A stretch of 64,000 bases of DNA from Pseudobdellovibrio sp. (GTDB taxonomy: Bacteria; Bdellovibrionota; Bdellovibrionia; Bdellovibrionales; Bdellovibrionaceae): NCBI GenBank assembly GCA_023701385.1, contig JAMPXC010000009.1, forward strand, positions 1-64,000, read 5' to 3'. The notes under the pieces are model-generated. The model was not told the origin of the DNA. It saw nothing but the letters and a program-made list of their open reading frames with translations, and did not search any database. Shown here piece after piece: positions 1-64,000 of the stretch. A program made the position numbers and the translations under genes. Within the stretch, counting starts at the first letter, position 1. Every line of letters starts with the position of its first letter.

Positions 1-46
1 CTAGCTAGTATTAAATTACTAATTATATATTTATAGGAATTAACTC

Positions 47-601
47 ATGTTAAATATTAAAAAAAGAAACTCTTCATTTGTTCTTCTGGGTGCTTTCTTG
101 ACCAGCCTTTTACTTGCTGCCTGTTCTCACCAATATCCAAAAACAAAAAAGGAGTCAGTGACAAAAACTGAAAAACAGAATTACCTCTTTGTTCAATCTA
201 TTTACGCTGGAAAATTTAACGGCAAAGAACTTTCACTCGATAAAATTTCAGCTCAAACACTCTACTTCTCCGATCGTCCCGCGCGCAAAGTAGGACACAT
301 CCCGACGGCTCACTTTATGAAATTATGGAGCGAAGGAAGTGATAGCTTTAAAGGCGATCCACCAAACGCAACTCTTAGCATTACGACTAAAGATAAAATT
401 GCAAATGCTGTTATTGAACTAATGAACCCAAGATTAAAGGGAACGAAGTTTGTTTACGACGTCAAAGTTATTGAAGGGGTAATTCCTAAGAAATTTGAAT
501 CAGCCAGCTTATTTATTGATGCAGCTTCAGCTGATATCGTAATGACTGGCGGTGGACCTGGACAATCTTCGACGCCCTTTGATTTTGGCCTTGGTAATTA
601 A
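47..601 (+). CDS. Lipoprotein of unknown function, 184 aa
   Basis: Seen: a basic N-region, a hydrophobic stretch and a lipobox L-A-A-C put the lipid-carrying Cys at residue 26, so this should be an envelope lipoprotein processed by LspA. AGGA about nine bases before the ATG supports the start. The mature part (about 158 residues) is polar with no further Cys. It ends in a Gly/Pro-rich tail (residues 167-184) containing GGGPGQSSTPFDFGLGN. I recognise no domain. A two-component operon starts downstream on the same strand with its own promoter, so this gene is probably a separate unit. Function unknown. Confidence 0.8.
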   Translation: MLNIKKRNSSFVLLGAFLTSLLLAACSHQYPKTKKESVTKTEKQNYLFVQSIYAGKFNGKELSLDKISAQTLYFSDRPARKVGHIPTAHFMKLWSEGSDSFKGDPPNATLSITTKDKIANAVIELMNPRLKGTKFVYDVKVIEGVIPKKFESASLFIDAASADIVMTGGGPGQSSTPFDFGLGN

Positions 602-611
602 AATGCTCACC

Positions 612-626
612 GTTTTGCCTCAAAAC
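612..626 (+). terminator. Possible weak terminator hairpin
   Basis: GTTTTG-CCT-CAAAAC forms a six-pair stem with a three-base loop 11 bases after the lipoprotein stop. Only a poor T-tract follows, so termination is uncertain. Confidence 0.3.
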
Positions 627-639
627 AGTTCAAAATAGC

Positions 640-672
640 TTTACACTGACTTTACATTGGGTTGACATAACC
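640..672 (+). promoter_or_regulatory. Three 11-bp direct repeats, likely OmpR-family operator
   Basis: Three consecutive 11-mers start TTTACAC, TTTACAT and TTGACAT, each followed by four variable bases. The 11-bp period matches the tandem binding of OmpR/PhoB winged-helix regulators. The third repeat contains the -35 hexamer of the kinase promoter. A matching triplet lies at 2971-3003, so the regulator encoded at 2292-2963 is the natural candidate to bind both (inference). Confidence 0.6.
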
Positions 673-693
673 TTAGCGCAGTTGCGGTATAGT
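662..693 (+). promoter_or_regulatory. Promoter of the two-component operon
   Basis: TTGACA (662-667) and TATAGT (688-693) are good hexamers but 20 bp apart, longer than the usual 17. Such spacing is typical of activator-dependent promoters, which fits the overlapping 11-bp repeats. Transcription would start near 700, just upstream of the TTG start codon at 712. Confidence 0.5.
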
Positions 694-711
694 TTATCCC
701 ATGGAGAAAGT

Positions 712-2292
712 TTGAAAACTTCGTTTATTAAAAATCACTTCGGATTATTAAGCCTATTTGCAGGCCTGATGTTGATTTATATCTATTGGGCGCAGTCAGC
801 GACTCAACGAGGTTTATTTTTTTCAAACGAAAATCTGAGTTCTGAAATTCACGAGACGATCACCCAGTTTCGTTTAACTTCGAAACCCGTGGCCGAAATT
901 AATTTTTCTGAAATTTATGGTAATAGCGGTCAGTTTCAAATTTTACATCCGCTGTTAAGTATTAAAAGACCCCATTTAGCCAACTGCAAAAACTGCAGCG
1001 AAAAACAAACCGAGAGCGAAGAAACAAAAGAGGCCTTTACTTTTGCTAAAGATAAAAGAAGACAGCTTGAATTCTTTTTATCGGGTTCAGCACCTCTACC
1101 AAATGATTTCTTTTTAAAGCCACCTTTTGCTGACCAGCAAGGGTCAAGCTACGCCTATCTGATTTCAATGTACCCGACTCTTTTAGAAGATGAAAAAGCC
1201 TGGGTCGAACAGCATCTGTCTTATTTTAAAATTTCTGAATTAAAAGAAGTTTTACAAAAATACCAAATCAACGATTTAAAGTTTTTGATTTTATCGCGCT
1301 TTAGCGAACTTGAGGTTGAGTCAGTTATTCGTGGTGAAGAAGTTATTCTAACTTCAGATTATGTTTTATTTAAAGACCAAGACCGCCTGGGGTTTTCTCC
1401 GTTAAGTTATTTGGTTTATTCAGCTACTGAGTTTAACCAAGCTGTAAAAAACGGAAAATTTGAAGTCAGTCCTGAAATAGAAAACAGAACTTGTATACTA
1501 AAAATTGGCAACAGCTGCTGGACTTATAATTCACGCCAGACGCAAGCTTATTTTTACCGTTATTCTTTTACGATTATTCTTTTAATCGGGCTTTTTCTTT
1601 TAAGTGTTCTTGGATTTTACATCAAAAGTCTTTATGAAAAAAATAAAGCACAGCTTAAACATCGTTTGTCGTTACAGGTGTTAAGTCATGAATTTAGAAC
1701 TCCGGTTAGCGCCATGTTATTGCTGATCGAACAAATGACAGCGAAACAGAACAAATTAGATCCTGAAACGCAGGATCTAATCGTTCGTTTGTCAGCTGAA
1801 GTCTTTCGTATGCAAAGAATTATTGAGGTGAGTAAAACCTATCTGCAAACCGAAAGTCATCGCATTCAGTTTAATAATGTCGAAATTCCATCTGTTAACA
1901 GTTGGATCAGTGATTTTATCTTAGATTCAAACAAAGACATTTCATCTGAGTTATTACCTGAAGATCATAGTTTAATTGTGGACCCTTTTTGGCTTAAGTT
2001 TATTTTATCAAACTTAGTGCAAAACGCTTTTATACATGGAAAGTCGCCGGTTGTGATTAAGCTTCAAAAAAACAAAAATCAGCTAAAAATTTTAGTGCAA
2101 GATCAGGGTAAAAACGAATTTGAATCCCTTGAACAAATGACCGAAGCCTTTGTTAAAAGCCCGCGCAGCCAAGGTATGGGGTTGGGCCTTAATATGATCT
2201 TATTCATTGTTGATCAATGGGGAGCTCGTTTGTTGTTTTCTAAAAATCCGACGGTATTTACTTTGATCTTACCTTTACGAGGTAAAAACTAA
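712..2292 (+). CDS. Sensor histidine kinase with Cys-bearing periplasmic domain
   Basis: Inner-membrane sensor kinase, 526 aa from the TTG at 712. I chose this start because GGAGAAAG sits just upstream, while an earlier in-frame TTG (682) falls inside the promoter. An N-terminal membrane segment is followed by a periplasmic domain of roughly 245 residues, then a second membrane segment (FTIILLIGLFLLSVLGF). The cytoplasmic kinase has the H-box LSHEFRTP (His326), N-box NLVQNAFIHG, a DQG segment and a GLGL ATP lid. The periplasmic domain carries C92-K-N-C95 and C261/C269, suggesting thiol or disulfide sensing (inference). Its stop overlaps the regulator start as TAATG, so the pair is translationally coupled. 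Confidence 0.88.
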   Translation: MKTSFIKNHFGLLSLFAGLMLIYIYWAQSATQRGLFFSNENLSSEIHETITQFRLTSKPVAEINFSEIYGNSGQFQILHPLLSIKRPHLANCKNCSEKQTESEETKEAFTFAKDKRRQLEFFLSGSAPLPNDFFLKPPFADQQGSSYAYLISMYPTLLEDEKAWVEQHLSYFKISELKEVLQKYQINDLKFLILSRFSELEVESVIRGEEVILTSDYVLFKDQDRLGFSPLSYLVYSATEFNQAVKNGKFEVSPEIENRTCILKIGNSCWTYNSRQTQAYFYRYSFTIILLIGLFLLSVLGFYIKSLYEKNKAQLKHRLSLQVLSHEFRTPVSAMLLLIEQMTAKQNKLDPETQDLIVRLSAEVFRMQRIIEVSKTYLQTESHRIQFNNVEIPSVNSWISDFILDSNKDISSELLPEDHSLIVDPFWLKFILSNLVQNAFIHGKSPVVIKLQKNKNQLKILVQDQGKNEFESLEQMTEAFVKSPRSQGMGLGLNMILFIVDQWGARLLFSKNPTVFTLILPLRGKN

Positions 2293-2963
2293 TGGCACAT
2301 GTCTTAATTATTGAAGATCACCAGAATATCAGTCTTTCACTCAAAGATCTGATTGCTAAAGAAGGACATCAAGTGGTGATCTGTGAAAATCTAACGCAAG
2401 CTCGGGAACAATTTAAACCCACAGCTTCTATAAAGCCCGATCTTATCATTTTAGATTGGATGTTACCTGACGGCCAAGGCTTAGATTTTTTAATTGAACT
2501 GCGAAAGCAAGGTTTTGCGACACCTGTGATTTTTCTAACCGCTCGCGCCGAAGTAGTCGATAAAGTGCTTGGCTTAGAAATGGGCGCGAATGATTATTTA
2601 ACAAAGCCTTTTGAACCACGTGAACTGATTGCGCGTGTTCGCGTACAACTACGAGTAAAAACGCAAGAACCCAGTGGATTACTTACAGTAGGATCGCTGG
2701 CGATTGATCGTATTCGCCATAAGGTGAGCTTTAAGGGCACAGCCATTGAACTGGTGAAAAAAGAATTTGATCTATTAGTGCTGTTGGCTGAAGACCCTGA
2801 AAAAGTTTTTTCTCGAGATGAGATATTAAACAAAGTCTGGGGTTATGAGGTCTACCCGACAACGCGTACCGTAGATACGCATATTATGCTTTTAAGACAG
2901 AAAATCGATGACCAGCTGATCGAAACAGTACGTTCGGTGGGGTATCGCCTAAAAGTTTTGTAA
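2292..2963 (+). CDS. OmpR-family response regulator
   Basis: Cytoplasmic DNA-binding partner of the upstream kinase, 223 aa. The N-terminal receiver domain (about 1-120) has the acidic pair in IIEDH, the phospho-acceptor Asp in LILDWMLPDGQG, the Thr of FLTARA and the Lys of LTKPF. The C-terminal winged helix (about 128-223) ends with RTVDTHIMLLRQKI and VRSVGYRLKVL, as in OmpR/PhoB proteins. It is coupled to the kinase through TAATG. The 11-bp repeats at 640-672 and 2971-3003 have the spacing expected for its dimers, which would mean autoregulation plus control of the DsbA-like gene (inference). Confidence 0.92.
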   Translation: MAHVLIIEDHQNISLSLKDLIAKEGHQVVICENLTQAREQFKPTASIKPDLIILDWMLPDGQGLDFLIELRKQGFATPVIFLTARAEVVDKVLGLEMGANDYLTKPFEPRELIARVRVQLRVKTQEPSGLLTVGSLAIDRIRHKVSFKGTAIELVKKEFDLLVLLAEDPEKVFSRDEILNKVWGYEVYPTTRTVDTHIMLLRQKIDDQLIETVRSVGYRLKVL

Positions 2964-2970
2964 AGTTTAA

Positions 2971-3023
2971 TTTACAAAACTTTCACACAAGCGTGACACG
3001 CTAAAAACTCAAATTGCTATCCT
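2971..3023 (+). promoter_or_regulatory. Operator repeats and promoter of DsbA-like gene
   Basis: Three 11-mers beginning TTTACAA, TTCACAC and GTGACAC (2971-3003) repeat the layout at 640-672. The last contains a -35-like GTGACA (2993-2998), and TATCCT (3018-3023) is a possible -10 with a 19-bp gap. The first repeat begins only eight bases after the regulator stop. Confidence 0.5.
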
Positions 3024-3051
3024 GGAATCCAACATCTTAATGGAGGATTCA

Positions 3052-3837
3052 ATGAATCAACTCATTCGTATTTCACAATTTGCAGTTATCGCGCTTTTAT
3101 TGGCGTCTTGTGCGCCGACGTCACAACAAATCAAAGAGGCTGTTGAAAAAGACCCTTCAATTGTTTTTTCGGCGATTGAAAAAGCTCCTGATCAATTTAT
3201 TGAAGTTGTTATGAAAGCCCAGCAAAACGCACAAAAGGTTGCGGCTGAGCGTGCCCAACAAGAAGAGCAAAAACAACGTGAAGAAGAATTTAAAAATCCA
3301 TTAAAACCCGAAATCGAAACTTCGCGTGTGATCTTTGGTAATAAATCAGCCCCGATCACTATTGTTGAGTACTCAGATTTTCAATGCCCTTACTGTTCAC
3401 GTGGTTACCAAACGATGAAAGAACTTAAAAAAGCTTACGGTGATAAGGTTAGATTTGTTTTTAAACACTTACCTTTAGACTTTCACCCACTAGCTGTGCC
3501 AGCCGCTCGTTATTTTGAAGCCATTGCGATGCAAGACCATGCGAAAGCTGAAAAATTTCATGACTTAGTTTTTGAAAATCAGTCACAAATGCAAGGTAAA
3601 GGCGAAGCTCTTTTTAAAGAATTAGCTAAAAAATCTGGTGCTGATATGAAAAAAGTAGAAGCATCGCTTAAGAGCGAAAAAATCACAGAGCGTATTAATG
3701 CTGACTCTGAAGAAGCTAGAAAGTTTAATATGTCGGGTACGCCAGGCTATTTAATTAACGGGATCTCATTAAGAGGCGCGTACCCACTGGCGGCATTTAA
3801 AGAAATTATTGATCGCCAGCTTTCAGCTAAAAACTAA
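3052..3837 (+). CDS. DsbA-like thioredoxin-fold lipoprotein
   Basis: Predicted thiol-disulfide oxidoreductase or isomerase anchored in the envelope. The ATG at 3052 is chosen because GGAGG sits just upstream; an earlier ATG (3040) would overlap this site. A lipobox LLASC gives the lipidated Cys20. A charged, Glu/Gln/Arg-rich helical linker (about 40-85) precedes a DsbA/DSBA-like domain with C112-P-Y-C115 and the cis-Pro loop GTPGYLING. The family forms or reshuffles disulfides in exported proteins. Its promoter shares operator repeats with the preceding two-component operon, linking it to the Cys-bearing sensor (inference). Confidence 0.88.
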   Translation: MNQLIRISQFAVIALLLASCAPTSQQIKEAVEKDPSIVFSAIEKAPDQFIEVVMKAQQNAQKVAAERAQQEEQKQREEEFKNPLKPEIETSRVIFGNKSAPITIVEYSDFQCPYCSRGYQTMKELKKAYGDKVRFVFKHLPLDFHPLAVPAARYFEAIAMQDHAKAEKFHDLVFENQSQMQGKGEALFKELAKKSGADMKKVEASLKSEKITERINADSEEARKFNMSGTPGYLINGISLRGAYPLAAFKEIIDRQLSAKN

Positions 3838-3847
3838 TTTTTTCCAA

Positions 3848-3884
3848 GACTGTTCGCCATTTTATCCCCCTCTGGCGAGCAGTC
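3848..3884 (+). terminator. Strong hairpin terminator after DsbA-like gene
   Basis: GACTGTTCGCCA (3848-3859) pairs with TGGCGAGCAGTC (3873-3884), twelve pairs with one G-U, loop of 13. GTTCTTT follows on the plus strand. It separates this gene from the convergent small gene at 3904-4077. Confidence 0.6.
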
Positions 3885-3903
3885 GTTCTTTGGTTAGCGA
3901 GGA

Positions 3904-4077
3904 TTAATTCCCTTTACGTGGCCCCCAGGCTGGGCCGACATTTGAATTGTTCGTATTACGTGGCTTTTTGTAACTGAAGCGGCCAAAACCTTCTGTCGTA
4001 TTTGCTTGGTTAGCTTCGATTTTACGTTTTGTTAACTCTAATAAAAGATTTGTTTTTTTAGTTTCTGTCTTTTTCAT
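3904..4077 (-). CDS. Small basic protein, 57 aa, downstream of DEAD-box helicase
   Basis: A short gene on the minus strand. It starts nine bases after the helicase stop with AGGAA upstream of its ATG, so it should be the last gene of the hflX-helicase transcript. The protein begins MKKTETKKTNLLLELTKRK, is rich in Lys, Arg, Asn and Thr, and has no Cys, signal peptide or membrane segment. The C-terminal half reads GFGRFSYKKPRNTNN and ends GPAWGPRKGN, aromatic-Gly-basic in the manner of RNA- or ribosome-binding tails. I do not recognise the family. Coupling to an RNA helicase suggests an RNA-related role (inference). Confidence 0.6.
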   Translation of the reverse strand: MKKTETKKTNLLLELTKRKIEANQANTTEGFGRFSYKKPRNTNNSNVGPAWGPRKGN

Positions 4078-4086
4078 AATCGTTTC

Positions 4087-5331
4087 CTATTTTTTCTTAT
4101 TTTTAAAACCTTTTTTAGGCTTACCCATAACTGATTCTTCATGAGCGATTAACTCGGCAAAGTTCATATCTTCGCTAGGTGGAGTTAAAACCATTTCGTA
4201 AGCTTTTTTACTGACTTTAAGAACGTCAATCTTCTTGCCAATAAGCTCTTCAATATCTAGTAACAATTCTTTTTCTTCAGGAGCGCAGAATGAAATCGCC
4301 AGGCCCTTATTAAAGCCACGACCTGTACGACCGATACGATGAACGTAGTTTTCTGCTTTTTCTGGAATATCGTAGTTAATCACATGAGTGACATCGGGAA
4401 TATCAATTCCACGCGCTGTGATGTCGGTTGCGATTAACACTTTACATTCGCCGTTTCTAAAGGTCTGCATCACTTGCAGACGGTCAGTTTGATCTTTTTC
4501 GCCGTGTAAGGTCAGTGTTTGAACTTCCATGCGCTCCATAGCTTTAGCTACGCGCTCGGCACGGATACGAGTTCTTACGAACACCACAAACTTACCTTCA
4601 GAATTTTGTTTTATGTAATCAGCCAAGAAGAAACGTTTATCATCCATCGGAATATTGATCACAGCGTGGGAAATATTTTTTGAAACTGGATCTTCTGGAG
4701 AAATCTGAATACGAATCGCATTGTGGCGAACTTGGTTGTACGCTAAACGTTTAATTTTTGTATTGATCGTGGCTGAGAAAAATAACGTTTGATGACCACG
4801 AATTAATTTACGTTTGATCGATTCGATGTCTTCGATAAAACCAAGATCTAACATTTGATCGGCTTCATCTAACACTAGAATTTCAATACCACTTAAATCA
4901 ATGTGGCCCTGGCTAATTAAATCAAACATACGGCCTGGAGTTGCGATTAATACATCAAGACCATCTTGAAGCTTCTTGATTTGGCGATCTTGCTCAACTC
5001 CACCATAAAGAGCGAATGACTTACAACGCATATGACGGCTTAAGTTATTAAACACTTCACCAATCTGTTGTGCTAATTCACGTGTCGGAACCATCACTAA
5101 ACAGCGAATACCGCCAGAACGTTTACTTGATTTACTGCTATGAATGATATCGATAATGGGAATTGCAAAAGCTGCAGTTTTTCCGGTACCTGTTTGAGCA
5201 ATCGCTAATACGTCTTCACCGCGTAAAACCGCAGGAATAGTTTTGTACTGGATATCTGTCGTACGAAAGTACTTCATATCCAATAGATTGCGTAATAGGT
5301 CTTCACTGAGCTGTAACTTATCGAATTTCAT
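4087..5331 (-). CDS. DEAD-box ATP-dependent RNA helicase (RhlE-like)
   Basis: Cytoplasmic RNA-unwinding ATPase, 414 aa. Motifs run in order: Q-motif region with Gln28, motif I AQTGTGKT (45-52), PTRELA, GG, TPGR, DEAD, SAT, then the second RecA domain with TDITARGIDIPDV and HRIGRTGR. The C-terminus is a short basic tail (KPKKGFKNKKK) that could bind RNA. Length and motifs fit the RhlE/SrmB group, involved in ribosome assembly or RNA decay in known bacteria. The gene follows hflX by 16 bases on the same strand and precedes the 57-aa basic gene by nine, so the three probably form one transcript. Confidence 0.92.
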   Translation of the reverse strand: MKFDKLQLSEDLLRNLLDMKYFRTTDIQYKTIPAVLRGEDVLAIAQTGTGKTAAFAIPIIDIIHSSKSSKRSGGIRCLVMVPTRELAQQIGEVFNNLSRHMRCKSFALYGGVEQDRQIKKLQDGLDVLIATPGRMFDLISQGHIDLSGIEILVLDEADQMLDLGFIEDIESIKRKLIRGHQTLFFSATINTKIKRLAYNQVRHNAIRIQISPEDPVSKNISHAVINIPMDDKRFFLADYIKQNSEGKFVVFVRTRIRAERVAKAMERMEVQTLTLHGEKDQTDRLQVMQTFRNGECKVLIATDITARGIDIPDVTHVINYDIPEKAENYVHRIGRTGRGFNKGLAISFCAPEEKELLLDIEELIGKKIDVLKVSKKAYEMVLTPPSEDMNFAELIAHEESVMGKPKKGFKNKKK

Positions 5332-5347
5332 GGGGCGGACATTACCA

Positions 5348-6757
5348 CTATCTACGCGGTTTCACTAAGTCTTTTAATTGTGATTGAAAATGCTCTACGG
5401 CTTTTTGCGGAGCCCGTATCTTTAAAGTCACTCCCAGCTCGTTATAGCTCTCTGAGAGAACGCGTACCCGGGCGCGGATATCGCCTATAATCGCTCCCTG
5501 CACCAGGTAAGGGATAAACAAATCTTCATCCACCATGTCGCTCTCAAAATAGCTTAAAACCTTTTCACGTAAACGCTTAAGATCTTCAGGATTTCGTGTC
5601 GAAATAGCGATAGCTTCTGGGTATTCGGCAGCTAATGAGGCTTGTTCTTCATCACTTAAATTATCGCGCTTATTAAGCACTAATAAATGCGGCACATCGG
5701 TAGCACCGACCTCGCCTAGAACTTTTTGCGTTACTTCTAACTGTGTACGAAATGATGGGTCAGAACTGTCAACGACATACAATAAAAGTGAAGCGTGCAA
5801 AGCTTCATCTAGAGTTGATTTAAAAGAAGCTACTAAATCATGTGGTAATTTTTTAATAAATCCCACAGTGTCTGAAATTAAAATCTTAGGACGAGATTCA
5901 GGATACAGCGGGCGAATTGTTGTATCTAATGTCGCAAATAATTTATCGGCCACTAAAATATCACTGCCCGTTAGAGCGCGCATTAAAGAGGATTTTCCAG
6001 CATTCGTGTACCCGACTAACGCTACACTGATTTCTTGGCTGCGACGAGCACGGCGCACTTCGTGTTCGTTACTGATTGCACTTAATTCAGTTTTTAATTC
6101 TTTAATACGATCACGGATTTTACGTTTATCTAATTCAAGTGCTGATTCACCGACACCTTTACCACCGCCGCCTTCACGGTCGTCTCCCCCACCCGTTTCG
6201 CGCATGCGCGGAGCTACATAAGTTAAACGAGCGATTTCAACTTGCAGCCTAGCTGTTTTTGTTTTGGCGTGACGGCTGAAAATTTCAATAATTACACCGG
6301 TACGATCTAAAACTGAAACGCCCGTGGCACTTTCTAAATTGCGTAATTGTGAGGGTGATAAATCACAGTCAACAATCACGATATCTGCTTTTTCGGTGAT
6401 TTCTGACGACGCAGACTCTTCGTCTTCGATGATTTCTTCTTCGACGTCACCGTCTTCTACACGTTCTTCTTCCCACTTAAGAGCTGCTTTTGATTTTTTA
6501 CGATCAACAAGGCTTGCAACTTTTCCAGATCCACCCGTCCAACGAGCTAGGTCCTGCATTTTTCCATCGCCTAAGATTAAAGCTGAACGATCACTGCTGC
6601 GTTTTTGCGTGACTTGCCCGACGACACGATAACCCAGTGTCGTTACTAATCTTGTTAATTCTTGTAATGAACTTTGCAGTTCGGCCTGATCAATACCCGG
6701 TAATTGAATACCAACTAAAACCGCTTTAGGTAGATCGCCCTTTTTTTGTGTCGTCAT
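5348..6757 (-). CDS. hflX: GTPase HflX, ribosome-splitting
   Basis: Ribosome-associated GTPase that in characterised bacteria splits stalled or heat-damaged 70S ribosomes. 469 aa, longer than the 426 aa of E. coli. The HflX N-terminal domain with LSPSQLRNLE is followed by a glycine-rich loop (ETGGGDDREGGGGKG), a coiled-coil linker and the G domain: GYTNAGKS (G1), DTVGFI (G3), NKRD (G4). An extra acidic stretch around residues 78-123, with WEEERVEDGDVEEE, is inserted in the N-terminal domain and explains the added length. No Shine-Dalgarno is evident; TAGATT lies eight bases before the ATG, hinting at a leaderless start. Confidence 0.95.
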   Translation of the reverse strand: MTTQKKGDLPKAVLVGIQLPGIDQAELQSSLQELTRLVTTLGYRVVGQVTQKRSSDRSALILGDGKMQDLARWTGGSGKVASLVDRKKSKAALKWEEERVEDGDVEEEIIEDEESASSEITEKADIVIVDCDLSPSQLRNLESATGVSVLDRTGVIIEIFSRHAKTKTARLQVEIARLTYVAPRMRETGGGDDREGGGGKGVGESALELDKRKIRDRIKELKTELSAISNEHEVRRARRSQEISVALVGYTNAGKSSLMRALTGSDILVADKLFATLDTTIRPLYPESRPKILISDTVGFIKKLPHDLVASFKSTLDEALHASLLLYVVDSSDPSFRTQLEVTQKVLGEVGATDVPHLLVLNKRDNLSDEEQASLAAEYPEAIAISTRNPEDLKRLREKVLSYFESDMVDEDLFIPYLVQGAIIGDIRARVRVLSESYNELGVTLKIRAPQKAVEHFQSQLKDLVKPRR

Positions 6758-6859
6758 GGGCGCAATCTAGCAACTTTTGCTTCAGAAAGCATTCTTAAAA
6801 AAGAATCTAGGCTCCAAAACTTCATAGTCTTTAGCAGGTAAACCTGCTTCAATATCATA

Positions 6860-7432
6860 ATGAAAACAATTTTAATTCTAAATGGTAGCCCTTCGGGAGA
6901 AAAAGGCAACAGTAACCGCCTTATTAAAATCATTCAAAAAAATTTACCTACTTCTTTAAAAGCTAAAGTCATTCATTTATCCAAAGTTAAAAAGACGTCT
7001 TCTTTATATAAAGACATAGCTCAAGCTTCAGGATTTATTTTCGTAACCGGCACCTACTGGGACTCTTGGGGATCACCGCTGCAAAAATTTTTAGAAGAGG
7101 CTACTGACCTTGAAGGCACAGAAAGCTTTGTTGGGAAACCTTCGGCTGTATTTGTCTTAAATCACTCTGTAGGTGGAAAAGCGGTTCTCTCTAGGCTTCA
7201 AGGTGTGCTATCTACTTTTGGCTGTCTTATTCCTCCGATGAGTGGAATGGTTTATTCGCTTGTGACTTCACTGGCTCTGAAAAATTCTCTGTCAAAAAAG
7301 TATAAAGATGATTTTTGGTCTTTGGATGATATCTCGATGATCTTAGAAAACTTTGAATTAGCTTTAAATATAAAGACAAAATGGAAATCTTGGCTCGTTG
7401 ATCGCAAAAACTTTCGCAAGAACTGGGTCTGA
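6860..7432 (+). CDS. Flavodoxin-fold NAD(P)H-dependent reductase
   Basis: 190-aa cytoplasmic protein of the NADPH-dependent FMN reductase/flavodoxin-like family. The N-terminal beta strand and phosphate loop ILILNGSPSGEKGNSNRL bind the FMN phosphate. GTYWDSWGSPLQKFLEEA matches the family segment that holds the flavin ring and substrate. A further conserved strand is GKPSAVFVLNHSVGG. Such enzymes reduce FMN, quinones, azo compounds or metal ions; the substrate here cannot be read from sequence. It stands alone between divergent hflX and a lipoprotein gene with its own promoter. A dyad GCAGGT-AA-ACCTGC (6834-6847) lies just upstream. Confidence 0.8.
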   Translation: MKTILILNGSPSGEKGNSNRLIKIIQKNLPTSLKAKVIHLSKVKKTSSLYKDIAQASGFIFVTGTYWDSWGSPLQKFLEEATDLEGTESFVGKPSAVFVLNHSVGGKAVLSRLQGVLSTFGCLIPPMSGMVYSLVTSLALKNSLSKKYKDDFWSLDDISMILENFELALNIKTKWKSWLVDRKNFRKNWV

Positions 7433-7633
7433 TTTTTTTGAAATTAGTTCATAAATTTTATTTAGCTTAAGCTTAAAAATTCCTGTGTCACCACACACGC
7501 TCGAACCTTATCGAGCGCGCCTAAAACCAAAAAGCACCGGGCAAATTCTTCAGATCATTTTTAACTTGCTCTCGAGCGAAATTTGACCATTATTCGTATA
7601 AAAACTTCCTAGTGTCATAATAACGCGAATTTA

Positions 7634-7649
7634 CGGCACGTCAGTTGCT
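7634..7649 (+). promoter_or_regulatory. Sigma-54-like (-24/-12) promoter
   Basis: CGGCACGTCAGTTGCT has GG (7635-7636), ten bases, then GC (7647-7648). It differs from the family consensus TGGCACG-N4-TTGCT only at the first base. It lies 47 bases before the lipoprotein ATG. The rest of 7433-7634 holds a seven-pair hairpin (7498-7517) and nothing else I can read. Confidence 0.6.
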
Positions 7650-7695
7650 CTAATGGAAACCGAACAACAAAACCAAACCATTAGGGGAAAAAACC

Positions 7696-8373
7696 ATGAA
7701 AAAGCTATTATTACCAATCGTATCAAGCGCATTATTACTATTAGTATCATGTAAGCAGGAGTTATCTGGAACCATTAACATCCTTTCTCAAATCTCTTTA
7801 AGATCAACTAAGGGTGAAAATGTTCTGTTAGCTCCGCAATACAAAGCCATGAAAGTTAAATTCACTGGTAAAAAAACTTTTGAATTACAGTTCAACGACA
7901 AAAAATTTGAATTCAAAACTCAACAAAATCTTAAAAAAATTAATGCTGGTGACAGATTAAATTTACCAGCTGGCCAAAACGGACAATCTTATAATTTAGA
8001 TGCCCAATACACTGTAGATACATCAAGCTCTGGCTTAATTCGTTCAGTTGAAAGCTGTACCTACACAGTAACTGAACACCGTTGTGAAAACATCACGCAA
8101 CCTAAATCTTGCCAACAAGTGACTGAGTGTGATCCTTCAGGCACAAAATGTAAAACACGTGAAGTATGTACTAATGGCCAAACTGTAACTAAATGTGGCC
8201 CCGTATCAGTTAACCGCTACGGTAACCAAGAAGTTGAATACTACAACAGAACTACGACAGATCGTTTAGAAGGCGTATTAGTTCACCCAGCTAACGGTGC
8301 GGTTGTTGCGAACATCAGCGCTGCCGATAGCGAATCTGAAAAAATCTACCAATACCGCGCAACTTGCAGATAA
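7696..8373 (+). CDS. Cys-rich lipoprotein, 225 aa
   Basis: Start fixed by AGGGG upstream of the ATG. A short signal with lipobox LVSC places the lipidated Cys at residue 19. Residues 25-105 form a Lys-rich region with no Cys. Residues roughly 115-165 then contain eight cysteines in a compact block (CTYTVTEHRCENI, CQQVTECDPSGTKCKTREVC), like a small disulfide-rich or metal-binding module. The tail is hydrophilic and ends with one more Cys. I do not know the family. A near-consensus sigma-54 site precedes it and an intrinsic terminator follows, so it is monocistronic. Probably envelope or surface located. Confidence 0.8.
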   Translation: MKKLLLPIVSSALLLLVSCKQELSGTINILSQISLRSTKGENVLLAPQYKAMKVKFTGKKTFELQFNDKKFEFKTQQNLKKINAGDRLNLPAGQNGQSYNLDAQYTVDTSSSGLIRSVESCTYTVTEHRCENITQPKSCQQVTECDPSGTKCKTREVCTNGQTVTKCGPVSVNRYGNQEVEYYNRTTTDRLEGVLVHPANGAVVANISAADSESEKIYQYRATCR

Positions 8374-8404
8374 TTGGTCATTTCAAATTTGAACTTTCCT
8401 TTGG

Positions 8405-8431
8405 GGGCGCTTGACCGAGCGTCCTTTTTTT
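8405..8431 (+). terminator. Intrinsic terminator
   Basis: GGGCGCT (8405-8411) pairs with AGCGTCC (8418-8424), seven pairs with one G-U, followed by seven T. Ends the Cys-rich lipoprotein transcript. Confidence 0.8.
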
Positions 8432-8460
8432 ATAGGCCTGCTCCTAATCACCGCAGAATT

Positions 8461-8724
8461 TTACTTCACTAAACGCTTAAATTGCTGGGCTGTCATTAGT
8501 GTCGCAGATCCTGCCTCAAAATCAAAGACGATTTTAATATCTTTTTTTAGAAGCTGCTTTTCGACCTGCTCTTTTTTCTTCTCTAAGCTGATCTCGACCG
8601 CCCCGTAATCAGTGCCCTCGCGTAAGACAAATTCTTCAATTAAAGCATCGATGATTTCTGGCGATAGCTTTTCTCTGGGAACTTCAATAGGCGGAAGGAT
8701 TTCAGGGGATGTGTCTTGATTCAT
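8461..8724 (-). CDS. yheU: YheU family protein (UPF0270)
   Basis: Small cytoplasmic protein, 87 aa. The central segment LSPEIIDALIEEFVLREGTD, continuing Y-G, is the hallmark of the YheU/UPF0270 family. The E. coli protein has the same FVLREGTDYG string. A Glu/Lys-rich helix (EKKKEQVEKQLLKK) and a beta hairpin with the QFKRLVK C-terminus follow as usual. The N-terminus has about 15 extra residues (MNQDTSPEILPPIEVP) before the conserved part. No enzymatic role is known. An intrinsic terminator from the upstream remnant gene (8742-8770) ends only 17 bases before its start, so its promoter must lie within or beyond that hairpin. Confidence 0.9.
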   Translation of the reverse strand: MNQDTSPEILPPIEVPREKLSPEIIDALIEEFVLREGTDYGAVEISLEKKKEQVEKQLLKKDIKIVFDFEAGSATLMTAQQFKRLVK

Positions 8725-8741
8725 AAAAACGATGTTAGCTT

Positions 8742-8770
8742 AAAAAAAGAGGGGCAGTCAAACCGCCCCC
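8742..8770 (-). terminator. Intrinsic terminator of hemerythrin-like remnant
   Basis: Read on the minus strand, GGGGC-GGTTTGACT-GCCCC is followed by TCTTTTTTT. It lies just downstream of the remnant stop (8802) and looks intact, as if left over from the formerly complete gene. Confidence 0.65.
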
Positions 8771-8801
8771 GATGTTTAAAATTAACGAAAATGCTTACAA
8801 T

Positions 8802-9062
8802 TTAGTGATGTAGCACGTTTTTTCTTTTAATTTTTGCAGATTTTTTATCTTCATCTTTTGTCCGTTTTATTTCAATTAACGTTGGAGCGAACTCTTCGAA
8901 GGCAGAAAATCTCTCTGTAAGAGAATGTTTTTCTGTGTCTTTCATAACTTCTATCAGTTGTTTTAACGGTTTATGATCTTCTAAAATGAATTCAACAATG
9001 TCTATGTTTTCCTCGGAAGCTTTTCTAGGTGCGTTCCTGTTTAAGACAAGTTGGCTTCGGGC
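8802..9062 (-). pseudogene. Hemerythrin-like (HHE) domain remnant
   Basis: An open frame of 86 codons on the minus strand has no ATG, GTG or TTG at its 5' end; the first ATG is internal (8945). The text IDIVEFILEDHKPLKQLIE followed by FSAFEEFAPTLIE resembles the first helices of hemerythrin HHE cation-binding proteins, with the metal-binding His in EDHKPL. The frame then runs into a Lys-rich tail and stops, so the later metal-ligand helices are missing. I read this as the N-terminal part of a decayed gene, still followed by its terminator. It could alternatively be a short gene starting at 8945. Confidence 0.5.
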
Positions 9063-9111
9063 TTATTGCCCCATAGATTTTTGCTTAAATTTACATTACG
9101 ATAGTGACCGT

Positions 9112-9381
9112 ATGAGCTTAGAAAATTATTTTCGCAAGTTAATCGAGCGGGTTGAAAATTCAGATGAAATAGACAACGCCGGAAAAGATCAAAATGGTTT
9201 TTATAAACCACGAAAAACTATTATCTTAAGAAATTTACAACTGATGCTTGATCTTCACCAAAAGCCATTGGCAAAAGAAATGGTTAAAACTGCCTGGAAA
9301 GCTGTAACCCAAGAGCTTCCACCTGAGTGGCTGATCTTAACTGCCGAAGAAAAAATCGAGTTAAAAAAGATTATTAGCTAG
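9112..9381 (+). CDS. Conserved-looking hypothetical protein, 89 aa
   Basis: The start at ATG 9112 gives MSLENYFRKLIERVENSDE. A longer in-frame reading from 8986 runs antisense through the hemerythrin remnant and looks non-coding in composition. The protein is mostly helical and charged, with RKTIILRNLQLMLDLHQKPL and a C-terminal helix ending LKKIIS. It has no signal peptide, Cys or membrane segment. No family recognised. It stands alone before metG, with a 130-base gap. Codon use resembles its neighbours, so a real gene is likely. Confidence 0.6.
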   Translation: MSLENYFRKLIERVENSDEIDNAGKDQNGFYKPRKTIILRNLQLMLDLHQKPLAKEMVKTAWKAVTQELPPEWLILTAEEKIELKKIIS

Positions 9382-9511
9382 TTTAACTGGCTGGAAAACA
9401 AGACAACCTCACGTGAAATTCTTATGTAACGCACAATAAATTAAATTTGCGGCAAAAATAGTGCACAGCCTTAATAATTTTAGCTAAATTAGACTCTTTA
9501 GAGGTTTAATT

Positions 9512-11452
9512 ATGTCTCAAGCTCAAAAGCCGCAATTTGGTCCACCCACTGATGTGAAATCCGTTCTAGCGATGCATAAGCGTCCGAAAAAAGCTGTGAT
9601 CACAGCCGGTATGCCGTACGCAAACGGCCCGCTACATTTAGGCCACTTAGCTGGAGCGCATGTTCCGGCTGATATCTATGCCCGCTGGATGAGAATGCTG
9701 ATCGGTGCTGAAAATGTTTTATTCGTTAACGGTAATGACGATCACGGTTCTACTTCTGAAGTAGCAGCGAACAAAGCTGGTAAAACGATTCGTGAATTTA
9801 TTGATACAATTCATGAACAACAAAAATTAACTTTAAAAAATTATTCTATTCAAACGGATGTGTTCACAGGAACTTCTCGTCCTGAGACCTACCCGCTTCA
9901 CGAAAAGTATTCGCAAGATTTCTTACGCCGTTTATATAAAAACGACATGTTAGAAAAACGTGTGACAAAACAATGGTTCGATCCAAAAGCGAATCGTTTC
10001 TTACAAGATCGTTTTGTGCGCGGCACTTGCCCGAACTGTGCAAGCACTGAAGCTTATTCTGATGAATGCGACGCTTGCGGCGCTAAGTTTGACCCGAGCG
10101 AATTAAAAGATCCACGCAGCCAGTTAACCGATGCCACACCTGAACTTAAAGACACAGCTCACTGGTGGCTTAACATGTGGAAAGTGGCTGATCCGTTAAA
10201 AACTTGGATTGATACCAAACAAAAAGCTTGGCGCACAGGAGTCATTCAAGAAGTAACAAACACAGTATTAATCGGTTGTCGTTTTGAAAACACACACGAA
10301 CCAAAATACAAAGAAATTAAAGACACTTTACCAAAACACAAATCTCGTTATGTACCTGGTAAAAAAGTGGAATGTTTATTTGATAACAAAGCTGATCTTG
10401 CGACAGCGCAATCAGTTTTAGAATCTAATGGTATTCCGTCTGTGATCACTGATCACTGGGGTTACCGCCCGATCACGCGTGACGTATCTAACGGTATTCC
10501 TGTACCACCTGAGATTGATCCGGAAATGAAAGGCAAAACACTTTACGTGTGGCCTGATTCATTGATTGCTCCGGTTGTGTTTTCACAAGTGGCTTTAAAA
10601 CAAAGTGGCCGCGATCCTGAATCTTACAAAGATTTCTGGTGTGACCCTGAAGCAACTGTTGTTCAGTTCTTAGGACAAGATAACGTTTTCTTCTATGTGA
10701 TCATGCAAGGTTCGATGTGGTTAGGCCAACAAGGTAATCCGCAAGCGCAACCAGTTAAGGGCGATTTACAAATGACAGAAATCTTAAGCGTTTACCACTT
10801 GATGGTGAATGGTGAAAAGATGAGTAAATCAACGGGCAACTTCTACTCTGGTGACCAGCTTTTAGAAATGGGTTATTCATCTGAACAAATTCGTTATTAC
10901 TTAGCGATGTTATCACTTCCAGTAAAAGCTTCGAACTTTGATTTTGCCCACTTTGCTGAACGTAATAAGTTTTTAGCAGGCCCGTTAAATGCGGCTTTAG
11001 AAAAACCTATTTCAGCTTGTCATTCAAAATTCGGCGGCGTTGTTCCTGAAGGAAAACTGATCGGTAAAGCCGAAGCTGAAACTGTAAAGCTTGTACAAAT
11101 GTACTTACGCTCAATGCAAAAAGGTGATTATTCAACTTTACTGGGCCAAGTCGAAAACTACGCGCGCCAAATTAATTCATTATTTACGCAGTACAAACCC
11201 CACGATGACCGTGGTGTTGAAGCTGATCGTAAAGATGCGCTTTACACATGTTTCTATGTCTTAAAGAACTTAATGATCATGCTTGCGCCATTTGCACCGG
11301 CTACGATGAATGAAGTTCGTAAAACATTAAACTTACCAGAAAGTGTTATACGCGCTGATGAGCTAGGAACTGGTTTACCTGCGGGGCATAAGATTAATCA
11401 GAAATCTGTGTACTTCCCGGCTGTGGCTGATGCAGCTCCTGCAGAAGAATAA
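9512..11452 (+). CDS. metG: Methionyl-tRNA synthetase
   Basis: Class I aminoacyl-tRNA synthetase that charges tRNA-Met, 646 aa. Signature sequences are the HIGH-type HLGHL (about residue 45) and KMSKS. A zinc knuckle is formed by CPNC and CDAC (about 174-193). The order is catalytic Rossmann fold, connective domain, KMSKS loop and helical anticodon domain. Two oddities: about 65 extra residues (roughly 250-316) sit between the TGVIQEVTN segment and RPITRD, and the usual FYVWFDAPIGY is LYVWPDSLIAP. No C-terminal EMAP/Trbp111 tRNA-binding domain is present. AGAGG lies upstream of the ATG. Confidence 0.95.
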   Translation: MSQAQKPQFGPPTDVKSVLAMHKRPKKAVITAGMPYANGPLHLGHLAGAHVPADIYARWMRMLIGAENVLFVNGNDDHGSTSEVAANKAGKTIREFIDTIHEQQKLTLKNYSIQTDVFTGTSRPETYPLHEKYSQDFLRRLYKNDMLEKRVTKQWFDPKANRFLQDRFVRGTCPNCASTEAYSDECDACGAKFDPSELKDPRSQLTDATPELKDTAHWWLNMWKVADPLKTWIDTKQKAWRTGVIQEVTNTVLIGCRFENTHEPKYKEIKDTLPKHKSRYVPGKKVECLFDNKADLATAQSVLESNGIPSVITDHWGYRPITRDVSNGIPVPPEIDPEMKGKTLYVWPDSLIAPVVFSQVALKQSGRDPESYKDFWCDPEATVVQFLGQDNVFFYVIMQGSMWLGQQGNPQAQPVKGDLQMTEILSVYHLMVNGEKMSKSTGNFYSGDQLLEMGYSSEQIRYYLAMLSLPVKASNFDFAHFAERNKFLAGPLNAALEKPISACHSKFGGVVPEGKLIGKAEAETVKLVQMYLRSMQKGDYSTLLGQVENYARQINSLFTQYKPHDDRGVEADRKDALYTCFYVLKNLMIMLAPFAPATMNEVRKTLNLPESVIRADELGTGLPAGHKINQKSVYFPAVADAAPAEE

Positions 11453-11500
11453 CAAATCTTAACAAAACGCTGACCTAAGCTTTGAAATCTTGTGTTATCT

Positions 11501-11526
11501 ACTCCCTATCAAACCAAATAGGGAGT
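11501..11526 (+). promoter_or_regulatory. Hairpin masking a ribosome-binding site
   Basis: ACTCCCTAT (11501-11509) and ATAGGGAGT (11518-11526) are a perfect nine-base inverted repeat with an eight-base loop. The 3' arm contains the Shine-Dalgarno AGGGAG of the ATG at 11530. If transcribed whole it would sequester that site. Possible CTGACC/TTATCT hexamers (11470-11500) could instead start RNA inside the 5' arm. Confidence 0.45.
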
Positions 11527-11529
11527 TTT

Positions 11530-11979
11530 ATGAAAGCTTTAATTGCTACAATCGTTCTATTTACTACGTTTAATGTATCCGCAGAAACGTGCTACAGACT
11601 AAATCAAAAGCAAGTAGCCCTTGCGAATAACAATATTCCACAACAAATTTGCTTAGAAACCTTAACTGTTAATACTGATGGCACAGAGATCAGCGCTTAT
11701 AGCTATTTCACACCTAATTTATTTAACAACTTAAAAGTAACTTACCATGCAAGAAGAAATGAAAACGGTTTTTCTTTCAGATCAGAAAATATCTTAGTTG
11801 ACCAATGGGAATCAGGCTGTGGCGATGGTGAACGCGTAGTTCTATCAATCAAAGGCCAAACTGACAATGATGGCGTTGCTGGCGTTGAATACTTGGACGT
11901 TAAAGTTACGCAAGAACTTACAAATGACACTTGTCATTCTCAGCCGCAAGAAACTGTTTTCACTTACGATATCTACTAA
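11530..11979 (+). CDS. Secreted hypothetical protein, 149 aa
   Basis: Start chosen at the ATG preceded by AGGGAG. It gives a clean signal peptide MKALIATIVLFTTFNVSA cleaved before ETCYRL, so the product goes to the periplasm or beyond. The mature part (about 131 aa) has four Cys (near the start, in QQICLETL, in SGCGDGER and in NDTCHSQ) that could form two disulfides, and alternating beta-type sequence. No recognised domain. An earlier in-frame start at 11482 would add 16 residues that spoil the signal peptide. Directly downstream lies a decayed coding remnant. Confidence 0.75.
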   Translation: MKALIATIVLFTTFNVSAETCYRLNQKQVALANNNIPQQICLETLTVNTDGTEISAYSYFTPNLFNNLKVTYHARRNENGFSFRSENILVDQWESGCGDGERVVLSIKGQTDNDGVAGVEYLDVKVTQELTNDTCHSQPQETVFTYDIY

Positions 11980-11983
11980 TTCA

Positions 11984-12166
11984 CGAGTCAATAATCCCGC
12001 GAAGTGCGCTTTACCTAATATTCCTGAAGAAGATGTTGCTGTAATTAAAACTTTTCTTGAGTTTGATAGCAAAGACTTAAAAACAACTGGCGCTTAAATT
12101 ATCGTTGATAAAACTGAAAACGGCTTTGGCTGGGTATTTAAGATTACTCACTTACCGCTGAACTAA
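11984..12166 (+). pseudogene. Coding remnant with internal stop
   Basis: In one frame the text reads like protein: NPAKCALPNIPEEDVAVI, then KTFLEFDSKDLKTTGA, a TAA at 12095-12097, then IIVDKTENGFGWVFKITHLP to a final TAA at 12164. The second part has the look of a beta-rich C-terminus. There is no start codon of its own, and the front end merges with the previous gene in another frame. I read it as the 3' part of a small gene broken by a nonsense mutation. It may be the decayed end of a secreted protein like its neighbour, but no clear similarity is visible. Confidence 0.4.
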
Positions 12167-12170
12167 GTTA

Positions 12171-12623
12171 TTAACTATTCCAGTATTTTTTTAGATTTTT
12201 ATGGCGATGATTAAAGAAAAATTTAATCGTCGCAGTAGATAATGTTTTTAAAAAGCGGGGCTCAAAAGTTAACTCGTCGATGACAAGTGTATAACCCATT
12301 TCTGTGGGCACAACTTTTCTTTCGTGGCGCCAGTATTTCATGGAGCCCATATTCGATTCTTCAACAAAGCCTTTACCTGGATCAAGACTTTTAAGGCGCA
12401 AGTCCGTGAAGTCGATCGGCAAAATTCCGCCGAGCAAAATCCAGCTGCGAAATAAAATTTTATCAGCCTTAACATAAATATCATCTAAATTTTTAATATC
12501 TTTCGGCGCAGTCATTGTAAAAATCGGCTTCATTTCTGAAGTTAGCCCATCAACTGAAGTAATACGCTGCCACACTTGTTCTGGCGTTGCTTTAAGCTTT
12601 GATTCAAACTTTAACAAAATCAT
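12171..12623 (-). CDS. SRPBCC (START/Bet v1-fold) family protein
   Basis: 150-aa cytoplasmic protein. The N-terminus MILLKFESKLKATPEQVWQR, continuing to ITSVDGL, is the typical first strand and helix of polyketide cyclase/SRPBCC proteins. The C-terminus has the long helix of the fold (STATIKFFFNHRHKNLKKYW). These proteins enclose a hydrophobic cavity that binds lipids or aromatic ligands; the ligand here is unknown. It is convergent with the remnant at 11984-12166 and divergent from the small membrane gene at 12722. Confidence 0.75.
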   Translation of the reverse strand: MILLKFESKLKATPEQVWQRITSVDGLTSEMKPIFTMTAPKDIKNLDDIYVKADKILFRSWILLGGILPIDFTDLRLKSLDPGKGFVEESNMGSMKYWRHERKVVPTEMGYTLVIDELTFEPRFLKTLSTATIKFFFNHRHKNLKKYWNS

Positions 12624-12721
12624 ATCTACTCATTGTTACCTTTGTGCTAGTGAAAGTCTAATCCTTACCTAGCGGCCCAGGCCCCTTTTGATATACTTAA
12701 AACATCAAACAGGGGGAATTT

Positions 12722-12916
12722 ATGGACAACACTGTATTAACTGTATTTGCTGGTGGAGTTATTGTGTTCTGCGCCGCAACTCTTGTGTACTTAGCGCTAC
12801 TTTTCTTTTTTCCAGAATGGGTTGGCGTGACCGGCCAAGTTGCGCGCGAAGCTGAAAAAGCTCATACTAAAGGATCTAGCTCAGAAGAAACTGGCTTCGG
12901 TAAACACTTAAGTTAA
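12722..12916 (+). CDS. Small single-span membrane protein, 64 aa
   Basis: GGGGGAA upstream of the ATG is a strong ribosome-binding site. Residues 6-32 form one membrane span (VFAGGVIVFCAATLVYLALLF in part), followed by a short charged tail ending EETGFGKHLS. No family recognised. The gene's 3' end overlaps the 3' end of the convergent AraC-family gene by nine bases. TATACT (12692-12697) is a possible -10. Confidence 0.65.
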   Translation: MDNTVLTVFAGGVIVFCAATLVYLALLFFFPEWVGVTGQVAREAEKAHTKGSSSEETGFGKHLS

Positions 12917-13789
12917 CGCTTTAACCTTGTCGCGAAAATTTGATGGTGAAATTTTCGCGGCTTTCGTAAAAAAGCGAGTAAAGTAGTTCGCATCATCAAA
13001 GCCAAGCTCATAGCCCACTTCTGCCACACTCATATCTGAATACGATAACAACCTTTTAGCCTCTAACATGAAGCGCTCTTGAATCACGGCACGCGGAGAT
13101 TTTTTAAGACTACGGCTCACCTGCATAGTTAATGCTTTTGGAGTCATATTCATTTTTTTCGCGTAGAAACCAACCTCGTGTTCGGTCTGATAATACTCAT
13201 CCACTAAATGCCGAAACTTCTCAATGAGGGTTGAAGTATTATGTTGCGCAACGTTTTCTGAAGCACGCAGCAATGGAACAAGCAGACTTTGCAACAACCC
13301 TTCAAGGCTTACTTCGAAGTGTTCAGATTTATTCGCAAATTCAGCGATCATTAATTCACAAGTGGTTTCAAAATCTTTCCAGAATGATTCTTTTTTAAAA
13401 ACCAAAGCATCTTGAATTAAGGGAATTTGTTTTAATAAAAATAATGATTTCGCAGAAACCGATGGGAGAGATTCGCGGGTAAACTCAATCACGTAGCCTT
13501 GAGCACCCTTTTCAAATACCCAGGCGTGCACTTGCCCTGGCTTCATAAAGAAAATTTGGCGGCCGTTGATTTTGTGTTTTGTGAAATCAATCTCATGCCA
13601 GCCTTTGCCTTTTGTCACAAAGGTTAGCTGATAAAAATCATGACGGTGCGGAAAATCAACTTTAGGTTTTAAACGGTCAGACAAAGTTTCAACACGAATT
13701 TCACCGGCTAAGGCTTTTTCAACGCCTAGGGCTTCGATAGGATAAAGAATTTTTAAGTTTTTTTCTTTTTTTGAAACTGATTTCATCAA
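12908..13789 (-). CDS. AraC-family transcriptional regulator
   Basis: 293-aa DNA-binding regulator. The N-terminal half is a cupin-type ligand domain (DFPHRHDFYQLTFVTKGKG, then GRQIFFMKPGQVHAW). The C-terminal 100 residues hold two AraC HTH motifs, the second with the family signature MSVAEVGYELGFDDANYFTR followed by FFTKAAKISPSNFR. It starts 14 bases after the secreted esterase on the same strand, so both are probably one transcript, and the esterase may be its target or part of its pathway (inference). The effector is unknown. Confidence 0.9.
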   Translation of the reverse strand: MMKSVSKKEKNLKILYPIEALGVEKALAGEIRVETLSDRLKPKVDFPHRHDFYQLTFVTKGKGWHEIDFTKHKINGRQIFFMKPGQVHAWVFEKGAQGYVIEFTRESLPSVSAKSLFLLKQIPLIQDALVFKKESFWKDFETTCELMIAEFANKSEHFEVSLEGLLQSLLVPLLRASENVAQHNTSTLIEKFRHLVDEYYQTEHEVGFYAKKMNMTPKALTMQVSRSLKKSPRAVIQERFMLEAKRLLSYSDMSVAEVGYELGFDDANYFTRFFTKAAKISPSNFRDKVKALT

Positions 13790-13803
13790 TAACTAAAATA
13801 CAG

Positions 13804-14715
13804 TTATTTTAAGTTATTTGTCATATTTAAAAACATATCGACGCTAGACATAGTCTCAGGAGAACTAAACGCAGAGCCTGGGTGGCTTCCCGACCAGCGG
13901 TGCGACATATTTTCAATGCGCACAAATTCAAGCGCAGTGCCATCTGGAAACTTGACTGCTATATTAAGCTTTTCTTGGTCTAGTGACTGTTTGAATTCAA
14001 AGGAATGATTAGCTTCGGTGTCGTCATTTAAATCGAAATAATGCACAGCTTGTACAAAGCCACTCAAACCCGACCTCCAAGGCAAGATGTGATCTTTCTT
14101 ACCGTGAAAATACAGAATATTTTTTAATCTTCTTTGATTTAAATGTGTCGAAGCACAAGCTAAAGCCTCTTTAGCTCCCGTAACTACACCTTCTTTAGAG
14201 TTCATAGCCTTCCTGTAGTCAAACGGCCCGCCTGAATGAAGTAACGCTGCTTTAAACAGTTCTGGAAAACATAAAACTAAATGTTGCGCAAAGATTGCCC
14301 CTGAAGAAAATCCACCGACAAAAATTCTTTCAGGATCTGCTTCACCTGAATCAATATGCTTTTGAACTTCTTTGATGACAGCCATAAATTCACCATCACG
14401 TTTTTGCATTTCATCTGAAAAAAAGTTCCAACATTTTAAGACATTTAATTTTGAATCTTGATAAGGGGCGATGATGATCGGATTGAGTGATTTTGTTTTC
14501 TCTATGATATCTGTAACTGCGACAAAGGTATCTGCTTTTTGACGACAGCCGTGAATCCACAAGATGAGTGGGCGTTTAACTGAAGTGTCTCGTTCCGAGA
14601 CGCTCGTGTTTTGATTGTAATACTCATATAAAATATCGGCTTGCGCGGCTTTTGAAGTCAGAAGCATTAATGAATGAGTCAGTAGTAAAATTAAAGCCCA
14701 AAAGTATGTTTTCAT
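13804..14715 (-). CDS. Secreted PHB depolymerase/feruloyl esterase-like hydrolase
   Basis: 303-aa alpha/beta hydrolase exported by a signal peptide (MKTYFWALILLLTHSLML, cleaved after AAQA). I use the ATG at 14715; a TTG seven codons upstream is possible. The oxyanion segment LILWIHGCRQKADTF and the nucleophile elbow GGFSSGA (catalytic Ser) match the LpqC/poly(3-hydroxybutyrate) depolymerase family. HGKKDHILPW would carry the catalytic Asp, and SHRWSGSHPGS near the C-terminus the catalytic His. It probably cleaves polyester or ester bonds outside the cell. It is followed by the AraC regulator. Confidence 0.8.
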   Translation of the reverse strand: MKTYFWALILLLTHSLMLLTSKAAQADILYEYYNQNTSVSERDTSVKRPLILWIHGCRQKADTFVAVTDIIEKTKSLNPIIIAPYQDSKLNVLKCWNFFSDEMQKRDGEFMAVIKEVQKHIDSGEADPERIFVGGFSSGAIFAQHLVLCFPELFKAALLHSGGPFDYRKAMNSKEGVVTGAKEALACASTHLNQRRLKNILYFHGKKDHILPWRSGLSGFVQAVHYFDLNDDTEANHSFEFKQSLDQEKLNIAVKFPDGTALEFVRIENMSHRWSGSHPGSAFSSPETMSSVDMFLNMTNNLK

Positions 14716-14830
14716 CCTAAGAAGTATTTCAAGCAAAACCTAATCCCGCCATCTCGAACTAATTATTTTTTAGAATGACTACGTGTTAACTGTTAGACCC
14801 AGAGACAATTATTGCGGTAGACTGTTCAGC

Positions 14831-15106
14831 ATGGCAGAAACCTGTACGGTCGAAATTGTAATTTGCTCCGGATGTATGGGAGCAGTGGCTCTTACCCCTG
14901 AAGCGCACGATCAGTTTTTAGCTGACGTGAAAGCCGGGCTTGAAGCCAAACGCCCCGACCGTATTTGGAATATCTCGACTTATTCTTGTTTTAGATTCTG
15001 TCCCGATAAGCGCATTACGGTAAGTGTTGCCCAGCAGATGACTATGACTCGCGCGGCCAGCGTTGAGAGCGTAATTGCCGAGATTTTAAGCTTTAAAAAT
15101 ATCTAA
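14831..15106 (+). CDS. Small Cys-rich, thioredoxin-like ferredoxin-type protein
   Basis: 91 aa from the ATG at 14831 (MAETCTVEIVICSGCMGAV); a GTG at 14783 would add 16 unlikely residues. Five cysteines: TCTVEIVICSGC near the N-terminus and YSCFRFCPDKRITV in the middle. The spacing is that of thioredoxin-like [2Fe-2S] ferredoxins or DUF1636-type metal-binding proteins, so an iron-sulfur or zinc site is plausible. It precedes trpS by 21 bases on the same strand. No clear Shine-Dalgarno. Confidence 0.6.
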   Translation: MAETCTVEIVICSGCMGAVALTPEAHDQFLADVKAGLEAKRPDRIWNISTYSCFRFCPDKRITVSVAQQMTMTRAASVESVIAEILSFKNI

Positions 15107-15127
15107 AAACGAACTACAGTAGATGCC

Positions 15128-16126
15128 ATGAAAAAGACGATTTTAAGTGGAAGTACAGTAACTGGCGATTTAACTCTTGGTAACTATATCGGAGCCATCA
15201 ACACTTGGACACAGTTACAAGATGAGTACGACTGCTTATATTTCTTAGCGGATCTTCACGCTTTAACAGTGCACCAAGACCCTGAAGTTCTTCGGCAACG
15301 TACACACAGCTTTTTTGCGCAGTACTTGGCACTTGGTCTTGATCCTAAGAAAAACATTATCTTTGCTCAATCACAAGTTCCTCAACACACAGAGCTTTCT
15401 TGGATTTTAACTTGCTTAACACCAATGGGTTATCTAAACCGCATGACTCAGTTTAAAGAAAAAGCAGAAAAGCATGTGAAAAACATCAATGCGGGTTTAT
15501 TCACTTATCCGGTGTTAATGGCGGCCGATATTCTTTTATACCAAGCTGACTTAGTTCCGGTGGGAGAAGACCAAAAGCAGCACTTAGAACTATGCCGCGA
15601 TCTTGTGGGCTATTTTGAAAATCGTTATGGTAAAGGTATTTTTAAAATGCCAGAACCGATGATCGGTAAAACTGGCGCTCGTATTATGTCGTTACAAGAC
15701 CCGACTAAAAAAATGTCGAAGTCTGATGAAAACGACAAAAACCGTATTTCAATTATCGACGACGCTAAAGCGATCGAGAAAAAATTTAAATCAGCAGCCA
15801 CTGATTCTGGTTCTGAAATTAAATACGATGTTGAAAATAAAGGCGGTGTTTCAAACTTACTGACAATCTACTCAGTCTTAAGCGGAAAAACGATCGAACA
15901 ACTTGAAAACGAATACGTTGGAAAAATGTACGGTCATTTAAAAGTTGATTTAGCGAATGTTGTGATTCAAAAACTTGGCCCGGTAAAAGCTAAGTATGAT
16001 GATTTAATGAAAAACCGTGATTACTTAGATCAATTATTAGTTGAAGGTGCTGAACGTGCCGAAGCTCGCGCTGAAGATACGATTAAAAAAGTTTACGAAA
16101 CTGTTGGTCTTGTAAGACGCAGATAA
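15128..16126 (+). CDS. trpS: Tryptophanyl-tRNA synthetase
   Basis: Class I synthetase charging tRNA-Trp, 332 aa, normal length. The N-terminus SGSTVTGDLTLGNYIGAI carries the HIGH-equivalent TLGNYIGA, GEDQKQHLELCRDL lines the tryptophan site, and KKMSKSDEND is the KMSKS loop. Homodimeric cytoplasmic enzyme. No strong Shine-Dalgarno; TACAGT lies about ten bases upstream, so a short or absent leader is possible. The alpha/beta hydrolase gene follows after seven bases with its own AAGG, forming a likely operon of three with the MBL gene. Confidence 0.96.
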   Translation: MKKTILSGSTVTGDLTLGNYIGAINTWTQLQDEYDCLYFLADLHALTVHQDPEVLRQRTHSFFAQYLALGLDPKKNIIFAQSQVPQHTELSWILTCLTPMGYLNRMTQFKEKAEKHVKNINAGLFTYPVLMAADILLYQADLVPVGEDQKQHLELCRDLVGYFENRYGKGIFKMPEPMIGKTGARIMSLQDPTKKMSKSDENDKNRISIIDDAKAIEKKFKSAATDSGSEIKYDVENKGGVSNLLTIYSVLSGKTIEQLENEYVGKMYGHLKVDLANVVIQKLGPVKAKYDDLMKNRDYLDQLLVEGAERAEARAEDTIKKVYETVGLVRRR

Positions 16127-16133
16127 GGTTTTT

Positions 16134-16904
16134 ATGGCTACTGATAAATATTTAGATATTCACGGTGGCCAAGTCTTTGTTCGCATTTGGAAAAAAAATA
16201 ATAATTTAATTCCGGTGATCATGCTTCACGACTCTTTGGGTTGTGTGGAGACTTGGCGTGATTTTCCGGAGAAACTTTCGCAACATCTCAATCGCACCGT
16301 GATTGTTTATGACCGCTTAGGTTTCGGGAAATCTTCAGAGCGCATAGCGCCGCCGAGTTACGGTTTTATCGAAGAAGAATCTAAGATCATCGCGAAGATT
16401 TCACAAGCTTTAGAACTTAACGAATATATTCTGTTTGGTTATAGCGTGGGCGGAGCTATGAGCTTAATCGCCGCTAAAAACAATCCGCAATGCAAAGCTG
16501 TGATCAGCGAATCAGCGCAAGTCTTTGTTGAAGAACAAACTAAAGCTGGAATTTTAAACGCCATAGCTTTTTATCAAGACCCCGCAAAATTTGATAAATT
16601 AAAAAAATATCACGACGGAAAAACCACTTGGGTTTTTAAAGCCTGGACTGAAACTTGGTTAGCCCCGGAATTTGCTAACTGGAGTTTACTTCCGTACTTA
16701 CCTGATGTTCTTTGTCCGGTCTTGGTTATTCATGGTGATAAAGACGAATACGGTTCATTAGCTTTTGCTGACGGAATTGCCACAACTGTTGCCGGAAACT
16801 CTAAAAAAGTTATTTTACACAACTGTGGTCATGTTCCGCATCGCGAGCAGGAAACAGAAGTTTTATCTGAAGTTAAGTTATTTTTAGATCACACATGCCC
16901 GTAA
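16134..16904 (+). CDS. Alpha/beta hydrolase
   Basis: 256-aa cytoplasmic hydrolase. VIMLHDSLGCVETWRDFPEK is the oxyanion-hole region, FGYSVGGAMS the nucleophile elbow (Ser in G-Y-S-V-G), VIHGDKDEYG holds the acid and NCGHVPHREQ the catalytic His. All three parts of the triad are present, so it is probably active. The fold group includes esterases, lactonases and C-C hydrolases; the substrate is not deducible. The 3' end overlaps the next gene by ten bases, so the two are translationally linked. Confidence 0.85.
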   Translation: MATDKYLDIHGGQVFVRIWKKNNNLIPVIMLHDSLGCVETWRDFPEKLSQHLNRTVIVYDRLGFGKSSERIAPPSYGFIEEESKIIAKISQALELNEYILFGYSVGGAMSLIAAKNNPQCKAVISESAQVFVEEQTKAGILNAIAFYQDPAKFDKLKKYHDGKTTWVFKAWTETWLAPEFANWSLLPYLPDVLCPVLVIHGDKDEYGSLAFADGIATTVAGNSKKVILHNCGHVPHREQETEVLSEVKLFLDHTCP

Positions 16905-18208
16905 CAATTTCGCGTATTCTTCATGCTGGTTACGAATTTAAAACTGACAAGGCTCAGATTTTTTTCGATCCGATTTTTGAAAACCCATTTAGCCACAACT
17001 GTTATGCTTTCCCGGAAATTCAGTTTGATCTTGATCAAATTAAAAACCTAAAGCCTGATGCCGTTTTTATTTCCCACCATCACGATGATCATTGTTCGTT
17101 TGAAAGTTTAAATTTATTAAATCGCGATATTCCGATTTACATGTACTGCGTGCATGACAAGATGTTTACGCTTATTCGTGACTTAGGGTTTAAAAATGTT
17201 CACCCGCTTGAACTAGATAAATCTGTCAGGGTGGCAGGTTTGGAAGTTATACCCCGCCGGGCGCTTGACCGTGATGTTGATTGTCTTTTTCAGATTAAGT
17301 CGCAGGGTCTAAATATTTTAAATGTCGTTGATTCGTGGATTGATGAAGAGACTATGGATTTATTAATCCAGCAAAAGCCGTGGGATTTAATCTGCTGGCC
17401 GTTTCAAACCATGCGTGAGGTTGAAGTCCTATCGCCAAAGCGGTATAAGGCTGCGCCGCAAACATTGCCCTCGGAGTGGCTTACGCAATTAAAACTACTC
17501 AATCCTAAAATCGTTATTCCAAGTTCTTGCCAATTTCAGATGGAATCATGGTCTTGGTATAACGAAGCTTTTTTTCCGATCACATACAAACAATTTTCTC
17601 GCGAAGTGACTGCAGTTTTGCCTGAAGTACAGATTCAACGTTTAAACCCCGGCAAATCAATTCTCTTAAGCAAAGAAAGTTTAACTGAAACCATGCCGCT
17701 TAAGTGGATAACACCCATTGGTGATCAAGATAGTGATTACAAATATGATTTAAATGTTACTCCGCAAAAAACCGAAGTCATTGCTCAACACTTTCCAGCA
17801 TTAACTTTAACTGAACAAAAAAGAGTTGAAGAGTTTTGTAAATCAGAAATTTTAGCTAAACACCAAGAACTTGGCCCGTCGGCTGATCCTCACTTTATTA
17901 AACCACGTATTTGGGAGCTTTCGTTATTCAATAACCAAGGCCAAAAGAAAACTTATTATTACCGTTTAGAAGAAGATAATTTACAGCTTCTCACTCAGAT
18001 TCCAGCGCAAGTTGACTGGTTTACAGAAGTTTCCGAGCAAAAGTTATTTGCAGCTTTAGAGTTAGGCGAATCATTAACTTCGATGTATTTGCGTATTACG
18101 TGCGAAAACGATGATGTGGATATTATCGAAGATCCGTTGATTCGTTCATTATTTAGCGAAGGCTTTGCGAGCTATCAGAAAGCTCAATTGAAAAAAATTA
18201 AATCTTAG
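16895..18208 (+). CDS. MBL-fold metallohydrolase with C-terminal extension
   Basis: 437 aa. The N-terminal 230 residues are a UlaG-like metallo-beta-lactamase fold: the metal-binding string SHHHDDHCSF (about 64-73), a later LNVVDSWID strand and VIPSSCQFQMESW. The remaining 200 residues are a separate helical/beta domain I do not recognise. Family members hydrolyse phosphoesters, lactones or amides with two metals. It overlaps the upstream hydrolase by ten bases and the convergent slyX by four. Confidence 0.75.
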   Translation: MPVTISRILHAGYEFKTDKAQIFFDPIFENPFSHNCYAFPEIQFDLDQIKNLKPDAVFISHHHDDHCSFESLNLLNRDIPIYMYCVHDKMFTLIRDLGFKNVHPLELDKSVRVAGLEVIPRRALDRDVDCLFQIKSQGLNILNVVDSWIDEETMDLLIQQKPWDLICWPFQTMREVEVLSPKRYKAAPQTLPSEWLTQLKLLNPKIVIPSSCQFQMESWSWYNEAFFPITYKQFSREVTAVLPEVQIQRLNPGKSILLSKESLTETMPLKWITPIGDQDSDYKYDLNVTPQKTEVIAQHFPALTLTEQKRVEEFCKSEILAKHQELGPSADPHFIKPRIWELSLFNNQGQKKTYYYRLEEDNLQLLTQIPAQVDWFTEVSEQKLFAALELGESLTSMYLRITCENDDVDIIEDPLIRSLFSEGFASYQKAQLKKIKS

Positions 18209-18411
18209 TAATGAGGTGGCTTTTCATGGCCGCGAATTTCATTATCACCGCTTTGAAAAGACTGAATTTGAATTTTTAATAATTCTAAGTTTTTTTCAAG
18301 CGCAATGATTAACTTATCTTGCTTATAAACAACATCGCTTAGATCTTCGATAGTTTTATCTTGATAAGCAATTTTAGTTTCTAATTCGATCAGGCGCTGT
18401 TCGATATCCAT
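18205..18411 (-). CDS. slyX: SlyX family protein
   Basis: 68-aa coiled-coil protein. MDIEQRLIELETKIAYQDKT, followed by IEDLSDVV, and the C-terminal PPHY are the signature of SlyX. The whole protein is heptad-like helix. I place the start at the ATG preceded by TAAGG; an in-frame TTG five codons earlier is less likely. The biochemical role of SlyX is unknown in any species. The gene overlaps the MBL-fold gene tail-to-tail by four bases. Confidence 0.9.
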   Translation of the reverse strand: MDIEQRLIELETKIAYQDKTIEDLSDVVYKQDKLIIALEKNLELLKIQIQSFQSGDNEIRGHEKPPHY

Positions 18412-18428
18412 AGCCTTATAAAACAAGA

Positions 18429-18465
18429 ATGCGGCTAAAGATCAATCTTTAATCTTTAGCCGCAT
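18429..18465 (-). terminator. Perfect 14-pair hairpin terminator
   Basis: ATGCGGCTAAAGAT (18429-18442) and ATCTTTAGCCGCAT (18452-18465) pair perfectly around a nine-base loop. On the minus strand CTTGTTTTAT follows. It should end the transcript of the 18490-18852 gene before slyX. Confidence 0.7.
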
Positions 18466-18489
18466 CAAAATTACCGTATTTTAACAGTG

Positions 18490-18852
18490 CTAATAGGTTG
18501 AATTAGGCACTGTTTGCGGAGCTGTTGTATCTGGCGCTACTGTTCCTGAGGCCGGTGCACGAGCACGGCGGTTACGCATATCTCCTCGTTCAGCTTCTCT
18601 TGCATCACGGGCTGGGTCCATCGGATCCATGGTTGTAACTTCACTAGGAGCTGTTTCATCTACGCCGGCCGTGCCACCGCCCGTAGTCGCTGTTGGGGTT
18701 GTGTTAGTTGTTGTGCGTGTTGCACTGACAGCCTCTGTTGCAGAACCAAGAGCTGCACCGTTGGCTTGTGGTTGAGCCTGAGCTAAAACCCAGGCACTGT
18801 AGGTACTTGTTAATAGAACTACAATATATTTTATATTACGTTTTAACTGCAT
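18490..18852 (-). CDS. Exported low-complexity protein, 120 aa
   Basis: A signal peptide (basic MQLKRNIK, hydrophobic core, VLAQA cleavage site) sends it out of the cytoplasm. The mature part is low-complexity, rich in Thr, Ala, Pro and Gly (TTTNTTPTATTGGGTAG), with a charged patch DPARDAREAERGDMRNRRAR in the middle. No Cys and no domain recognised; likely disordered. It follows the DUF4142 gene by 22 bases and should share its sigma-54-like promoter. A strong terminator follows. Confidence 0.65.
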   Translation of the reverse strand: MQLKRNIKYIVVLLTSTYSAWVLAQAQPQANGAALGSATEAVSATRTTTNTTPTATTGGGTAGVDETAPSEVTTMDPMDPARDAREAERGDMRNRRARAPASGTVAPDTTAPQTVPNSTY

Positions 18853-18874
18853 TATTCACCTCTTTTTCAGTTGT

Positions 18875-19444
18875 TTACTTAACCATAGCTTGCACTTCTT
18901 TGGCGTGAGCGAGATGTACCGTGATCGCATCACGCGTTTTTTCTAAGTGGGCTTTATAAGCCATGTTTTGTGCACTTTCGATTAAAGACTCGACCGTATT
19001 TAAAGCTTTTTCATGCATAGCCACTTGTTGATCCATATAAGCGCGGTCGAAATCATCTTTAGCTGTTTTTTTAAGAGTCATTTCAGCATCTTCGGCTTGT
19101 GCTTCTAAAGACTTACTCATGTCTGTTTTTTTAAAGTCGAAATCTTGTTTTCGCGCCACACGCTTTGTGTCTTTTTCATTTTGTTTGTGTTGATCGACCA
19201 TCATTTTTGCGTAATCTTTCACTTGTTTATTTGTAGCTTTGCGTTTTGCTAACTGACCGATATCGATTTCACCTTCATTTAAAGTCACCATCACCTCTGC
19301 ACTTTCACCATCAGAATAAGCCACGGGCATGGTACTCGAAGTTTTAGCCATCATATCTGTTGTTGTATCATCAGCGCTGACTGGCTTTACATAGCCGAAT
19401 GTAAGCATTAACAGCGTCAGCATGGATAATAATAGTTTTTTCAT
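18875..19444 (-). CDS. DUF4142 (ferritin-like fold) periplasmic protein
   Basis: 189 aa with a signal peptide (MKKLLLSMLTLLMLTFGYVK, cleavage near VSA-DD). The helical mature part shows DUF4142 features: IGQLAKRKATNKQVKDYAKM, then VDQHKQNEKD, DRAYMDQQVAMHEKALNTVE and a last helix ending HLAHAKEVQAM. The paired His/Glu helices resemble a ferritin-like bundle. In other bacteria DUF4142 proteins are linked to envelope stress or stationary phase, without known biochemistry. AGGAGG lies before the ATG and a good sigma-54-like site lies farther upstream. Operon with the 120-aa exported protein. Confidence 0.85.
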   Translation of the reverse strand: MKKLLLSMLTLLMLTFGYVKPVSADDTTTDMMAKTSSTMPVAYSDGESAEVMVTLNEGEIDIGQLAKRKATNKQVKDYAKMMVDQHKQNEKDTKRVARKQDFDFKKTDMSKSLEAQAEDAEMTLKKTAKDDFDRAYMDQQVAMHEKALNTVESLIESAQNMAYKAHLEKTRDAITVHLAHAKEVQAMVK

Positions 19445-19495
19445 TTGAACTTCCTCCTTGAGATTTTGTTTTGTCGCACAAACTCAAAAAAAGGT

Positions 19496-19511
19496 TGCAA
19501 GGTTTTAGCCA
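19496..19511 (-). promoter_or_regulatory. Sigma-54-like promoter for DUF4142 operon
   Basis: On the minus strand TGGCTAAAACCTTGCA: GG at 19510-19509, ten bases, GC at 19498-19497, matching TGGC and TTGCA of the consensus. RNA would begin about 40 bases before the ATG at 19444. Confidence 0.6.
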
Positions 19512-19588
19512 AAAGATGTGGGGTTTATTACCTCGAAAATGAAAATTTAATTTGGTTTACGACACATAACAGTGCTAGTCTTTGACCC

Positions 19589-20014
19589 ATGAATTCATGG
19601 GTCAGTTTTCTTCCAGCACTTTTAGGCGTAGTCGTTGTTTTACAAGCAGGACTGAATAAAAAAATTTCTGCCGTATGGGGAATCAGCGGCGCTGTTTTAT
19701 TGAATGCTTTAGTGTTTTTAGTGATCGCCATGGTTGCTTACTTTTTTGTGCCTAATATGAAAGGCAACATTGAACTTAAAAATTTTAACTGGTGGTATTT
19801 AGTTCCTGGAACACTAGGTTGTATTCTTGTGTTTGGTGGTCCCATGGCCATTATGCGCTGGGGAGCGGTTCACACTTTTATTTTAATTATTTCAGCACAA
19901 CTTTTAGCTAGCTTAGTTTGGGATTCGCAAATTGAAGGTATGCCTGTATCAACAATGCGTATCGCAGGTATTGCCCTAGCTTGGATCGGTGCAGTTCTGG
20001 TATGCAAGGCCTAG
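19589..20014 (+). CDS. DMT-superfamily YdcZ (DUF606) membrane protein
   Basis: 141 aa with about five hydrophobic segments, matching the YdcZ/DUF606 half-size members of the drug/metabolite transporter superfamily. Indicative parts are LPALLGVVVVLQAGLNKKIS near the N-terminus, WWYLVPGTLGCILVFGG, and the last helix GIALAWIGAVLVCKA. Substrate unknown. TTGACCC lies directly before the ATG with no Shine-Dalgarno, so it may be leaderless. The next gene begins inside this one (13-base overlap). Confidence 0.8.
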   Translation: MNSWVSFLPALLGVVVVLQAGLNKKISAVWGISGAVLLNALVFLVIAMVAYFFVPNMKGNIELKNFNWWYLVPGTLGCILVFGGPMAIMRWGAVHTFILIISAQLLASLVWDSQIEGMPVSTMRIAGIALAWIGAVLVCKA

Positions 20015-20910
20015 TCAGCTACTACGCCACTATTCAATCGTTAGTTGAAGTAGGCCTCGGAAGTTTTTTACACGCCTTTCATATTCCTTTTTCTGGCCAC
20101 GCGCTTTCGTTAAATCAAGGGTTGATCTTAACCCAAGCTTGTCAAAAAACTGAAAGCCGCAAAGAAGCCGTAACAGCTACAAATGGCATTTCAATTATCA
20201 CAGCGATTCTAAAATCACTTTCTCCCATTGGAAAACGTTTAACCCCGATGCTTGCAATCAGCATGCAGGGTTTTTTATTTTCTTTTGGTATTTTACTTCT
20301 AGGAAACAACATCTTAGGAATGATTTTAGGAATAAGCCTACTATCACTTTGGGGATTTGCGCAGCCGTTACTATTTGCTTATTTATTTTTTGGTGAGAAA
20401 TTATTTTTAGCTGTTGAAAAACTTTGGCTTGATATCGCAGAAAAACTTTCGCTATCACCTGAGTACGGCTTACGCATTTTAATTGGCTTTGTGCTACTTA
20501 AAGTGCTTTTATCGTGGGTCGTGGCTTTTATCGGTTGGAAGTATCCAACTTGGATTACAGAGAAGTACTTTACAAAAATCATGAAGTACAAAGACTTAAC
20601 GACAAAAAGTTTAAAGAATAAAAAATCATTAAGTGCCACACGGGGCGCTTTAAAAGATCTTTTAAATCCATGGATGATTTTATCGATGGCCTTAACCATC
20701 GCCTTTATGCTGTTAACTGAAAAATCAGATTACTTTCAGGTCTTTATTTACTCGCTACGAGTTATCGCCATCGCTTATTTAGTATTTTTCGTCCTGCGTG
20801 CGTTTCCACAAAGCTGGATCAAAAAAGTGCTTACGTCTTTTCCCACTTTATCAAAGACTGTTGACCGTTTACTTGATCGCGAACCTGAATCAACTGACCA
20901 GCAATACTAA
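20002..20910 (+). CDS. Multi-span membrane protein, 302 aa
   Basis: Start taken at ATG 20002 (MQGLVSYYATIQSLVEVGLG), overlapping the DMT gene by 13 bases, which implies translational coupling. About six to seven hydrophobic segments are visible, with a cytoplasmic-looking Lys-rich loop (KYKDLTTKSLKNKKSLSATR). An early segment HIPFSGHALSLNQGLILTQA looks like a conserved pore or ligand element. I do not recognise the family; an inner-membrane transporter or accessory component is likely. Its last 80 bases overlap, in antisense, the end of xdhC. Confidence 0.65.
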   Translation: MQGLVSYYATIQSLVEVGLGSFLHAFHIPFSGHALSLNQGLILTQACQKTESRKEAVTATNGISIITAILKSLSPIGKRLTPMLAISMQGFLFSFGILLLGNNILGMILGISLLSLWGFAQPLLFAYLFFGEKLFLAVEKLWLDIAEKLSLSPEYGLRILIGFVLLKVLLSWVVAFIGWKYPTWITEKYFTKIMKYKDLTTKSLKNKKSLSATRGALKDLLNPWMILSMALTIAFMLLTEKSDYFQVFIYSLRVIAIAYLVFFVLRAFPQSWIKKVLTSFPTLSKTVDRLLDREPESTDQQY

Positions 20911-21640
20911 TTGCAATCTCGTAAGGGTCGTTTTGCCCAAGCGGAATCCCTATCGGACAATGAAAGTCTTTAAGCGCATCCGCACTAATACCGAATTCTT
21001 GTAATTCTTTGCGTAGTCGCATGCCTTTAACTTTACTACCCATGTTTCCGATATACGGCGCCTCTGGGTGAACCGTGAAAAGCTTTTTTAAAATCGGTAG
21101 ATCCATCGCATGACCTTGAGTCATGATCACAAAAAATGAATTCTTATCCAGCGTTTCAACAACACTTGGTGGATCTTCAGAATGAATTTTCTTTAAGTTA
21201 AAAGATTCAGGTAATTTATCAAGCCACTCAGTGCGGTTATCTACACAGGTGATTTGGCAATTCAGATTTAATAAAACACGAATCAACGCTTGCGCTACAT
21301 GCCCAGCCCCGAAAACTACAATAGGCCAGGTGGTATAACGGTGAACTTCAAAAAGATAAGTGATTTCCCCACCGCAGCTCATGCTGATATCTTTTTGTAA
21401 ATTCCACGTGATCAGCTCAGGGCCTGTTTTGTTTTCTTTTAATAAACTTTGTGAATGCACGATGGCTTTAGCTTCAACGCGGCCACCGCCTACAGTGCCC
21501 CAATGAAGGCCATTTTCTAAAATAATAGCTTTAGCCCCGGCATCTTGCGGAGCTGATCCCCGAGATCCGATAACAGTTACAACCACAAATGATTGCGCTG
21601 CATTTTTTAATTCAAAAGCAACATCGAAATAAGTTTTCAT
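20831..21640 (-). CDS. xdhC: XdhC, molybdenum-cofactor insertion chaperone
   Basis: 269 aa, the XdhC/CoxI family chaperone that binds and sulfurates the molybdenum cofactor and delivers it to xanthine dehydrogenase. VVVTVIGSRGSAPQDAGAKA and GTVGGGRVEAKAI are the N-terminal family motifs, CGGEITYLFE includes the conserved Cys, and VFGAGHVAQALIRVL starts the C-terminal Rossmann domain. Its start overlaps the xdhB stop as TAATG. The 3' end runs 80 bases into the convergent membrane gene. Confidence 0.93.
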   Translation of the reverse strand: MKTYFDVAFELKNAAQSFVVVTVIGSRGSAPQDAGAKAIILENGLHWGTVGGGRVEAKAIVHSQSLLKENKTGPELITWNLQKDISMSCGGEITYLFEVHRYTTWPIVVFGAGHVAQALIRVLLNLNCQITCVDNRTEWLDKLPESFNLKKIHSEDPPSVVETLDKNSFFVIMTQGHAMDLPILKKLFTVHPEAPYIGNMGSKVKGMRLRKELQEFGISADALKDFHCPIGIPLGQNDPYEIAISIAGQLIQVRDQVNGQQSLIKWEKT

Positions 21641-24069
21641 TATTTCTTAGTCCACTTTTTGAAAAGCTCTGGGTGCATTGCTTTTAAAATTTCTTCATTT
21701 GTCGCTGGCAATTCCATGTGCGGGTATTTCAATTTATACGGCGATAGACGCTTCATCGCATCGTGAATCGCTGTCCACACGCTTAAGCATAATAGTAACG
21801 GCGGCTCACCGGCAGCTTTTGTTCCGCGAACGTTTGGTTTATTTTCGTTATTGTTTAATAAACGCACGTTAAAAATTCTTGGCGTATCTTGAATATTCGG
21901 AATTTTATACGTACTTGGCGCATGTGATAATAAAAAACCATTTTTATAGAATAACTTTTCAGTTGTTACCCACCCCATACCTTGAATAAAAGCACCCGTA
22001 ACTTGGCCTAAATCAAGACCTTCGTTAATCGGTCGTCCTAAATCCATAATGATATCGGCACGAGTGACTTTAGCTTCGCCTGTATCGCGATCAATACTTA
22101 CTTCAGAACAAGCTGCACCTTGAGTAAAATATAAAAACGCTGTGCCTTTACCCGTGAGTTTATTAAACGATAACCCAGGAAACTTATAGTGAGCGTATTC
22201 GCTTAAAGCAATACGGTTATGGTAAGCTTCAACAATTAACGAATGAAATGTCATGCGTTTTTCTGGATGCTTCGCTGAAAAAACTTGGCCATCTTTAAAA
22301 CTGATACCGTGGTATTCAGCAATACCTGAATTCCACTCTGCCCCTTCATTCGGATCATTCGTTAAATGCGCATTTTTAACTTCAACTTCTTCTTGTGTTC
22401 CAAGGCCTGCTGTATGACGCGCCCACTGACTTTCTGGAATATCAAAAAGTTTAAGCGCTAATTCACTTAAACGCATTTTAATACGGCGAACCGCTAAGAT
22501 TGCAGCGGCGCCGTTTAAATCTGTTCCTGATGAAGCGGCTGTTGGTGAGGTGTTCGCATTTTTATCTGTTGATGTCGGCATCATACGAACTGCACTACGC
22601 TTTAATCCTAGCTCTGAAGCGATTAATTCAGAAATACGGGCATTCACACCCTGACCCATTTCAGTCGCGCCTGTCGTGGCTTGTAATGTGCCATCACGGT
22701 GAATGATTACTAAAGCATTGGCCTGATTTAAAAAACGTGTGGTGAATGAAATACCAAACTTAACAGGCGTTAACGATAAGCCTTTAAGCGGAAGCGAGCG
22801 ATCTGTTAAAGCTTTAATATTATGCGCTTCAATTTCTTTACGGCGTGCTACGTAGTTACTTTCTTTTTCTAAATCACTTAAAAGTCTTGGCAGACAGTTA
22901 TTTTCGACAACTTGATCGTAGTGTGTGATGTTTCTTCCGCCTTCGTCAGTGTAGCAATTTAGTTTTCTGATTTCTAAAGGATCTTTTCCTAAGTAGTGGG
23001 CGACTTCTTCAACGATTTTTTCAATCATCGCCACACCTTTTGGCCCACCAAAACCACGAAACGCTGTGTGCGGGTGATAATTCGTACGGCACACTTGCCC
23101 CGTTACGCGAAGATGCGGAATATAGTACGCGTTATCTGAATGAAGCATCGCACGCTCCATAATCGATGTCGAAAGATCGGCGTAAGCTCCGCCATCAGAA
23201 TAAAGTTTCGCATCAAGAGCTGTGATACAGCCATTGTCATCAAAACCTACGTTATAAAAAACTTCAAAGGGATTACGTTTACCCGTCATCACCATGTCGT
23301 CGTCTTTTGTCAGTACAATACGAGCCGGGGCATTTAACTTTTGTGCCACCAAGGCCGCATAAGCCGCAATCGGAGCCGCTTGTGATTCTTTACCACCGAA
23401 GCCTCCGCCCATACGTTTTACGATAACAGTAACATCTTTAGAACCAAGACCAAGACCGTGCGAAACCACGTGCTGGCATTCGGTAGGATGTTGTGAAGAA
23501 GAATGAACTTCAATCTGTCCGTCTTCTTTTGGATAAGCGATAGCTACATTGCTTTCTAAATAGAAATGATCCGCTCCGCGAATAACCAATGAGTTTTCAA
23601 GTTTATTCGGCGCAGACGCTAAAGCTTTTTCAACTTCACCGCGCTCAATTTTACGAGAGCCTGCGATAAACGATTCAAGTGAGATCGCATCTTGCACTGA
23701 TAACACCGCTGGTTTTACTTCGTAGGTAACTTCAATTAACGCTTTAGCTACAGCTGCTGTATCTGGATGAGTTGCCGCAATTAAAGCGATGGCTTCACCA
23801 GCAAAGTTCACTTCAGTTTCAGCTAACAGTGGTTGGTCTTGAAAAATCGTACCCCATATATTGTGGTGAAAGTCTTTACCTAAAAAGATGCCTTTAACAC
23901 CAGGTGATTTTAACGCTTTATCAATATTGATTTTTTTAATCTTAGCCTTGGCGTGGGGGCTGTAAAGCACATCGACAAAAAGCTCATTTGATAACTTAGC
24001 ACGGTCATCAACGAATTCACTGCGACCCGTAACATGCGTGTGAGCTGAATCATGAGGAAGATTACTCAT
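21640..24069 (-). CDS. xdhB: Xanthine dehydrogenase, molybdopterin-binding subunit
   Basis: Catalytic large subunit oxidising hypoxanthine/xanthine to urate, 809 aa. Motifs include the N-terminal aldehyde oxidase/XDH a/b hammerhead region, RMGGGFGGKES and RTNYHPHTAFRGFGGPKG for the molybdopterin cofactor, ATTGATEMGQGVNARI, and GTKAAGEPPLLL, carrying the conserved Glu that activates water. Length and two-subunit arrangement fit the bacterial XdhAB type rather than the three-subunit type. It overlaps xdhA by eight bases and is coupled to xdhC, a compact operon. Confidence 0.95.
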   Translation of the reverse strand: MSNLPHDSAHTHVTGRSEFVDDRAKLSNELFVDVLYSPHAKAKIKKINIDKALKSPGVKGIFLGKDFHHNIWGTIFQDQPLLAETEVNFAGEAIALIAATHPDTAAVAKALIEVTYEVKPAVLSVQDAISLESFIAGSRKIERGEVEKALASAPNKLENSLVIRGADHFYLESNVAIAYPKEDGQIEVHSSSQHPTECQHVVSHGLGLGSKDVTVIVKRMGGGFGGKESQAAPIAAYAALVAQKLNAPARIVLTKDDDMVMTGKRNPFEVFYNVGFDDNGCITALDAKLYSDGGAYADLSTSIMERAMLHSDNAYYIPHLRVTGQVCRTNYHPHTAFRGFGGPKGVAMIEKIVEEVAHYLGKDPLEIRKLNCYTDEGGRNITHYDQVVENNCLPRLLSDLEKESNYVARRKEIEAHNIKALTDRSLPLKGLSLTPVKFGISFTTRFLNQANALVIIHRDGTLQATTGATEMGQGVNARISELIASELGLKRSAVRMMPTSTDKNANTSPTAASSGTDLNGAAAILAVRRIKMRLSELALKLFDIPESQWARHTAGLGTQEEVEVKNAHLTNDPNEGAEWNSGIAEYHGISFKDGQVFSAKHPEKRMTFHSLIVEAYHNRIALSEYAHYKFPGLSFNKLTGKGTAFLYFTQGAACSEVSIDRDTGEAKVTRADIIMDLGRPINEGLDLGQVTGAFIQGMGWVTTEKLFYKNGFLLSHAPSTYKIPNIQDTPRIFNVRLLNNNENKPNVRGTKAAGEPPLLLCLSVWTAIHDAMKRLSPYKLKYPHMELPATNEEILKAMHPELFKKWTKK

Positions 24070-25543
24070 GACCTACTCCGTGCTCGCGAAAGAATTTATG
24101 AAATAGATTTTCGGCAACTACATGACGAAATGCACTTGTCGCACGCAAATCACTTAATGGGGTAATCTCTGTGTGTAATAATTCAAGGGCTTGCGCAAGC
24201 TTTTCGGCACTTACTTTTTCATTGGTTAAGCTTTTTTCAGTTTTATACAAACGAACTGTCGTTGCAGCTACGCCGCCGAAGGCTAATTTAATATCTTTAA
24301 TTTTTGTTTTTTCTTTATCGGCCCAAGCCACACGACCTGCAAAGTTCACCGCTGAAATATCTAAATCTTTACGCTGAGAAATTTTATAAAGCGCTAAAGA
24401 TTCATTCTTCTGTGGAATATCAAAATGCAAGGCTACAATAAGCTCTTTAGGCGTAAGATTGATCTTACGATAATCTAAGAAAAACGATTCTAGTTTTACA
24501 AAGCGTTTACCTTTAGGTCCGTGAATTTCAACTTCGGTATTCATCGTAAGTAAAAATGGAGGCGTGTCGGCAATTGGTGAAGCATTCGCTACATTTCCGA
24601 CTAAAGTCGCCACATTCTTAATTTGTGGCGAAGCAAAGAGATCTAAGAACTTTGCAAACTCTGGAATAAGCTCTTTAACGTACAGGCGTAAATCACTTAA
24701 CGTTACACGAGCACCTACGGATAAACGTGTCTTACCGTCTTTTTCAATGTCATACAGTTCAGGAATTAAATGCAAGCTTAACACTTGAGTTAAACGTAAT
24801 TTACGTTTGTTGTGAACAACACCTAAGTCAGTTGAAGCTCCGACGATACGCACAGATTTATTTTTACCCAGATAAGCCAAAGCTTCTTTTAACCTGGTTG
24901 GTGCGAAAAACGAAAAACTTTCGTTCGAAATGTTTACCGGAATTTTTAAATGCTGTTCGATTTCTTTTTGTGAAGCTGATGAGTAAAAACGCTTCATCAC
25001 TGATTCACTTTCACGAACTGAAATATTTTTCGCCGCATCAATGATCGGCTGATATCCCGTGCAACGGCATAGATTTCCTGTGGTCGCATTTTTAGCATCG
25101 GCTGAAGTGATTTCTGTTTTTTTCTGACAAATCTTTTTTTCAACTAAACCAGTTAAAGCCATCACAAATCCAGGTGTGCAAAAACCACACTGACTGCCGT
25201 GGCAATTCATCATCGCTTTTTGCACCGGTGTATGATCTGGTTGAGCTGCTTGAGATGGCTTAGCCAGTGCATCAACTGTAACTAAATGTGATCCGTCCAT
25301 TTGCGCCACAATTGTGATACACGAATTAATTGGAAGAAAAATGTTTTTCTTTTTTCCTGAGTAATAAGGAAAAAATCTAAGCACTGAACAGGCTCCACAA
25401 TCGCCCTCGGCACAGACAATCTTAGTGCCTGTCAAATTTTTATGATAACGAAGATAATCTGAAAGCATCACGCCGGCTTGATCGCCTGAAATTTGATGTC
25501 TTTCACCATTGAGATAGAATAAAATATAATTGCGTGTTTTCAT
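24062..25543 (-). CDS. xdhA: Xanthine dehydrogenase, iron-sulfur/FAD subunit
   Basis: 493 aa from the ATG at 25543; a TTG six codons upstream is also in frame. The N-terminal plant-type [2Fe-2S] domain has CAEGDCGACSV, the second [2Fe-2S] domain has CGFCTPGFV and NLCRCTGYQPI, and the C-terminal half is the FAD-binding module (RIVGASTDLGV, ATLVGNVANASPIADTPP). It passes electrons from the molybdenum site of XdhB to NAD. First gene of the xdhABC operon, divergent from a guanine deaminase-like gene with only 65 bases between start codons. Confidence 0.95.
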   Translation of the reverse strand: MKTRNYILFYLNGERHQISGDQAGVMLSDYLRYHKNLTGTKIVCAEGDCGACSVLRFFPYYSGKKKNIFLPINSCITIVAQMDGSHLVTVDALAKPSQAAQPDHTPVQKAMMNCHGSQCGFCTPGFVMALTGLVEKKICQKKTEITSADAKNATTGNLCRCTGYQPIIDAAKNISVRESESVMKRFYSSASQKEIEQHLKIPVNISNESFSFFAPTRLKEALAYLGKNKSVRIVGASTDLGVVHNKRKLRLTQVLSLHLIPELYDIEKDGKTRLSVGARVTLSDLRLYVKELIPEFAKFLDLFASPQIKNVATLVGNVANASPIADTPPFLLTMNTEVEIHGPKGKRFVKLESFFLDYRKINLTPKELIVALHFDIPQKNESLALYKISQRKDLDISAVNFAGRVAWADKEKTKIKDIKLAFGGVAATTVRLYKTEKSLTNEKVSAEKLAQALELLHTEITPLSDLRATSAFRHVVAENLFHKFFREHGVGHE

Positions 25544-25608
25544 CCAAATTTCATTGTTCAATAGAAGACCCTTGATCTGTAGGTATTTCTTTTGTAACGT
25601 AGTTCGTC

Positions 25609-26073
25609 ATGAGCAACCAGTATATGAAAAGAGCCATTGAGCTCTCAAAAAAGAATATCGAACACGGTGGCGGCCCCTTTGGTGCAGTCATTGTTAAAGA
25701 TGGAAAAATCATCGGTGAAGGATTCAACAAAGTCACTGCAAACAACGACCCTACAGCCCACGCTGAAGTAGAAGCGATCCGCGAAGCCTGCAAAAACATC
25801 AGCAACTTCGACCTAAACGGTGCCGAAATTTACACCAGCTGCGAACCTTGCCCGATGTGCTTATCAGCTATCTATTGGGCTCGTCTTTCAAAAATCTATT
25901 ATGCTAACACGAAAAAAGATGCGGCTGAGATCGAATTTGATGACGATTTCATCTACACGGAAATTCCAAAACCAATTTCTGAACGTAAAATCTCTATGGT
26001 TCAGATGATGCGTCCAGAAGCTTTAGAAGTTTTTAAAGCTTGGCAAGTTTCTACCGTAAAAATTAAATACTAA
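25609..26073 (+). CDS. guaD: Guanine deaminase-like nucleobase deaminase
   Basis: 154-aa zinc deaminase of the cytidine-deaminase fold. The zinc site is HAEVEAI (His plus catalytic Glu) and SCEPCPMCLSAI (two Cys). The opening GGGPFGAVIVKDGKIIGEGFN and the C-terminal ending STVKIKY are typical of Bacillus-type guanine deaminase. It converts guanine to xanthine, the substrate of the divergent XdhAB, so the pair forms a guanine-to-urate route. A tRNA-adenosine deaminase is less likely from the sequence and context. Confidence 0.88.
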   Translation: MSNQYMKRAIELSKKNIEHGGGPFGAVIVKDGKIIGEGFNKVTANNDPTAHAEVEAIREACKNISNFDLNGAEIYTSCEPCPMCLSAIYWARLSKIYYANTKKDAAEIEFDDDFIYTEIPKPISERKISMVQMMRPEALEVFKAWQVSTVKIKY

Positions 26074-26137
26074 CATTATCGTTTCAAGGCATAAAATTTG
26101 AACCTTCGTGATTAATTCACTTAACACGGAGGTACAA

Positions 26138-26530
26138 GTGTCAAATCGCCGCACATTTCTACAAAATATTTTTCATTTCTCACTTTTATTTTCTGCTGCC
26201 GGAATAAGCCTTTTAACGGCGGCTTGCTCAGATGGCGACAACAACGAATCCAACGGTATCTTAGATGTAGATGGCGACTGCACTGATAACGGAACCAACG
26301 TTGATATTCAAGTAACACATACACCAAATCATACACTTATGGTTTCACGCGATGATGTTAATGCTGGCTCAGTCAAAACATACACACTTGAAAATAATGG
26401 CTCAGGTCATACGCACACCCTTACTTTAACAGGTGAGGATTTTACCATGCTTAGAAATAATGTAGGGTTTCGTAAAACTAGCACAACTGACGATGGTCAC
26501 AACCATCTGGTCACTATCAGTTGTGCGTAA
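26138..26530 (+). CDS. Tat-type lipoprotein, His-rich C-terminal domain
   Basis: 130 aa from the GTG at 26138, chosen because GGAGG lies five bases upstream. The N-terminus SNRRTFLQ matches a twin-arginine signal and the hydrophobic part ends in LTAAC, so the protein appears to be a Tat-exported lipoprotein. The mature domain is small and beta-rich with NHTLMV, GSGHTHTLTLTGEDF and DDGHNHLVTISC: six His, two Cys and many acids, suggesting copper or other metal binding, possibly cupredoxin-like. Use of Tat implies folding with a cofactor before export (inference). No strict family name known to me. Confidence 0.72.
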   Translation: MSNRRTFLQNIFHFSLLFSAAGISLLTAACSDGDNNESNGILDVDGDCTDNGTNVDIQVTHTPNHTLMVSRDDVNAGSVKTYTLENNGSGHTHTLTLTGEDFTMLRNNVGFRKTSTTDDGHNHLVTISCA

Positions 26531-26542
26531 CACTTAAAACCG

Positions 26543-26558
26543 TGGCCAAACCTTTGCA
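26543..26558 (+). promoter_or_regulatory. Sigma-54-like promoter
   Basis: TGGCCAAACCTTTGCA: GG 26544-26545, ten bases, GC 26556-26557; TGGC and TTGCA both match consensus. It lies 64 bases before the ATG at 26623 and just after the preceding stop. Confidence 0.55.
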
Positions 26559-26622
26559 CCAATTACCTCGTCATTGTTTTTTAACAGTTTAAGTCCAATT
26601 ATTCCCCGCTTAAGGAGGTTTT

Positions 26623-27207
26623 ATGGAACAATCGAACACTAACAATAAAGACGGCTCAACAGCTGTCGATGCTGCAGCAGAACGCGCCCGTGCTGCGGTT
26701 ACTAATATCGGAAAAACAACCCCGGTGACCGTGACAGGAGCGACCAAAGAAGCTTCTGAAGGCGAGATTCGCCAATTATTAGAAGAATTTGCTGATGCTA
26801 TTCGAAGTGGAAAAATTGAAGATATTATGTCGTTTTATGATCCAAGCTTAATTGCATTTGATGTCGCCCCTCCCTTACGCTTCACTAATGCCAATGAGTA
26901 CAGAAAAAACTGGGAAACAATGTTTACCACAAAAATGCAATTTCCGGTAAGCTATGAATTTAGCGAAGAAAAACTTCATGTCGATGGAGATCTTGGAGTA
27001 TTTCACACATTAATTCACACAGCAGGTACAATTAAAGAACCACAACAAGGCGAACCTAAAGAGATGGATTGTTGGGGACGTTATACCTGTGTGTTGAAAA
27101 AAACGAATAATCGCTGGCGTATTTTTCACGAACACTTTTCAGTGCCCGTGGCAGAAGATGGAAAAGCTTTAATGAATTTAAGGCCGGGATACGAAGTAAG
27201 CCACTAG
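26623..27207 (+). CDS. SnoaL-like/SgcJ-type NTF2-fold protein
   Basis: 194 aa, preceded by AAGGAGG. Residues 1-45 are a polar, Ala/Thr-rich leader without signal-peptide character. Residues 48-185 follow the SnoaL/DUF4440 (ketosteroid isomerase-like) pattern: IRQLLEEFADAIRSGKIEDI, then MSFYDPSLIAFDVAPPLRF, YRKNWETMF, a strand with DLGVFHTLIHTAGT, and GRYTCVLKKTNNRWRIFHEHFS. NTF2-fold proteins are small ligand-binding or isomerase modules. Probably cytoplasmic, ligand unknown. A sigma-54-like site stands upstream. The stop overlaps the convergent secreted gene by four bases. Confidence 0.8.
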   Translation: MEQSNTNNKDGSTAVDAAAERARAAVTNIGKTTPVTVTGATKEASEGEIRQLLEEFADAIRSGKIEDIMSFYDPSLIAFDVAPPLRFTNANEYRKNWETMFTTKMQFPVSYEFSEEKLHVDGDLGVFHTLIHTAGTIKEPQQGEPKEMDCWGRYTCVLKKTNNRWRIFHEHFSVPVAEDGKALMNLRPGYEVSH

Positions 27208-28619
27208 TTACATTGCATTTTTCTGAACTGATCCATTTTTGAATAAATAAGATCGGCCCAAAGTTCATTAACTTTCATATTTAAGGCATCGCCTTTTAGA
27301 CCTGTCTGTTTAGCTACAGAATTTTTAAAAGGCATGTCAACATCTTGAAAGTTTGCAACCGTCAAGATCGTCATTAAATCTTGGCGAGTCACTAAATCTA
27401 AACGGGCCACGAAATCACGACGGGCTTTTTCAGTCACAGTTGTCAAACCTGGAAGATCTTTTTTAGGGCCTTTTCCCGGTTGAGTTGCAAGAGTACATTT
27501 GTTATCTAAGAACATATTTAACGCTCTATAAGCGGCATAATCACCCCGCGGATGATTTTTATTTTTTACAAATTTAAGATCACGGTTACCAAACGCTGAT
27601 CCTAAATCATGAGTTCCCGCAATCGGCGCCGTACAAACTTTTTTCTCGCCTGTTTTAATAACGTTTTGATTCTCGCAAAGCATAACATGCTGGCTTCCGC
27701 GCTCTTCAACAGTGTGAACCAAGTTAATAAATAACGCTAAAACTTGAATTTCGTGTTGCTGCTGAGCTGTAAGCTTTGAGAAGTTAGAAATGTATTCGTC
27801 CCATCTCCAAGGTGTATTTACGAATTGTTTTCCAAGTTTTGGGTTAGAGGTAAATGCTTTCATAATACGTTTACCTTCAAATTTTCTTTCGATGGCAGCA
27901 CCCGGAAACACATTGGTCTTTGCGACGGGTACTAACTGTGGCTCTAAACCATTTTTCCACGGATCAGTGTCACAACCAAAACAAACCACTTCTTTAGCTG
28001 GGTAATAATTTTCTGAAGGAAAACCCATCATCCACGCTAAACGTGTTGCGACGGTACTTGTGTACGCTTCACGGTGACGCCACTCGTTTAATTCAGTTTG
28101 GCTTTTTATACCTTCAAGTGAAACTTTAAAACGAACTTTTAACACATCAGCAGAAACTGGTTTTACTTCGCCTTTTTTATTTGTTTGCGTGATCACACTG
28201 CCATCAGCGCGAACTAAAACATCTTCTTCTAATTTTCCGGCGTACATAGCGTCTTTGACCGCAACCGCTTCAGGAACAGGTACGCCTTTTTCAGATACCA
28301 GCACATTGCTTTCATTAGTTCTGGCGCAACGAAATTTATTACTTGAACCATTTTGGTAACGGTAAAAATAACGACAATAAGTACGGCCTTGGGGATCAAT
28401 CGCAGCCTCATCAGATTCGGCGCCGCGGATAATTTCTTCTTGTGTTTTTTTAGCCGGAACCGGCATTAAAAAATGAGCTTCACGAAGACAGGCAATACGG
28501 TTTGAATCTTTATCGCTAATGGGCTTTTCTAAATCGGCAAAAATCTCACAGGTTGCAAAGCTTGCTTGAGCTAAAAATGTGGTGAAAAGCAAAGAAGTCA
28601 GGGTGCGAGAAAGTTTCAT
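27204..28619 (-). CDS. Large secreted protein, possibly kinase-like fold
   Basis: 471 aa with a signal peptide (MKLSRTLTSLLFTTFLAQAS, cleaved near SFA-TC). Mature protein has many Cys (for example KEVVCFGCDTDPW). Central sequence WRHREAYTSTVATRLAWMMG recalls the helix that follows the ATP-binding lobe in HipA/FAM20/CotH-like kinases. LALFINLVHTVEERGSQHVM (about 295-313) and THDLGSAFGN (H337-D338-L339-G340) sit where catalytic-loop and DFG-like elements would be. The catalytic Asp is not obvious, so an inactive or divergent kinase fold is only a suggestion. A perfect sigma-54 consensus promoter and GGAGGA precede it, divergent from another large secreted gene. Confidence 0.7.
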   Translation of the reverse strand: MKLSRTLTSLLFTTFLAQASFATCEIFADLEKPISDKDSNRIACLREAHFLMPVPAKKTQEEIIRGAESDEAAIDPQGRTYCRYFYRYQNGSSNKFRCARTNESNVLVSEKGVPVPEAVAVKDAMYAGKLEEDVLVRADGSVITQTNKKGEVKPVSADVLKVRFKVSLEGIKSQTELNEWRHREAYTSTVATRLAWMMGFPSENYYPAKEVVCFGCDTDPWKNGLEPQLVPVAKTNVFPGAAIERKFEGKRIMKAFTSNPKLGKQFVNTPWRWDEYISNFSKLTAQQQHEIQVLALFINLVHTVEERGSQHVMLCENQNVIKTGEKKVCTAPIAGTHDLGSAFGNRDLKFVKNKNHPRGDYAAYRALNMFLDNKCTLATQPGKGPKKDLPGLTTVTEKARRDFVARLDLVTRQDLMTILTVANFQDVDMPFKNSVAKQTGLKGDALNMKVNELWADLIYSKMDQFRKMQCN

Positions 28620-28645
28620 AAAGATCCTCCAACGAGAAGTACCAA

Positions 28646-28661
28646 AGCAACGAAAGTGCCA
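28646..28661 (-). promoter_or_regulatory. Consensus sigma-54 promoter (leftward)
   Basis: Minus strand TGGCACTTTCGTTGCT matches TGGCAC-N5-TTGCT exactly; GG 28660-28659, GC 28648-28647. RNA should begin near 28635, 16 bases before the ATG at 28619. Confidence 0.7.
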
Positions 28662-28680
28662 CCTGAGCGGGCGTTAAATT

Positions 28681-28808
28681 GTCTTAAAATGCTTAAAAAG
28701 TGCAGATAGGCTCCATAGAGTGACTCTCTGTCGAAAACCTTAACAGACCTAAATCTTAAAATCGCTTTAATTCTTATGCCTTTGGCACCCCGTCTGCAGT
28801 CTTAAAAT
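28681..28808 (+). repeat. Three copies of (G/A)TCTTAAAAT between divergent promoters
   Basis: GTCTTAAAAT at 28681-28690, ATCTTAAAAT at 28753-28762 and GTCTTAAAAT at 28799-28808 lie in the 211-base divergent region. A short palindrome AGAGTGACTCT sits between the first two. They could be sites for a sigma-54 activator, but AT-rich chance repeats are possible. Confidence 0.3.
28783..28798 (+). promoter_or_regulatory. Sigma-54-like promoter (rightward)
   Basis: TGGCACCCCGTCTGCA: GG 28784-28785, ten bases, GC 28796-28797; one mismatch (C for T) in the -12 element. RNA would begin near 28809, 22 bases before the ATG at 28831, with GGGAG as ribosome-binding site. Confidence 0.65.
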
Positions 28809-28830
28809 CACTTTTACGGGAGTTAAATAC

Positions 28831-30303
28831 ATGCCGAAGTTCAAATTCTCATTTCTCGTTCTGCCCTGCCTAATTTCTTCAAGCGTTTTTGCCTATATGG
28901 ATTTAAAAACTTCACGTGGAGAAAAAGTTTTAAGTTTTGCAAAAAACGAGATCTGTGTAATTCCCAGAAAGTTTCCGAATATTGATCCGAAAAAACAAGG
29001 CCAATCAAACTATTCAGCAAAAGATTTAGAGAGCGAATTAGAACTTTGCCACATGGATTTTCACGCCCAAACCCCAACTACGAAAAACACGGCGCAAAAC
29101 TATGCTGTTGCCATCTGCCCTAAACTTCATAACACAAACCCGGGCTTAGAAATTTACGAAATCGGTGCTGGATTTACCAAACAATCACTTGAAACAAAAA
29201 TTTGCGATATGCCTTCAGACCTTCGCGATGGAACAAAACTAGCAAAATATAAACTCAGCACAAGCTGTAGCTATACGCCTTCAATTCTTGCTTACTATCA
29301 CGTATCCCGTATTATGGGTGATATTTTAAAAGTCCCGCCCGTGGTTTTAAGAACGATGGATGCCGAGGCTTACAAAGCTGTGCCGGCTAAAGGTAAAAAA
29401 ACACTTTCTAAAGGCGGCGTTATCGCCGCCACATGGAAAGCTGTGATTAACCAACTAAATAACCCAACAACTGATAAACGTGGACCTTACTTATTCACGA
29501 ATGACTACATGCAAACTTTTGGTGGCCTTATGAAAAACGCCAAAGGCGAAGCTGACTGGTTAGAAATTTCTAACGATGCCGGCGGCGAACAAATGGCGCG
29601 CGGTAAAGCCTTTATGCAAGAGCAAGTTTACCTTGATTTAATTAACCCTAATATGGCCACAAAGATTGTTGGCCAGCAATGGACACAAGATAACGTTCAG
29701 CGTTTGCGTGTAATGGGTGATGCTGCTGATATGTTAGTGATGGATTATATCCTTCGCCAAGAAGATCGTTTTAATAATATCGCCTACAAACTTGAAGTCA
29801 CTGGCTTAGTTAAAGGTGCTGATGGCAAAATCGATATTAAATCCTTAGACGTAAAAAAAGCTGATTCAGCTGAAGAGTTAAATTCAGCTCTGCAAGAGTT
29901 TATGGCTAAGTATGGAACTACAGCTTTTCCCGTTCGCCGTATAATGCTTAAAGATAACGACTGCGGCGTTGCCGTAGAATCAGCCGTAGCCCGCACAGGC
30001 ATCGCTGAAAAATTAAATATGCTCACAAGCATTCGTCATATGAAAAAATCAACCTATGACCAATTACAACGCTTTCACTCGTACCTATCTGGAGCAAGCA
30101 CAGGAAGTTATGCGAAAGACTTTTTTATGCGGGAAACTATGATGACTGAAAAAGACTATGCGCAGTTTGCCTTAAATATCAAACGCTTAGCCGAAGGCAC
30201 AAAATCATTATGTAACGCAGGCCAATTGCATTTAGATTTACAATTAGAAGCACATTTTTCTAACAGCTATAAAACCGGAAGTCAGAATTGTATTGCGCAA
30301 TAA
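28831..30303 (+). CDS. Secreted protein with FAM20-like kinase motifs
   Basis: 490 aa with a signal peptide (KFSFLVLPCLISSSVFA, cleaved before YMD). The motif order resembles FAM20-type secreted kinases: AYYHVSRIMGDILKVPPVVL (154-173) parallels their helix-plus-VPP segment; ADMLVMDYILRQEDRFNNIA gives a catalytic-loop candidate Asp312 with Asn315/316; IMLKDNDCG (Asp375/Asp377) parallels the metal-binding LDN segment. About 35 extra residues lie between the last two. Several Cys suggest disulfides outside the cytoplasm. Known relatives phosphorylate secreted proteins or sugars; the substrate here is unknown. A sigma-54-like promoter drives it, divergent from 27204-28619. Similarity is judged by eye. 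Confidence 0.65.
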   Translation: MPKFKFSFLVLPCLISSSVFAYMDLKTSRGEKVLSFAKNEICVIPRKFPNIDPKKQGQSNYSAKDLESELELCHMDFHAQTPTTKNTAQNYAVAICPKLHNTNPGLEIYEIGAGFTKQSLETKICDMPSDLRDGTKLAKYKLSTSCSYTPSILAYYHVSRIMGDILKVPPVVLRTMDAEAYKAVPAKGKKTLSKGGVIAATWKAVINQLNNPTTDKRGPYLFTNDYMQTFGGLMKNAKGEADWLEISNDAGGEQMARGKAFMQEQVYLDLINPNMATKIVGQQWTQDNVQRLRVMGDAADMLVMDYILRQEDRFNNIAYKLEVTGLVKGADGKIDIKSLDVKKADSAEELNSALQEFMAKYGTTAFPVRRIMLKDNDCGVAVESAVARTGIAEKLNMLTSIRHMKKSTYDQLQRFHSYLSGASTGSYAKDFFMRETMMTEKDYAQFALNIKRLAEGTKSLCNAGQLHLDLQLEAHFSNSYKTGSQNCIAQ

Positions 30304-30324
30304 GCACATCAGCTAACTAGCCGA

Positions 30325-31098
30325 CTAAGCCGACTTTTTATTTCTTAAGAGATCAAGATTAAGTCTACGGCCTGAGCCTTCGCCAGGGTATTTTTTATGA
30401 TTGGCTCCCGGATAAGAGTAACCATTAATTAAAACTCGCCTTGGAGTTGAAGACATATTTTTAGTGCTTGCGTGAATTACATACGGGTGAAATAAAACGA
30501 TATCACCTGGTTGCATTAATAATTCTTCAGCTTTAGAAATATCACACACTGCAGTGACATCAGAAATATGATTTAGCCCCACGTGACCTAGTTTATTGCT
30601 ACCAGGAACAAAACTTACCGGGCCTTTATCTGCTGTGACTTCATCAATGGCGATCAGTGTTTGCACATAACTACCCGTGCCATTAACGTCTGTCCAATCA
30701 GCGGTGCCATAGCCACGGTGCTGACTGTCTTGATGCCATTCAAATTCGATATCATCACCTGGCATTTTAAAATGAATTTGATTAATTAACTGATCCATTT
30801 CGTTTGAACGCAACAACTGGCTCACCGGTTCTAAAATTCTAAGGTCAGCGCCGAAATTTAACAGATCGTTTTCATGGGCGCCTGCCCAAACTACGCGGTG
30901 TAAAGCCTGGTTTTCAAAAACAAAACTTGAACCGTTATGCAGTTGAGTTGTTAAGTTAAGTTTACGGCTTGATTTAAGCAGTTTTTCTGTCGACTGAGTC
31001 ATTAAGTTTAAATCGTGTTGATTAAACACTTTTGGAAGAACAATAAATCCACGTTCAAAAAATTCCGCGATCTGCTTATCAGTAAGTACTGCTGTCAT
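30325..31098 (-). CDS. Phytanoyl-CoA dioxygenase (PhyH) family oxygenase
   Basis: 257 aa from the ATG at 31098 (MTAVLTDKQIAEFFERGFIV); in-frame starts 11 and 27 codons earlier exist but the family normally begins here. Non-haem Fe(II)/2-oxoglutarate oxygenase: EWHQDSQHRG has the HxD iron ligands, HPYVIHAS the distal His, and RRVLINGYSYPG the Arg that holds 2-oxoglutarate. GPVSFVPGSNKLGH is another family segment. The substrate (a lipid or small metabolite) cannot be read. Stands alone between a secreted kinase-like gene and the CBS gene. Confidence 0.88.
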   Translation of the reverse strand: MTAVLTDKQIAEFFERGFIVLPKVFNQHDLNLMTQSTEKLLKSSRKLNLTTQLHNGSSFVFENQALHRVVWAGAHENDLLNFGADLRILEPVSQLLRSNEMDQLINQIHFKMPGDDIEFEWHQDSQHRGYGTADWTDVNGTGSYVQTLIAIDEVTADKGPVSFVPGSNKLGHVGLNHISDVTAVCDISKAEELLMQPGDIVLFHPYVIHASTKNMSSTPRRVLINGYSYPGANHKKYPGEGSGRRLNLDLLRNKKSA

Positions 31099-31182
31099 GA
31101 CTTTATTTTCACATCGTTCACAGAATTCCATAAAGTCTTGATCAGCAAAACCTAGACAAAAGATAGTAAATCTTAACATATC

Positions 31183-31227
31183 CTCAAAAGTTGGCCCACG
31201 TCCATGTTAGCCAACACGTCTTTTGAG
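31183..31227 (-). terminator. Composite hairpin terminator of DUF2231-CBS operon
   Basis: Outer arms CTCAAAAG (31183-31190) and CTTTTGAG (31220-31227) enclose TTGGC (31191-31195) and GCCAA (31210-31214). On the minus strand the inner stem GTTGGC/GCCAAC is followed by TTTTG, a terminator-like layout ten bases after the CBS stop. Confidence 0.5.
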
Positions 31228-31236
31228 TACTAAGTA

Positions 31237-31686
31237 TCATTGAAAATTACGTCCGGCATGTGAAGCTGGTGTACTTTTTGAGATACGACTTACTGCGGCC
31301 TCAAACTGATCTGCAGCAAGTTCTGATTGAGCAATATCACCTAACGACAATACACCCACTAAACGTTTATCGCGGTTTAACACCGGTAAACGACGAACTT
31401 GGTTATCACCTAAGTTACGTGTGACTTCTTCTAGCGATTGATCTTCAAAACAATACAAAACTTTTTGCGACATCACCTCTCGTACTTTAGCCGTTTCAGG
31501 ATTTAATCCGGCGGCCACCCCACGAATTGCGATATCACGATCAGTGACAGTTCCGACTAAACGGTCATTTTCTTGAATGGGTAAAAAACCAAAATCTCCA
31601 TCACGCATAAGACAGGCTACGTCTTTTAAAGACATATCCGGACGACCTAGCTCTACATAATTTGACATACATTCTTTGACGATCAT
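31237..31686 (-). CDS. Tandem CBS-domain protein
   Basis: 149 aa, start set by AGGAG seven bases before the ATG at 31686. Two CBS modules: DVACLMRDGDFGFLPIQEND, then VGTVTDRDIAIRGVAAGLN, and VMSQKVLYCFEDQSLEEVTR with LPVLNRDKRLVGVLSLGDIA. CBS pairs bind adenosine nucleotides and act as energy sensors or regulators; stand-alone versions are common in stress operons. It is 33 bases downstream of the DUF2231 membrane gene and shares its sigma-54-like promoter. Confidence 0.9.
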   Translation of the reverse strand: MIVKECMSNYVELGRPDMSLKDVACLMRDGDFGFLPIQENDRLVGTVTDRDIAIRGVAAGLNPETAKVREVMSQKVLYCFEDQSLEEVTRNLGDNQVRRLPVLNRDKRLVGVLSLGDIAQSELAADQFEAAVSRISKSTPASHAGRNFQ

Positions 31687-31719
31687 AAATTTCTCCTTGT
31701 GTTTCTTGAACACGACTTC

Positions 31720-32223
31720 TTAAGTTGTTACTCGGCTTGTTACTCGGTGACCAATTTCAATTTTTTCTTGCTCTGGAGTTAAATCCACACCGACGTGATT
31801 TTTAGCAACGAGCGTATGACCGTGATAGGCAGCCACTACTGTTAGACCAAAACCGATTCCTGTAATCACAGCATTGATGGAATTCGGAGTAACCGTCATA
31901 TTAAATGTTCCCCAGATCAAATAAAGATTGATGGCAAATAAAACGAGTGAAACAACATTTAAAGCAGCATGTAAATAACCGCGTTTTCTAGCTTCAGTTT
32001 CTTTCGGCACGCCGAAAAATAAATCGATTGCTCCAGGCAGTGCCGCAAGCACTGCGGTCGCAACACCTGCGAAATTTGCGATAAATGCCACGCGATACCA
32101 AAAAGGATTTGCCGTATTTTGGAATAAACAAAAACTGGCGAAAGCTGCGGTGTAGAATACGATGGGAAAACTGACCAACATCGGATGAACAGCCTGCCCC
32201 AATATTTTAACTTTGCTATACAT
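31720..32223 (-). CDS. DUF2231 membrane protein
   Basis: 167 aa with four membrane segments. The opening LGQAVHPMLVSFPIVFYTAA is the DUF2231 hallmark, with the His-Pro-Met that may bind haem or metal. RKRGYLHAALNVVSLVLFAI follows, and VAAYHGHTLVAKNHVG near the C-terminus carries further His. Function unknown; members are often next to cytochrome or stress genes. AAGGACAT provides a ribosome-binding site. First gene of a two-gene operon with the CBS protein. Confidence 0.85.
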   Translation of the reverse strand: MYSKVKILGQAVHPMLVSFPIVFYTAAFASFCLFQNTANPFWYRVAFIANFAGVATAVLAALPGAIDLFFGVPKETEARKRGYLHAALNVVSLVLFAINLYLIWGTFNMTVTPNSINAVITGIGFGLTVVAAYHGHTLVAKNHVGVDLTPEQEKIEIGHRVTSRVTT

Positions 32224-32264
32224 AATTATGTCCTTTCGTTTAAAGTTAGATGCAGCATAGATAG

Positions 32265-32280
32265 AGCAAGGTTTAGGCCC
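32265..32280 (-). promoter_or_regulatory. Sigma-54-like promoter for DUF2231-CBS operon
   Basis: Minus strand GGGCCTAAACCTTGCT: GG 32279-32278, ten bases, GC 32267-32266; the -12 element TTGCT is perfect. It is very like the DUF4142 site (both share AAACCTTGC). RNA would start about 30 bases before the ATG. Confidence 0.55.
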
Positions 32281-32307
32281 GCATCAATTTGAGACGCGCA
32301 ATTACAA

Positions 32308-33249
32308 TTGCTTAAAGATCGCAAGCCCAAGGTCCGATACCTAGACTATATGCCTGATCAATACCTACACCGAATACTACCCCACATTAGAGATGTCTTC
32401 TCAGATGCGGAAATTTCTATTCAGGCTAACTGCGCTGTCGTTGAAAAATTAAATCACAATTTTACTTTGGTGCTTGAAGATAACAAACTTCATCCGGATG
32501 ATGCTTTTGGTTTTGTAAAATTAAAAGCTCCGATCGATAGCCAAGGATTAAGCTACGAACGTTTGATAGAGTTTGTAGCGCAAATGAATCATTGCCACCG
32601 CGGTTGCCACTGGGGCATCGATACGATGTCATCTGATGATGTTCAGCTCTACATCTATGCCACGATGATTACTGAACTTGGCCGCAGAGTGGATGACAAA
32701 GACCAAGTGGTCATGGAAATTTTAAATTTACAAAAAATGAAATTCTATACAGATCAGTATTTAACTGAAATGAAGAACAATCATTTATGGCTAAAAAGTT
32801 TTTCTCTCACCTACGGAAAAAACATTATTCCGTGCTTAGCACCTGAAAATTTTTTAAATCTTGAAGACCGCTCGATTTATTCAAGAACGCTAAAGCACAT
32901 GATACAGTTGAATTATAAAATAGAACAAATCAACGCCTCCTGTTTTAAAATTACGACTGAAAAAAACACCATAGCTGTACTTACCTTCTTAGGCCCGGAG
33001 CTGATGAGTCTTTATTCAGTGGTCACTGAAGATAATAAAAGCATTGTGAATCTTAAAAAACTTTTAAATGAGCGAAACCAAGACTTAATCATGGGGCACT
33101 ACGAGATTTCACCAATTCAGCAAATCGTGGGCTACACAAACTACTTACGCTTAGCTGATGGTATTCGCGATATTAAAATACGTTTATTTTTAGATTCGCC
33201 TGATATTGCAAAAATGATCTATTTTGACAACGAATCAGTGGCCGCCTAA
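32308..33249 (+). CDS. Hypothetical protein, 313 aa
   Basis: Cytoplasmic-looking soluble protein without signal peptide or membrane span. The TTG at 32308 gives MLKDRKPKVRYLDYMPDQYL; the ATG at 32350 (MPDQYLHRILPHIRDVFSD) is an alternative, and no clear Shine-Dalgarno decides. Mixed alpha/beta content with a His/Cys cluster QMNHCHRGCHWGIDTMSSDD near residue 95. The C-terminal region NYLRLADGIRDIKIRLFLDS looks like a beta domain. I recognise no family. The GNAT gene follows after 12 bases on the same strand, so they may be cotranscribed. Confidence 0.6.
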   Translation: MLKDRKPKVRYLDYMPDQYLHRILPHIRDVFSDAEISIQANCAVVEKLNHNFTLVLEDNKLHPDDAFGFVKLKAPIDSQGLSYERLIEFVAQMNHCHRGCHWGIDTMSSDDVQLYIYATMITELGRRVDDKDQVVMEILNLQKMKFYTDQYLTEMKNNHLWLKSFSLTYGKNIIPCLAPENFLNLEDRSIYSRTLKHMIQLNYKIEQINASCFKITTEKNTIAVLTFLGPELMSLYSVVTEDNKSIVNLKKLLNERNQDLIMGHYEISPIQQIVGYTNYLRLADGIRDIKIRLFLDSPDIAKMIYFDNESVAA

Positions 33250-33261
33250 AATACTTCATTC

Positions 33262-33915
33262 ATGAAAAAATCTTCAAAATATTTTAAGCATTATAAAAAC
33301 AAACCTTATCGCTACGTTGGCGAAGCTAAACATTCTGAAGAATTAAAAGACTACGTGATTTACGAATGTCTTTACCCAAATGAGCTTGCAATGTTATGGA
33401 TTCGCCCTAAAGATATGTTTTTTGAAGTCAGTGACTTTCAGGGAAAACAAACTCCCCGTTTTACGCAGGTGCCTTTTGAAATTAAAAACTTCACAACGAT
33501 TACTGACGAAGTCAGACAAGATATTTTAAAACTTTGTAAAGAAGTCTTTACTGAATTTGACGAAGACAAATTTTATAAACGTTTTACGACACAAAAAAAC
33601 GCGACGGTTTTTGGTTTTTACTACGAACAAGAACTGGTCGGCTTCAAAGCGGGCTATGAACTTGATGAAACCAAATATTACAGCTGGCTGGGCGCTGTTT
33701 CGACAAAACACCGTAAACTAGGTGTGGCTTTGGCGTTAATGCAAGAGCAACATGCCTGGGCTAAAGCGCAAGGCTATGCCTTAATGCAAACCAAATCAGA
33801 TAACCGCCATAAAGCGATGATGTCTTTAAACTTAAAAGTCGGATTTGATATTGTGGGCACAGAGCAAACGACTCTGAGCCCAGTTTTAAAAATTCTTTTT
33901 GAAAAGAAACTATAA
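33262..33915 (+). CDS. GNAT-family acetyltransferase
   Basis: 217 aa. The first 85 residues are a variable N-terminal part (MKKSSKYFKHYKNKPYRYVG). The GNAT core follows: ATVFGFYYEQELVGFKAGYE, then YYSWLGAVSTKHRKLGVALA with the acetyl-CoA pyrophosphate loop in HRKLGVA (variant of R/Q-x-x-G-x-G/A), LMQEQHAWAKAQGYALMQTK, and SLNLKVGFDIVG. The acceptor is unknown; such N-extended members often acetylate small molecules or protein N-termini. Ends two bases before the convergent lipoprotein stop. Confidence 0.82.
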   Translation: MKKSSKYFKHYKNKPYRYVGEAKHSEELKDYVIYECLYPNELAMLWIRPKDMFFEVSDFQGKQTPRFTQVPFEIKNFTTITDEVRQDILKLCKEVFTEFDEDKFYKRFTTQKNATVFGFYYEQELVGFKAGYELDETKYYSWLGAVSTKHRKLGVALALMQEQHAWAKAQGYALMQTKSDNRHKAMMSLNLKVGFDIVGTEQTTLSPVLKILFEKKL

Positions 33916-33916
33916 T

Positions 33917-34849
33917 CTAATTTTGTACGCAGCGATCTAAAGAGATTGCTTTTGATTTTGGCGAACCATTTTCTGTGTAGTTTAATGTAGCCAGTCCACA
34001 GCTAGTGATAGCCATTGAAATATTACCTAAAGATGAACAAGAACCAACCCAGCTACCTGAAGTTGCACAGTTGCAGTTGGTTGCTCCGTAGGTAATTCCG
34101 CTCGCCATAAATGTGCAGCTTTCGCCAGACGTGTTGTTCACAATCTCTAATGCACCAGCCGCACTTGATAAGCTACGACTGCCACGATTTACGTTAGTCA
34201 CAGTAATCGGCGAATTCGTACGAGTCGTAATACTTAGTAAAGCCGTACCGTTATAACTGAGAGTACGATTGATACCATCATTTGTGTAATTCATTACTCG
34301 AGTATCTCCAGCTCCCGAAATCCAAGTTAAACTAGCACCGTATGTTCCTGTCTTTGTCGCGGCCAATGTCATGTTGTTTCCAGCCACTGAATAGTTCGGC
34401 GCAATACGAATCGACTGGCTTGTTCCTGAAAGCGTACAGTTTGTGCCACCGGACCAAGTCGCAGTGACTGATCCAGTAAGAACATAATTTCCGATCGAAC
34501 AGCTGCTAAAACTTCGTGTCTTTGAATTTGCTGAGCATGCCGTAAATGTAGCTCCGCATGTTGCAGCCGTTGCTTCCGGTAATAAAATTTTAAAAACGTT
34601 TTCATAAGCCACTTGTTTTGGCGATGACATATTGTAACGGTCAAGAGATGGAACGTACTGTGCAATCGTCGTATTACCACCGCCAGCGTCATCAATTGAA
34701 GCCATCACATCACCAAGTTGATTACCAAGTTCTGTTGGTAGATCAGCTTCACCTAACTGAACAGTTTCTGCAGCCCCGCAGCCAGCTAAAATCGCAGCCA
34801 CTAAAATTAGCACCAGTGCCTTAAACTTGATCTTAGAAATGTGATTCAT
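33917..34849 (-). CDS. Surface-type lipoprotein, Ser/Thr/Asn-rich
   Basis: 310 aa from the ATG at 34849, chosen for GAGGT upstream and a clean signal with lipobox ILAGC (Cys22). After a short linker with GGGNTTIAQYV the protein is beta-rich and low in charge: many Ser, Thr, Asn, Gly (TGSVTATWSGGTNCTLSGT) and about ten Cys, some in NCNCATSGSWVGSCSS. This is adhesin- or surface-layer-like. No defined family. The composition is typical of exported proteins of predatory bacteria (inference). Confidence 0.72.
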   Translation of the reverse strand: MNHISKIKFKALVLILVAAILAGCGAAETVQLGEADLPTELGNQLGDVMASIDDAGGGNTTIAQYVPSLDRYNMSSPKQVAYENVFKILLPEATAATCGATFTACSANSKTRSFSSCSIGNYVLTGSVTATWSGGTNCTLSGTSQSIRIAPNYSVAGNNMTLAATKTGTYGASLTWISGAGDTRVMNYTNDGINRTLSYNGTALLSITTRTNSPITVTNVNRGSRSLSSAAGALEIVNNTSGESCTFMASGITYGATNCNCATSGSWVGSCSSLGNISMAITSCGLATLNYTENGSPKSKAISLDRCVQN

Positions 34850-35002
34850 GTTTACCTCTACAAGCCAATTATTGGGCAAAAAACCCCATTGTCATCAAGA
34901 TTGTGTTATTACGCATACGCAGCATCAATTTTGTTTTGCAAGTTAACCTTTTTCATAGGGAAATAACCGCACGTTTGAAGATATGTGAGAGGGGTCCACA
35001 TC

Positions 35003-36076
35003 ATGATGTTACGTTTATTTTTAACAATTACTTTATTAATCTCTACAGCAAACGCTTATTCACCAAAAGTTCCATGGCTTAAGCAATTAAACTCAATTAA
35101 CGATTTGGAATTGGTAGTAACACCAGAACAAGATCATACGCCTTTATATAATGCCTTTGCCAAAGCACAGAAAACCATTCGTATTGGTATTTTCGGCATT
35201 TCATCAAAAGACATGGCCGATCAAATTGAAAAACAAATCAAACGCGGAATCAATGTCACTATTATCTGCGATAAATACTGCACGAATAATGAAAAGCGTA
35301 AAGCCATCTTTGACCAGTTAAAGGCGGCTGGTGCAAATATTATGGTGGCGACAAAAGGTTTTTCAATCTCGCACTGGAAAATGTTTGTGATCGACGACAC
35401 ATTAGCCTTTGTTTCAACGATGAATTTTATCAGCCGTGCTAACCAAATGCGTGATCTTGGTGTGTTTACCGCTGATAAAAATGTAATTGATGAAATCATC
35501 GCGGTCTTTGACCAAGATGTGAAAAATGCGCAAAAACAGACAGCTAATACCCCTGAATTAAAAGTCACAAACTTAGTGTGGAGCCCGAATAATTCTGAAG
35601 GCAAACTTGTTGATTTAATTAATTCAGCCGACAGTTCAATTGAAATCTGGATTGAAAATATGGGTAACCCTAAAATTCACGAAGCCTTAGCCGCTGCGGT
35701 AAAACGTAAAGTTCAAGTTCGTGTGTTAACTTCCGTGTGTGGTTTAGGAATGGCGGCTGATGCCGCTTATAGAAACTTAAAAGACTTAAGCAAAAAAGGA
35801 GTTGTGGTTAAAGGCACTCCTTATCCGGCTAACGAAGAAATACCTTACATTCATGCTAAAACGATCAATGTGGACCACAAAGCTGTCTTCTTAGGGTCTG
35901 AGAATTTCTCAGTGAACTCTTTAACAAAAGCACGTGAGTTAGGAATTGTCTTTAACGATCAGGCCACTGAAGCGAAAATGGCGGCTTTATTTGAAAAAGA
36001 CTGGTCAAAAGCGGTCGAAATTCCTGAAGAAGCTCCAGAAAAATGTAGCCCATTGACGTCAAATACGGAAGAATAG
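35003..36076 (+). CDS. Secreted phospholipase D-family protein
   Basis: 357 aa from the first ATG at 35003 (a second follows at once), with GAGAGGGG upstream. Signal peptide MLRLFLTITLLISTANA. Two HKD motifs define the PLD superfamily: SHWKMFVIDDTLAFVSTMNF and IHAKTINVDHKAVFLGSENF. Both are complete (HxKx4D), so the enzyme should be active as phospholipase, cardiolipin synthase-like transferase or nuclease; export argues for an external phospholipid or nucleic acid substrate. It is followed four bases later by a glycosyltransferase-deacetylase gene. Confidence 0.85.
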   Translation: MMLRLFLTITLLISTANAYSPKVPWLKQLNSINDLELVVTPEQDHTPLYNAFAKAQKTIRIGIFGISSKDMADQIEKQIKRGINVTIICDKYCTNNEKRKAIFDQLKAAGANIMVATKGFSISHWKMFVIDDTLAFVSTMNFISRANQMRDLGVFTADKNVIDEIIAVFDQDVKNAQKQTANTPELKVTNLVWSPNNSEGKLVDLINSADSSIEIWIENMGNPKIHEALAAAVKRKVQVRVLTSVCGLGMAADAAYRNLKDLSKKGVVVKGTPYPANEEIPYIHAKTINVDHKAVFLGSENFSVNSLTKARELGIVFNDQATEAKMAALFEKDWSKAVEIPEEAPEKCSPLTSNTEE

Positions 36077-36090
36077 TCATGTGACTATTC
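36071..36090 (+). promoter_or_regulatory. Inverted repeat across stop and start codons
   Basis: GAATAGTCA (36071-36079) and TGACTATTC (36082-36090) are perfect complements around TG. The TAG stop of the PLD gene is in the left arm and the GTG start of the next gene at the centre, so a tight hairpin could couple their translation. Confidence 0.4.
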
Positions 36091-37898
36091 TTCATTTATT
36101 GTCTCAAAACCATCTGACTGGCGCTGAAGTTTATGCGTGCCAGCTTACAGACGTCCAAGTGGCCTCAGGCCATAAGGTTTTACAAGTTTCTAATGGATTC
36201 TACTACCCGACTAAAGCTGAAAAAATAGAACTTAAAGTCGAGACTAAATCACGCGCTGAATTTAATGCAAGCGTTAAAATTTTAAAAGACTTAATCACAA
36301 AACATAAAGTTCAAGTAATTCATGCGCACTCACGGGCTGCTTCAAAGTTAGCTTACAGCGCTACCCGCGGAACTCAAATTGGGTATATCAGCACCATCCA
36401 TGGTCGCCAGCATGTTTCGTTTTCTAAAAAGTTTAAAAACATTTACGGTTCTCACCAAATTGCCATTTGTGAAAATGTGCAAGATCAATTGGTCAATGAG
36501 TTCGGTTATAAACCAGAAAATATCAAAGTTATTCGTAACGGGATTAGTACCGATCTGTTCTTTCCAAAAAAAATTAGTTCCGCAAAGAGTAGAACTGAAG
36601 TTTTAAAAATCGCGATTATCGGCCGCGCGACAGGTCCAAAAAAAGACCGCACTGAAAATGCTGTGCATAGTCTGACTAAAATTTTAACGGCTAAGAATAT
36701 TAACTTTGAAATTCATTTAGTTGGCGCTTCTGAAAACGAGATCGATAAATCGTTGCACACCAAAAATGTATTTTTTCACACACCACCTACTTTGCACCAA
36801 GGCATCTATACACAGTTTGATCTTGTCATCGGTTCAGGCCGCGTGTGTATGGAAAGCTTAATGAGTGGCGTTGCCACAATTGCTTTTGGTGAAGCGAAGT
36901 ATTTAGGCCTTTGCCAAAAAGAAAACTTCAATGAACAGATCAAATCAAACTTCGGTGATATTGAAACTGCAACATTCGGAAAACCGGAAGTGTGCCCTGC
37001 ACAAATGGACACAGATATTGAAAATTACTACAAAATTAATGTTTCGCAGTTAATGGATTTAGCAAAAATCGCTAAAAGCCAATTTGGAATTAAAACAGTT
37101 TGTGATCAAATTCAAAAAATCTACGAAGCCAGCTACTTCGAAGCTCACTACCCTGGTTGGATTCCGGTTTTGATGTACCACAAAATTCCAACGCAAGAAT
37201 TAGATTCACCACATAAGATTTATGTTACACAAGACAACTTTGTAAAACACTTAGCGTTTTACAAAAATGCTGGCTTTGAAACTGTTACTTTTTCGGAATT
37301 AAAACAATTTAAAAACGGCACACGTTCATTTGATCAGTTTCCGAAAAAACCCTTAGTTTTAACTTTTGATGATGGCTACTGGGATAATTTAAATAACGCT
37401 GACCCGCTACTTAAAAAGTATAACTTTAAAGCACAGATCTTTTTATTAGCTAATAACGAAATCAGCCACAACCAGTGGGATGAAGCCAGCGCGGCAAAAG
37501 GCGATAAGATTATCTCAGGTCAAGATCGTAAACTTTGGCTTAACTCAAATTTTGAAATAGGTTCACACGGTTTTAGCCATAAGCGCATTACTGAGATGAC
37601 ACCTGACCAAGCATTTGCCGAACTTATTGATTCAAAACGTGCGCTAGAGAAAGAATTTGAACGCGAAGTGTGTGTCTACGCTTACACTTACGGCGATACC
37701 AACGCCGCTTGTGCAAAGCTAGCTGAAGCTGCTGGGTATGATTTTGCAGTAAATACCGATACTGGCGGACTTAAAATGTTCGATGACCCGTTTCAGATTT
37801 TCAGAGTAAATATTTTTCCCGACGAAACGAAATTTTCATTATGGAAAAAAACGGCGTCTTGGTACCGCGCGTACTATTTTAGAAAACGTAAGAAATAG
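36081..37898 (+). CDS. Glycosyltransferase-polysaccharide deacetylase fusion
   Basis: 605 aa, GTG start. Residues 1-350 are a GT-B fold GT4-type glycosyltransferase: N-terminal HLLSQNHLTGAEVYACQLTD, the central IGYISTIHGRQHVSFSKK, VIRNGISTDLFFP and the donor-site part GRVCMESLMSGVATIAFGE. Residues about 365-605 are a NodB-type carbohydrate esterase 4: IPVLMYHKIP, LTFDDGYWDN (catalytic Asp) and IGSHGFSHKRI (metal His pair). One chain could thus add and deacetylate an amino sugar on an exopolysaccharide or wall glycan (inference). No signal peptide, so cytoplasmic or membrane-associated. Starts four bases after the PLD gene. Confidence 0.82.
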   Translation: MTILHLLSQNHLTGAEVYACQLTDVQVASGHKVLQVSNGFYYPTKAEKIELKVETKSRAEFNASVKILKDLITKHKVQVIHAHSRAASKLAYSATRGTQIGYISTIHGRQHVSFSKKFKNIYGSHQIAICENVQDQLVNEFGYKPENIKVIRNGISTDLFFPKKISSAKSRTEVLKIAIIGRATGPKKDRTENAVHSLTKILTAKNINFEIHLVGASENEIDKSLHTKNVFFHTPPTLHQGIYTQFDLVIGSGRVCMESLMSGVATIAFGEAKYLGLCQKENFNEQIKSNFGDIETATFGKPEVCPAQMDTDIENYYKINVSQLMDLAKIAKSQFGIKTVCDQIQKIYEASYFEAHYPGWIPVLMYHKIPTQELDSPHKIYVTQDNFVKHLAFYKNAGFETVTFSELKQFKNGTRSFDQFPKKPLVLTFDDGYWDNLNNADPLLKKYNFKAQIFLLANNEISHNQWDEASAAKGDKIISGQDRKLWLNSNFEIGSHGFSHKRITEMTPDQAFAELIDSKRALEKEFEREVCVYAYTYGDTNAACAKLAEAAGYDFAVNTDTGGLKMFDDPFQIFRVNIFPDETKFSLWKKTASWYRAYYFRKRKK

Positions 37899-37902
37899 TT
37901 AT

Positions 37903-39183
37903 CTAAACACGACCTAAAGCATCTTCTAGATCACCGATCAGATCATCAATGCTCTCTAAACCAACGCTTAAACGAATAAGCTTTGGATCAATACCGCAGT
38001 TATCTAATTTATCTTTCGGGTACGCCGAATGAGTCATATACCCAGGCACTTCGATTAAAGTTTTATTTAAACCAAGACTTACCGCTAATGTGATGCTGTA
38101 AGAATTTTTCGCGATATCATCGACGAACTTCGCTGTTTTTTTCATATCACCTTTTAAAGTAAAGGCGATCATTAAACCTGGAGCGAATTTTCCTTCAGGA
38201 GTTTTTAAATATTTTTTAGCTAATTTTTTCTCTGGAAAGCTTCCTAGACCTGGGTAGAAAATCTTTTCTACTTTTTTACTTTTTGCTAAAAACTTTGCGA
38301 TAGCCATAGCGTTTTCTTGCTGTTTTTCAAAACGTAATGACTGTGTGGATAAACCGTAAACCATAATGTGCCATGCAGAAAACGGATTAATAATCGCACC
38401 GAAATCTTTACGACCCAGTTTAAGAGTGGCTTCGTATTTTTTAGCCGTCATAACAGCTCCGCCCATATCAGTTCCAAAACCTGACATATTCTTTGTCAAA
38501 CTTTGAATCACGATATCAACTCCCCACTCAATCGGACGTAAGCCCCACGGTGTAGCGAAGGTATTATCAACGGCGAATAAGATTTTATTATCGTCTTTAC
38601 GAGTTTTGTTGGCTTTAGCGATCGCTTTAACAACACGTTCAAGATCAATGATTTCTAAATTAGGGTTACAAACAGATTCACAGTAAACTAAACGAACTGA
38701 TTTATCTCTAAAGGCCTCATCGAGATCTGTTTCATTTAAATTACACAACTCAGTTTCAACACCAAACTTTGGCATCCAGCTTGTTAATAAACTATACGTA
38801 CAACCGTATAAAGTTTTATGCGAAATTACTTTTTGCCCTTGTTTTACAAACGACAACACCGTTGTTGAAATGGCTCCCATACCGCTTCCAAAACTTACGG
38901 CGCATTCGGCTGACTCCATCGTTTTTAACTGCTCTTCAAGCATTAAGGTCGTTGGCTCGTCTAAACGATCGTAAATTAAAATAGGTGTTTCATTTTTTGG
39001 ATTACCGAATTGGTTAAAACCTTCGGCACCACGCTGTAAGCTTTCAAGACGAAATGTTGTTGAGGCTGTTAACGGCGGAATAATGTGATGTGAATAATCC
39101 CAGGCTGACGTTGTGTGTTCGCCGTGAATGGACTGAGTTCTTTTCGAAACTTTTTTAGATAAAAGAGATCTTTTGTTCGCCAT
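37903..39183 (-). CDS. PLP-dependent trans-sulfuration enzyme
   Basis: 426-aa Cys/Met metabolism enzyme (cystathionine gamma-synthase/lyase, methionine gamma-lyase group). The PLP Lys is in VIQSLTKNMSGFGTDMGG, the phosphate-binding and ring-stacking region is SFGSGMGAISTTVLSF, and LDEPTTLMLEEQL and RLSVGLESIDDLIGDLEDAL are further family blocks. Sub-activity is not decidable by eye; the large insert near the N-terminus (TFRLESLQRGAEGFNQFGNP) is typical of methionine gamma-lyase-like forms. Promoter hexamers are visible upstream (39205-39234). Confidence 0.88.
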   Translation of the reverse strand: MANKRSLLSKKVSKRTQSIHGEHTTSAWDYSHHIIPPLTASTTFRLESLQRGAEGFNQFGNPKNETPILIYDRLDEPTTLMLEEQLKTMESAECAVSFGSGMGAISTTVLSFVKQGQKVISHKTLYGCTYSLLTSWMPKFGVETELCNLNETDLDEAFRDKSVRLVYCESVCNPNLEIIDLERVVKAIAKANKTRKDDNKILFAVDNTFATPWGLRPIEWGVDIVIQSLTKNMSGFGTDMGGAVMTAKKYEATLKLGRKDFGAIINPFSAWHIMVYGLSTQSLRFEKQQENAMAIAKFLAKSKKVEKIFYPGLGSFPEKKLAKKYLKTPEGKFAPGLMIAFTLKGDMKKTAKFVDDIAKNSYSITLAVSLGLNKTLIEVPGYMTHSAYPKDKLDNCGIDPKLIRLSVGLESIDDLIGDLEDALGRV

Positions 39184-39204
39184 ATATTCCTCGCGTGTGT
39201 CAAA

Positions 39205-39234
39205 ATACTAGAGTTTGAACACTAGAACGAGCAA
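39205..39234 (-). promoter_or_regulatory. Sigma-70-type promoter
   Basis: Minus strand TTGCTC (39234-39229), 18 bp, TAGTAT (39210-39205), 22 bases before the ATG at 39183. An inverted repeat GCATGGT/ACCATGC (39256-39285) lies just upstream. Confidence 0.45.
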
Positions 39235-39323
39235 GGAATGTCTCTGTGTATTAATGCATGGTCAGGCAATTTACCCCAACCATGCTAATGAAACGATCTA
39301 ATTATGAGCAAATGCTTGCAGCA

Positions 39324-41270
39324 TTATAACCCAAATGCTTTAAGAGATTGCACAACGATTACAGCCAATAAGTAAGCAAAGGCATTACTTCCCACTAGCT
39401 GTAAACCTGTCCATAACCAGCTGCCATTTTCTTTCTTTAAGACGCCCACAGTTGTTAAACACTGCATAGCGATCATAAAGAAAATAAAAATACCGACTAC
39501 AGAGGCCACAGTAAAAATTGGGGTGCCATCAGCAAATTTTGCTTCAGCCATCTTTTCTAAAATTGGTGTCGTGTTTTCTTCGTCTTCAACTTCTGCATTC
39601 AGTGATAAAGCTAAGCTTGATACGAAAACTTCGCGCGCCGCAAATGAAGCGACGTACGCAAAACCTACACGGCCATCTAAACCAAGTGGTTTAAAGATTG
39701 GCTCAATCGCTGTTGATACTTGCATCGCATATGATGGTGGTGCCTGATCTTCAGGAGTACCTTCAGCTGCTTTCGGAAATGTCGTCGCAAACCAAAGAAT
39801 AATTGTAAGACCAACGATCACTGGTCCCGCTTTTTTCACGAATGAAACTGATTTATCCCAAGACTGGCGAAGAATCGTTTTTAAACGTGGTCTGCGGTAA
39901 AACGGTAAATCCATCATTAAACGTGAAGACTGCTGGCTTTCGATCATTTTTGATAAAATCGCGGAAGCTACCGCACCAATGACCATCGAACCAAAGTATA
40001 ACGACGCCATAATGAAGCCACCCATTAAGACGCTTGTAGCGCCACTAGCCACTAAAAATCCGATCAATAAACCATACACTGGTAAACGAGCCGAACACGT
40101 CATAAACGGAATCGTAAATTGTGCGATCATTCTTTCTTTGCGAGACGTAATATTACGAGTCGCCATGATTGCTGGAATTGCGCAAGCAAAGCCAGATAAC
40201 ATCGGAACGAATGAACGACCACCAAGACCTACTTTTTTTAACGGTCCATCGATTAACGCCGCCACACGAGATAAATATCCTGTGTTTTCAAATAAACCGA
40301 TACCGATAAATAGAATAAAAATTTGTGGAACGAAAATAATCACACCGTTAACAGCCGCTAAGAGACCATCACCGATAAATTCGCCTAGTAACCCTGGAAT
40401 ATGCGCTTTTGTGTAATCAATCGATGCCGCCATCGCTCCGTCGATTAAATCCATAAGAGGAGCTGCCCACCAGTAAACTGACGCAAAGAAAATCGTCATA
40501 AGAGCAAAGAAAAACACATAACCAAAAATAGGATGCAGTAACCATTTATCCATTTTCAATGTGAACTCTAATTGCGACTGAGCTTGAATCACCGCCTGAG
40601 CTGCTTCCACTTTTTCTTGCATGAAAGCTTTTTCTTTTAAAAATTGAGAGATCACTTTTAAATCTTCAACTTTTTGCGTTTCAGTGTATTTAACTTCATT
40701 ATAGCGAGAGATTTTTTGTGGTGTGTTTTTTAATAACGCCACAACTTCAAATAAACCTTTACCTAAAACACCATCAAAAGCCACAACGTGCTCTACACCT
40801 AAGAATTTTTTAATTTCTAAGATATTAACTTGTTGTTTTTCTTTAGCGACCAGATCTGACATTGTTAAAACAACAATCACGTGTGAATTCGGTTGAATTA
40901 AATGTTTTGCTAATAATAACTGACGATTCATTTGTGTCGCATCAACAACTAAAATAACCGAGTTGTATTTTACGCGATGAGAATCTTTTAAAATATTAAC
41001 TGTTACTTTTTCGTCGTCTGATTGCGGGTCTAATGAATAAACGCCCGGCGTATCAACGATACCAATCGGCTTCATATCAGCTTTAGTTGCTAATTCAGTT
41101 TGAAGAGCACCTAATGAGTATTCAACTGTAGCACCAGGGTAGTTCACAGTTTTAAATTTTGAACCTGTTAACCAGTTATAAAGAGTTGTTTTACCTGAGT
41201 TCGGCGAACCGACTAATAAAACATTTCTTTCATCTAACGGGGTTACTGTTTCTTCTACATGGCAAGACAT
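39324..41270 (-). CDS. feoB: Ferrous iron transporter FeoB
   Basis: 648-aa inner-membrane Fe(II) transporter. The N-terminal G domain has GSPNSGKTTLYN (G1), DTPGVYSLDPQSDDE (G3) and a GDI-like helical region. From about residue 240 there are two membrane Gate regions and a core with segments such as GRSFVPMLSGFACAIPAIMA, continuing T-R, and ARLPVYGLLI; the Cys of GFACAIPAIMATR lies in the presumed iron path. Shorter than E. coli FeoB (773 aa) but within the family range. Its start lies inside feoA (16-base overlap). No feoC seen. Confidence 0.95.
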   Translation of the reverse strand: MSCHVEETVTPLDERNVLLVGSPNSGKTTLYNWLTGSKFKTVNYPGATVEYSLGALQTELATKADMKPIGIVDTPGVYSLDPQSDDEKVTVNILKDSHRVKYNSVILVVDATQMNRQLLLAKHLIQPNSHVIVVLTMSDLVAKEKQQVNILEIKKFLGVEHVVAFDGVLGKGLFEVVALLKNTPQKISRYNEVKYTETQKVEDLKVISQFLKEKAFMQEKVEAAQAVIQAQSQLEFTLKMDKWLLHPIFGYVFFFALMTIFFASVYWWAAPLMDLIDGAMAASIDYTKAHIPGLLGEFIGDGLLAAVNGVIIFVPQIFILFIGIGLFENTGYLSRVAALIDGPLKKVGLGGRSFVPMLSGFACAIPAIMATRNITSRKERMIAQFTIPFMTCSARLPVYGLLIGFLVASGATSVLMGGFIMASLYFGSMVIGAVASAILSKMIESQQSSRLMMDLPFYRRPRLKTILRQSWDKSVSFVKKAGPVIVGLTIILWFATTFPKAAEGTPEDQAPPSYAMQVSTAIEPIFKPLGLDGRVGFAYVASFAAREVFVSSLALSLNAEVEDEENTTPILEKMAEAKFADGTPIFTVASVVGIFIFFMIAMQCLTTVGVLKKENGSWLWTGLQLVGSNAFAYLLAVIVVQSLKAFGL

Positions 41271-41479
41271 TTGAACTCCTGTTCATTTAACGCCAACAAC
41301 GTTTGATGAAATCGAATCACAGTCACATTTGAGAAAGATAATTTTTTGACGATTTCAAATTCAACGCCCGGGTATAATCCGAAGTCGATTAAACGTTCGA
41401 TCAGAACTTGGTTGGCTTGTGGGTTTGCTTCAACTTGATTAAACCCTTTTAACTTTAATTGTGTGCTATTTTCGCTCAT
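41255..41479 (-). CDS. feoA: FeoA, ferrous iron transport accessory
   Basis: 74 aa, SH3-like beta barrel that helps FeoB. LKGFNQVEANPQANQVLIER, then LIDFGLYPGVEFEIVKKLSF and ALNEQEFKCLAM follow the FeoA pattern: start Leu-Gly rule, G-hydrophobic-Pro-Gly turn, and C-terminal ALxxxEF. It precedes and overlaps feoB. A 25-bp palindrome with Fur-box character (41504-41528) is centred about 37 bases upstream of its ATG. Confidence 0.9.
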   Translation of the reverse strand: MSENSTQLKLKGFNQVEANPQANQVLIERLIDFGLYPGVEFEIVKKLSFSNVTVIRFHQTLLALNEQEFKCLAM

Positions 41480-41503
41480 GCAGGTTTTGTAACTAACCTT
41501 GAA

Positions 41504-41528
41504 CTAAATGAATAACATTTTCATTTAG
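41504..41528 (-). promoter_or_regulatory. Fur-box-like palindrome upstream of feoAB
   Basis: CTAAATGAA and TTCATTTAG are perfect nine-base arms around TAACATT. The core TGAATAACATTTTCA (41509-41523) approximates the 7-1-7 Fur site TGAwAAT-n-ATTwTCA. Location before feoAB supports iron-dependent repression (inference). Confidence 0.55.
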
Positions 41529-41650
41529 CCCGATCTAATTGAAAACGAACTGACACATTACTCTCAAAATCTTCACAAAACAGCCCTTCAAAAGTCCAGA
41601 AAAACCCTTCTCTGGTCAAGTCGGTATCCCTTAAGTCCGATCCAGTCTAT

Positions 41651-42679
41651 ATGAACTACCGTCTAGCCACTGGCTTAAAGTTGACCCTAATTATGCTTAC
41701 GCAATTAGCAACACTGAGTGCTGCAGCGGATGTTTTTCGCTGGCCCAAACTGTGTGTTAACCAAACTCTAACGGTAGAAAATAAATCAAATAAAGATCAA
41801 ACTGTGTGGCTTCAAGAGTGGGAAAAATACCTCGTTGATGAAATTGATCACACTGTTCCTGCTAAAGGCAAAATCTACCTGCAACTTTCACACGACCCCT
41901 CGATTGCAACACAAGACTATTCATTGTTAGCTTTAGATAATCCAAAAGATTTGAGTGTTGATACAAACTGTAACTTACGCGACATCGTTTCAGCCGATAC
42001 TTTAGAAGGCGGCGTTGTTTATTATAAAATTAATCCACGTGCCACGAATGAAGTTCAGCTTAAAAATTTATTTCCCGGACGCAATACTTTCTACCTCGAA
42101 GATTTAAGCTTAGTTAAAAAATCTGAACCTATTGAAATTGATGTTGAAGGCAGAGCGCTATTTACTTTCACATTAAAACCAGAGCCTACTTCAACATGGG
42201 TAAAAATCACAGCCAAAGAAAGATTTCGTACAGCGATTCACACTTCATCTGAAGTTTTAAAACCAAGCTTCATTGAACCACAGCGTTCGATTGCCTCAAG
42301 TGACGAAAAGTATTTCGTGGTTGGTCCAAGCGATAATCATGGCGACCAGTTCGTGGTGAAAATCAAAGATCCGGTGATGGTGCAAAAAGCGCGCGATCAA
42401 ATCGCCAATCCTAAATTACAAAAAATCGTTTTCGCGAAGATTCAATTAGGAAACCAAGGTTACAACCGCAATATGACTAAAAAAGACAAAAGCTTTTGGT
42501 CTTGGTCTGTGACTGAGGTAACAAACATTTCTGATTTCGGTTCAACGGCGTGTAACGGTTTTCCGCAAATGTTAGAAGACCAAGCTGAACAGTGGGTCAA
42601 AGGCTTAGGTAAAATTTGTTTTTGGTCTTACCGAATCAAAAAAGAACTTACATTAGACGAAGTTCAAAATCCGAAATAA
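41651..42679 (+). CDS. Secreted protein with BP74-like C-terminal domain
   Basis: 342 aa with signal peptide (MNYRLATGLKLTLIMLTQLA, cleaved after SAA). Residues 27-205 are beta-rich without known family (YKINPRATNEVQLKNLFPGR). Residues about 225-335 look like the BP74 domain known from Dictyostelium lectin-associated proteins and some bacteria: QFVVKIKDPVMVQKARDQIA, FAKIQLGNQGYNRNM, FWSWSVTEVTNISDFGSTAC, and KICFWSYRIKKEL. BP74-type domains are thought to bind calcium or protease partners in secreted proteins. The assignment is by pattern only. No Shine-Dalgarno. Ends one base before the convergent queD-like stop. Confidence 0.7.
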   Translation: MNYRLATGLKLTLIMLTQLATLSAAADVFRWPKLCVNQTLTVENKSNKDQTVWLQEWEKYLVDEIDHTVPAKGKIYLQLSHDPSIATQDYSLLALDNPKDLSVDTNCNLRDIVSADTLEGGVVYYKINPRATNEVQLKNLFPGRNTFYLEDLSLVKKSEPIEIDVEGRALFTFTLKPEPTSTWVKITAKERFRTAIHTSSEVLKPSFIEPQRSIASSDEKYFVVGPSDNHGDQFVVKIKDPVMVQKARDQIANPKLQKIVFAKIQLGNQGYNRNMTKKDKSFWSWSVTEVTNISDFGSTACNGFPQMLEDQAEQWVKGLGKICFWSYRIKKELTLDEVQNPK

Positions 42680-43183
42680 TTATTCAATCGTTGTTGCAGC
42701 CGACTGCCCGCGTGTTTCTTCAACCGCCACAGTTAGCTTTGCGATACCGTATTTGTTGAATTCTTTGAAAAACTCTTCAGCTAAAATTGATGATAATTGC
42801 TCAACACTGGTATTTGAACAATTAAGCCAGATCACTTCTTCTTTAGGAAAAGAGTAAAAGCGATCACGAAATGTGACTTCGTAGTTTTTATTATTTGATG
42901 ATGAAATGCATTTCATGTCAGGGTGATTTTTAGGAAGTAATACGTGTTCATCCCAAACATCTAAACGGGCTTTGATGAACTTTTTAAGAACGTTAAAATC
43001 CACCATATATCCCATTTTACCATCGTCATCAGAATCGTTACCCACATCTGGGGCTAAGATAGAAACCACTACCTGGTAATTATGCCCGTGAAGCATTTCC
43101 GCGGATTTCTGGTCAAAAATCAGAAAATGCGCCGATGAGAACTTAAAATTTTGCTTAGCTAGGCGTAATGACGTGGTTTTCAT
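42680..43183 (-). CDS. QueD/PTPS-fold protein lacking catalytic Cys
   Basis: 167-aa T-fold protein of the 6-carboxytetrahydropterin/6-pyruvoyl-tetrahydropterin synthase family. Zinc His are in FSSAHFLIFD and MLHGHNYQVVVS. LDVWDEHVLLP holds the third catalytic region with Asp-Glu-His, and SVEQLSSILAEEF matches the family helix. Where QueD has a Cys before the HGH motif this protein reads QKSAEM, so the general-base Cys is missing. It may use another residue, bind rather than convert pterin, or have another substrate. Divergent from a Cys-containing paralogue with only 38 bases between start codons and no leader. Confidence 0.82.
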   Translation of the reverse strand: MKTTSLRLAKQNFKFSSAHFLIFDQKSAEMLHGHNYQVVVSILAPDVGNDSDDDGKMGYMVDFNVLKKFIKARLDVWDEHVLLPKNHPDMKCISSSNNKNYEVTFRDRFYSFPKEEVIWLNCSNTSVEQLSSILAEEFFKEFNKYGIAKLTVAVEETRGQSAATTIE

Positions 43184-43184
43184 G

Positions 43185-43218
43185 CTGACAGTATAGACGG
43201 TTTAGGGCTATATAACAA
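43185..43218. promoter_or_regulatory. Overlapping divergent promoters, both leaderless
   Basis: Minus strand: TTGTTA (43218-43213), 17 bp, TATACT (43195-43190), predicting a start at the ATG 43183. Plus strand: CTGACA (43185-43190), 18 bp, TATATA (43209-43214), predicting a start at the ATG 43222. The hexamers interleave, so the two promoters cannot be occupied together. Confidence 0.55.
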
Positions 43219-43221
43219 CCC

Positions 43222-43590
43222 ATGGCACCAGCTTTTGAACTTAAGTCACATTTTCAGATTGAATCAGCGCGCTTTTTACCTTTGTTGCCTGAAGGGCACC
43301 CTTGTAAGCGCATGCATGGCCATAGCTTTAAAATCATTTTAATTTTACGCGGCCCCCTAGATCCTAAAGTGGGCTGGGTTCAAGATTACCATGAAATTAA
43401 CGAGGTTATGCACCCGTTACTTTCTGAAATTGATCATCGTGTTTTAAACGAAGTTAAGGGTCTTGAAAATCCAACTTCAGAATTATTAGCCGTATGGATT
43501 TATGATCGCGCTAAAGTAAAACTTCCGTTACTTAAGTCGGTAACGATTATGGAAACCCCTACTACCGAGTGCACTTATCCCGTAAACTAA
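43222..43590 (+). CDS. queD: 6-carboxytetrahydropterin synthase QueD
   Basis: 122 aa. Converts dihydroneopterin triphosphate to 6-carboxy-tetrahydropterin, first dedicated step toward queuosine. FQIESARFLPLLPEGHPCKR followed by MHGHSFK contains the catalytic Cys and zinc His; EIDHRVLNEVKGLENPTSEL holds the Asp-His pair and the ENPTSE substrate loop; IMETPTTECTYP carries the C-terminal Glu. All residues expected for activity are present, unlike the divergent paralogue. No other queuosine gene is in the window. The next gene follows after four bases. Confidence 0.9.
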   Translation: MAPAFELKSHFQIESARFLPLLPEGHPCKRMHGHSFKIILILRGPLDPKVGWVQDYHEINEVMHPLLSEIDHRVLNEVKGLENPTSELLAVWIYDRAKVKLPLLKSVTIMETPTTECTYPVN

Positions 43591-43594
43591 ACGG

Positions 43595-44068
43595 GTGCGT
43601 GAATGTAAAAGCTGCGGAACAATTTTAACTCCTAAAGATAAAAATCTAACTTCGAAAAGCACTCAGAAGTGTATGTTTTGCAAACGACAACTTGCTCTTC
43701 ATTTTGTCGGTAAAGAGGCTCAGGTTGAAAGTTGTTACCCTTGCCAAAAAGTATGGTTTGATGCTGAAGATCTTCAAAAATTTCAGCACTACACGCAATT
43801 ACGTAACGAAGGCAAAACGATTCGTTTTGAAGATGGGTTCAATGAAGCCCCACTCACAACTCTGCTTTTTGACAGCACTTATAATCACTCAAGTATTTTA
43901 ACAAGACCGTCTTCAGGTCTTTTGATGAATGCCTTACAGACAGAACTTGTAACGAACTATGTCGGCAATAAAATTACCGACACGCAGTTTTTTAAGAAAT
44001 ACCCTGTTTTAACTTTTTTCTTAGTTGTGGCCGTAGTCGTGCTTTACTTCATGATCACTCGCGACTAG
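43595..44068 (+). CDS. Zinc-ribbon protein with C-terminal membrane anchor
   Basis: 157 aa, GTG start four bases after queD, so cotranscribed. Cys pairs CKSC, CMFC and CYPC (residues 4-50) plus VWFDAEDLQKF make a TFIIB-type zinc finger region as in zf-TFIIB proteins. The C-terminal 20 residues (VLTFFLVVAVVVLYFMITRD) form one tail-anchor membrane span. The middle part is polar. Function unknown; could tether a protein or nucleic-acid contact to the inner membrane. Overlaps the convergent psd by four bases. Confidence 0.7.
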   Translation: MRECKSCGTILTPKDKNLTSKSTQKCMFCKRQLALHFVGKEAQVESCYPCQKVWFDAEDLQKFQHYTQLRNEGKTIRFEDGFNEAPLTTLLFDSTYNHSSILTRPSSGLLMNALQTELVTNYVGNKITDTQFFKKYPVLTFFLVVAVVVLYFMITRD

Positions 44069-44895
44069 TTCGCAAAATCTGAATTTACTTTAACTGGCTT
44101 ATTGTGAAATTGCTCTAACTGAGAGTTTTGTAAACCTAAGACGTCTTTTTGATAAAGCATAACGATTGTTGAACCCATACGAAACATGCCAAGTTCATCG
44201 CCTTTTTTAACAGAAATATTTTTGTATTCTTTAACTAAGGGTTTAAAAACTTTAAACTGATTGCCACGAATTTCAGGGTCAAAACTTAAAGCAATATCAC
44301 CCACATTAGTTGCTGCTACAAACACCACCCCAACTAACCCACGATCAGTTTTAATTTCAACATACACGCGCTCATTGATAGAAAATAACTCGTGAATATT
44401 TGATGTCGACCAATTGTTCACAGGCCATAAAGCACCCGGTATATGAATCACACGCTCAATTGTTCCATCGACTGGTGAATGCACGCGGTGATAGTCCGTT
44501 GGGCAAAGATAGTAAGTTAAAAATGGACCACCGCTGTAGATATCATAAGCTTTGTCAAAGCCTGCAAAATCCTTCACGTTGTAGGTTTTACCCTTAGCTT
44601 GGATCAGTTTACCTTGATCCATGATAGCGGCTTGAGTGATTACAGAATCAGCTGGGTGTAAAGCCCAAGTACGCCCTACCGGACGACGGCCTGATTTAAG
44701 TTTTCGGATAAAAAAATCACCCAGTGACGGGTATTGTTCGACCGGAAATTCAGCTTCTTCAAGGTTAATTTTGTAAGCTTTTGCAAAAATTCTAATGATC
44801 GGAGTCCAAATAAAGCGCGGTAAATGCAAATGAACCAATTTACCCACGATATAGCTTAAATGATTTTTCGGTAGAAACTGTGTGATTGCTGCCAT
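44065..44895 (-). CDS. psd: Phosphatidylserine decarboxylase
   Basis: 276-aa inner-membrane enzyme making phosphatidylethanolamine. The N-terminal membrane-associated helix ends with EEAEFPVEQYPSLGDFFIRK, continuing LKSG-RRP, the family segment. TYYLCPTDYHRVHSPVDGTI holds the catalytic Asp-His region. FRMGSTIVMLYQKD corresponds to the LGST self-cleavage site whose Ser becomes the pyruvoyl group; here the Leu is Met, a mild variant. Standard length. ATG is 14 bases after a TAATGT hexamer, so the leader would be very short. Divergent from the FAD oxidoreductase. Confidence 0.9.
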   Translation of the reverse strand: MAAITQFLPKNHLSYIVGKLVHLHLPRFIWTPIIRIFAKAYKINLEEAEFPVEQYPSLGDFFIRKLKSGRRPVGRTWALHPADSVITQAAIMDQGKLIQAKGKTYNVKDFAGFDKAYDIYSGGPFLTYYLCPTDYHRVHSPVDGTIERVIHIPGALWPVNNWSTSNIHELFSINERVYVEIKTDRGLVGVVFVAATNVGDIALSFDPEIRGNQFKVFKPLVKEYKNISVKKGDELGMFRMGSTIVMLYQKDVLGLQNSQLEQFHNKPVKVNSDFAN

Positions 44896-44923
44896 GGGGT
44901 GATTCTGCTACATTAGAGCACCA

Positions 44924-46477
44924 ATGTCGAAGATTTTTAAAGATATTAAACTTAAAATTGATGATGACTTAGAGTCACATCTGGAATGGCTCATGCCTAA
45001 GCATGGGGAATACCGCATCCTAAGAAAATCTGTCGATGCCCGTCAAAAACATTCGCCGCACTTTGTTTACACCATTGAAGTGGCTGAAGAAGGCGAAACA
45101 TTATCTTTAGAAAAATTTGAATTAGAAAAAATCAATCCTGATAAAAAAATTGATCGCCCTATCGTTGTCGGCACAGGTCCTGCGGGCTTATTTGCTGCGA
45201 TTCGTTTAGTTGAGCGCGGAATTCCTTGTTTATTATTTGAACGTGGTTCTGAATCCGCTGAACGCATTAAGGGCATCAACCGTTTTTGGCGTTATGGTGA
45301 ATTAGATCCAAAAAACAACGTGTGCTACGGTGAAGGTGGTGCAGGTTTATACTCTGACGGAAAATTAATTACCCGTATTAAATCTCCGCATATTCCTTAT
45401 GTGTTAAACCGCTTAGTGCAATTCGGTGCCCCTGCTGAAATTCAGTGGTTATCAAATCCACATGTGGGTTCTGATAAAATTCGCCGTGTGATTCCGAAAG
45501 TTCGTGATTTTTTACGCGCCAATGGTTGTGAAATTCATTTTGATTCTAAAGTTGAAAAATTACTTTATGGTAAAGACTCGATCAACGGTGTCGTGATCAA
45601 AGATGATTCTGGAAAATTAACAGAATACAAATCTGATAACGTGATCTTAGCAACGGGCCACTCGGCCGAAGATATGCTAAATCACCTGCTTGAATCAGGT
45701 GTGCATATCGAAGGTAAATCTTTTGCGATGGGTTTACGTATCGAACATCCGCAAAAGTTAATTAACAATATTCAATACCGTCAGTTTTCTGAACACGACA
45801 AATTAGGTTCGGCAAATTACAAACTTGTTCACCATGACGATAAATCAGGAATCGGCGTTTACAGTTTCTGTATGTGCCCGGGTGGTTACGTGTTATCAAG
45901 CGGTACTGAAAAAGATGGTATCGTTTGTAATGGTATGAGTAACTTTAACCGTAACTCTGAATTCGCCAATGCCGCAATCGTAGTCAGTATCCAGCACGAA
46001 AAATTATTCGGCAAAGACTTACTGGGTGGAATGAAACTTCGCCGCGAACTTGAAACAAATGCTTTTAAAGCCATTCGTGAAAACAAAGGCACTAAAGAAT
46101 TACCGGCGCAAAACTTAGTTTCGTTCTTAAATCGTTCAAATAAAAACGTGTTACGTAAAACATCTTCGCCGTCAGGCGTGCTTCCGATTCGTTTAGATGA
46201 ATTACTGCCAAAGTTTATGTATCAAAAGCTGGCTGAAGGCTTAAATAACTTCAACACCAGCATGAAGGGTTTTATCACTGAAGATTCTCAGCTTTACGGT
46301 GTTGAATCGCGAACGTCTTGTCCTTTACGTGTGACCCGTGACGATGAAACTTTAGAAAGCCTTTCGCATAAAGGTTTGTACCCTTGTGGCGAAGGTGCTG
46401 GCTACGCTGGTGGAATTACTTCAGCAGCGGTTGATGGTATCCGCTGCGCTGAAAAAATCTTTGAAAAATTAAAATAA
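44924..46477 (+). CDS. FAD-dependent dehydrogenase (COG2509-like)
   Basis: 517-aa flavoprotein. After an N-terminal alpha/beta domain (KDIKLKIDDDLESHLEWLMP) comes the dinucleotide fold RPIVVGTGPAGLFAAIRLVE with GxGxxG, then CYGEGGAGLYSDGKL, VILATGHSAEDM and the C-terminal FAD segment GLYPCGEGAGYAGGITSAAV, followed by DGIRCAE. This is the COG2509 uncharacterised dehydrogenase family, common in bacteria but with no assigned substrate. The N-terminal domain may bind nucleic acid or another partner (inference). Divergent from psd with 28 bases between. Confidence 0.85.
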   Translation: MSKIFKDIKLKIDDDLESHLEWLMPKHGEYRILRKSVDARQKHSPHFVYTIEVAEEGETLSLEKFELEKINPDKKIDRPIVVGTGPAGLFAAIRLVERGIPCLLFERGSESAERIKGINRFWRYGELDPKNNVCYGEGGAGLYSDGKLITRIKSPHIPYVLNRLVQFGAPAEIQWLSNPHVGSDKIRRVIPKVRDFLRANGCEIHFDSKVEKLLYGKDSINGVVIKDDSGKLTEYKSDNVILATGHSAEDMLNHLLESGVHIEGKSFAMGLRIEHPQKLINNIQYRQFSEHDKLGSANYKLVHHDDKSGIGVYSFCMCPGGYVLSSGTEKDGIVCNGMSNFNRNSEFANAAIVVSIQHEKLFGKDLLGGMKLRRELETNAFKAIRENKGTKELPAQNLVSFLNRSNKNVLRKTSSPSGVLPIRLDELLPKFMYQKLAEGLNNFNTSMKGFITEDSQLYGVESRTSCPLRVTRDDETLESLSHKGLYPCGEGAGYAGGITSAAVDGIRCAEKIFEKLK

Positions 46478-46482
46478 TTTAT

Positions 46483-46812
46483 CTACTGAAAACAAGAAAA
46501 CGTAGCTTGCGCTCTAACTTCGCACTGACCTGCGTTTTCAATTTTCTTTACTTTCCATTTAGACGTCAGAAAAAAATTGTAAGCACAAGATCTATAAGCG
46601 TAGCTTTCACCATTTTTTAAAGCTTCGTTTTCTGCAGCTTCTGGATTTTCTAAATTACAAGCGGCAACTCCATAAGCTGTCTTTGTCGTACAGCCATCCA
46701 TACACCCATTATGCACATTGCAAGAGTCTGGTGGACATAATGCCGCAGCACCAGCTGATATCGAAGCTAACGAAAAACTCAACGCAAAAACAAAACTCAT
46801 TAAAACTTTCAT
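46483..46812 (-). CDS. Secreted Cys-rich protein, 109 aa
   Basis: A signal peptide (MKVLMSFVFALSFSLASISA, cleaved near GAA-AL) exports a mature protein of about 86 residues with eight Cys: LCPPDSCNVHNGCMDGCTTK at the front, then AACNLENP, RSCAYNFF, GQCEVRA and FSCFQ at the end. Four disulfides are likely. AAGGAG lies upstream of the ATG. No family recognised. It is followed by the convergent end of the FAD dehydrogenase (five bases apart). Confidence 0.72.
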   Translation of the reverse strand: MKVLMSFVFALSFSLASISAGAAALCPPDSCNVHNGCMDGCTTKTAYGVAACNLENPEAAENEALKNGESYAYRSCAYNFFLTSKWKVKKIENAGQCEVRAQATFSCFQ

Positions 46813-46887
46813 AAAACAGTTCTCCTTAAAAATTTGATATTTAGGAGCTAACTATGGTTGACCTGATTAGTACAAAGTTATATCAGA

Positions 46888-46906
46888 AAGGTCACAGATT
46901 GACCTT
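46888..46906 (+). promoter_or_regulatory. Inverted repeat, candidate operator of HTH gene
   Basis: AAGGTCA and TGACCTT are perfect seven-base arms around CAGAT, 18 bases before the ATG at 46925. TTGACC (46858-46863) and TTATAT (46878-46883) lie upstream, 14 bp apart. The half-site TGACC also occurs in that -35. Autoregulation by the encoded HTH protein is plausible. Confidence 0.45.
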
Positions 46907-46924
46907 AAAACAAGGAAAATGGCC

Positions 46925-47665
46925 ATGGATTACGAATGTAAAAAAATTCAGAAAACTTTAAAGACTTTGATGAAGTCCAAAAAAGCCACCTATGAAACTA
47001 TGGCTAAAGCCTTAAAAACTTCACCGGCCACGATCAAGCGTCGCTTGAATGGGGGCGATTTAACGCTACAACAACTTCGCGAACTGGCAAGTGCACTCGA
47101 TGTTTCGTTTTATGAGATCATTGAGTTGTCAAAATATGTAAAACGCGAACCGCATCTTTTTACCCCAGAGCAAGAAAAGTTATTAGCTTCAGATTTTGAA
47201 ATCAAAATGCTTTTTCGCCACATCTTAACGGGAGCCAGTTTTTCGCAGATCAAAACCCAATTAAAAATTTCTGAAAAAGATTTACGTAAATACGCGCGTG
47301 ATTTTGAGTCGGTAGGTTTAGCCCAGCTTTTACCAGGTGATCGTTTTGTTTCTCTTATCCACTACCCGGTTCGCTGGCAACCCAACGGGGCACTTCATAA
47401 GGCCTATAGTAAAATGGTCTTAGAGAATATTTTTTCGCGTATTGAAAAAGACCAAGAACAAGCCGGATACAATAAAAAATTTGAACTTATCTTAAATGAA
47501 GAAGCCTACAAAAAATTTTGCGACGAAATTCAGAGCGTTTATTCCCGCTATTTAAATCTTTCTGAAATTCATATGGAAACGCAGCCAGATCTTAACCGCA
47601 TTGTTTCTGGATTACTATTTATAGACCGTTTTTCTGTCTGGGAAAATCAAAAGCGTATCTTCTAA
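46925..47665 (+). CDS. HTH (Xre-like) regulator with unknown C-terminal domain
   Basis: 246 aa from ATG 46925, eight bases after AGGA; an ATG two codons earlier is too close to that site. Residues 1-65 are an Xre/Cro-type helix-turn-helix: MAKALKTSPATIKRRLNGGD, LTLQQLRELASALDVSFYEI. The remaining 180 residues contain a winged-helix-like second part (GASFSQIKTQLKISEKDLRK) and a ligand-type domain (FELILNEEAYKKFCDEIQSV). The layout resembles TIGR02147/DUF4423-like regulators with a different start. An inverted repeat upstream suggests autoregulation. Confidence 0.75.
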   Translation: MDYECKKIQKTLKTLMKSKKATYETMAKALKTSPATIKRRLNGGDLTLQQLRELASALDVSFYEIIELSKYVKREPHLFTPEQEKLLASDFEIKMLFRHILTGASFSQIKTQLKISEKDLRKYARDFESVGLAQLLPGDRFVSLIHYPVRWQPNGALHKAYSKMVLENIFSRIEKDQEQAGYNKKFELILNEEAYKKFCDEIQSVYSRYLNLSEIHMETQPDLNRIVSGLLFIDRFSVWENQKRIF

Positions 47666-47695
47666 ATTTAAGACAGCAACACTGGCTTACTTATG

Positions 47696-47732
47696 AACAA
47701 TGCCTACAACTACAACAACTGCAGGCATTGTT
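47696..47732 (+). terminator. Ten-pair hairpin after HTH gene
   Basis: AACAATGCCT (47696-47705) and AGGCATTGTT (47723-47732) pair perfectly with a 17-base loop. No T-tract follows, so it may be a Rho-independent end of poor strength or a 3' RNA-stabilising stem. The rest of 47666-47860 shows no gene. Confidence 0.4.
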
Positions 47733-47862
47733 AAATTAGATCAATATCTTAGAGCATTTATAGCAAAAATTTCGCATACCCCATAGACAGTTACACTTAT
47801 CAGTCTGAGACAAAACTAGGTTTGTAAAGCTATATATCGCCACCCAAGTTTGTTACTTTTTA

Positions 47863-47878
47863 AGGTACTCTTCTTGCT
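47863..47878 (+). promoter_or_regulatory. Sigma-54-like promoter
   Basis: AGGTACTCTTCTTGCT: GG 47864-47865, ten bases, GC 47876-47877, with a perfect -12 element TTGCT but mismatches in the -24 part. RNA would begin about 18 bases before the ATG at 47907. Confidence 0.4.
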
Positions 47879-47906
47879 TATTAGTATTGTGCGCAAGGGG
47901 GGACTC

Positions 47907-48197
47907 ATGCAACAACGTCTATTCGTTATTGTCACACTAATGTACTTATTCGCTTCTCCACTATTAGCTAAAGAGAGCCTCTCTACTGAGAGTTTTAATA
48001 CAATTTTAGAAGAAGGACTATCGTCAGAAAAAAACATCAAGAAAAATATTGTGCGCAATATCGGATCTGAAAGAGTTACGTTCGCAGGAGAAGTTATCAC
48101 TGCTGGTCTAAGTAGACGCAACCCACTAAAATTTAATGTTTTTTTACGAGAAGATGAAATTAAGTCAGCCTCCGACGAGAAAAAATCGGAGGACTAA
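47907..48197 (+). CDS. Small secreted protein, 96 aa
   Basis: ATG at 47907 lies just after AAGGGGGG, a very strong ribosome-binding site; longer in-frame readings lack one. Signal peptide MQQRLFVIVTLMYLFASPLL, cleaved near LAK. The mature part is charged and helical: KESLSTESFNTILEEGLSSE, then VTFAGEVITAGLSRRNPLKF, tail EIKSASDEKKSED. No Cys, no family. A sigma-54-like site precedes it. Convergent with the lipoprotein at 48206. Confidence 0.68.
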   Translation: MQQRLFVIVTLMYLFASPLLAKESLSTESFNTILEEGLSSEKNIKKNIVRNIGSERVTFAGEVITAGLSRRNPLKFNVFLREDEIKSASDEKKSED

Positions 48198-48205
48198 CAT
48201 AACAT

Positions 48206-48616
48206 TTACTGACACTTAAATTTCATTTCAACAGTGTAACCATTGCCAAGAACAGAGTCTGTTGTTTGACCGGCTAATACGCCGATACCGCCAGCATTAC
48301 TTTCTTTTTGGCCACCGAACACGTAAGCGCCACTACCCACAGTTTTTAAAATTTTAGAAGCTGCTTTTCCGTTGTTATAAGTTTTTTCATCAACTTTGCC
48401 TGTGTAAGTTTGTTTTTCTTCAACAAAAGCTGCGTATTTATTTTGTTCTTTGCAAAAATGATTAGCTTGATTGATGGCATCGCGTTTTTGACTTTCATCG
48501 CCTTCAGTTTGAATAACTACGCGGTGAATGCCGTCAGCTCCCGGGCGAACATCACGGTGATGCGCACAACCAGAAACAAAAGCTAAAGCCAACATTGATA
48601 ATAAAAACTTATTCAT
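48206..48616 (-). CDS. Lipoprotein with glycine-rich C-terminal part
   Basis: 136 aa, AAGGAGG upstream. Lipobox VSGC gives lipidated Cys17, then AHHRDVRPGADG with a His pair. NQANHFCKEQNKYAAFVEEK recalls the family of small outer-membrane lipoproteins with a conserved Cys pair (second Cys at the end, EMKFKCQ). Gly/Ser-rich residues 90-120 (GSGAYVFGGQKESNAGGIGV) may form a flexible stalk. The gene follows icmF by 28 bases on the same strand and could be read from that operon, though function appears unrelated. Confidence 0.75.
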   Translation of the reverse strand: MNKFLLSMLALAFVSGCAHHRDVRPGADGIHRVVIQTEGDESQKRDAINQANHFCKEQNKYAAFVEEKQTYTGKVDEKTYNNGKAASKILKTVGSGAYVFGGQKESNAGGIGVLAGQTTDSVLGNGYTVEMKFKCQ

Positions 48617-48644
48617 AAAAAGACCTCCTTAAGATCTCATTTGA

Positions 48645-51600
48645 TTACAGATTACGACGGTACTGGCCGCCGACCTCGTATAACGCTTGTGACATTTGAT
48701 ATAACGTACAATATCTAGCTGCACTCATAAGGGCTTGGAAAATATTCGCACCACTTAAGCAAGCTTCTTTAAGTTTTTTAATCTCAAGATCAGCCTGGGC
48801 TTTATTCGCTTTCTGCACGTCTTCGATTTGTTTTAGCTGATGGTTCTTTTCTTCAGTCGAAGCACGAGCAAGCTCGATTTTCGGCGGAATGTAACCAGCC
48901 TCTAAAGTTTTTGGATCGATAAATGTATTCACACCAATAATCGGTAATTCGCCAGAGTGTTTAAGATGTTCGTAGTACATCGACTCTTCTTGAATTTTTG
49001 AACGTTGGTACTGAGTTTCCATGGCACCTAATACCCCACCACGCTCAGAGATACGTTTAAATTCAGCTAAGACCGCTTCTTCAACTAAATCAGTTAATTC
49101 TTCAACGAAGTAAGAACCTTGATTGATGTTTTCATTTTTCATTGCGCCGTATTCACGGTTGATGATCATCTGAATCGCCATCGCACGACGAACCGATTCT
49201 TGTGTAGGTGTTGTGATCGCTTCGTCATAGGCATTTGTATGTAACGAGTTACAGTTATCGTTTAAAGCAACTAAGGCCTGTAACGTTGTACGAATATCAT
49301 TGAAGTCGATCTCTTGCGCATGCAAAGAACGGCCAGATGTCTGAATATGGTACTTAAGTTTTTGTGAACGTTCGTTACCTTTATAAAGGTCACGCATCGC
49401 CACAGCCCAGATACGACGAGCTACACGGCCTAACACCGTGTACTCAGGGTCCAGTCCATTTGAGAAGAAGAAACTTAAATTCGGCGCGAAATCATCGATC
49501 TTCATACCACGCGATAAGTAGTATTCAGCAAATGTAAAACCATTCGATAAAGTAAACGCCAATTGTGAAATCGGATTCGCACCGGCTTCAGCAATATGGT
49601 AGCCAGAAATCGAAACTGAGTAGAAGTTACGAATATTTTTATCGATAAAGAATTGCTGGATATCACCCATCATCTTCAACGCGAAGTTGATCGAGAAGAT
49701 ACAAGTGTTTTGGCCCTGGTCTTCTTTTAAGATATCAGCTTGAACGGTACCGCGCACAGCTGACATCGTCGCAGTCGCTAATTCGCGCCATTCAGTATCA
49801 GTTAATTTACGACCTAATTCTTTTTCTTTTTTATCAACCTGTTGGTCAATCGCCGTATTAAAGTAGAAAGCTAAGATCATAGGTGCTGGACCATTGATCG
49901 TCATAGAAACTGAAGTGTTCGGATTAACTAAATCAAATCCCGAATAAAGTTTCTTCATATCATCAAGGCAACAAATGCTTACGCCCGACTCGCCCACTTT
50001 ACCGTAAATATCCGGACGCAAATCAGGATCTTGACCGTATAAAGTTACTGAATCAAATGCTGTTGATAAACGGTGAGCTTTTTCGCCTTTGCATAGGTAG
50101 TGGAAACGACGGTTTGTTCTTTCAGGTGTACCTTCGCCCGCGAACATACGTTTTGGATCTTCATCGGCACGGCGTAATTGGAATACGCCCGCTGTGTAAG
50201 GAAATTCTCCGGCCACATTTTCCATTTTCAGAAAAGTAAAACGATCGCCCCAGTCTTTATAGCTTGGTAAAACGATTTTACGGATTTTTGTGCCGCTTAA
50301 TGATTTTGTGATCAGTGATTGGCGAATTTCTTTATCACGCACTTTGAAAATTAATTCATCTTGAGAATAGATGCGTTTTAATTCATCCCATTTTTCTAAA
50401 GACTGTAATTCTTCTGTTGTGAAACCTTCTGAAAATTCAGCGCGTTTTTTGGCTACTTGGTCTGCTGTTAGACCTAGATCAGTTTTTAGGTTTTCAAGTG
50501 ATCCAAGTTTTGAAGCTTTATCAGATAAAGTTTTTACGCGGTCTTTGTACTTATGAACCGTTGAAACGATTTCAGCTAAGTAGTTTTGACGATCCGGTGG
50601 AATCACTGTGTGTTCATCAGCCGATAAAACTGTTTCACGGTAAGCTTTTGGAACTTCCGGTAACGATTTTAATTCATGAAGTTTATCGGCCACCGAGAAG
50701 AATAAATTATTAACGCCGCCATCATTGAACTGGCTAGCTTGTGTTAAAAATACCGGAACTTGAACTTTATCATCCCAGATTTTGCGTGAACGTTTGTATT
50801 GTTTAGTCACATCACGTACCGCATCGAGTGCACCACGACGGTCAGCTTTATTCACGGCTACGAAATCAGCGAAATCGATCATGTCGATTTTTTCTAATTG
50901 GGATTGCGCCCCGAAGTCAGATGTCATGACGTACATTGATAAATCAGAGACGTCAGTGATCGCCATATTACCTTGGCCGATACCTGATGTTTCAGCGATA
51001 ATAAAATCAAAATCACATTTTTTTAAGAAATTTAAAATATCTGGTAACGAACTTGCGATCTCTTTACCTGAACCACGTGAAGCCACAGAGCGCATATAAA
51101 TGTGGGGACGTGATAACGAGTTCATACGAATACGGTCACCTAAAAGTGAACCACCCGTTTTACGTTTTGATGGATCAACGCACACGATAGCAATTTTTTG
51201 CTCTGGGTAAGCATTTAAAAAACGTTGCGATAATTCATCGATCAAAGATGACTTACCAGCACCGCCCGTACCTGTGATACCTAAAATTTTAGGAGCCCCA
51301 TTTTTACGGATAAAATTATTTAAGCCAAAATTTTCTGGCTTTACATCTTTTTGTCCGTTTTCAATCGCAGTTAAAGCAATACCTAATTGTGTTGAAGGAA
51401 TATTATCGCCAGCAAAAACATTTTTAATATCGTTTGATAAATTTGTCGGCATTGGAAAGTCACAACCTTCCACGATCATTTTGATCATGCCTTCTAAACC
51501 AAGTCTGCGGCCATCATCAGGATGGAAAATCTGTGCGATACCGTAAGCTTCAAGCTCACGTTTTTCATCATGCACGATCACGCCACCGCCACCGCCGTAA

Positions 51601-51869
51601 ATTTTTACATGCGAAGCACCAGCTTGATTTAATAAATCGCGAAGGTATTTGAAGTATTCCATGTGGCCGCCCTGATACGAGCTGATACACACACCCTGTG
51701 CGCCTTCTTGTAAAACGGCTTTCACAACATCGTTCACCGAACGGTTGTGGCCTAAATGGATAACTTCGGCTCCGAATTCTTGAAGCATACGACGAATGAT
51801 GTTGATCGAAGCATCATGGCCGTCGAAAAGTGAAGCCGCAGTAACAATACGCACAGGATTCTTTGTCAT
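48645..51869 (-). CDS. icmF: IcmF, fused isobutyryl-CoA mutase with G-protein chaperone
   Basis: 1074-aa cobalamin enzyme that interconverts isobutyryl-CoA and butyryl-CoA (some also pivalyl-CoA), with a built-in repair GTPase. Order: B12-binding domain with SLFDGHDASINIIRR, where the His ligates cobalt; MeaI-like GTPase with GTGGAGKSSLIDEL and VNKADRRGA; linker; then the acyl-CoA mutase barrel with FPYTAGVF and SISGYHIAEAGANP. Length matches IcmF (about 1090). Last of three acyl-CoA genes read from 53573 leftward, seven bases after the enoyl-CoA hydratase. Confidence 0.95.
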   Translation of the reverse strand: MTKNPVRIVTAASLFDGHDASINIIRRMLQEFGAEVIHLGHNRSVNDVVKAVLQEGAQGVCISSYQGGHMEYFKYLRDLLNQAGASHVKIYGGGGGVIVHDEKRELEAYGIAQIFHPDDGRRLGLEGMIKMIVEGCDFPMPTNLSNDIKNVFAGDNIPSTQLGIALTAIENGQKDVKPENFGLNNFIRKNGAPKILGITGTGGAGKSSLIDELSQRFLNAYPEQKIAIVCVDPSKRKTGGSLLGDRIRMNSLSRPHIYMRSVASRGSGKEIASSLPDILNFLKKCDFDFIIAETSGIGQGNMAITDVSDLSMYVMTSDFGAQSQLEKIDMIDFADFVAVNKADRRGALDAVRDVTKQYKRSRKIWDDKVQVPVFLTQASQFNDGGVNNLFFSVADKLHELKSLPEVPKAYRETVLSADEHTVIPPDRQNYLAEIVSTVHKYKDRVKTLSDKASKLGSLENLKTDLGLTADQVAKKRAEFSEGFTTEELQSLEKWDELKRIYSQDELIFKVRDKEIRQSLITKSLSGTKIRKIVLPSYKDWGDRFTFLKMENVAGEFPYTAGVFQLRRADEDPKRMFAGEGTPERTNRRFHYLCKGEKAHRLSTAFDSVTLYGQDPDLRPDIYGKVGESGVSICCLDDMKKLYSGFDLVNPNTSVSMTINGPAPMILAFYFNTAIDQQVDKKEKELGRKLTDTEWRELATATMSAVRGTVQADILKEDQGQNTCIFSINFALKMMGDIQQFFIDKNIRNFYSVSISGYHIAEAGANPISQLAFTLSNGFTFAEYYLSRGMKIDDFAPNLSFFFSNGLDPEYTVLGRVARRIWAVAMRDLYKGNERSQKLKYHIQTSGRSLHAQEIDFNDIRTTLQALVALNDNCNSLHTNAYDEAITTPTQESVRRAMAIQMIINREYGAMKNENINQGSYFVEELTDLVEEAVLAEFKRISERGGVLGAMETQYQRSKIQEESMYYEHLKHSGELPIIGVNTFIDPKTLEAGYIPPKIELARASTEEKNHQLKQIEDVQKANKAQADLEIKKLKEACLSGANIFQALMSAARYCTLYQMSQALYEVGGQYRRNL

Positions 51870-51875
51870 AACAAT

Positions 51876-52673
51876 CTAAATACCTTTAAAGTTTGGTTTT
51901 CTTTTTTCTGTGAAAGCTTTTGTGCCTTCAGCCGTGTCGAATGAGCCGAACAATCCCCCAAAGATTTCGGCTTCATTTTCTAAAGCTTTTTCTGTTTCTA
52001 AATCAAAAGCTTGGTTAATTGAAAGTTTCGCCTTACCAACCGCTAATGGAGATTTTGCCATAATCATTTCTAATTTTTTATTTACCGCCATCATAAGTTC
52101 TGATTGCGGAACAACTTGAGAAACGATTCCTAAACGTAATGCTTCATCAGCTTTGATCATTTCGCCGGTGAACGTTAACTCACGGGCTTTTCTGATACCC
52201 ACAGCACGAGTTAAACGAACTGTGCCGCCAAACCCTGGAATCAAACCTAATGAAACTTCTGGTAAACCAAATTTTGCGTTGTCAGAAGCGATCATAAAAT
52301 CACAACCTAGAGCTAATTCTAAACCACCACCTAAAGCAAAACCGTTAACGGCTGCAATAACTGGAATCTTTAATAAATTTAATTCGTGAAACACACTTTG
52401 GCCTTTTTGTGCAAAAGCCACCGCTTGCTCGTTTGACATATCAAGCATTTCTTTAATGTCAGCACCAGCTACGAAAGCTTTTTCGCCGGCGCCCGTAATC
52501 ACTAAAGCTTTTGCTGTTTCAAAATCAACTTCTGAAATCTGGCGAAGAGCATCGGCCATGTCGTTTAAAACTTGCATGTTTAATGCATTTAAACTTTCAG
52601 GGCGATTGATAGTTAAAACCCAAACGCCATTTTCTTTCGATTCAAGTTTAATTGTTTGATAATCCAAATTCAT
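51876..52673 (-). CDS. Enoyl-CoA hydratase/crotonase
   Basis: 265-aa cytoplasmic crotonase-family enzyme hydrating 2-enoyl-CoA to 3-hydroxyacyl-CoA. ALVITGAGEKAFVAGADIKE is the oxyanion segment and the catalytic pair lies in GGGLELALGCDFMIASDNAK and FGLPEVSLGLIPGFGGTVRL (both Glu present). With the neighbouring Hbd and IcmF it likely works on C4 acyl-CoA (crotonyl-CoA). 36 bases after hbd, seven bases before icmF, same strand. Confidence 0.93.
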   Translation of the reverse strand: MNLDYQTIKLESKENGVWVLTINRPESLNALNMQVLNDMADALRQISEVDFETAKALVITGAGEKAFVAGADIKEMLDMSNEQAVAFAQKGQSVFHELNLLKIPVIAAVNGFALGGGLELALGCDFMIASDNAKFGLPEVSLGLIPGFGGTVRLTRAVGIRKARELTFTGEMIKADEALRLGIVSQVVPQSELMMAVNKKLEMIMAKSPLAVGKAKLSINQAFDLETEKALENEAEIFGGLFGSFDTAEGTKAFTEKRKPNFKGI

Positions 52674-52709
52674 AACCTGTTCCTTTTCCTTGACTGCGCC
52701 AAGAGTTCC

Positions 52710-53573
52710 TTATTTCGCGTAGTTGTAGAAACCACGGCCTGATTTACGACCCATCCAACCAGCTTCTACGTATTTAACTAAAAGTGGACATGGACGGTAT
52801 TTAGAATCGCCTAAACCCTCATGAAGAACGTTCATGATCGCTAAACAAGTATCTAAACCGATAAAGTCAGCTAAAGTTAATGGACCCATTGGTTGGTTAG
52901 TTCCAAGTTTCATGGCGTTATCGATAGATTCAACTGACGCAATACCTTCATGAAGCGTGTAAACAGCTTCGTTAATCATCGGCATTAAAATGCGGTTTAC
53001 GATAAAGCCCGGCATATCTTTAACTGACTCAACAAAGATCTTTCCTAATTTCTCTGAAAGAGCTTTAGTTGTAGCAAAAGTCTCAGTTGAAGTTTGTAAA
53101 CCTTTGATACCTTCAACTAATTGCATAAGTGGAACTGGGTTCATAAAGTGCATACCCACAATTTTGTCTGGACGCGAAGTTACCGCTGCAATTTTAGTAA
53201 TTGAAATTGAAGATGTGTTAGAAGCCAAGATAGATCCGGCTTTCACAGTTTGATCTAACTCTTTGAAAATTTTAAGTTTTAAGTCAATATTCTCAGTCGC
53301 CGCTTCGACAACGAAATCGCAGTCTTTAAGATCTGCCATTGCTGTTGTAGGTTTAACTTTACCAAGCAAGGCTTTTTTAGCATCTTCAGTCATCGTGCCT
53401 TTTTTGATTAAACGATCACAGCTGCCGGCAATTGTGGTTAGACCTTTGTCTAAGGCTGCATTATTGATATCGAACATCACCACATCATAACCGCAAGAGG
53501 CCGCTACTTGTGTGATACCGTTACCCATTTGACCTGCGCCAACAACGCCAATTTTTTTGATCGATTCAACCAT
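52710..53573 (-). CDS. 3-hydroxybutyryl-CoA dehydrogenase
   Basis: 287-aa NAD(P)-dependent enzyme, Hbd/PaaH type. I use the second ATG (53573), seven bases from AGGAG. IKKIGVVGAGQMGNGITQVA is the Rossmann loop, MHFMNPVPLMQLVEGI carries the catalytic His, and TLADFIGLDTCLAIM with GRKSGRGFYNYAK completes the C-terminal dimer domain. First gene of an operon with enoyl-CoA hydratase and IcmF: together they link butyryl/isobutyryl-CoA to acetoacetyl-CoA, as in branched-chain amino acid or polyester breakdown (inference). Confidence 0.93.
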   Translation of the reverse strand: MVESIKKIGVVGAGQMGNGITQVAASCGYDVVMFDINNAALDKGLTTIAGSCDRLIKKGTMTEDAKKALLGKVKPTTAMADLKDCDFVVEAATENIDLKLKIFKELDQTVKAGSILASNTSSISITKIAAVTSRPDKIVGMHFMNPVPLMQLVEGIKGLQTSTETFATTKALSEKLGKIFVESVKDMPGFIVNRILMPMINEAVYTLHEGIASVESIDNAMKLGTNQPMGPLTLADFIGLDTCLAIMNVLHEGLGDSKYRPCPLLVKYVEAGWMGRKSGRGFYNYAK

Positions 53574-53668
53574 CATTTTCTCCTTGGTAAATGCTTAAAA
53601 AAACAATGCTTTGTTATAGCAAAGAACTGGTCTTGAATGAAACGACTTTACTCTGTCAGAATGAAAAG

Positions 53669-54973
53669 ATGCTGTTTGTCATGGCCTATCTGTGCGCGAT
53701 TTTGACTAGTTTTCCTGCTTTTTCCGCAGTCGATGCCGCTCCTGTAAAGCAAGCTCCTATTTTAAGCGAACTTTTTGCCGGTCGTAAGGTCAAAGAGATC
53801 CCTTTTTACAAGTCAAAAATGAGTATTTTTCCATCAGGTTTTGCAAGCTTTGATCGCTTAAACGAACAAATGGTTTCTAGCGAAACAACCGATGCTTTTT
53901 ACTTAGCCAAAGATGATAAGAAAATCTCACCAACACTTGTTCCAAACATTACAGCCTTTCACTTATCCCGAGTGTGGATTGAGAAATACACGAAACGCCG
54001 AGTTAAGCCTAATAACGAAATGGATTTAGCAACAATTCTTTTAAACTACGACACCGACCCTTACGATCGTGGCCTAGTGCTTACCTTAGGCGAAACTAAA
54101 CTTCGCGAAGGTGCTGATATGAAATCAGCGGCGCTTAAAACAATTCCAAAATTAAATTATTTTATTCCGATCAGTTTTGAAAAAGGTTTTATTAAAATTT
54201 TATTTCAAGGAAAATTCGGTTTTATCGACATCAACGACTGTATTTCAAAATACGATTTCGCAAAATTTGCCTTCTCATTTAAATCAAAAACCAACACATG
54301 GGAAGTTGTTCTTCGCCGTGAATTTGATCACTTAGCTACTGATAAAAATGAATCGCTTCACTTAGCCGAAATCAAAGGTTTAATCGTCGATCAAAAACTA
54401 GCTTACGCTTACAAAGAAAACGAACACTACCCTAAATGGACAAGTTTTAAGTTAGTGAAAGAAAAATCGAAACCTTGGATGCAAAGTAGTATCAAAGGCC
54501 ACGGACTTATCTGGTGGCAGCGCCCTGAAGTTGAAATCTTAGCGAAGAACACGATTTCAATTGATGAGCTGATCAAAAAAGATATCTACTCAGTTTCTTT
54601 TCAAGCCGACAATCCTAAAAAAGGTTTAGCATCAGCCGACGGCGTTTACATCACTGAAGACGGCCAAAACTGGAGCGAAGTAGCGCAGTTTAAAGACTAC
54701 TCAGGCCCTGTTTACTATTACTCTGATTTACTGATATTCGTCGGAAATTACCGCAGCGTTGATGGCGGAAAAACTTTTGAAAACTACATTCAAGTCGACA
54801 AAGTATCTTCAGCAATTGCCAAATCAACAGGTGTGGTACCTAAGAAAATCCAAATCACAAAAATCAAAGTACAAAAACCCTACAACGTAGTGATCGATGT
54901 ACACACAGGCGCCAGAAAAGTACGCCTCAAATCCCCAATCTTCTCTCAAGAATGGACTCAAGTAAAATTCTAA
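53669..54973 (+). CDS. Secreted protein with SH3b-like and Asp-box segments
   Basis: 434 aa from ATG 53669; in-frame starts at 53591 or 53681 cannot be excluded, but this gives the best signal peptide (MLFVMAYLCAILTSFPAFSA). Residues about 150-210, with LREGADMKSAALKTIPKLNY, then FIPISFEKGFIKILFQGKFG, resemble a bacterial SH3 domain. GLASADGVYITEDGQNWSEV and RSVDGGKTFENY look like Asp-box repeats (S-x-D-x-G-x-x-W/F) seen in beta-propeller hydrolases. No catalytic motif. Probably a periplasmic or surface glycan- or peptide-binding protein. Followed by a large palindrome. Confidence 0.7.
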   Translation: MLFVMAYLCAILTSFPAFSAVDAAPVKQAPILSELFAGRKVKEIPFYKSKMSIFPSGFASFDRLNEQMVSSETTDAFYLAKDDKKISPTLVPNITAFHLSRVWIEKYTKRRVKPNNEMDLATILLNYDTDPYDRGLVLTLGETKLREGADMKSAALKTIPKLNYFIPISFEKGFIKILFQGKFGFIDINDCISKYDFAKFAFSFKSKTNTWEVVLRREFDHLATDKNESLHLAEIKGLIVDQKLAYAYKENEHYPKWTSFKLVKEKSKPWMQSSIKGHGLIWWQRPEVEILAKNTISIDELIKKDIYSVSFQADNPKKGLASADGVYITEDGQNWSEVAQFKDYSGPVYYYSDLLIFVGNYRSVDGGKTFENYIQVDKVSSAIAKSTGVVPKKIQITKIKVQKPYNVVIDVHTGARKVRLKSPIFSQEWTQVKF

Positions 54974-54987
54974 ACGGATTCTTCGGT

Positions 54988-55181
54988 TTCCAATTTTAAA
55001 TTTCCCCCTTCAAGCGCGAGTTCTGAAAATTTTAAATTAAATCCTCTAAAGCCTCAGACAAGCGGGGGTGTCACGAGCTTGCATTCGCAACCTCGCGCCA
55101 CCTCCGAACTACGTTTTAGAGGATTTAATTTAAAATTTTTAGCATGTCTGAGTGGTTGAAGGGGGAAATTTAAAATTGGAA
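54988..55181. repeat. Large compound palindrome between convergent genes
   Basis: Perfect 26-base outer arms (54988-55013 with 55156-55181) and perfect 25-base inner arms (55026-55050 with 55115-55139) enclose a third imperfect stem (about 55062-55081 with 55085-55105, 16 of 20 matching) and a 3-4-base loop. Outer arms begin TTCCAATTTTAAATTTCC. An eight-base CTCAGACA (55053-55060) also complements 55145-55152, offering an alternative fold. It fills nearly the whole gap between two convergent genes. It could be a bidirectional terminator, a MITE-like element or a structured RNA. Confidence 0.85.
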
Positions 55182-55197
55182 TCGACAGGCAACGTTT

Positions 55198-55935
55198 TTA
55201 CGAATTTTGCTTTACCGCATATACGTCGTTCATCATTTTGTAGATTTTCTCTTGGAGCGGGCCGCGTGTTTCTGTTGTGAATCCTTTTGTTTCTACTGGT
55301 GGCAATACGTGCAATTCGATGGTGCGTTTCCAGCGGTCGCTGTTGGCTAGGATTTTTCCTTTTGGCCATACTTCGTAGGCGCCTTTGATCACGACGGGAA
55401 TAAGCGGTACTTGCGCGTTGATCGCAAATACGAAAGGGCCTGCTTTAAATGGCAGCAATTGATCTGAGCGGAATCTTCCGCCTTCTGGTGATAGACAGAA
55501 ACGTTCGCCTCTGGCGAAACGCACTTTGGCTTCTTCGTAGACTCTGAAAACTTCTTCGCGGTTGCCTCTGGCGATTGGTAATGTGCCGAATCGGCGCATG
55601 CAGGCACCTAGAACTGGGATTTTGAATAATTCGATTTTTGCGCCGAAGCGGATATTGTGAAGACCTTTGCAGATTGTGAAAATATCCATAAAACTTGCGT
55701 GGTTAAATAGAATGACCGCGCCTTTGACTTTGTCCATATTTTCTAAGCCGTAAACTTTTAATTCTACGTTAAATAGAAGAAACGCTAACTTGCCCCAGAT
55801 TTCGACGATGAAGTTATCGAACTTACGGCGATTAAAGATAATATTTGAAATTACGCCTGTAGCCGAAAGAATAGTTGTACCTACCGCAAACAAAAACGTT
55901 GCGATCATCGCGCGAATATAAATAACTAATTTCAT
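55198..55935 (-). CDS. plsC: 1-acyl-glycerol-3-phosphate acyltransferase
   Basis: 245-aa membrane enzyme adding the second acyl chain in phosphatidic acid synthesis. An N-terminal membrane segment (IRAMIATFLFAVGTTILSAT) precedes the catalytic NHASFMD (H-x4-D), the substrate segment SPEGGRFRSDQLLPFKAGPF (a variant of the usual FPEGTRS), and VPLIPVVIKG. The GG in place of GT is unusual but seen in this superfamily. The ATG overlaps the stop of the upstream gene as ATGA, so the two are coupled. Confidence 0.88.
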   Translation of the reverse strand: MKLVIYIRAMIATFLFAVGTTILSATGVISNIIFNRRKFDNFIVEIWGKLAFLLFNVELKVYGLENMDKVKGAVILFNHASFMDIFTICKGLHNIRFGAKIELFKIPVLGACMRRFGTLPIARGNREEVFRVYEEAKVRFARGERFCLSPEGGRFRSDQLLPFKAGPFVFAINAQVPLIPVVIKGAYEVWPKGKILANSDRWKRTIELHVLPPVETKGFTTETRGPLQEKIYKMMNDVYAVKQNS

Positions 55936-57065
55936 GTAGAGAGGATCCTTTTTTTAGCCGCTTGGATCTGACGATTCTTATAGGCTTCGTGATCTGTGTC
56001 GCCGGTTTGCATTTTTTCATAGGCATGTTGATCCATGATCTGTACTTCAAACGGATAGAAGAATGAAAATTCTTTCGTATTCTGCCCGCCAGTTGAATTT
56101 AAACCCGGTGCAATTTTAATTAACTTACGGCAAATAAATTTAATATATCTAAAATCAATCGCTGAATAGGGATTATCTTTTCTGAAAAGCTTAATTAGCG
56201 GATTTGTTGTTACTTTTAATTGCTGGCGAAGCAATCTATCTACTTTTTCAGAATCCATCATAAATTCTTTACCATGCTTACGTTCTAAGTGCTCACACAC
56301 TTGTAAGAACTCATCCACCGGGTACATGTTGTTTGAAGACTGGTCAGGCATGATATGCGGGTACGAAATTAAGTTTGCATCAACTAACTGGCGAATCACT
56401 TGGAAAGAATCAAAAATGGTAGGTGTAACAAAGCGTACACCGATTTTATCATACACCTTAACTGCTAAAGCATCGGGCTTAGCTAAAAGCTTAATGACCG
56501 TAGAAGTAGAAGTTTTAAAAGGCTTTGTTTGAAACTTGTGAAGTTCAACTTTTGAAACTTCGTCGTTCGCTCTTGGTTTTAAATACAATTTATCTTGATG
56601 AACAATCGCATTTTCAAACGGGATTAAAATCTGGCGCTGAATTTCTTCGGCAAAATGTGAAAACAGATCGGTCTCTGAGTGCACAAACACGTGAATACAA
56701 CGAAGCATCGCACACGCCCAGCGTTGAATATTGTGATCATCGTGCTGCGTGGCCCACACTAAAAGGTTGCGTAAATCTTTTAAGTGTTCTGGGTTATGAA
56801 TTTCTTTTGGAATTTCATCGATTTTAAATTTTAACTTTTCAGTAATCAAAACAACAGAACGTCTGTGAAAGTACCAAAGGCGTTTTAAATCATCTTCGTT
56901 AGCGTAATCAAAACCGTAGCTTTTTACAAAAGCGTCGGCTTGTTCAAGATTTTGAATATAAAGTTTTGATTGATCTAATGTCGAAGCCCCACCTGCGATA
57001 ACAGATAGAGCTGTAGGATCGAACTTAAAATGCGAGTGGCTAAACTTGCCTTTGTCTTGGTGCAT
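55932..57065 (-). CDS. Hypothetical protein, possibly RelA/SpoT-like core, 377 aa
   Basis: Soluble protein without signal peptide. Mostly helical N-terminus (MHQDKGKFSHSHFKFDPTAL, FHRRSVVLITEKLKFKIDEI). Around residues 195-245 the text KTSTSTVIKLLAKPDALAVK, then VYDKIGVRFVTPTIFDSFQV, resembles the strand-Asp-x-x-G-x-R part of RelA/SpoT-type nucleotidyltransferases. The C-terminus FRYIKFICRKLIKIAPGLNS, with FEVQIMDQHAYEKM, resembles the FEIQI-type beta strand of that fold (V-E-I-Q-I-R in RelA). I think it may be one of the TIGR045xx families known from deltaproteobacteria and Bdellovibrio, but cannot confirm. Coupled by ATGA to plsC. Confidence 0.6.
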   Translation of the reverse strand: MHQDKGKFSHSHFKFDPTALSVIAGGASTLDQSKLYIQNLEQADAFVKSYGFDYANEDDLKRLWYFHRRSVVLITEKLKFKIDEIPKEIHNPEHLKDLRNLLVWATQHDDHNIQRWACAMLRCIHVFVHSETDLFSHFAEEIQRQILIPFENAIVHQDKLYLKPRANDEVSKVELHKFQTKPFKTSTSTVIKLLAKPDALAVKVYDKIGVRFVTPTIFDSFQVIRQLVDANLISYPHIMPDQSSNNMYPVDEFLQVCEHLERKHGKEFMMDSEKVDRLLRQQLKVTTNPLIKLFRKDNPYSAIDFRYIKFICRKLIKIAPGLNSTGGQNTKEFSFFYPFEVQIMDQHAYEKMQTGDTDHEAYKNRQIQAAKKRILST

Positions 57066-57077
57066 TCACCCGTTAGA

Positions 57078-57734
57078 CTATTTAATAATTCCACAGCGAG
57101 CAATATAGAATTGACCTAATACGCCTTGTGCTGCTGCTCCGCCAGTCACATTTGTTGTATTTATGAAGCTAACTTGGCCTGTTAAATAATCACCGCTTAA
57201 ATTTCCGTCAAATCTAACCTCGCCGTACTCATCACGGAACACCACATAGCCTGAACCCGTTTGCATATTAAATTGGCCAGCAGCAGCAGATGAGAACTCG
57301 ATCGGGATCGGTTGGTATTGATTAGAACCGTCTGTCGCAGATTGTACTACGTAGCTATCGTAAACTTTAATTAAGATTTTAGTTTGTTGTAAATTAACAG
57401 TTCCGTTGGATTCAATTTTAAATGTTCCTTGAAAGCGAACACCTGTTTGGTCGTTAGCACCGGCACTGATCGTTCCAACTTCAGAAGGATCAATCGTTGC
57501 TGATAATAAACCTTTAACGCGAGCTTCAAAATTGTATGAAGAGCTTTGATCGTAGATTGTACCTACAGAAGATAAGTTATTTCCGCAGTAGCTTTGCGTG
57601 AAAGCTCCGTTTGTTGTTCCAGAGATAGTAGCTACACGACCACCATTTCCTGAAGTACGTTTTGATGACTCCTTATTAGGGTTACATCCGACAAAAGATA
57701 ATGCGATTAATGTTAATAGTACGACTTTTTTCAT
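57078..57734 (-). CDS. Lipoprotein of unknown function, 218 aa
   Basis: Signal with lipobox FVGC (Cys17), then a Ser/Lys/Gly-rich linker (NKESSKRTSGNGG). The mature protein is beta-rich and repetitive in polarity (VRFQGTFKIESNGTVNLQQT, GQFNMQTGSGYVVFRDEYGE, VRFDGNLSGDYLTGQVSFIN), like an eight-strand barrel or beta-sandwich. Only one further Cys pair (YCGNN near residue 50, ARCGII at the end), which could form one disulfide. Family unknown. A sigma-70-type promoter and a leader hairpin lie upstream. Confidence 0.75.
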   Translation of the reverse strand: MKKVVLLTLIALSFVGCNPNKESSKRTSGNGGRVATISGTTNGAFTQSYCGNNLSSVGTIYDQSSSYNFEARVKGLLSATIDPSEVGTISAGANDQTGVRFQGTFKIESNGTVNLQQTKILIKVYDSYVVQSATDGSNQYQPIPIEFSSAAAGQFNMQTGSGYVVFRDEYGEVRFDGNLSGDYLTGQVSFINTTNVTGGAAAQGVLGQFYIARCGIIK

Positions 57735-57772
57735 AAAAGACTCCTACAAACCATTAATTCAAGACAAATGCC

Positions 57773-57807
57773 AAAAACCCCGTCTCACTTTGAGAAACGA
57801 GGTTTTT
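57773..57807 (-). terminator. Hairpin with T-tract in leader region
   Basis: AAAAACCCCGT (57773-57783) pairs with ACGAGGTTTTT (57797-57807) with one mismatch; TTTTTGG ends the minus-strand stem. It can be the terminator of the App1-like gene (stop 83 bases upstream) or, because a promoter lies at 57816-57845, an attenuator in the leader of the lipoprotein. Confidence 0.6.
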
Positions 57808-57815
57808 GAGTGTGT

Positions 57816-57845
57816 TCTATATTTGATTTGAGAGTCGCAGGACAA
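57816..57845 (-). promoter_or_regulatory. Sigma-70-type promoter before the leader hairpin
   Basis: Minus strand TTGTCC (57845-57840), 18 bp, TATAGA (57821-57816). Predicted RNA start near 57809, so the transcript would begin with the hairpin at 57773-57807. Confidence 0.45.
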
Positions 57846-57889
57846 TTTCTGACTAGAATCTTAGACAGCTGTCAGGTTTATAACAGCTT

Positions 57890-58723
57890 TTATCGACACG
57901 TATCTTTAACGTATTCGCTATAATCCGGCAACGAAGGGTGTGATTTTGTCGACCATACCCAGCGAAAGTCTTTACATTTTTTAAACGACGGAAAACTAAT
58001 TGATGTTAAAACATCGAAGAAGTTATTACGCACGCTTAAAATATGCGGAATCACCTTTTCATACATCCACGTCATTTGTGCTTCAGCCATAAGGCCTTTT
58101 TGATGTAAATCTAAAGCGATTTCAACAGATGTGGCGTACCCGATCTGCTCAGTATGAAGTATTTTACCGACTTCGTCTTTATCGCGACTCGAATAGAGTT
58201 GGTGGATGTAAGTAACGCTTTTAATTCCCTGCTCTTCAAGTTCTTGACGGGCTTGTTCGTAGACATCAACGTCTTTTTCACCATTATCACCAACCATCAT
58301 CACAAGGGTTGGGTTATGTTCAGCGACAAGTTTTCTGATGGTTTTATTTTTATGGTCTGAATCAAAAATCACATCACGTAAAATCAACTGACCCTGTGGA
58401 AAGCTATTATTTTTTAAGAAAGCTTCGTGTGAGTTTTGAAGGTACTCTACACCTGTGTCTTTTGAAGGGGCATTACTTAAATACGCCACTTTGTTTACAC
58501 CAGGATTTTCATTTAAAACTAATTGGTATAACGAAGCCATACCTGCAAACGGAGTATTTGAATCCCAGGTTCTAAATAAGACTGACGGGCTCCAGGATTT
58601 GTAGCTGATCACATGACTTACTTTAATTGTATCGTCGATATCGCTGATTAAAAGAATTCTTTCTTTAGCCTGCGCTAAGAGATTCAGCGAAAAAAACAAA
58701 GTTAAGATAAAGAGCTTTTTCAT
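57890..58723 (-). CDS. App1-like (DUF2183) phosphatase, secreted
   Basis: 277 aa with a signal peptide (MKKLFILTLFFSLNLLAQA). LLISDIDDTIKVSHVISYKS carries the HAD-type DxDxT catalytic motif of App1 phosphatidate phosphatases. AYLSNAPSKDT gives the motif II Ser and MMVGDNGEKDVDVYEQA the acidic motif of the HAD core, plus a C-terminal helical cap. Known App1 homologues dephosphorylate phosphatidic acid or phytate-like lipids; as an exported form this one would act on envelope or prey lipids (inference). Monocistronic. Confidence 0.85.
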   Translation of the reverse strand: MKKLFILTLFFSLNLLAQAKERILLISDIDDTIKVSHVISYKSWSPSVLFRTWDSNTPFAGMASLYQLVLNENPGVNKVAYLSNAPSKDTGVEYLQNSHEAFLKNNSFPQGQLILRDVIFDSDHKNKTIRKLVAEHNPTLVMMVGDNGEKDVDVYEQARQELEEQGIKSVTYIHQLYSSRDKDEVGKILHTEQIGYATSVEIALDLHQKGLMAEAQMTWMYEKVIPHILSVRNNFFDVLTSISFPSFKKCKDFRWVWSTKSHPSLPDYSEYVKDTCR

Positions 58724-58862
58724 TACGAACGCTTTTTGCGAATATCAGACCATGCCTTTCGCAAATATAAAGACTTTAAGCGAATTAAACCGTCACAGTT
58801 TTAAACACTGTGTCCGCAAAACGCCCACACCAGACTTTAGCAGTGTTTACCATTAATTTAAA

Positions 58863-58878
58863 AAATCACCTGTGATTT
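58863..58878 (+). promoter_or_regulatory. Dyad upstream of the lipoprotein-regulator operon promoter
   Basis: AAATCAC-CT-GTGATTT is a perfect palindrome 22 bases upstream of the -35. A second inverted repeat CACAGT/ACTGTG lies at 58794-58812. Either may bind the TIGR02147-type protein of this operon. The rest of 58724-58862 holds no gene. Confidence 0.4.
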
Positions 58879-58900
58879 AAATTAACAACACCTTAACTAT

Positions 58901-58929
58901 TTGATATTACATTGTTATATCACTATGAT
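58901..58929 (+). promoter_or_regulatory. Sigma-70 promoter of the 59.0-61.0 kb operon
   Basis: TTGATA (58901-58906), 17 bp, TATGAT (58924-58929): good hexamers with ideal spacing. Transcription would start near 58936, giving a leader of about 78 bases. Confidence 0.65.
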
Positions 58930-58956
58930 ACGTTCACCTAAAATTTTTATACTTAT

Positions 58957-59005
58957 CCTTGGAAAGGCCGGATACTAAATACATCGGGAAGCAATACTTC
59001 CAAGG
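58957..59005 (+). promoter_or_regulatory. Leader with mutually exclusive hairpins at the ribosome-binding site
   Basis: CCTTGGAA (58957-58964) can pair with TTCCAAGG (58998-59005), covering the start of the AAGGAGG ribosome-binding site. Alternatively GGAAG (58987-58991) pairs with CTTCC (58997-59001), leaving most of it free. The two structures share bases and exclude each other. Confidence 0.45.
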
Positions 59006-59013
59006 AGGAAAGA

Positions 59014-59610
59014 ATGAAAAAGAATAACTTAAAAGTTATCGCAGGATTAACGGCAGCTATGATGATGTTAACAACCGGATGCGCTAAAGATAACGCAGCA
59101 AAAAGCCATCAGATAGCCATTCAGTTTGGCTCTTACACATCAGTAAAACACAAGATTTTACGCTTGTTTTTACCTGAAGCTAAGGCCGCAGTCAGTTCGT
59201 TAAATCTATGCTTCAAACGCTTAAGATTTAAAACAGCTGACGATCCCGCCACAACGACCGACCCTGTTGCTGACGGTGATAATATTGATTTTAACTTGGG
59301 CGCCGTAGATATTTCTTCAGGAGCTACAGCTCTTGGTACTATTAGCTTACCTGAAGGTAACTATACAAGAATCGAATTCGATTTAGAAAATGACTGTGCC
59401 TCAGGAAAAAGTATTAGCATAGTTAATAGCAACGGAAGCTATTCATCAACTGATCGAATCACCATTAAATTTGAAGGTCAATTTACTGCAAATGCCGATG
59501 GTGTTTTAACTCTTGGAGTCCAGCAGATTATTGACGGCCTTAACAGTTACAACGGTGGCAGCACCTTAAAAGCAACAACAGAATCAATTAGCGGAGTTTT
59601 AAGTAACTAA
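59014..59610 (+). CDS. DUF4382-like lipoprotein, first copy
   Basis: 198 aa, AAGGAGG upstream. Signal and lipobox TTGC (Cys23). The mature protein has LCFKRLRFK, GDNIDFNLGAVDISS, LPEGNYTRIEFDLENDC and DRITIKFEGQFT, an Ig-like beta layout that resembles DUF4382-type lipoproteins. The same blocks occur in order in the third gene of this operon (60437-60982), so the two are paralogues. The stop overlaps the next start as TAATG. Surface or periplasmic; role unknown, perhaps sensing or adhesion. Confidence 0.8.
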   Translation: MKKNNLKVIAGLTAAMMMLTTGCAKDNAAKSHQIAIQFGSYTSVKHKILRLFLPEAKAAVSSLNLCFKRLRFKTADDPATTTDPVADGDNIDFNLGAVDISSGATALGTISLPEGNYTRIEFDLENDCASGKSISIVNSNGSYSSTDRITIKFEGQFTANADGVLTLGVQQIIDGLNSYNGGSTLKATTESISGVLSN

Positions 59611-60440
59611 TGAAAAAAACAAAGATCAGCACCTATAGATATCACGATTATAGAAAGTATCTTCATGATTGGATGCAGGCTAACAGCGTTAGCCTGCGCC
59701 AACTTTCTATTTTAATCGACCTTTCGCCTTCGTACTTATCACAAATTCTTAACAACAAAAAAGAACTTGGAGCTGATCCACAAACATTAAGTAATGTAAA
59801 AAAGGTTTTCAGACTCGACAAAGACGAACTTAAACACTTTAAAGATCTAATTAATTTATCTAAATCGGAGTCGCACCCAAAGAAAATAGAAGTTTACAAC
59901 AAGATCATTAAAGACTCGAAATACAAAAATATAAACACCAACGAAGCAGAAACTTATTCTTACCTTAATCATTGGTTTTATGTGGCCCTTAAAGAGTATT
60001 TTTCAGTAGAAAAGAAAAAGCTGGATTTTAAAAAGATCAAAGATGATTTTATCTTTAACTTAAAATATTCTGACATCAAAAAAGCAGTGAGTTTCTTATC
60101 TAAATCAGGGTTTGTCGAAATCGAAAAGGACACAGATAACATTTTAGCTAAACCCATTCATGTTCAATGTTACTCTGATGTCTATAGGCTGTCTTTGGGC
60201 GCTTTTCATTCTCAGATGTTTAAATTAGCTATTGAAGCGATTGAAAAAGTCGAACGCAACGAAAGACTTATTTTAGGAAACACCGTTTGCCTTTCAGATG
60301 AATCATTTGAAAAGGTCAAACTAATGATTGAAAATTTGCAGACCGAAATTCAAAAACTAGAAGAAGCCGACACTAAAAAATCGAAAGTTTATCACATCGG
60401 CCAGGCGGCTTTTCCACTTACGAAGAGGATTGTAAAATGA
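59610..60440 (+). CDS. TIGR02147-family HTH protein
   Basis: 276 aa. The N-terminus YRYHDYRKYLHDWMQANSVS, then LRQLSILIDLSPSYLSQILN, is the helix-turn-helix typical of TIGR02147/DUF4423 proteins of Bdellovibrio and Fibrobacter; the remaining 190 residues are the helical family domain (WFYVALKEYFSVEKKKLDFK, continuing to IKKAVSFLSKSGFVEI). These proteins are thought to be transcription regulators but none is well characterised. The gene overlaps both neighbours (TAATG in front, ATGA behind), which fixes it between two paralogous lipoproteins and suggests dosage-coupled expression. Confidence 0.88.
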   Translation: MKKTKISTYRYHDYRKYLHDWMQANSVSLRQLSILIDLSPSYLSQILNNKKELGADPQTLSNVKKVFRLDKDELKHFKDLINLSKSESHPKKIEVYNKIIKDSKYKNINTNEAETYSYLNHWFYVALKEYFSVEKKKLDFKKIKDDFIFNLKYSDIKKAVSFLSKSGFVEIEKDTDNILAKPIHVQCYSDVYRLSLGAFHSQMFKLAIEAIEKVERNERLILGNTVCLSDESFEKVKLMIENLQTEIQKLEEADTKKSKVYHIGQAAFPLTKRIVK

Positions 60441-60982
60441 TTTTAAGAGTTCTTTTAAGTTTATTTTTTGTTTTTACTTTCGGCTGCGCCGAAACCAAAG
60501 GAACATCCACCGGTAATCCGTTTGTTACACTGAAGTACCAAAGTTTTAATGCCGCCTTATCAGTGTTAATGGTGAACCAACTTAATTTTTGTTTTAAAAG
60601 AGTACGCTTTAAAAAACTAGGCGAACCTTCAAATCCCGACCCAACAGTTGATAGCGATAATATTGATTTTGCGATTGGCGAAAAAACGATAACTTCGATA
60701 GGCGACACGCTCGGCGAAGTTCGGGTTCCCCCTGGAGTATACGCGCGCGTTGAACTTGACTTAGATAATGACTGCGGTAACGGATATTCTGCCTACATCA
60801 ATAACTCAAATGGCACGTTCTCAACAAACGACCGCATAACTATCAAATTCGAGGGCACTTTTACGCTAGAGACCAATACTGAACTCGATCTGGTCATCCA
60901 GCCAATTATTAATGCCGTAGATACTGTGAATAATAGTGCTAATATTAAATCAACACTCGAGGCTATTTCAGGCGGATTTTAA
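60437..60982 (+). CDS. DUF4382-like lipoprotein, second copy
   Basis: 181 aa, ATGA-coupled to the TIGR02147 gene. Signal and lipobox TFGC (Cys17), then AETKGTSTGNPFVTL, a motif common at the lipidated end of such proteins. The body repeats the first copy: FCFKRVRFK, SDNIDFAIGEKTITS, VPPGVYARVELDLDNDC, DRITIKFEGTFT. Both keep the Cys before FKR and the one in DNDC, so one disulfide is likely. The stop overlaps a convergent gene by four bases. Confidence 0.8.
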   Translation: MILRVLLSLFFVFTFGCAETKGTSTGNPFVTLKYQSFNAALSVLMVNQLNFCFKRVRFKKLGEPSNPDPTVDSDNIDFAIGEKTITSIGDTLGEVRVPPGVYARVELDLDNDCGNGYSAYINNSNGTFSTNDRITIKFEGTFTLETNTELDLVIQPIINAVDTVNNSANIKSTLEAISGGF

Positions 60983-62133
60983 TTAACACTTAACCATTCA
61001 GCGACGACCGCAGACTCATTGATCACACGTTGGCTGATCGCTAAATCCACGCCGAAGTATCCTACGCCACGTAATTGGTGCGTATTAAACACTTGGGCAC
61101 TTTTATTTTCTAAGTTGTAGTTTGAATTCGCGTATTTAAACGCTGAAAATAGATTTTGATCAACTGAAGCAGAAAGCTTTTCAGTTAAGTATTCTCGGGC
61201 TGCTTGAGCGATATGGCAGTTTACACAGTCCATGCTCTCTGGATTAAATAAATGTGGATTTTCAATCGCGAAAGCTGATTGCAGGCTTGAAACCACTTCA
61301 GCTTCAGTAAAGCTAGCTGTTGTTGTTGCACGCTCAACAAAAGACGCTAAGTTAGCCTCTTGAGTTTTTGGCGGCTGAGCAATACCTGCGCCTGTGTAGC
61401 CTTTGCTGTCTTTTAATTGGTTAAAAAACATTTGCGAAGTTAAACCCTCTAAACGAGGAATTGGACCAGCCACTAATTTACCATCAACCACTTCAGCGCC
61501 TAAGAATCCCCATACATCGTTCATACGACGCAACACCATCACCGTCACGCGGCTTAGATTTTTTTCGCCAGCGTATTTTGTGATTAACGTATTAAATTCT
61601 TTTAACGAAGGGCTTTGATCGCGGTCTTTTTTCCAGAATGGATGAATATCTAAAGCTGTTTTGGCGTTGTCGATTTCAACTGTTTGAAATTTCTTTTTCC
61701 ATGCCATTAATTCTGTTGTTAAGTTTTTAAATTCTTCGTCAGTTAAAACATAGAAACTGTGAAAAGCCGCATCTATTGTTGTAACATCGGTGCTTGTCGC
61801 TTTAACCGGTTGCCAGACCATGCGCACTTGCTTTTGACAAGCCATCGGCGTTGGCAGAGGAAAGCAATTATCAATACGAACCGCCATAAGTCTAGTCATC
61901 GCGTTGATTTCATTTTTTTCATGCTGCATATCCATAAATGGAAGCTGCATCACCATTGCTTCAGGAACTAAAGCTCCTTTATCGCCGGCTGATTGTAATT
62001 TTAATAAATTATTTTCTGAAGCGTTCATCGGAAGCGGCATGATGTAAGTCACATCATTTAAACCCCATGATAATTCAGTCGCTTGAGCTAAAAACGGAAA
62101 CACGAAAACTAATGATAAAATTAATAATTTCAT
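60979..62133 (-). CDS. Secreted protein with a single c-haem motif
   Basis: 384 aa with a signal peptide (MKLLILSLVFVFPFLAQATE). Mature protein is mixed alpha/beta (LSWGLNDVTYIMPLPMNASE at the front). Near the C-terminus SMDCVNCHIAQAAREYL contains CxxCH, the covalent haem c attachment motif, and Met/His residues nearby could be the axial ligand. The rest does not resemble a known cytochrome. It may be a periplasmic haem protein or a peroxidase-like redox protein; a chance CxxCH cannot be excluded. Convergent with the lipoprotein operon. Confidence 0.7.
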   Translation of the reverse strand: MKLLILSLVFVFPFLAQATELSWGLNDVTYIMPLPMNASENNLLKLQSAGDKGALVPEAMVMQLPFMDMQHEKNEINAMTRLMAVRIDNCFPLPTPMACQKQVRMVWQPVKATSTDVTTIDAAFHSFYVLTDEEFKNLTTELMAWKKKFQTVEIDNAKTALDIHPFWKKDRDQSPSLKEFNTLITKYAGEKNLSRVTVMVLRRMNDVWGFLGAEVVDGKLVAGPIPRLEGLTSQMFFNQLKDSKGYTGAGIAQPPKTQEANLASFVERATTTASFTEAEVVSSLQSAFAIENPHLFNPESMDCVNCHIAQAAREYLTEKLSASVDQNLFSAFKYANSNYNLENKSAQVFNTHQLRGVGYFGVDLAISQRVINESAVVAEWLSVN

Positions 62134-62227
62134 ACCCCGAAGTTTTCATTAAACTTAAGTCGAATCAATCAAGAAATTTGGGGGTGCAACAAAACGATTA
62201 CAAGTTGAGAATAAAAGTGCTTAAAAC

Positions 62228-62755
62228 CTAGCCTACGCTATGCTGGTGCATATTTATGCGTTCGCGCACCATGCCGTAGATAGCGATGAAAAAACCAAGC
62301 ACGATGGCCACATCGGCCACATTAAACACGCCTGTTCTGGTAAATGGAGCTATTTGAAAATCCATGAACATAAAATCAATCACATGCCCGTTATCGTGGG
62401 TTAAACGATCGATCACGTTACCGATACCGCCAGCTAAAATAAATGAATACGCCAGAAGGTCTGTTAAAGACATTTTGTTTTTAACTAGTGACCAAAGCAT
62501 CACGACTAAGCCAAGCAATACAAATAAACCGAACACCACAAAGCGAATCCAGCGCGGCAGATCCCCGCCCATTCCTAAAAAAGCCCCCGGATTTTCAGCA
62601 TAAAGCAGCTGAAATACACCGCCCAAATAAATGATTGGGGCTTTTCCTGAAAGATGTTCAACGGCCAAAACTTTAGTCCATTGATCAATGGCCACAACAC
62701 TGATTAAAATTACAAATAATATGAAAAGTCTATGGCCTGTTGCTAATTTGTTCAT
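62228..62755 (-). CDS. lspA: Lipoprotein signal peptidase
   Basis: 175-aa inner-membrane Asp protease that removes signal peptides from lipidated prolipoproteins; this window alone encodes about nine such substrates. Four membrane helices; the catalytic Asp pair lies in NVIDRLTHDNGHVIDFMFMD and FNVADVAIVLGF. The front VAIDQWTKVLAVEHLSGKAP matches LspA. Normal length. Its ATG (62755) is overlapped by the start of the divergent outer-membrane gene. Confidence 0.94.
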   Translation of the reverse strand: MNKLATGHRLFILFVILISVVAIDQWTKVLAVEHLSGKAPIIYLGGVFQLLYAENPGAFLGMGGDLPRWIRFVVFGLFVLLGLVVMLWSLVKNKMSLTDLLAYSFILAGGIGNVIDRLTHDNGHVIDFMFMDFQIAPFTRTGVFNVADVAIVLGFFIAIYGMVRERINMHQHSVG

Positions 62756-63665
62756 GCTCTCATTCTGCTTAATTGCTAAAGCTTCCGCAACTGAAAAAGT
62801 CTCGCCTTACTTTGGCGTAGGCACAGATATGTTTATATTTTCGATAGATAGCTTTAACGCTGTCCAAAAAGAATTGCAGTACGAGCCCAATACACCGGGG
62901 CTTTCACGTTTTGGCCTAAGTGCTTTTGGCTTAGGAGCCTCGATTTCTACTCGTGGCCCCAATGAAGAGCTGGATAAAGACAAAGGCGAAAGCAAATTTT
63001 TAGACTTTCAATTAAGTTATAACAGCACCAAATGGGGCGCTGACCTGTACGTGCAACAGTATGAAGGTTTCTATTTAAAAAATTCATCTGAAGTGGGTGG
63101 TACAACAACATACCACTTATTCCCCGATTTAAAATTTCAACACTACGGTTTAATGGGCCGCTACGCGATGGATAATAACGGTGGCTTTTCAATTTCTGGT
63201 TTATTAAATCAAGCTGACGAAATTAAAAAAACAGCGGGAAGTTATTTTCTCGTCGGCGGCTTTCGCCAATACACTTTAGAAACTGAAAATTCGATGATCC
63301 CGACCCCACTTCAAGGAATTAACACTGAAATGGATAACTTAAGAAAACTTTCAGTAAATACTTTAAATCTTGGCGTAGGCGCTGGAAAATACTGGGTTTC
63401 AAGTTCAAGCTTTTTTATCGGCGCGGTTTTTGATTTAACGGGAACATATGGCTTATACAAATACACTTTAACAAATGGCGAACAAAACACCGATTATTCA
63501 ACGATCAGTTATTCGTTAAAAGTGGGCACTGGGTATGCAGGCAAAAAATGGCGCACAGGAGTCAGTGCTTATGCTGATGCTACCACCCTGCAAGGCCTTG
63601 ATCGCACCTATATTAAACCGCAAGCTACAGCCTTTTTTCTTTATGTACGTTACGTGTTTGATTAA
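62721..63665 (+). CDS. Outer-membrane beta-barrel protein
   Basis: 314 aa from the ATG at 62721, which gives an ideal signal peptide (MKSLWPVANLFMLSFCLIAK, cleaved after ASA). An ATG at 62754 would give a poor signal. The mature part alternates aromatic and polar residues over many strands (LDFQLSYNSTKWGADLYVQQ, FQHYGLMGRYAMDNNGGFSI, YSLKVGTGYAGKKWRTGVSA) and ends ATAFFLYVRYVFD, like a DUF4421-type or general outer-membrane barrel. The start lies 35 bases inside the divergent lspA. Confidence 0.78.
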   Translation: MKSLWPVANLFMLSFCLIAKASATEKVSPYFGVGTDMFIFSIDSFNAVQKELQYEPNTPGLSRFGLSAFGLGASISTRGPNEELDKDKGESKFLDFQLSYNSTKWGADLYVQQYEGFYLKNSSEVGGTTTYHLFPDLKFQHYGLMGRYAMDNNGGFSISGLLNQADEIKKTAGSYFLVGGFRQYTLETENSMIPTPLQGINTEMDNLRKLSVNTLNLGVGAGKYWVSSSSFFIGAVFDLTGTYGLYKYTLTNGEQNTDYSTISYSLKVGTGYAGKKWRTGVSAYADATTLQGLDRTYIKPQATAFFLYVRYVFD

Positions 63666-64000
63666 TCTGCAATCTTAATGATGATTTTTCCGCGAGTACG
63701 ACCCGATTCAGAATGTTCTAAAGCTTTTTGCACATCTGACAACGGAAACACACTATCAATAATAGGGCGAATTTTACCTTGCTCAACAAGGTTTTTAATT
63801 TCAGCTAACTGCGCGCCATTCGGCTTCATGAATAAAAATTTATAATGGTTTTTCTTTAGCGCAGCCGAAAGATTGGCTTTAAAACCCACTAACTTCAAAA
63901 CAAATCTTTTAAATAAGCCTAAATCCATCTCTTTAGCTGTTTCTCCGTCAGGAAGCCCCGAAATTGAAACCACCCATCCACCGGGCTTTACCACGTTAAA
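63662..64000 (-). CDS. MDR-type (quinone reductase-like) oxidoreductase, 3' part
   Basis: The window ends inside this gene, so only the C-terminal 112 codons are present and the true start lies beyond 64000. VVKPGGWVVSISGLPDG is the end of the Rossmann NADPH domain and KIRPIIDSVFPLSDVQKALE, then HSESGRTRGKIIIKI, the typical C-terminus of zinc-independent medium-chain dehydrogenases/quinone reductases (YhdH/Qor group). Convergent with the beta-barrel gene, overlapping by four bases. Confidence 0.82.
   Translation of the reverse strand, partial: FNVVKPGGWVVSISGLPDGETAKEMDLGLFKRFVLKLVGFKANLSAALKKNHYKFLFMKPNGAQLAEIKNLVEQGKIRPIIDSVFPLSDVQKALEHSESGRTRGKIIIKIAD

Follow-up and report, generated by a model that had tools for sequence, protein, structure and literature searches.

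A VxrAB-type two-component system of Pseudobdellovibrio sp. with predicted 11-bp triple-repeat operators before its own operon and a DsbA-like lipoprotein gene

Near the start of a 64,000-nucleotide stretch of a Pseudobdellovibrio sp. contig (here called the window), an operon encoding a sensor kinase and a response regulator is followed, after an 88-bp gap, by a gene for a DsbA-like lipoprotein, and both promoters carry what look like the same repeats (Table 1). The arrangement raises the question of whether the regulator controls both its own operon and the disulfide enzyme, and to what signal the kinase responds. A preliminary description of the sequence had proposed a redox-sensing, Cpx-like loop.

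Table 1. Features of the locus, in window positions.
Feature	Position	Strand	Remarks
Operator 1, three 11-mers TTTACACTGAC TTTACATTGGG TTGACATAACC	640..672	+	Before the kinase operon; third unit at the −35 position
−10 element TATAGT, kinase operon promoter	688..693	+	26 nt from the third-repeat start
Sensor histidine kinase, 526 aa	712..2292	+	DUF3404-type periplasmic sensor, HisKA, HATPase_c
OmpR/PhoB-family response regulator, 223 aa	2292..2963	+	ATG overlaps the kinase stop (TAATG)
Operator 2, three 11-mers TTTACAAAACT TTCACACAAGC GTGACACGCTA	2971..3003	+	Before the dsbA-like gene
Extended −10 TG-C-TATCCT, dsbA-like promoter	3015..3023	+	Hexamer 3018-3023, 25 nt from the third-repeat start
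DsbA-like thioredoxin-fold lipoprotein, CPYC active site, lipobox LASC	3052..3837	+	SD GGAGG 3042-3046

Both operators are 33 bp long and, read directly from the sequence, consist of three 11-mers in exact 11-bp register, the shared layout that the preliminary description had claimed. Its statement that every unit reads TTnACA plus five bases fits five of the six units; the sixth starts with GTGACA. The genome scan that it had proposed as a check was run over all 3,184,588 bp, and the pattern TnACA-N6-TnACA-N6-TGACA gave exactly two matches without mismatch, at the 640 and 2971 sites. Allowing one mismatch added a single further match genome-wide (the reversed control pattern gives two), and with up to three mismatches there was no clear excess across the genome (95 + 69 versus 64 + 78 in the reversed control). 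A position weight matrix (PWM) built from 39 sites of other genomes, with the window sites left out, gave 640 (20.5 bits) and 2971 (17.0 bits) the two highest ranks in the 64-kb window, followed by a site at 12.3; its training sites were linked sites selected at P < 0.05, so scores of linked sites are in-sample and those of unlinked and window sites are not. A covariance-model scan of the same genome, with 150 of 1347 candidates scored, placed the 640 site best (E = 0.2) among five weak matches in all, and the 2971 site was absent from its list. Neither the pattern scan nor the covariance-model scan of this genome found the operator at any cell-wall gene. Since loose patterns behave much like the control, no wide regulon is visible here; a larger regulon was rejected on this ground and on the covariance-model result, five weak matches with the second operator missed. 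The clear predicted targets in this genome are only the operon itself and the dsbA-like gene.

The −10 elements in Table 1 bear out the earlier claim that the third repeat overlaps the −35 region, and their spacing is the same in other genomes. Among 41 significant sites, which include both window operators and leave out the beta/gamma-proteobacterial rows, a TAnnnT hexamer starts 25 nt from the third-repeat start at 16 sites and 26 nt from it at 9 (25 of the 41); elsewhere between 18 and 35 no offset occurs at more than 3 sites, and none of 2000 shuffles reached 16. The −10 is TG-extended at 12 of the 16 offset-25 sites. This fixed offset puts the third half-site at the −35 position, 19 to 20 bp from the −10, as in activators of the pho-box type. 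A generic sigma-70 scan of positions 560 to 4100 listed neither promoter (6 matches versus 7.6 expected in shuffles); it allows spacings of 16 to 18, and those of the window promoters are longer.

A protein search (E ≤ 1e-20) detected the kinase in 8 of 118 genomes, its own included; the 13 other genomes of the genus gave no match. A contig scan yielded 80 kinase loci, 8 of them duplicates of loci already in the set. The dsbA-like gene lies directly behind the regulator gene at 22 of the 80, window included, and at 26 the rule applied identified no following gene; dsbA-like genes were counted at 25 distinct loci, again with the window. Promoters were scored against the 15-base consensus of the preliminary description with 200 dinucleotide shuffles each. 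That description had named absence of the repeats from orthologous loci of relatives as evidence against its model; they were found at P < 0.05 in 17 of 25 linked dsbA promoters and 24 of 78 kinase promoters, although these rows are phylogenetically related and the shuffle P values overstate their independence. The window operators match 15 of 15 (operator 1) and 14 of 15 consensus bases (operator 2; P = 0.005 each). Scores of at least 13 were reached at period 11 by 8 dsbA and 12 kinase promoters; at periods 9, 10, 12, and 13, the dsbA count was 0 throughout and the kinase counts were 0, 0, 0, and 1. All four members of the clade to which the window belongs have a clear kinase operator (15, 13, 15, and 13 of 15), and the dsbA operators of the three besides the window are weak (L022, P = 0.07; L023, P = 0.66; L020/G096, score 10). 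With the simple consensus, 54 of the 78 kinase promoters miss P < 0.05; kinase promoters of Aeromonas, Chromobacterium, and other beta/gamma-proteobacteria, which stay within the count of 24 in 78, have no clear site in 300 bp, and another gene may come ahead of the kinase in these.

The operator also occurs before dsbA genes located elsewhere. In genomes that have the kinase, 25 unlinked dsbA promoters were scored with the held-out PWM; 12 passed P < 0.05 and 13 lacked the operator, related rows not being independent. In a comparison set, 1 of 50 passed (Fisher P = 2e-6); this set comprises housekeeping copies of kinase-less relatives, the organism's own copy on contig C20, and second copies, and one family is overrepresented in it. 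With the simple consensus, the operator was recovered at 6 of 23 unlinked promoters; the set of 25 differs from that of 23 by the addition of three promoters of family f4 and the housekeeping copy of G029, the transfer of L230 to the DUF2861 group, and the removal of L233, whose contig begins inside the gene. No unlinked dsbA promoter passed P < 0.05 with the PWM in genomes with the DUF2861-linked kinase type (0 of 2), nor did any promoter of a longer paralogue (0 of 7). Within f4, the operator was present in all three kinase-bearing genomes of genus g39 versus none of five dsbA promoters of four kinase-less genomes; one of the kinase-less genomes, G079, reached P = 0.012 with the simple consensus, at another place. 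The dsbA-like gene of the window is a second copy in its own genome: the housekeeping dsbA on C20 is 72% identical to it, has a neighbour gene kept in relatives, and has no operator before it. Because the operator recurs at linked loci of other Bdellovibrionota with a fixed −10 and also stands before unlinked dsbA genes, dsbA is very likely a true target of the regulator. The suggestion that OmpR-type tandem 11-bp operators are common to the kinase-regulator operon and the dsbA-like gene is thus upheld both at orthologous loci and in trans.

The identity of the kinase was examined at the level of profile, fold, and family model. Pfam DUF3404 matches it at 1.2e-6, above its cut-off. A search of the PDB with the single sensor sequence found nothing, while an alignment profile of 59 sequences succeeded, and every match below E = 0.5 was a VbrK or VxrA-type sensor chain (best, 1.3e-29). 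An AlphaFold2 model of the sensor (pLDDT 89, pTM 0.84) retrieved VbrK/VxrA at all of ranks 1 to 14 in Foldseek, with VIA Z scores of 10 to 13 for these chains and 3.3 for the next. The NCBIfam VxrA model NF041841 scored 156.2 bits (E = 9e-46), far below its equivalog cut-off of 750, which makes the kinase a relative of VxrA and not an equivalog. The best solved match of the regulator is VbrR (7e1b, 4e-69); the recognition-helix core PTTRTVDTH is identical in the two proteins, and P[ST]TRTVD[TNA]H is kept in 76 of 78 regulators. This motif takes in VbrR residues whose mutants bind DNA less well, T191, H195, and R200 being those reported (PMC10157535). Judged by these profiles and the predicted fold, the system belongs with the VxrAB-type envelope-stress systems, among which it forms a new and separate branch in Bdellovibrionota.

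The operators fit this kinship. In the account of the vadR promoter, the putative VxrB motif is given as TTGACAAAA-N2-TTGAC, with three elements in that promoter, deletion of each of which lowers activity (PMC7695739). The window operators, triple TTGACA-N5, match this motif in the same 11-bp register (PMC7695739). The half-sites reported for VbrR in exsC (TTCTAAT and TTCATCG) resemble the window box poorly (PMC10157535). The DUF3404-type sensor fold is common to VxrAB/WigKR of Vibrio cholerae, VbrKR of Vibrio parahaemolyticus, and the window system, and VxrAB and VbrKR have a PhoB-type regulator with the same recognition-helix core. VxrAB is described as autoregulated and as answering cell-wall damage and mechanical load (PMC10460444); the window system would be alike in its autoregulation. 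It differs from VxrAB in having, instead of vxrC (DUF2861), a DsbA-like lipoprotein with its own operator, and in having only two clear predicted targets in its genome. V. cholerae RvvABC, as described, likewise combines a DUF3404 kinase, an OmpR-type regulator, and a third gene for an envelope protein, but RvvC is a DUF2861 protein, whereas the third gene of the window is DsbA-like (PMC10237652). Among the literature titles screened, none concerned a kinase-dsbA pair in Bdellovibrionota.

The sensor of the kinase carries C92, C95, C261, and C269. This numbering, as originally given, follows from the TTG start at 712, with GGAGAAAG upstream at 703-710. Four sensor columns hold cysteine in 78, 74, 73, and 72 of 78 kinases; L061, L092, and L101, truncated or far, were left out of this count and of the kinase tree. 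The window kinase has C95, C261, and C269 in the first, third, and fourth of these and S124, where other kinases have cysteine, in the second; the second sensor cysteine is thus replaced, unlike in VxrAB and VbrKR, and C92, which forms a CxxC with C95, is an extra residue peculiar to this protein. The relative L023 has only one N-terminal cysteine, and the C92/C95 region is poorly modelled (pLDDT 58-69). In the profile alignment, the first, invariant column (C95) aligns with chain position 86 of VbrK 7cjr; since the ranges in the structural comparison put the author numbering in 7cjr and 7cus near chain position, this column most likely corresponds to VbrK C86, S-nitrosylation of which is reported to activate VbrK (PMC7666205). 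Cysteines in all four columns occur also in VbrK/VxrA-type chains and in Aeromonas and Chromobacterium kinases, at which no linked dsbA was found. The cysteine set is a lead for thiol sensing and also fits structural disulfides, since the Vibrio and Aeromonas kinases share it. Direct beta-lactam binding by VbrK is presented as disputed (PMC8534201), and the signal of the DUF3404 kinases VxrA, RvvA, and VbrK is treated as an open question (PMC10237652, PMC8534201).

The lipoprotein has a DSBA/Thioredoxin_4 domain, with CPYC and GTPG (cis-proline loop) in its sequence; C112, C115, T230, and P231 are invariant in four homologues. It scores 103 bits with NCBIfam NF041057 (Rcas_1661 family), below the cut-off of 190. 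ScsC/Com1-type DsbA proteins, which we take to be its near kin, are alike in their Thioredoxin_4/DSBA domain, CPYC, and lipobox. No vxrC (DUF2861) gene occurs at the window locus, where the DsbA-like gene fills that slot; Pfam assigns the third gene to the DUF2861 (VxrC) family at L053, L084, and L096, and BLAST clusters L054, L070, L077, and L080-L082 with L053 and L097 with L096. The kinase tree, which is a FastTree tree only and in which long branches meet, contains a 53-row clade (support 98) with 26 dsbA-linked rows and no DUF2861-linked rows. In the DsbA tree, the bootstrap of which had not settled, the linked label changes at least three times on well-supported branches, so that either enzyme and operator came to be joined repeatedly or one enzyme took the place of another. 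In this tree the window copy falls within the housekeeping copies of the genus. Loci of 19 other genomes were inspected for conserved neighbours around HflX that would reveal an empty insertion site, and none had them.

We consider it very probable that the regulatory wiring is that of an autoregulated DUF3404-kinase (VxrA/VbrK/RvvA) envelope-stress system controlling its own operon and the DsbA-like lipoprotein. To judge from its domains, the periplasmic sensor would govern autophosphorylation and phosphotransfer, and the phosphorylated PhoB-type regulator would bind the three 11-bp half-sites head-to-tail. With the third half-site in the −35 place, RNA polymerase would be recruited to a weak, often TG-extended −10, giving activation rather than repression. 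The predicted direct targets are the operon, through positive autoregulation, and the downstream lipoprotein gene, probably a recently recruited second copy of the housekeeping dsbA, whose own promoter has no operator. Its product, presumably an active enzyme, would raise the thiol-oxidising capacity of the envelope under stress.

Two other origins of the pattern are very improbable. TTGACA is also the sigma-70 −35 consensus, and many kinase promoters fail the consensus test, so the repeats might be chance −35-like sequence in AT-rich promoters; we rejected this on the period-11 specificity, the uniqueness of the sites in the genome, their recovery by the held-out PWM, the fixed −10 offset, and the in-trans contrast. 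The Cpx-like label of the preliminary description fares no better. In E. coli, CpxAR is an envelope two-component system and dsbA is a CpxR target, so that a dsbA gene is likewise under two-component control, and the locus might be the CpxAR of this lineage. The sensor and regulator models are nevertheless unrelated: the CpxA model scores 33 of 486 bits and the CpxR model 149 of 341, far below their cut-offs, the sensor fold is of the VbrK/VxrA type, and the operator is the putative VxrB motif. Membership in Cpx was rejected accordingly.

Within the VxrAB-type reading, the stimulus and the role of the enzyme can be construed in several ways. Chances are about even that the kinase senses cell-wall or mechanical stress as Vibrio VxrAB does, with DsbA as an ordinary envelope-repair effector and cysteines that only hold the fold. 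The kinship of fold and regulator to VxrAB and the reported response of VxrAB to cell-wall damage and mechanical load (PMC10460444) speak for it, but no cell-wall gene bears the operator in this genome, in which the operon and dsbA are the only clear targets. A closed redox loop, compatible with such a stimulus, is a tentative possibility: reduced or mis-oxidised sensor cysteines would switch the kinase on, and the lipoprotein would re-oxidise the sensor and the envelope until the signal stops. The conservation of the four cysteine columns, the alignment of the invariant one with VbrK C86, described as an S-nitrosylation switch (PMC7666205), and the recurrence of dsbA as a target are consistent with it. 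Against the loop, VbrK/VxrA and the Aeromonas and Chromobacterium kinases have these cysteines without a linked dsbA, and they may be plain structural disulfides; S124 in place of the second family cysteine, the extra C92, the lone N-terminal cysteine of L023, and the low confidence of the C92/C95 model also count against it. It seems unlikely, finally, that the lipoprotein stands in for VxrC, binding the sensor and tuning it as a partner rather than acting mainly as an effector. It occupies the gene slot of the DUF2861 proteins of other members, VxrC appears to inhibit VxrA in the published account (PMC10237652), and the active site of the linked homologues L037 and L040 is CPLS; the window protein has retained CPYC, however, and the operator before dsbA genes located elsewhere fits an effector as well.

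Joining these strands is speculative, and we do so with considerable doubt: a Bdellovibrionota DUF3404 kinase may have been rewired into a thiol-homeostasis loop, in which a DsbA-like target in the VxrC slot would oxidise conserved sensor cysteines (C95 being the VbrK S-nitrosylation position), with the enzyme exchanged or recruited at least three times and the operator kept or regained, also in trans. The locus offers a case of dsbA repeatedly brought under one kind of regulator, and, in a phylum noted for its predators, a defined operator whose candidate regulon is very small. Because the one recurrent target of this branch is a disulfide enzyme and its cysteines are family-wide, a thiol-state signal of DUF3404 kinases would be directly testable in it.

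Besides the two exact triple-repeat operators, the organism's own genome carries a single copy with one mismatch, at positions 75889 to 75916 of contig C71 (5889 to 5916 of the extracted locus L165), between an alpha/beta-hydrolase gene and an open reading frame (ORF) without a Pfam match. A -10-like TATAAA lies ~31 nt past its third repeat, versus the 25 to 26 nt typical of other sites. A further repeat-like place, found by scanning the window with a profile (PWM) built from operator sites of other genomes, is located ~70 bp upstream of an ORF (41651 to 42679) that has a BP74_N domain. The lipoprotein-like gene preceding the kinase operon had no Pfam or NCBIfam match, and no homologue of it was found at the other kinase loci.

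Features identified at operator-like places, kinase loci, and the housekeeping dsbA locus
Feature	Location	Basis
Repeat-like place, rank 3 in window (12.3 bits)	window 41539-41582	PWM scan
Lipoprotein-like gene preceding kinase operon	window 47-601	
Housekeeping second copy, DsbA-like lipoprotein	own genome, C20 52428-53192 (= L164 4410-5201)	
PNP_UDP_1 (phosphorylase superfamily) protein gene behind regulator, genus g39	L047 2359-2979	
Same, genus g39	L055 6375-7010	
Linked DsbA-like protein, CPLS active site	L037 6292-6906	active-site sequence
Linked DsbA-like protein, CPLS active site	L040 6295-6906	active-site sequence

The housekeeping DsbA-like lipoprotein of the same genome is 72% identical to the window copy, which is enclosed in the tree by housekeeping copies of the same genus. 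The operator is absent from the promoter of this second copy. Several housekeeping dsbA promoters (among loci L135 to L163) share a TATGACAGACTA/TGTCACACTA-like element ~40 to 80 bp upstream of the dsbA start, a conserved signal distinct from the triple-repeat operator.

At kinase loci of genus g39, a candidate triple repeat also precedes the PNP_UDP_1 genes (scores of 12 and 13 in L047 and L055). In two linked DsbA-like proteins (L037 and L040), CPLS leaves the second catalytic cysteine missing, a loss that hints at a noncatalytic role there, which may resemble that of VxrC, the third-gene protein of Vibrio systems.

Follow-up and report, generated by a model that had tools for sequence, protein, structure and literature searches.

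The window, that is, the whole stretch of 64,000 nucleotides of Pseudobdellovibrio sp. DNA analysed here, contains on its forward strand an open reading frame (28831-30303, with ATG at 28831 and the stop at 30303) for a FAM20-like kinase family protein of 490 amino acids that is predicted to be exported, an assignment based on the reading frame, its conservation, an AF2 model and structural alignment. A GGGAG ribosome-binding-like site precedes the ATG, and the frame was confirmed as a real gene of a conserved family. Residues 1-21 (28831-28893) form a typical Sec signal peptide, MPKFKFSFLVLPCLISSSVFA, with a basic start, a hydrophobic core and an SSVFA end, as claimed in a preliminary description of this DNA, and from this stretch the protein can be expected to be secreted. 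N-terminal stretches of the signal-peptide type are common to the family members, one of which has a lipobox, and cysteines 42, 73, 96, 125, 146, 378, 461 and 487 are nearly constant across the family alignments, which fits a protein that would be oxidised and exported.

Sigma-54-type promoters and the divergent neighbour

At a distance of 32 nt before the ATG lies a sigma-54 type -24/-12 promoter, TGGCACCCCGTCTGCA (28783-28798, forward strand), with one mismatch to TGGCACN5TTGCW; rpoN is present in the genome, and the sigma-54-like promoter proposed earlier is thereby recovered. The kinase gene and its divergent neighbour share a 211-base gap that holds one such site for each of them, that of the neighbour being an exact consensus, TGGCACTTTCGTTGCT, on the reverse strand at 28646-28661, 26 nt before the neighbour start. 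The genome holds only six exact sites (the reversed control pattern gives two), and two of the six (at loci L075 and L080) precede genes for a lipoprotein-like protein of 333 amino acids and an exported protein of 488 amino acids. Among the relatives of the kinase, a site at 20-60 nt was found in 5 of 35 (0.34 expected), and the 150 nt upstream of the paralogue in the same genome, read by eye, contain none. A sigma-54 site as a general trait of the family was rejected on the same count of five relatives.

The divergent neighbour (27204-28619, reverse strand) encodes an exported protein of 471 amino acids that is placed by motifs only (K161, E184 and D338-x-G..FG) in a second kinase-like family, whose members are exported, Cys-rich and marked by K, E, HGDNKxxN and DxGxxFG. 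Several relatives keep HGDNKxxN, and the window copy has a degenerate catalytic loop in which Asp has become E and Asn has become Q. The window copy and three relatives have lost the catalytic Asp, so that the neighbour is possibly a pseudokinase, and it may be one that is paired with the FAM20-like gene. Membership of the neighbour in the same FAM20-like family was tested and ruled out.

Conserved residues, predicted fold and relation to FAM20

Two overlapping family alignments, A1 (25 rows) and A2 (28 rows), with members down to 25% identity, show D305, Q310, D312, R313, N316, D375, N376, D377, H403 and D469 to be identical in every row (25/25 and 28/28), and K98 and K141 are invariant in all aligned members having that position. 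The preliminary description had quoted a chain of motifs, AYYHVSRIMG..VPPVVLR (154-174), D305..QEDRFNN (310-316) and LKDNDCG (373-379), which lies where it was placed, and it had numbered D312, D375 and D377 correctly, all three being invariant in both alignments; because the residues listed above are identical in all rows, the quoted motifs are not due to chance. Of the Asn pair in DRFNN, only N316 is conserved; nearly all relatives have Gly in place of N315.

An AF2 model built with 28 sequences reached a mean pLDDT of 90.3 and a pTM of 0.90. Its N-lobe consists of strand 91-97, the KxxSTNPG loop, strand 105-110, strand 136-142 with K141, helix 149-161, VPP and strand 171-177, and its later part of a long helix (286-308), the D312 loop, strand 317-328, an insertion, strand 365-373 and D375. 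In the model this order fits that of a kinase: the loop joining helix 286-308 to strand 317-328 carries D312, and D375 comes immediately after strand 365-373, an arrangement like that of kinase active sites. From its position between predicted strands 91-97 and 105-110, KLHNTNPG (residues 98-105, 29122-29145, KxxSTNPG in the family) is a candidate phosphate-binding loop, and K139-Y140-K141 on strand 136-142 (29245-29253) offers, by model and alignment, K141 as the candidate beta3 ATP-binding Lys. Residues 149-177 (29275-29361) form a predicted alphaC-like helix and VPP-R segment corresponding to the FAM20 helix-VPP motif in the model, the alignments and hhalign; the alignments and hhalign likewise point to residues 305-318 (29743-29784) as the predicted catalytic loop, D305..Q310-x-D312-R313-x-x-N316, and align HMKKSTY (residues 403-409, 30037-30057) with the C-lobe RIRKSTY of FAM20C. 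The predicted metal-binding (DFG/LDN) position is K-D375-N376-D377-C-G (residues 374-379, 29950-29967), after strand 365-373 in the model and conserved in the alignments. All of these features lie on the forward strand.

In a VIA-align ranking limited to chains supplied by Foldseek, the best match was Hydra Fam20 (Z 18.0, rmsd 4.0, 281 residues), and Hydra Fam20, DrFam20C and hFam20C together took Z 18.0 to 16.8 (Fam20C 17.1 and 16.8) with 279-295 residues aligned. They were followed by PI4KII (16.1), CtkA (11.7), HipT (11.1) and HipA (9.6), with the HipA/HipT/CtkA group spanning Z 7 to 11.7. Foldseek alone gave nothing below E 0.001 against the PDB, its best rows being kinases, PI3K and haspin, at E 0.03 to 0.08, and a BFVD fold search with the same model gave nothing below E 0.02. 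The predicted structure had been set beforehand as a refutation test, and what it returned was a kinase fold with Fam20 kinases as the best structural matches.

A FAM20 profile built from the sequences of PDB entries was compared with the family profile by hhalign. The helix-VPP segment scored 34.2, where 200 column shuffles reached at most 24.5, and the catalytic segment, with the C-lobe alone, scored 29.9, where 150 shuffles reached at most 18.2 (A1) or 22.9 (A2). Single FAM20 sequences scored 25.8 to 35.5 against the family profile, whereas one HipA sequence and a 147-residue PI4KII fragment scored 12.4 to 14.0, within noise, and the likeness to FAM20 is therefore specific rather than general to kinases. 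With two FAM20 segments matched in the right places and Fam20 as the top fold match, the proposed likeness holds. Of the comparisons suggested earlier, with FAM20C, CotH and HipA, a profile match was obtained for FAM20 and none for HipA, and the Pfam model of CotH gave no match among 25 family members.

With FAM20 (Fam20A/B/C and the hydra and nematode Fam20; PF06702), kinases of Ser-x-Glu or xylose, the family shares its best fold match, the helix-VPP-R segment, a DM-x-I-x-DFL-x-x-x-DR catalytic segment, the DN metal motif, an RKSTY segment in the C-lobe, a signal peptide and cysteines. The counterparts of FAM20C D458 and D478, the catalytic Asp and the metal Asp, are D312 and D375, aligned and invariant. 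There are also clear differences, as DR is followed by HHYE in FAM20 but by xGN in the bacterial family, DNGRGFG stands against DNDCG, and the link between beta3 and alphaC is short compared with FAM20. The place of FAM20C E306, the metal-binding Glu near the alphaC helix, aligns with S147, and no conserved acid occurs between K141 and Y156 in the family alignments. FAM20 kinases have four conserved disulfides (PMC5865150); of the cysteines in this pattern, the CC pair and those of beta6-beta7 are without counterpart, and only C461 lies near the last FAM20 Cys. Pfam PF06702 did not match any of 25 family members at E up to 10; a scan of the same genome with this model also gave no hit, but its positive control gave none either, so that this second negative carries no information. 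Lacking the metal Glu, the FAM20 arrangement of cysteines and a Pfam match, the product is to be called FAM20-like and not classed as FAM20 itself. Of the FAM20-type kinase that had been proposed, the fold and the motif order thus stand and strict membership falls, and model and alignments support the reading as a probably exported kinase-fold protein closest to FAM20.

Other kinases share less with the family. Type II phosphatidylinositol 4-kinases, the second-best fold, have DR and DN motifs in common with it, but the 147-residue fragment gave no profile match, and these enzymes are cytoplasmic and membrane-bound. HipA, HipT and CtkA are bacterial kinases of the same broad fold with weaker Z; to our knowledge they are not Sec-exported. 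The CotH spore-coat kinases are also bacterial and are set apart here by their own Pfam model, not by fold, as their absence from the list of fold matches carries no weight; a Legionella kinome study grouped them with FAM20 (PMC9758233).

Distribution of the family and its PTP-fold partner

Of 100 related genomes, 36 contain relatives of the kinase, and a search of 84,980 species genomes gave 27 named loci. Most of these loci belong to Bdellovibrionota, the others being four from Bradyrhizobium, two from Thiotrichaceae and one Methylococcales record. Sequence searches of Pfam, NCBIfam and the PDB returned chance matches only, and the family is without a name. Horizontal transfer is indicated by the tree, where the Bradyrhizobium and Methylococcales copies are nested within those of Bdellovibrionota, and it is the likely source of the Bradyrhizobium loci. 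The window copy forms a long lone branch (1.16 changes per column). Searches of viral contigs, phages and plasmids found no relatives and so lend no support to an origin of the family from a phage or plasmid.

An exported protein marked by HCW(N/Y)G(W/L/I)H(A/S)(S/T)G adjoins the kinase at 10 of the 27 named loci, in the same direction or divergently, and at 16 of 32 matches in relatives. This unnamed secreted family, with HCWxGxH(A/S)(S/T)G as its motif (e.g., L053:6395-7111, L047:4220-4894 and L098:3618-4334), gave strong matches only in kinase-carrying genomes among the 100 searched: the kinase was present in 26 of 26 genomes with a strong match, versus 36 of all 100 genomes (Fisher p ~4e-16, uncorrected for kinship). 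The model of the partner (pLDDT 81) has a PTP fold, matching AtPFA-DSP1 and Siw14 (Z 14.3) and TpbA (Z 13.5; Foldseek E 7.5e-4). It shares with the TpbA, Siw14 and PFA-DSP phosphatases the fold and the HC at the P-loop, but the Arg of the CX5R P-loop is absent in 10 of 10 aligned members. These features suggest a phosphate-reading partner, and we infer its role from them. The link between a secreted Arg-less PTP-fold protein and a FAM20-like kinase family is new here.

The same genome also carries, on contig 89, a kinase paralogue and a PTP-fold partner that adjoin each other 70 bp apart, while the kinase gene of the window has no such partner beside it. Directly upstream of the pair on contig 89, two genes encode exported proteins (474 and 429 amino acids; L098:5742-8457, reverse strand) whose sequences begin, once past the signal peptide, with ACVDLF and CQLMF motifs and have no Pfam match. 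The kinase and the PTP-fold gene occur together in three named Bradyrhizobium species and one uncultured MAG (L047, L048, L049 and L051), and in a Methylococcales MAG two diverged family members stand in tandem behind the PTP-fold gene (L052:1443-4269). DUF2252 adjoins several members of the kinase family, and a fusion of 823 amino acids (L063:4920-7388) joins a FAM20-like domain to a DUF2252 domain; DUF2252 was placed in the kinase clan by the Legionella study (PMC9758233).

Possible activity outside the cytoplasm

We consider the most satisfactory explanation, and a reasonably probable one, to be a Sec-exported, FAM20-like atypical kinase that transfers nucleotide phosphate outside the cytoplasm. 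After Sec export, the protein would form disulfides and take on a FAM20-like atypical kinase fold outside the cytoplasm, the KxxSTNPG loop and K141 would hold the nucleotide phosphates, D312 would act on the acceptor hydroxyl and the metal would be held by D375 and N316, possibly also by D377. The catalytic-loop Asn N316 may replace the metal-binding Glu of FAM20C, in analogy to PI3K-like kinases and HipA, where the Asn of this loop holds metal, although N316 lies at D+4 and the Asn of PI3K and HipA at D+5. The phosphate donor would be a nucleotide, and the acceptor a protein, glycan or lipid belonging to the envelope or to a partner cell. The family would work with the secreted PTP-fold protein, whose probable task is binding or reading phosphate instead of the usual removal, and sometimes with DUF2252, whereas the window copy would be a divergent paralogue with no adjacent PTP partner and under sigma-54 control.

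A narrower form of this explanation, a lipid or glycan kinase similar to PI4KII or the xylose kinase Fam20B and acting on envelope glycolipids, is a plausible candidate that falls short of being probable. PI4KII is the second-best fold (Z 16.1), the top match, Hydra Fam20, was deposited as a glycosaminoglycan xylosylkinase, and the partner is similar to Siw14 and PTPMT1, enzymes whose substrates are inositol phosphates or lipids; the PI4KII fragment is, however, without a profile match, and the substrate class is not readable from the fold.

It is unlikely that the product is a pseudokinase that binds or scaffolds. The Glu missing at the FAM20 metal site is also changed in Fam20A, which is a pseudokinase, and the periplasm would be expected to lack ATP, for which reason an exported kinase faces a donor problem. 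Relatives with 27% to 38% identity, horizontally acquired copies among them, nevertheless keep all other catalytic residues unchanged, and such residues usually drift in pseudokinases, as they do in the neighbouring family. Equally doubtful is an effector of predation that phosphorylates prey molecules, as the preliminary description suggested. Export, the sigma-54 promoter and a GTDB genus that includes Bdellovibrio qaytius would agree with such a role, and ATP of the prey might solve the donor problem, but the family is also carried by Methylococcales, Thiotrichaceae and Bradyrhizobium, the last of which is a non-predator. Least likely is a kinase fold with another nucleotide-dependent transfer instead of phosphorylation, such as the AMPylation of SelO or the glutamylation of SidJ, both known kinase folds with altered chemistry, for even though the family lacks the metal-binding Glu of FAM20 and has a phosphate loop, KxxSTNPG, that differs from FAM20, D312, N316 and D375 are invariant in canonical places and the PTP-fold partner suggests phosphate chemistry.

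Returning to the exported FAM20-like kinase, the frequent association of its family with a phosphatase-like gene suggests that the carriers phosphorylate something outside the cytoplasm, and this raises the question of the nucleotide source for an extracytoplasmic bacterial kinase. A kinome network describes the FAM20 kinases as specific to eukaryotes or to Metazoa (PMC9758233), and no report of such bacterial relatives of FAM20 turned up in the literature searched. An exported bacterial family that lies nearer to FAM20 than to HipA bears on the origin of the secretory kinases. It can tentatively be speculated that Bdellovibrionota and a few horizontal acquirers possess an extracytoplasmic phosphorylation module composed of the FAM20-like kinase, an Arg-less PTP-fold protein acting as a phosphate binder or an altered enzyme, and sometimes DUF2252. 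If this holds true, the module would be a bacterial counterpart, and possibly an older relative, of secretory-pathway kinases that have been thought to be animal-specific.
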